Assembly: GCA_024711415.1 (NCBI GenBank)
Contig: JANJSW010000209.1
Span: forward strand, 1 to 11,326
From: Thermomonas sp.
Lineage (GTDB): Bacteria > Pseudomonadota > Gammaproteobacteria > Xanthomonadales > Xanthomonadaceae
Direction of reading: 5' to 3'
DNA length: 11,326 nucleotides
Part shown: positions 1 through 11,326 of the stretch, one piece after another
How the letters are laid out: each line of letters begins with the position of its first letter
Position numbering within the stretch: the stretch's first letter is position 1
Position numbers and translations under genes: made by a program
Notes under the pieces: generated by a model
Seen by the model: only the letters and a program-made list of their open reading frames with translations
Told to the model about the DNA's origin: nothing
The model's database searches: none

Positions 1-602
1 GCGGCCAGCTCGAAGAACTGCAACAGCAGTTGGAGCAGGCGAAGCAGAGCCAGCGCGTGCAGTACCTGGACCTGAGTGGTCGGCTGGACCGGCTGGAGGG
101 CGGCGCTCCGGCGCCCGCCTCCGCGGCCCCGCCCGCCGCGCCCGCCGCCGCCATGCCGCCGGTGCCCATGCCCGCCGCCTCCACAGCGCCATCGGTGCCG
201 GCTGCGGGAGCCCAGAACGAGCAGGGTGCCTACGCCCACGCTTTCGAAGCGCTCAAGAGCGGCGATTACGTCGAGTCGGCCCGCCGCCTGCGCGATTTCC
301 TGGCCGCCTTCCCAGCCGGGCAGCTGGCTCCGAATGCGCTGTACTGGCTGGGCGAGAGTTATTACGTCACCCAGAACTATGCGCTGGCCGCCGACCAGTT
401 CCGCAGCCTGCTGGACCGCTATCCGGGCAACGACAAGGCGCCCGGCGCACTGCTCAAGCTGGGCCTGGCCCAGTACGGGCTGAGGCAGAACGAAGCCGCC
501 ATGGACACCCTGCGCCAGGTGGCCCAACGCTACCCGGGCAGCGATGCCGCCCGCATCGCCGACGACCGCCTGCGCTCGATGCAGCTGGCCGGCAACCGCT
601 AA
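1..602 (+). CDS. cpoB: Cell division coordinator CpoB / Tol-Pal protein YbgF, C-terminal part (5' end outside window)
   Basis: Periplasmic accessory protein of the Tol-Pal envelope system; in E. coli CpoB links Tol-Pal to peptidoglycan synthesis at the division site. The frame is open from base 3, so the start and signal peptide lie upstream. Visible order: a Gln/Glu/Leu-rich stretch (GQLEELQQQLEQAKQSQ) ending the N-terminal coiled coil, an Ala/Pro linker at about 94-225, then three tetratricopeptide-type repeats. The repeats are recognisable as AYAHAFEALKSGDY, NALYWLGESYYVTQNYALAA and ALLKLGLAQYGLRQNEAA, the usual YbgF C-terminal domain. The stop is TAA at 600-602. queE begins 9 bases later, matching the pal-ybgF-queE-queC-tRNA-Lys order known from pseudomonads and xanthomonads. 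The TAA also forms part of a -10-like TAAAAT. Identification is firm; only the N-terminus is missing. Confidence 0.93.
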   Translation, partial: GQLEELQQQLEQAKQSQRVQYLDLSGRLDRLEGGAPAPASAAPPAAPAAAMPPVPMPAASTAPSVPAAGAQNEQGAYAHAFEALKSGDYVESARRLRDFLAAFPAGQLAPNALYWLGESYYVTQNYALAADQFRSLLDRYPGNDKAPGALLKLGLAQYGLRQNEAAMDTLRQVAQRYPGSDAARIADDRLRSMQLAGNR

Positions 603-605
603 AAT
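600..605 (+). promoter_or_regulatory. Candidate -10 box TAAAAT for a leaderless queE transcript
   Basis: TAAAAT matches the sigma-70 -10 consensus at 5 of 6 bases and incorporates the cpoB stop codon. Its last base is 6 nt before the queE ATG, so transcription would begin at or next to the start codon. No Shine-Dalgarno sequence precedes queE, which fits a leaderless message. No convincing -35 is seen; TCGATG at 576-581 (18-bp spacer) is weak. Inference only. Confidence 0.35.
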
Positions 606-611
606 GCCCGC

Positions 612-1298
612 ATGAACGCCGTTGCCGATGCGGCCGCCGCATCGGCGGCGGGCCAGACCGAGCGCCTCAAGCTCACCGAAATCTTCCTGTCCCTGCAGGG
701 TGAAGCCCGCGATGCCGGCTGGCCCACCGTGTTCGTGCGCCTGACCGGCTGCCCGCTCCGCTGCCAGTACTGCGATACCGCCTACGCCTTCCACGGCGGG
801 CAGTGGTGGGAAATCGACGCGATCCTGGCCGAAGTGGCCCGCCTCGGTGCACGCCACGTCTGCGTCACCGGCGGCGAGCCGCTGGCACAGAAGCGCTGCC
901 TGCAGCTGCTGGAAAAGCTCTGCGACGCCGGCTACGTGGTCTCGCTGGAAACTTCGGGCGCGCTGGATATCGCCGGCGTCGATCAGCGCGTCTCGCGCGT
1001 GCTGGACATCAAGACGCCGGGCTCGGGCGAGGTGGCGCGCAACCTGTGGAGCAACCTGCCGCTGCTGACCGCGCACGACCAGGTCAAATTCGTGATCTGC
1101 TCGCGTGAGGACTACGACTGGGCCAAGGCGGTGGTCGCCGAGCACCGCCTGTGCGCGATCTGCGACGTGCTGTTCTCGTCCAGCGCCGCGCAGGTCGGCG
1201 CACGCGAACTGGCCGACTGGATCGTGGCCGACCGGCTGCCGGTGCGCTTCCAGATGCAGCTGCACAAGCTGCTGTGGAACGACGAGCCGGGGAGATAA
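612..1298 (+). CDS. queE: 7-carboxy-7-deazaguanine synthase QueE (radical SAM)
   Basis: Converts 6-carboxy-5,6,7,8-tetrahydropterin to 7-carboxy-7-deazaguanine, a step towards preQ0 and queuosine in tRNA; cytosolic. The 228-aa length fits the family. The radical-SAM cluster motif C-x3-C-x2-C is C47, C51, C54 in GCPLRCQYCDTAYAF; this Cys-x3-Cys-x2-Cys spacing is the classical SAM-radical one. GGEP at residues 87-90 is the SAM-binding motif, and SLQGE near residues 27-31 is the usual N-terminal substrate-site segment. An ATG at 604 is out of frame and meets a stop after two more codons, so 612 is the start. No ribosome binding site is visible. queC follows 3 bases after the stop, so the two enzymes of consecutive pathway steps are almost certainly co-transcribed. 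Confidence 0.95.
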   Translation: MNAVADAAAASAAGQTERLKLTEIFLSLQGEARDAGWPTVFVRLTGCPLRCQYCDTAYAFHGGQWWEIDAILAEVARLGARHVCVTGGEPLAQKRCLQLLEKLCDAGYVVSLETSGALDIAGVDQRVSRVLDIKTPGSGEVARNLWSNLPLLTAHDQVKFVICSREDYDWAKAVVAEHRLCAICDVLFSSSAAQVGARELADWIVADRLPVRFQMQLHKLLWNDEPGR

Positions 1299-1301
1299 AC
1301 C

Positions 1302-2000
1302 ATGAGCAAACCCGCAGTCGTATTGGTCTCCGGCGGCATGGATTCCGCCGTCGTGCTGGCCATGGCCAAAGAAGCCGGCTTCGCGCCGCATGCACTGAGC
1401 GTGCGCTACGGCCAGCGCCACACCTCCGAGCTGGACGCCGCCGCACGGGTGGCGCGATCGCTCGGTGCGGTCGCCCACAAGACCGTCAACGTGGACCTGC
1501 GCAGCATCGGCGGTTCGGCACTGACCGATGACATCGACGTACCCACCGATGCCGACGGCCACGTGATCGGCCAGAGCATCCCGTCCACCTACGTGCCGGC
1601 GCGCAACACCATCATGCTATCGGTGGCGCTGGGCTGGGCCGAAGTGCTGGGCAGCACCGATCTGTTCTGCGGCGTCAACGCGGTGGACTATTCCGGCTAT
1701 CCGGACTGCCGCCCCGAGTTCATCGCCGGCTTCGAGGCGCTGGCGAACCTGGCCACCAAGGCTGGCGTCGAAGGCAGCCGCTTCCGCGTGCATGCGCCGC
1801 TGATGCGAATGTCCAAGGCCGATATCGCCCGCGAGGGCCTGCGCCTGGGCGTGGACTTTGCGCAGACGGTGAGCTGCTACCAGGCCGATGCAGACGGCCG
1901 CGCCTGCGGCCACTGCGATGCCTGCCGCCTGCGCGCGCAGGGCTTTGCCGAGGCCGGCATCGCCGATCCCACCCGCTACGCCGGCGCCGGCATCGGTTAG
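1302..2000 (+). CDS. queC: 7-cyano-7-deazaguanine synthase QueC
   Basis: ATP-dependent enzyme turning 7-carboxy-7-deazaguanine plus ammonia into 7-cyano-7-deazaguanine (preQ0), directly after QueE. The PP-loop ATP pyrophosphatase motif SGGMDS is at residues 10-15, after the strand [15 protein letters not shown] near residues 35-44 and PARNTIML near 99-106 are characteristic QueC segments. The C-terminal zinc site is complete: C192, C202, C205 and C208 ([19 protein letters not shown]). The 232-aa length is normal for the family. ATG 1302 has a good Shine-Dalgarno sequence, GGGGAG, 7 bases upstream. The TAG stop at 1998-2000 doubles as the first half of a TAGAAT -10 box, probably for the following tRNA gene. 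Confidence 0.96.
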
Positions 2001-2003
2001 AAT
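1998..2003 (+). promoter_or_regulatory. Probable -10 box (TAGAAT) of the tRNA-Lys gene
   Basis: TAGAAT matches the -10 consensus at 5 of 6 positions and starts with the queC stop codon. It is followed by a G+C-only stretch (GCGCCCCCCGG), resembling the GC-rich discriminator of stringently controlled stable-RNA promoters. Initiation near 2010 would leave a leader of about 28 nt before the mature tRNA. The expected -35 region, inside queC, is weak. Confidence 0.5.
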
Positions 2004-2038
2004 GCGCCCCCCGGTGCAACGCCGGGCGTTCCTTTCGT

Positions 2039-2114
2039 GGGCCGTTAGCTCAGTCGGTAGAGCATCGGACTTTTAATCCGCTGGTCGATGGTTCGAATCC
2101 ATCACGGCCCACCA
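2039..2114 (+). tRNA. tRNA-Lys, anticodon UUU
   Basis: A complete 76-nt cloverleaf with encoded CCA. The acceptor GGGCCGT (2039-2045) pairs with ACGGCCC (2104-2110), followed by discriminator A and CCA at 2112-2114. The D arm is GCTC/GAGC with an AGTCGGTA loop. The anticodon loop is CTTTTAA, with anticodon TTT at 2072-2074. The T arm is GATGG-TTCGAAT-CCATC. The anticodon stem has one weak outer pair (U27 and C43). The sequence closely follows gammaproteobacterial tRNA-Lys. A tRNA-Lys after queC is the usual arrangement in this group. Confidence 0.97.
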
Positions 2115-2567
2115 TCGCCTCCGGGCCACGCCCCACCCGCTTGTTCCAGCCACTGCCGCGTCGTCCTCGTCGCGCACCCGCGGCCAGGCCTGCAGGATGC
2201 CCCACAGGAGCTCGGGTACCAGGAACAGCACGGCCACCGGTGCCTGCACCAGGACAATGGTGCGTGCGAACCAGAGCGAGAACAGGAAGCGTCCGGTGGC
2301 GTCCCAGCGACCGTTCTCGCGGCTGGGGTTGCGGATCCGGACCAGCGACCAGACCACCACCACGCTGCCCAGCATGTTCACCAGCATCATGTGGAAGGGC
2401 GCCATCGCCGGGAAGGGGGCGCCTCCCAGTGCCAGGTTGGCGTGGTTGAGCTGCGCGTGCATCCACGCGAACGTCCATGGCGTTGCCATGGGCAGGCTGA
2501 AGAGCAGGTCGTAGATCGCGCTGGCCCGGACCAGCTTGCGGAATCCGTCGCGGGTGAACGTGAACAT
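2073..2567 (-). CDS. Small multi-pass inner-membrane protein of unknown function, divergent from a MerR regulator
   Basis: 164 aa as read, with about four hydrophobic segments: residues 15-35 (AIYDLLFSLPMATPWTFAW), 53-80 (MAPFHMMLVNMLGSVVVVWS), and a long stretch around 92-128 that could form two helices (LFSLWFARTIVLVQAPVAVL then LFLVPELLWGILQAW). I do not recognise a named family. ATG 2567 has the Shine-Dalgarno sequence GAGG 8 bases upstream. The gene lies behind a MerR-type promoter, so it is very likely the target of the regulator at 2632. The C-terminus is odd: after about residue 132 the frame continues through the spacer and antisense through the 3' half of tRNA-Lys, stopping at 2073-2075. 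The last residues (AVMDSNHRPAD) are simply antisense tRNA. The hydrophobic core looks real; the tail may be non-functional or the true stop may have been lost. Confidence 0.68.
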   Translation of the reverse strand: MFTFTRDGFRKLVRASAIYDLLFSLPMATPWTFAWMHAQLNHANLALGGAPFPAMAPFHMMLVNMLGSVVVVWSLVRIRNPSRENGRWDATGRFLFSLWFARTIVLVQAPVAVLFLVPELLWGILQAWPRVRDEDDAAVAGTSGWGVARRRWWAVMDSNHRPAD

Positions 2568-2594
2568 GGGGTCGCCTCATCGGGTGGGCGGCCA

Positions 2595-2625
2595 AGGTAA
2601 AGTGTGGAGTGCACTCCAAGGTCAA
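2595..2625 (-). promoter_or_regulatory. MerR-type promoter/operator: 19-bp spacer with a perfect 14-bp palindrome
   Basis: Read on the minus strand: -35 TTGACC (2625-2620), a 19-bp spacer (2619-2601), then -10-like TTACCT (2600-2595). The spacer contains the perfect palindrome TGGAGTGCACTCCA at 2605-2618. An over-long 19-20 bp spacer with a centred dyad is the hallmark of promoters that MerR-family proteins activate by untwisting DNA, and the half-site resembles ZntR- and NmlR-like operators. The promoter points at the membrane protein starting at 2567. The regulator's own start is 13 bases from the other side of the dyad, so the same site could autoregulate it; TAAAGT at 2598-2603 is a possible -10 for that direction. 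Confidence 0.8.
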
Positions 2626-2631
2626 GCCTGC

Positions 2632-3018
2632 ATGCGGATTGGCGAGCTTTCCACGGCATCCGGCCTCAGCCGCGATGCCCTGCGCTACTACGAGCGACAA
2701 GGCCTGCTTGCGTCCGTCCGCGGCGGCAATGGTTATCGCCACTACGACGCCCGCGCCGTGGCCTGGCTTGGTTACGTGCGGCAGGCGCAGGCCCTTGGTT
2801 TCACCTTGGCCGAGATCCGACGCGACGCCGCCCTGCTGGACGGCAGCCTGCCGTCGGAAACCGCGATCCGCCACGCACTGGAAGCCAAGCTCGCGCAGCT
2901 GGATGCAAGGATCGCGGCGCTGCAGGACATGCACGCAAGTCTTCGGGCCAGGCTGGCCGATCCGACGGTGTGCCCCGTGCAGGAACACCAACGCCGGACG
3001 CATGCGCGGGGTGGCTAG
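2632..3018 (+). CDS. MerR-family transcriptional regulator
   Basis: 128-aa DNA-binding regulator. Residues 1-70 form the winged helix-turn-helix: MRIGELSTASGLSRDALRYY begins the fold, YYERQGLL is the family signature, and GYRHYDARAVAWLGYVRQAQ plus GFTLAEIRR are the wing and second HTH-like part. Residues 77-108 are a long Leu/Ala-rich helix suited to the antiparallel dimer coiled coil. The C-terminus is short, with a single cysteine (C114). It lacks the paired cysteines of CueR/ZntR/MerR metal sites, so a metal sensor is unlikely and the inducer is unknown. The frame is open further upstream, but ATG 2632 begins exactly at the conserved MRIGEL motif and lies beyond the operator; no Shine-Dalgarno is seen. 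It probably controls the divergent membrane gene. Its TAG stop overlaps the rbsK stop in the shared tetranucleotide CTAG (3015-3018). Confidence 0.88.
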   Translation: MRIGELSTASGLSRDALRYYERQGLLASVRGGNGYRHYDARAVAWLGYVRQAQALGFTLAEIRRDAALLDGSLPSETAIRHALEAKLAQLDARIAALQDMHASLRARLADPTVCPVQEHQRRTHARGG

Positions 3019-3962
3019 GCCGGGGTGAGGTAAGGCATTGCCAGCGCCGCGCCTTCCTGTTCGGTCGAGCGTGCGGCGTAGCGGCTGGCGAAGCGGACGT
3101 GTTCGATGAAGGCGGATTCCGGCCGCTGCGCCAGCGAGGCGGCCAGTGCGCCGTTGAAGGCATCGCCGGCGCCGGTGGTGTCGATCGCCTGCGCGGGTTC
3201 GGCCGGGACGCGATAGCAGGGGGCGCCGTCTCCGCGCGGCGTGGCCTCGGCATGCGAGACGAAGCAGCCGCTGGCGCCGAGCGTGATGATGACGCTGCCA
3301 TGCGGGAGCAGCTCGCGGCAGAGCGCGTGCAGGCGCGACTGGTCGAGGCTGGCCACCGCATCGGCGTCGATCCGTTCTCCGACGTGGCGGCCGATCAGGG
3401 CGGCGAACTCGGTCTCGTTCGGGGTCAGGATGTCGGCCCGCACCAGCATGGCTTCGTCGATGGCGACGTTGGCCGGCGCCGGGTTGAGCATCGCGGTGGC
3501 GCCCGCGGCACGGCCGTCATCCAGCGCCTGCGCGACCGCGTCCAGCGGCGATTCCAGCTGCGCCAGCACCACGTCGGCAGCCGTCACGCCAGCGAGCGCC
3601 TGGGCGACAAATCCGGGCGCCAGCGCAGCGTTCGCGCCGGCACCGATCACGATGCAGTTGCGGCCCTGCGCATCCACGTAGATGCCGGCGGTGCCGGTGG
3701 GATCGGCCACCGCCGCCGCGCGCAGGTCGATGCCGTCGTCGGTGCAGAGCGTGCGCGCCAGCTGCGCGCCGACGTCCTCGCCCAGTGCACAGACGAAGCG
3801 CGTGTCCGCGCCGGCGCGGCGGGCGGCGATGGCTTGGTTGAAGCCCTTGCCGCCGGGGCCGCTGGCGTAGCTGCCGCTGAGGGTGGCGCCGGCTGCGGGC
3901 AGCGCGGCGACCCGCCAGACGTGGTCGACGTTGAACGAACCGACGACGAGGACGCGCGCCAT
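3015..3962 (-). CDS. rbsK: Ribokinase (PfkB family)
   Basis: 315-aa sugar kinase, predicted to phosphorylate ribose to ribose-5-phosphate in the cytosol. Visible PfkB signatures are GSFNVDHVW at 8-16 (start of the fold and sugar-binding Asp), GPGGKGFNQA at 35-44 (family signature 1, in the RbsK form GGKGxNQA), NETE at 182-185 (the metal/ATP-associated motif), and DTTGAGDAFNGA at 261-272 (signature 2), whose D267 is the expected catalytic base. Length matches E. coli RbsK (309 aa). ATG 3962 starts 2 bases after the stop of the upstream nucleoside transporter, indicating one operon and translational coupling. With a NupG-type neighbour, the likely role is salvage of ribose from nucleosides. A nucleoside-kinase activity cannot be excluded from sequence alone. 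No nucleoside hydrolase is in the window. Confidence 0.9.
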   Translation of the reverse strand: MARVLVVGSFNVDHVWRVAALPAAGATLSGSYASGPGGKGFNQAIAARRAGADTRFVCALGEDVGAQLARTLCTDDGIDLRAAAVADPTGTAGIYVDAQGRNCIVIGAGANAALAPGFVAQALAGVTAADVVLAQLESPLDAVAQALDDGRAAGATAMLNPAPANVAIDEAMLVRADILTPNETEFAALIGRHVGERIDADAVASLDQSRLHALCRELLPHGSVIITLGASGCFVSHAEATPRGDGAPCYRVPAEPAQAIDTTGAGDAFNGALAASLAQRPESAFIEHVRFASRYAARSTEQEGAALAMPYLTPA

Positions 3963-3964
3963 GC

Positions 3965-5245
3965 TCAGGGATTGCCCACGTCGGCCGGGCCGTGCGCCGG
4001 CACCACCTTGTGCGGGTCGTGGCGGTGCTTGAACAGCGGCACGAAGGTGACGGCCATCGCCAGCGCATACAGCGCGAACGCGGTCCAGATGCCCTGCCAG
4101 TCCTTGACGCCGTCGGCGCCGGTGAAGAAGCGGTCGATCACGAAGCCCGCGACCAGGCTGCCCAGCACCGCGCCGATGCCGTTGGTCATCAGCATGTACA
4201 GGCCCTGCGCGCTGGCGCGGATCTTCGGGTCGGCCTGCTGTTCCACGAACAGCGAACCGGAGATGTTGAAGAAGTCGAAGGCCATGCCGTAGACGATGCA
4301 GCTCAGCACGATCATCCACAGGCCGGGGCCGGGGTCGCCATAGGCGAACAGGCCGAAGCGCAGGAACCACGCCAGCATGCTGATCGTCATCACCGTCTTG
4401 ATGCCGAAACGCTTGAGGAAGAACGGGATGGTGAGGATGAACAGGGTTTCGCTGATCTGCGAAATCGACATGATGATGGCGGGATAGCGCACCGCCAGCG
4501 TGTCCTTGTAGGCATCGACGTTGGCGAAGTCGTGCAGGAAGGTGTCGCCATAGGCGTTGGTGAGCTGCAGCGCCGCGCCCAGCAGCATCGCGAACACGAA
4601 GAACACCGCCATGTTGCGGTCGCGGAACAGCCGGAACGAGGACAGTCCCAGCACGTCCACCAGCGAGCGGCTGCTGCTGTCGCGCCCCAGCGTTGGCGGG
4701 CAGGGCGGCAGGGTGAACGCGTAGAGGCCCAGCACCAGCGCCGCGGCGGCGGCGATGTAGAACTGGCCGGGCGAGGTTTCGAGTTTCAGCAGGCTGGTGG
4801 TCCACAGCGCGGCGATGAAGCCCACCGTGCCCCACACGCGGATCGGCGGGTAGTCGCGCACCACGTCCAGGCCCTCGCGCTTGAGCGCGTTGTAGGCCAC
4901 GGCGATCGCCAGCGAGATGGTCGGCATGTAGCAGATCATCGTCGCCAGCATCACCCAGAACATGGTGTGCGGGTCGTCCACCGTCGGCACCACCAACAGC
5001 ATCGCCGCGCCGGCCAGGTGCAGTGCGCCGTAGAGCTTCTGCGCGCTGATCCAGCGGTCGGCCACCACGCCCATCAGCGCGGGCATGAACAGCGCCGAGA
5101 TGCCCATGGTCGAGAAGATCGCGCCGAAGCTGGTCCCCGACCATTGCTTGTATTGGAACCAGTACGCGCCGATGGTGATCAGCCACGCCCCCCAGATGAA
5201 GAACTGGAGGAAGTTCATGATGGTCAGGCGTAGCTTCAGGTTCAC
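3965..5245 (-). CDS. nupG: Nucleoside:H+ symporter, NupG/XapB family (MFS)
   Basis: Twelve-TM inner-membrane permease of the nucleoside:H+ symporter family. The likeness to E. coli NupG is extensive: NLKLRLTIMNFLQFFIWGAW at the N-terminus, YPPIRVWGTVGFIAALW mid-protein, FLHDFANVDAY, then SISQISETLFILTIPFFLKR and YGMAFDFFNISGSLFVE. FFNISGS and QISETLF are diagnostic stretches shared with NupG. I chose GTG 5245, giving 426 aa and an N-terminus aligning with NupG's MNLKL. It has GGAG 5 bases upstream, which the in-frame ATG at 5257 lacks; with that ATG the protein would be 430 aa. The stop (TGA, 3965-3967) sits 2 bases before rbsK. The expected job is uptake of purine and pyrimidine nucleosides feeding the ribokinase. 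Confidence 0.93.
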   Translation of the reverse strand: MNLKLRLTIMNFLQFFIWGAWLITIGAYWFQYKQWSGTSFGAIFSTMGISALFMPALMGVVADRWISAQKLYGALHLAGAAMLLVVPTVDDPHTMFWVMLATMICYMPTISLAIAVAYNALKREGLDVVRDYPPIRVWGTVGFIAALWTTSLLKLETSPGQFYIAAAAALVLGLYAFTLPPCPPTLGRDSSSRSLVDVLGLSSFRLFRDRNMAVFFVFAMLLGAALQLTNAYGDTFLHDFANVDAYKDTLAVRYPAIIMSISQISETLFILTIPFFLKRFGIKTVMTISMLAWFLRFGLFAYGDPGPGLWMIVLSCIVYGMAFDFFNISGSLFVEQQADPKIRASAQGLYMLMTNGIGAVLGSLVAGFVIDRFFTGADGVKDWQGIWTAFALYALAMAVTFVPLFKHRHDPHKVVPAHGPADVGNP

Positions 5246-5287
5246 GCAGGCTCCCATGCGAGGCGGTACGGTGCGCCTGCAGCGCGC

Positions 5288-5316
5288 AGGTTAGTCATGG
5301 CGGGCAGCGCCGGCAA
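5288..5316 (-). promoter_or_regulatory. Weak candidate promoter for nupG-rbsK
   Basis: Minus strand: TTGCCG (5316-5311), a 17-bp spacer, then TAACCT (5293-5288). Each hexamer matches consensus at only three positions. A small inverted repeat, CCTGC-AGCGC-GCAGG at 5276-5290, overlaps the presumed start region and could bind a repressor. The spacing is right but the boxes are poor, so this is a suggestion only. Confidence 0.25.
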
Positions 5317-5355
5317 GCGGTGCGGCGCTCAGCGCACCACCACCCGGTTGCGGCC

Positions 5356-6462
5356 TTACAGCTTGGCCCGCGACAACCGCAGGTCGGCGCGCCGCATCAT
5401 CTGCGACAGGTCGGCGCCGTCCTGCGGCCAGCAGGCAAGGCCGGCGCTGAAGGTGATCCGCACGGGGTCGGCCTCGGCATCGGCCACGAACGGGCGGGTG
5501 GCCAGGTCCCGGCGCAGCGCCTCCAGCCGTTCCCACGCGCGACCGGTGGGCAGCGGCATCAGCAGCACGAACTCTTCCCCGCCCAGGCGCACCAGCAGGT
5601 CGCCATCCTCCAGTCCTTCGCGCAATACGCCGACGGCATGCCGCAGCGCGCGATCGCCGATGGCGTGGCCGGCCTCGTCGTTGATGCGGCGGAAATAATC
5701 CAGGTTGATCAGGCCCAGCGCGAGGGAGCCGCCGTGCTCGCGCGCACCTTCCAGCAGGGCGGGGAAGTGGTGCACCAGCAACGTGCGGTTGGGCAGTCCG
5801 GTCAGGCCGTCGCTGCCGGAAAGTTCCACCAGCCGCTGCATGCGGTAGACCACCGCGGCGGTGATCGCGGTGACGATGGCGATCAACAGCACGCGCTGCA
5901 GCACGTTCGACAGGCGCGCGGTGCCGTAGTCGACCGATGCCAGCTGTTCCGGCGTCTGCGCCAGCGCGAACACCGCCGTCGCCAGCGCCGCGTACTGCAG
6001 CATCGCCAGGGCGCCGGTGTAGAGCGTCAGCCGCCCGTCATTGCGCAGGGCGGTCATGCACACGGCGACCAGATAGAACGCCCACACCACCATGCTGTTG
6101 AGGCTGGCCGCCAGCGAGGACGGCGCCAGCAGCGCCAGTACGAAGGTTGTCAGCGAGACGTCGTAGCTGGTGGTCAGCCACGGCAGCCAGCGGAAACGCC
6201 GTTGCTGGCGAGCCAGCAGCAGCAGGACCTGCGAGGCGATCACCGCCAGGATGACGCCGAACATCCCGGCGATGCCTTCGGTGGGCATGTATTCGCCGGT
6301 CACGATGTTGACCAGCGGCAGCAGCAGCAGCGCCAGTGAAAGCGCCGCGCGCAGCTTCGCCACCAGCAGCTCGCCGCCGGCACCCAGCTCCAGCATCAGC
6401 GCGTCGGGCGGAGCGCGCAGCTGCTGCCAGAACTCCCGCAGTCCCAGTCCGATATTGTTCAC
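5356..6462 (-). CDS. Membrane GGDEF-domain protein (diguanylate cyclase-like), degenerate and C-terminally truncated
   Basis: 368 aa. GTG start with a strong Shine-Dalgarno (GGGGAGAG) just upstream. Residues 36-212 hold about six membrane helices, including LRAALSLALLLLPLVNIV, FGVILAVIASQVLLLLA and VLLIAIVTAITAAVVY. The GGDEF domain starts at SDGLTGLPNR (217-226), and the signature GGEEF (294-298) is intact. Diguanylate cyclases make c-di-GMP from two GTP. Two things argue against full activity. First, the first metal-binding Asp of the DxD motif is Asn253 (LINLDYFRRIND, codon 5706-5704). Second, a TAA at 5358-5356 interrupts the conserved terminal motif: ADLRLSRAKL, stop, then in frame GRNRVVVR and TGA at 5331-5329. 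No RxxD inhibitory site is present (E285/D288 at those places). It could be weakly active, a GTP sensor, or decaying. Confidence 0.85.
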   Translation of the reverse strand: MNNIGLGLREFWQQLRAPPDALMLELGAGGELLVAKLRAALSLALLLLPLVNIVTGEYMPTEGIAGMFGVILAVIASQVLLLLARQQRRFRWLPWLTTSYDVSLTTFVLALLAPSSLAASLNSMVVWAFYLVAVCMTALRNDGRLTLYTGALAMLQYAALATAVFALAQTPEQLASVDYGTARLSNVLQRVLLIAIVTAITAAVVYRMQRLVELSGSDGLTGLPNRTLLVHHFPALLEGAREHGGSLALGLINLDYFRRINDEAGHAIGDRALRHAVGVLREGLEDGDLLVRLGGEEFVLLMPLPTGRAWERLEALRRDLATRPFVADAEADPVRITFSAGLACWPQDGADLSQMMRRADLRLSRAKL

Positions 6463-6483
6463 GCCTCTCCCCGGTAGGCCGGC

Positions 6484-6512
6484 AGGATAGGGCGCGCGCG
6501 GCGCCGGCTCAA
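6484..6512 (-). promoter_or_regulatory. Candidate sigma-70 promoter of the GGDEF gene
   Basis: Minus strand: TTGAGC (6512-6507), exactly 17 bp, then TATCCT (6489-6484); each box matches consensus at 4 of 6. The start would fall near 6477, leaving a short leader that contains the GGGGAGAG ribosome binding site before GTG 6462. The 17-bp spacer is almost entirely G+C. Confidence 0.5.
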
Positions 6513-6593
6513 ATGTCGCGTGTCGGATTCCACCGGCGGATGGCTGGGCGTACCGCTAGAGCGGAGGCTCCATCGATAGCGCTGAAAGCGACG

Positions 6594-6622
6594 CCCCGGC
6601 CGTTGCCAGACGTTGGCCGGGG
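6594..6622. terminator. GC-rich inverted repeat downstream of the six-gene minus-strand run (possible terminator)
   Basis: CCCCGGCC (6594-6601) and GGCCGGGG (6615-6622) form a perfect 8-bp stem around a 13-nt loop, 24 bases beyond the stop of the gene ending at 6647. No U-tract follows on either strand, so it is not a standard intrinsic terminator. It may act as an mRNA 3'-end stabiliser or do nothing. The 184-bp gap between 6463 and 6646 otherwise holds only the GGDEF promoter and a small CCGCT-AG-AGCGG dyad. Confidence 0.3.
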
Positions 6623-6646
6623 TGCCTGCATGTCGAGGTTGGACGA

Positions 6647-7954
6647 TCAGAACAGCGTGGACACGTCCTCGATCGGATGGCCCTTGAACGACCAGTACGC
6701 GACCAGCTTCAGCTTGCCGTCGCCCTGGGTTTCGGTCGTGAAGTACTGAATGCCCATCCCGCGCTTGAACGCATTTGCCCGCTTGCCATCCGACAGGCGG
6801 ATGACGTTGACTTCGCTGAGCCGGCTTTCGATGGCGACGGCGACCGGCCCGCTGCTGGTGCTCTGCCAGGAAAGCGACCAGAAATAATGGCTGTAATTCG
6901 GCCTGCCATCGGGCTGGTACACCGAATCGTAGCTTGTCCAGTTGGCGCATCGATTGACGAGTCCATTCTGGCGCCTGCATCCAGAGGCCACGCCGACGGT
7001 ATTGCGATCGCTCGAAATGGTGAGCGGAATGGACTCGCCCGTGTCGATGTTCAGCAGTGCATAGTCGGAGCGCGTGTCCTTGCCGAACAGCGAGCCAAGG
7101 CCGACGACCGCTTCCTTGAGCTTGTCGCCGGTGTCCCCGTCCTGCTTGTCTCGCTCGACCAGGACATGACGCGTCCCGCCCACGTCGCCATTCTGGAATT
7201 CGGCGATGTGGAAACCCTCCGGCACGGGGAAGGGCGTGACCGTGCCGCTTCGGAAATCGATGGTCACAAGACTGCCGTTACGGATGATCGCAAGGCCGCG
7301 GCTGGTCGGCTTCGCAAAGGCGCCACCTGCTGTGCTGCCGTCCTTGCCCAGATAGGAAACCTGGTCGCCGCGGCTGCCCAGCGTGCCGACCAGCAGCGGC
7401 GAACCACCGGCATGCACGTTCAAATGCTTCACCAGCGCAGAACCGTTTCCGGTATCGACGATGTAGCTGACTGCGCCGCTGACGCCATCCGCGCCGAAGT
7501 CGGTGATCGCGCCGTCGGCATCCAGATAGGGTTTTCCGTTGATGGAGAAGCCATCCTTGCGGCGCTCGAACACCACGAACGGCCCGGCCGCATCCATTGC
7601 CTGGAGCTGCCGCGCCAGCTCGGCCTTGTCCACGGGGTCTGTTGCTGCCGCCTGCACGACAGCGGGAGCGGGCTCCGGCTCCGGCATGCGGCCGAACAGC
7701 CCCCCTGCCGACCGCGCCGCGTTTTGCAGTCCCAGAATGCTGCCGAATGCACCTGCGCTGGTTTCCCGGAAGTTTCTGAGCATGACCTGCTCCTGCTCCG
7801 GCGTCATTTCGCCCATGCCGCTGGCTTTCAATTGCTTGCGCAGCTGCGTCAGCATTTTTTGTTCATCCTTCGATGGCGTGGCGTCCTGAGCGGAAGCAGA
7901 ACATGCGAGGAAGCAGGCAAGGGTGGTCGCAAGAAGCTTGGGGAACGAAGCCAT
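6647..7954 (-). CDS. Exported protein of unknown function with propeller-like repeats
   Basis: 435 aa, family not recognised. ATG 7954 is chosen over an upstream in-frame start because AGGAA lies 6 bases before it and a clean signal peptide follows: MASFPKLLATTLACFLACSA, likely cleaved after ASA (residues 20-22). A charged, probably helical region (25-80) and a Pro/Ala/Glu linker (90-105) precede a beta-rich domain (125-435). In that domain four spaced segments share a strand plus D/S-T/S-G turn pattern: SYIVDTGNGSALV (163), VTIDFRSGTVTPF (230), ALLNIDTGESIPL (299) and NVIRLSDGKRANAF (383). This looks like beta-propeller blade edges. Two mature cysteines (C326, C336) could form a disulfide. 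It is last in the minus-strand run headed by the ECF sigma factor, 50 bases after the lipoprotein gene. A periplasmic or surface location is inferred. Confidence 0.8.
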   Translation of the reverse strand: MASFPKLLATTLACFLACSASAQDATPSKDEQKMLTQLRKQLKASGMGEMTPEQEQVMLRNFRETSAGAFGSILGLQNAARSAGGLFGRMPEPEPAPAVVQAAATDPVDKAELARQLQAMDAAGPFVVFERRKDGFSINGKPYLDADGAITDFGADGVSGAVSYIVDTGNGSALVKHLNVHAGGSPLLVGTLGSRGDQVSYLGKDGSTAGGAFAKPTSRGLAIIRNGSLVTIDFRSGTVTPFPVPEGFHIAEFQNGDVGGTRHVLVERDKQDGDTGDKLKEAVVGLGSLFGKDTRSDYALLNIDTGESIPLTISSDRNTVGVASGCRRQNGLVNRCANWTSYDSVYQPDGRPNYSHYFWSLSWQSTSSGPVAVAIESRLSEVNVIRLSDGKRANAFKRGMGIQYFTTETQGDGKLKLVAYWSFKGHPIEDVSTLF

Positions 7955-8004
7955 CGTTGGTTCCTGTAGGAAAGGGGTGTGTCGTGGATTGAATGAAGTC
8001 GGGG

Positions 8005-8391
8005 TCAATCTGCGGCGGCGGGTGTTTTTCCCGCGGGCTGTGCCGGCTGCGGCGTGATCGGACCGTAGATGCAGGCGACGGCGCCATTGGTCATCGCCAC
8101 GCTGTAGCGCAGGTCGCAGTTGACTGCGGCGAAGATGACCGGAAGTTGCTCGTTGCCCCAGCTGCCGGGAAGGAACACGATCTTTTGGCCGGGCTTGCAG
8201 GACTGGGCGACCTCGTCATGTCTCCAGACGCCGACTTCGCACAGGGCGTTCTGGTCGATGGTTAGCTCTGTTGGCGATGCTGGTTGGGCTTTGGTGTCGC
8301 CCGTGGCCGGAGGTCGCTGTGCGCAGCCAGAACTGAGGACGCTGGTAAATACGCAGATGGCGGCGCAGGTACGCAGGTTCAGGCCGGTCAT
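8005..8391 (-). CDS. Putative four-cysteine lipoprotein, unknown function
   Basis: 128 aa. The N-terminus is MTGLNLRTCAAICVFTSVLSSGC. A hydrophobic stretch ends at SSGC with C23 as the probable lipidated cysteine, although the -3 position is Ser rather than Leu, so the lipobox is imperfect. The mature part has a Pro/Ala/Thr linker, a compact core with exactly four cysteines (C51, C65, C92, C107) that probably form two disulfides in the periplasm, and a Pro/Ala tail. The core includes GQKIVFLPGSWGNEQLPV and NCDLRYSVAMTNGAVACIYG. I do not recognise the family. The ATG (8391) overlaps the TGA of the broken upstream gene as TGATG, so translation was probably coupled to it. The Shine-Dalgarno is weak (AGG about 9 bases upstream). 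Loss of upstream translation through the frameshift could lower its expression. Confidence 0.72.
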   Translation of the reverse strand: MTGLNLRTCAAICVFTSVLSSGCAQRPPATGDTKAQPASPTELTIDQNALCEVGVWRHDEVAQSCKPGQKIVFLPGSWGNEQLPVIFAAVNCDLRYSVAMTNGAVACIYGPITPQPAQPAGKTPAAAD

Positions 8392-8614
8392 CAGTGCGTA
8401 CCTGCGAATGCGGAGGTGTTGCTGCGAGTGGTAGAGGCGACCACACGGTAGACGCCCCAGGAGATCGCGGAAATGCCCATCAGTATTCCGAAGCGGAACG
8501 CCGCCAGTCCGCCGAGAATCGTGGTGACGCCGACCAGGCAACCGACTGCAGCGCCGATCCAGGTGACGATTCGGGCGAGATTCGGGCGAGATTCGGGTAT
8601 TTCGGCATTTCCAT
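8391..8614 (-). pseudogene. Small two-TM membrane protein gene, frameshifted by an 11-bp tandem duplication
   Basis: ATG 8614 has an ideal Shine-Dalgarno (AAGGAG, 7 bases upstream). Its frame gives MEMPKYPNLARI, then junk (SPESSPGSAL...), ending at TGA 8482-8480 after 44 aa. A second frame, with no usable start codon, begins at 8570 and encodes a typical membrane protein: IVTWIGAAVGCLVGVTTILG, then GLAAFRFGILMGISAISWGV and a short tail ending at TGA 8393-8391. The two frames meet inside the tandem tract GATTCGGGCGA (8568-8597). Removing one 11-bp copy joins them exactly into a 70-aa protein with a short cytoplasmic head and two helices. Its stop would overlap the lipoprotein ATG (TGATG), as in a coupled operon. 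Either a recent inactivating duplication, a reversible on/off switch, or an assembly error. Function unknown. Confidence 0.8.
8568..8597. repeat. 11-bp direct tandem repeat, 2.7 copies
   Basis: GATTCGGGCGA at 8568-8578 and again at 8579-8589, followed by the partial copy GATTCGGG at 8590-8597. The period of 11 is not a multiple of three, so gain or loss of one copy changes the reading frame of the small membrane gene in which it lies. Flanking bases break the periodicity on both sides. Confidence 0.95.
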
Positions 8615-8673
8615 CTACGGGCTCCTTGCGCGTCAGGGATGGTGGTTGCGGGGATCAAGCGTTTCGTGGGTGG

Positions 8674-9798
8674 CTACTGGGCTTGAGTGTCGTCGAACAC
8701 CGTGATCGAGCTGGCGCGGCTTTTGCTGTCCGGGGGTGTTGTCTCCACCGTGAAGCTGGGTCGCGTGGACTTCTTGATCGTCGCCGTGGCCGGCTTCTGG
8801 TCGCGCAGATAGGCCATCGTGGTTTTCCCTCCCGGCGCCAATGCGCGTAGCTGCTCCATGACGTCCTGCGGGCTGGTGACCGGCTTGTCGGCAATTTGCA
8901 GGATCACGTCGCCGGGTTGCAGATGCTCAAACAGTTCGCCCCTGTCAGTGTGGAGGACCAGAACGCCGGAATCCGTACCGAAATAGCGGCCCAATCCAGT
9001 GTCCACGCTGGCCAGGTTGAGGCCGTTCCAGCGGAGGGCGTCCACCAAGGGAGACAGCTGGCAGGCGGTCTCCTTGCATGTATCGATCAGGCGCACGACC
9101 TCGGCGCCGATGTTCACCCGAATCCCTTTTCCGGGCAGGGAGGGGACGCTTACTTCCCGCGGGGCATTTACTCCTTGCAGGGTCCATAGCGCATCCACCA
9201 CCCCGCCGTGGATGTTGTCGGCGGTGATCTTGTGCGCATTGCCATCCGCGTTTGCCAGCACGGCGACGTTGCCGTCGAAGCGCATTCCGCCGGGAACCGC
9301 AAGAACGCGTTCACCGAGTTTTGGCGTGATGGAGACGCGCCCCGCCTTGCCGTCGCGCTTGTAGTCCAGGGTCACCGGCCTGGTGGTGTCCAAGGTGGCC
9401 AGGAGGGCGCGCGCCCGGTCCGTGCGCAAGGAAGCATTGCTGGCATCCAGTGGCTGGCCGTCGATGGCGACCAGGATGTCCCCGCTCTTCAGGCCCGCTG
9501 CCGCCGCAGCGCTGTCCAGAGTGACTCCTGCGATGCGAACGCCTTCCTCGGCAGTCGTCAGGATCACGCCGATAACCGGTTTGCGCGGCGCATTGCGCTG
9601 GGCCTGCGCGCCCATCGAATGGGCGACGCTCAGGCTGATGTAGCGTCTTGCGGCTTCCTCCAGAGCCGCGCGAGCGGCCTCCAGTTCTTTCAGTGCGTTT
9701 TGCTGTCCGACAGCAGGCGTGTCTTGCGCCAGCGCACCGCTTGCGTTGGCGAGCCCCAGCGCAAAGGCCAGGGCGCCGCGTAAAAGGGAAGAGTTCAT
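8674..9798 (-). CDS. Exported protein with two PDZ domains and no protease domain
   Basis: 374 aa. The N-terminus MNSSLLRGALAFALGLANAS, then GALAQDT, is a signal peptide cut near residue 25. A short charged helix (34-55, NALKELEAARAALEEAARR) follows. PDZ domain 1 is at about 75-158 (PVIGVIL, IAGVTLDSAAAAAGLKSGDI, LVAIDGQPL). PDZ domain 2 is at about 262-342 (LGRYFGTDSGVLVLHTDRGE, LQPGDVILQIADKPV). The segment between them (160-260) holds C241 and C246 (CKETAC), a possible disulfide. DegP/DegS/HtrA-type proteins also carry C-terminal PDZ domains, but no trypsin-like His-Asp-Ser domain is present, so this is a binding or scaffold protein, probably periplasmic. ATG 9798 has only a weak Shine-Dalgarno (GAGAAAG); the frame is open further upstream but that part is antisense to nothing recognisable and lacks a signal. 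It lies 40 bases after the anti-sigma gene. Confidence 0.85.
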   Translation of the reverse strand: MNSSLLRGALAFALGLANASGALAQDTPAVGQQNALKELEAARAALEEAARRYISLSVAHSMGAQAQRNAPRKPVIGVILTTAEEGVRIAGVTLDSAAAAAGLKSGDILVAIDGQPLDASNASLRTDRARALLATLDTTRPVTLDYKRDGKAGRVSITPKLGERVLAVPGGMRFDGNVAVLANADGNAHKITADNIHGGVVDALWTLQGVNAPREVSVPSLPGKGIRVNIGAEVVRLIDTCKETACQLSPLVDALRWNGLNLASVDTGLGRYFGTDSGVLVLHTDRGELFEHLQPGDVILQIADKPVTSPQDVMEQLRALAPGGKTTMAYLRDQKPATATIKKSTRPSFTVETTPPDSKSRASSITVFDDTQAQ

Positions 9799-9838
9799 GG
9801 GCTTTCTCAAGGGGGGCAGGTAGCGGGTACCGGTGTGG

Positions 9839-10606
9839 TCAGTTGACGATGACCGACACTTCGTCGCCGGTGCCACCCTGCGCATCCAGCAGCCAGCGGG
9901 TGGTTTCGATACGGGCGAGGTGCCGCAGCGTATCCACGCGCTGGTGCCACAGATCGGCTCGACGTGAGGCATCCAACCTCGGTTGCGCAAGAATCGCGTC
10001 GATGCTTGCCAGCTCTGCGCTGAAGGCGTCAGCAAGCACGGAATTGCCGCCGTTGGCGATGTTGTCGTCGCGGGTCAGCGCGACCAACTCTTCCAGCCGG
10101 GCGGACTCGGCATACAGCGGTTCAAGGTCGGCTTCCGGCGCTGTTGGCACTGGGTCGGGCGTCGATACCGGTGCCGGGAGCGAGGTTTCAAAAGAACGCC
10201 GACGCATCGCCGGAGTGACGGTGCGCGAATGACCGCCGGCCAGCAGCTTTCGCGCCGTCGGTAGCGAAACATCCTTTACGGGTGCCGTGGCAACGATGGG
10301 TGTCACGGCGGGGGGCGGTGCGGGCTGGTGGGCAATCGCGAGCGGTGACGGATGGCGTACTTCGGGTATCGAATTTCCGCCCGAATACATCCGCCATGGT
10401 AGGGCGATCACCACCGCCAGCGATGCCGCCGCCGCAAGCCAGAGCGGCCAGCGCCTGCGGGCCGGACTAGGCCTTGCAGGCAGGCGTCCGCGCAGGTGTT
10501 CCCAAGCCTGCGGTCCGGCCGTTTCCAGCGGGAGCGCCCTGAGGGCGTCCCGCCATTGCATCGGCGGGACGTGGTCGCGGTATTCGAATTCGCCGGCGTC
10601 AGGCAT
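9839..10606 (-). CDS. Putative membrane-anchored anti-sigma factor
   Basis: 255 aa, bitopic. Residues 1-52 are cytoplasmic (EYRDHVPPMQWRDALRALPL, AWEHLRGRL) and would be the sigma-binding part. Residues 53-71 form one membrane helix (PLWLAAAASLAVVIALPW). Residues 72-255 would be periplasmic: a Pro/Ala-rich linker, then a helical end (LEPLYAESARLEELVALTRD, LDASRRADLWHQRVDTLRHL). No zinc-binding HxxxCxxC motif is present, so it is not a ZAS-type anti-sigma. The call rests on topology and position: its ATG overlaps the end of the ECF sigma gene by 8 bases (ATGCCTGA), with a perfect AAGGAG 7 bases upstream inside that gene, the usual coupling of sigma and cognate anti-sigma. It could instead be another membrane partner. 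Sequence match to a named family is not evident to me. Confidence 0.68.
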   Translation of the reverse strand: MPDAGEFEYRDHVPPMQWRDALRALPLETAGPQAWEHLRGRLPARPSPARRRWPLWLAAAASLAVVIALPWRMYSGGNSIPEVRHPSPLAIAHQPAPPPAVTPIVATAPVKDVSLPTARKLLAGGHSRTVTPAMRRRSFETSLPAPVSTPDPVPTAPEADLEPLYAESARLEELVALTRDDNIANGGNSVLADAFSAELASIDAILAQPRLDASRRADLWHQRVDTLRHLARIETTRWLLDAQGGTGDEVSVIVN

Positions 10607-11195
10607 GAGCGTACTCCTTGTCCGGTACGGGCAGATCGACCTGCAGCAGTACGCGCAGTCGGCGGGTGCCGCGCGCCAGCTGCGATTTCGAGAAACTCAC
10701 GCTGCGCTGCATCACTTCGGCGATTTCCTGATGGGTATAGCCTTCGGCGTGGTACAGCCACAGAACGCTGCGGGTGGCATCCGGGAGCTGTGCCAGCGCG
10801 CGCTGCAACAGGGCCGCATCGGCGGCGGCCGCGGGCGGCGGGGTCAGGTCTTCGACCAGTTCGTCCATCGCGTCGTCGCCTGCATCCATGTCCAGTCGTC
10901 GGTTGCGACGCAGGCGCATCAACGCTTCGTTGACGGCCACCTGCCGCAGCCAGCCCCAGAACGGGCTGCCGCCCTCGCCCCGGAAACGGTGCAGCGAGGA
11001 GAACACCTTCAGCATGGTGTCTTGCAGCACGTCGTCGGCTTCGCTGCGGTTACCGCAAATCCGCAGGGCAAGGGTGAATATCGGCCGTTCGAACCAGCGG
11101 AACAACTGCTCCAACGCCGCCTGTTCGCCACGACGCGCGCGGGCGAGAAGTGCGTCGGGGATGTCGATCGCGAAGCTGGAGGTCAAAACTGTCAT
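10599..11195 (-). CDS. ECF-type RNA polymerase sigma factor
   Basis: 198 aa from ATG 11195 (MTVLTSSFAIDIPDALLARA). Sigma region 2 is clear: LEQLFRWFERPIFTLALRIC, then NRSEADDVLQDTMLKVF (core-binding and -10 recognition part) and WGWLRQVAVNEALMRLRRNR. An acidic, Pro/Ala linker (MDAGDDAMDELVEDLTPPPA) replaces region 3. Region 4 is ALAQLPDATRSVLWLYHAEG, then YTHQEIAEVMQRSVSFSKSQ with LARGTRRLR, the -35 recognition helix-turn-helix. It directs RNA polymerase to a regulon that is not visible here and is presumably held by the overlapping membrane anti-sigma candidate. A TTG start at 11216 would add seven residues; neither start has a well-spaced Shine-Dalgarno. It heads the six-gene run to 6647. 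No GAAC-type ECF promoter is convincing upstream, so autoregulation is unproven. Confidence 0.9.
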   Translation of the reverse strand: MTVLTSSFAIDIPDALLARARRGEQAALEQLFRWFERPIFTLALRICGNRSEADDVLQDTMLKVFSSLHRFRGEGGSPFWGWLRQVAVNEALMRLRRNRRLDMDAGDDAMDELVEDLTPPPAAAADAALLQRALAQLPDATRSVLWLYHAEGYTHQEIAEVMQRSVSFSKSQLARGTRRLRVLLQVDLPVPDKEYAHA

Positions 11196-11268
11196 TCCAA
11201 GATCTGGATGCGGCAAGGAGCAAAAGGGTCGCAGGTCGGGCTCGAACGCCGCGACCGCCGGCTATATC

Positions 11269-11289
11269 TATACTGGACGCATCATCCAG
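11269..11289 (+). promoter_or_regulatory. -10 box plus inverted repeat upstream of the divergent gene
   Basis: TATACT at 11269-11274 (5 of 6 to the -10 consensus) precedes the start at 11302. CTGGA and TCCAG (11273-11277 and 11285-11289) form a perfect 5-bp inverted repeat with a 7-base spacer covering the expected transcription start, so it could be an operator or a short 5' hairpin. The -35 region is poor. The same 106-bp gap must also carry the promoter of the sigma factor gene, which I cannot place. Confidence 0.4.
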
Positions 11290-11301
11290 GGAGGACATCC
11301 G

Positions 11302-11326
11302 ATGGCACCCGCACTTGCTCTGATCC
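11302..11326 (+). CDS. Start of an unidentified gene, cut by the window edge
   Basis: ATG 11302 is preceded by a strong Shine-Dalgarno, GGAGG at 11290-11294, with a 7-base spacer and a -10-like TATACT further up. Only eight codons are visible (MAPALALI), so no product can be named. It is transcribed divergently from the ECF sigma gene. Confidence 0.6.

Follow-up and report, generated by a model that had tools for sequence, protein, structure and literature searches.

The window, i.e. the whole stretch of 11,326 nucleotides of Thermomonas sp. DNA that was analysed, holds a small hydrophobic membrane gene whose reading frame is broken by a short tandem duplication, with a lipoprotein-like gene behind it. 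The features of the locus are as follows.

8005 to 8391, minus strand: lipoprotein-like protein of 128 aa, intact frame
8364 to 8406, minus strand: 12-bp perfect inverted repeat (arms 8364-8375 and 8395-8406) with a 19-nt loop
8389 to 8393, minus strand: TGATG, in which the membrane-frame stop overlaps the lipoprotein start
8391 to 8579, minus strand: query piece of the membrane frame (62 aa and stop); 98% identity to P0001, a 70-aa in-frame protein
8433 to 8444 (junction approximate), minus strand: site of the missing 27 aa of the protein P0002, a conserved block absent in the window and in P0001
8478 to 8482, minus strand: TGATG, in which the stop of the 44-aa frame overlaps an internal membrane-frame ATG; possible reinitiation point
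8480 to 8614, minus strand: 44-aa frame from an ATG with AAGGAG upstream, parting from the membrane frame at the tract
8568 to 8597, no strand: 11-bp tandem duplication, with GATTCGGGCGA in two full copies and an 8-bp partial one (period 11, 2.7 copies)
8674 to 9798, minus strand: PDZ-domain protein, upstream

The tract was found to be a perfect period-11 repeat (100% match), which confirmed the two copies and 8-bp partial copy given in the preliminary description. Its score of 60 is the highest among the tandem repeats listed for the window. Its self-match is 19 bases, whereas 300 dinucleotide-shuffled versions of the window gave at most 16. A 22-mer of the tract occurs at a single site in the draft genome of 2,127,985 bases, where no second site was detected with up to two mismatches allowed. 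Within the tract the 8-bp word GATTCGGG recurs every 11 bp, three times in all. The tract therefore shows the mark of a microhomology-mediated duplication, namely a short direct repeat flanking the unit and still present as a partial extra copy; it also shows that of a contingency locus, a non-triplet tandem repeat that alters the reading frame.

Analysis of the minus-strand frames showed that the frame starting at the ATG at 8614-8612, with its AAGGAG upstream, enters the tract and ends at 8480 after 44 aa, and that the frame leaving the tract is the membrane frame, which is open from stop to stop over 8391-8654. This division is as first described. The membrane frame contains no ATG, GTG or TTG ahead of its internal ATG at 8480, and its near-cognate codons include CTG at 8636, ATA at 8600 and ATC at 8570, among others. 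From the internal ATG, within the TGATG at 8482-8478, 29 codons lead to the stop, a TGA at 8393-8391 that overlaps the lipoprotein ATG at 8391-8389. Inspection of the tract by eye revealed no classical slippery heptamer, as would be sought for programmed frameshifting.

The 62-aa membrane-frame piece was searched against 5.77 billion proteins at E values up to 1, and two proteins were matched, P0001 and P0002. P0001, known as a protein only, has 70 aa in one frame and occurs on four contigs (longest 22,322 bases). It differs from the window piece at one residue over the 62 aa, and its N-terminus consists of the window's ATG-frame residues MEMPKYPNLARI. The 70-aa form that had been predicted by joining the two frames is matched by this known protein. 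P0002 has 97 aa, also in a single frame, and is 56% identical to the window piece. As P0001 is in frame and begins with the ATG-frame residues of the window, the frameshift distinguishes two close relatives and does not reflect an unusual start. The possibility that the membrane frame uses a conserved non-ATG start was considered and found to be unsupported, as an in-frame M-P-K lies near the start in 22 of the 26 proteins of the family described below and as the window's own membrane frame offers no ATG, GTG or TTG ahead of 8480. A scan of named genomes, from which records very near the window's own were possibly omitted, gave no relative, and among 395 genomes of the taxonomic family the window's own sequence was the sole match.

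The frameshift by the 11-bp duplication is probably real. An assembly or sequencing error is an unlikely source of the extra copy in a gene that is truly in frame, even though the window is contig 177 of a fragmented draft genome (352 contigs, 78.6% complete) and the closely identical P0001 is in frame. P0001 differs at another residue and is therefore not merely the same sequence read correctly. A 30-bp tract fits within a short read, and a mistake of exactly one 11-bp unit would be unusual.

The membrane protein family comprises 26 proteins, including P0002 and P0001, that were found by a search with P0002. Sixteen of them are 92-95 aa long, and all except P0001 (25 of 26) carry the C-terminal pattern [QEK]AQ[IV][EDA][TA][RC]N, which was drawn from the same alignment. 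P0001 shows a 27-residue alignment gap, and the same gap is present in the window piece. It corresponds to about residues 58-84 of P0002 and takes in 12 nearly invariant columns, while the other 70 residues of P0002 hold 16 that are invariant or nearly so. The 70-aa form is, from this alignment, a shortened member of the family. The residues of P0002 that fall in the gap are bordered by VVAS and VVAY, which makes a deletion between short direct repeats, as judged from the protein, likely. Because the gap is common to both sequences and the duplication is found in one only, the loss of the block is probably the older event; as only two sequences are compared, P0001 could instead be a revertant. 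Compared with P0002, both P0001 and the window have W in place of G and R in place of L; a nearly invariant glycine is kept in the window and replaced by A in P0001.

Among 24 congeners, no convincing relative of the membrane protein was identified. Weak matches in two of them (G013 and G015; E 0.007, 36% identity) fall within 508-aa frames that resemble each other and appear to belong to a different protein. The membrane family is rare in the genomes searched: its profile matched the window's own genome and no other, in sets of 398 from the order and 369 from the class. A search of plasmid and phage records with P0002 was negative. At 4977-5411 of L038, a 31-kb contig classed as viral, lies a complete family member, with an upstream 697-aa frame that resembles a replication protein by eye.

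Searches of domain libraries gave little for this family. DUF4282, a small membrane domain of Pfam, matched P0001 weakly (E 0.0092), and the scores of 17.0 bits for P0001 and 13.7 for the window piece fall short of the curated cut-off of 27. P0002 gave no match to DUF4282, two of 25 family members matched it at E up to 1, and nothing in Pfam exceeded the cut-off for the family. NCBIfam, queried with the window piece only, gave no match, and PHROGs, queried with four family members, gave only E values of 0.12 or worse. The structure predicted for P0002 from 25 family rows is one long helix over residues 7-94 (mean pLDDT 81.8; range over five models 62.0 to 81.8), with a pTM of 0.38 that is too weak to decide the fold. 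The two-helix arrangement proposed earlier is absent from this low-confidence model. The result is a small membrane family with a sharp C-terminal signature and no above-cut-off model in the libraries searched.

The adjoining lipoprotein-like family is common to many proteobacterial genomes and metagenomes. It gave 194 protein matches, among them the window's own; 120 were listed. Eighteen named loci, all proteobacterial, were also found. Five cysteines are invariant in 16 aligned sequences, together with a block of consensus WGNEQLPVIFAAVNCDLRYSVALTNGAVTCIYGPITP; no match to Pfam or NCBIfam was found at E up to 1. The 24 congeners gave one strong match (G011) and two weak ones. None of the 18 named lipoprotein loci showed a member of the membrane family by the tail motif or by tblastn of the 62-aa piece. 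Among the matches listed, at least three pairs of a membrane-family protein and a lipoprotein have longest contigs of equal size, namely P0002/P0004 (101,346), P0124/P0005 (4,349) and P0125/P0014 (1,849), suggesting that the membrane gene and the lipoprotein gene travel as a pair.

Also upstream, near the PDZ-domain gene, are an ECF sigma factor and a protein in the usual anti-sigma place, a label given by position and with no family match. The PDZ protein has strong matches in five of the 24 congeners and weak partial ones in three more. Beside the five strong matches an anti-sigma-like relative was present in all five cases and a sigma factor in four, the fifth contig ending there. Up to 1.5 kb behind these congener PDZ genes, no relative of the membrane gene or of the lipoprotein was detected at E 1e-4. 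A 435-aa protein lies at 6650-7954 in the window and has no relative at E 1e-6 in the 24 congeners; relatives of it were observed near the lipoprotein gene at two of the 18 named loci, Dyella sp. C9 (L026) and L027.

Three occurrences of GATTCGGG at 11-bp spacing are what is expected from one slip between two 8-bp words. Comparable microhomology pairs are common in the window, where eight others with 8-bp words and one with a 9-bp word have spacings of 9-25 bp, and the substrate is therefore ordinary. A further tract, with a 9-bp unit, is located at 130-148. The sample of the organism's own genome consisted of 80 contigs (420,003 bases), 16 of which read N, leaving 376,966 bases on 64 contigs, or 18% of the genome. 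Seventeen perfect tandem tracts were identified in these bases; four were non-triplet, all with self-matches of 12-13, and none of the eight tracts with a self-match of at least 14 was non-triplet. The tract at 8568-8597 is the strongest non-triplet one in the sample and the window together, as is predicted both by a weakly constrained lesion and by a single switch locus. A set of contingency repeats was not apparent in the sampled 18% of the genome.

The best reading of these observations, and one that we regard as fairly probable, is ordinary slippage in a decaying small accessory membrane gene. The membrane gene and the lipoprotein behind it would form a rare accessory pair, of which the membrane gene would be losing its function. 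The first step in the order that we infer would have been an in-frame deletion of 27 codons that removed the densest conserved block, a state common to the window and P0001. In the lineage of the window, replication slippage between the 8-bp words would then have added a second 11-bp unit close to the start codon and put the gene out of frame, a change that the same slippage could in principle revert. The preliminary description had held a contingency locus and a fresh lesion to be equally possible; the lesion is now better supported because the densest conserved block is missing from P0001 as well as from the window. As a counterpoint to decay, the intact frame of P0001 and its 98% identity could mean that the 70-aa form works or has taken on a new role.

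As RNA, the inverted repeat at 8364-8406 would form a hairpin in which the weak ribosome site of the lipoprotein is paired and its ATG lies in the loop. By eye, the ribosome site at the lipoprotein ATG is no more than weak. The predicted folding energies are -21.5 and -22.9 kcal/mol in 51 and 61 nt (z -3.8 and -3.4, respectively), while in a 91-nt stretch z is only -1.7 and 12 of 200 shuffles fold as well. Inverted repeats of at least 12 bp with loops up to 25 occur 11 times in the 376,966-base sample, and only one of these has a loop above 6, so that a hairpin of this kind is rare in the sampled part. In Thermomonas PRO1 the lipoprotein has GGAGGAG just ahead of its presumed ATG, and no membrane-family member was found near it by the tail motif or by tblastn of the 62-aa piece. 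Coupling of the lipoprotein to the membrane frame through this candidate hairpin is plausible, given the hairpin over the weak ribosome site, the TGATG overlap and the GGAGGAG of PRO1, where no membrane-family member was found nearby. In P0004, which is 87% identical to the window lipoprotein, a His replaces an Arg within one hairpin arm, so conservation of the stem may be incomplete there. The frameshift had also been expected to uncouple the lipoprotein. The coupling itself is upheld as plausible; full uncoupling is not, since the 44-aa frame ends in a TGATG whose ATG lies in the membrane frame, and ribosomes reinitiating at 8482-8478 would still reach the lipoprotein start. The effect may therefore be buffered.

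A contingency locus, in which the tract toggles the membrane protein, and through coupling the lipoprotein, at a useful rate, appears quite improbable. The non-triplet repeat does lie immediately after the start codon, the in-frame form is known from P0001, and the hairpin over the lipoprotein ribosome site would pass the effect on. Against this, the tract has only 2.7 copies, no equally strong non-triplet tract is present in the 376,966 sampled bases, both forms lack the conserved block, the 24 congeners have no convincing relative, and the TGATG may buffer the frameshift. For a unit of 11 bp, the available part of one source on such loci (PMC11868660) names no threshold of hypermutability. 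A minimal two-state switch, whereby the 11-bp slip sets ribosome access to the hairpin that hides the lipoprotein ribosome site, toggling the membrane protein and tuning the lipoprotein, is very improbable. That the frameshifted arrangement works in its present form, with a 44-aa leader, a TGATG stop, reinitiation into the membrane frame and then the lipoprotein, is hardly credible in spite of the two TGATG overlaps in series (8482-8478 and 8393-8389), as reinitiation would yield a piece of only 29 codons and P0001, P0002 and others start MEMPKY within one frame, no leader form being seen among the relatives found.

With ordinary slippage in a decaying gene as the preferred reading, the locus illustrates that a frameshift resembling a phase switch reads otherwise once the gene family is aligned. 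No paper combining Thermomonas with phase variation was found in the literature searched. The following comparison draws on the available parts of the cited sources. The tract resembles simple-sequence contingency loci in that its tandem unit is non-triplet and lies close to the start of a membrane gene, and is unlike them in its 2.7 copies, in the lack of a set of tracts in the sampled genome and in a gene without its conserved block (PMC11868660; PMC7911514). It shares with the frameshift indels and scars of M. tuberculosis the property of a small indel that could revert (PMC8339072), and with copy change in promoter tandem repeats that of a copy change that could revert, although those repeats lie in promoters and this one in a coding frame (PMC12817950). 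Compared with both of these systems, the window tract is a single sequence and not population data (PMC8339072; PMC12817950). Microhomology-mediated tandem duplication has been described in ssp1 of fission yeast (PMC13207564). The present case concerns a bacterial gene, with a tract known from one assembled sequence, and is like ssp1 in its short microhomology pair, its one duplicated unit and a coding-region frameshift that is reversible in principle (PMC13207564).
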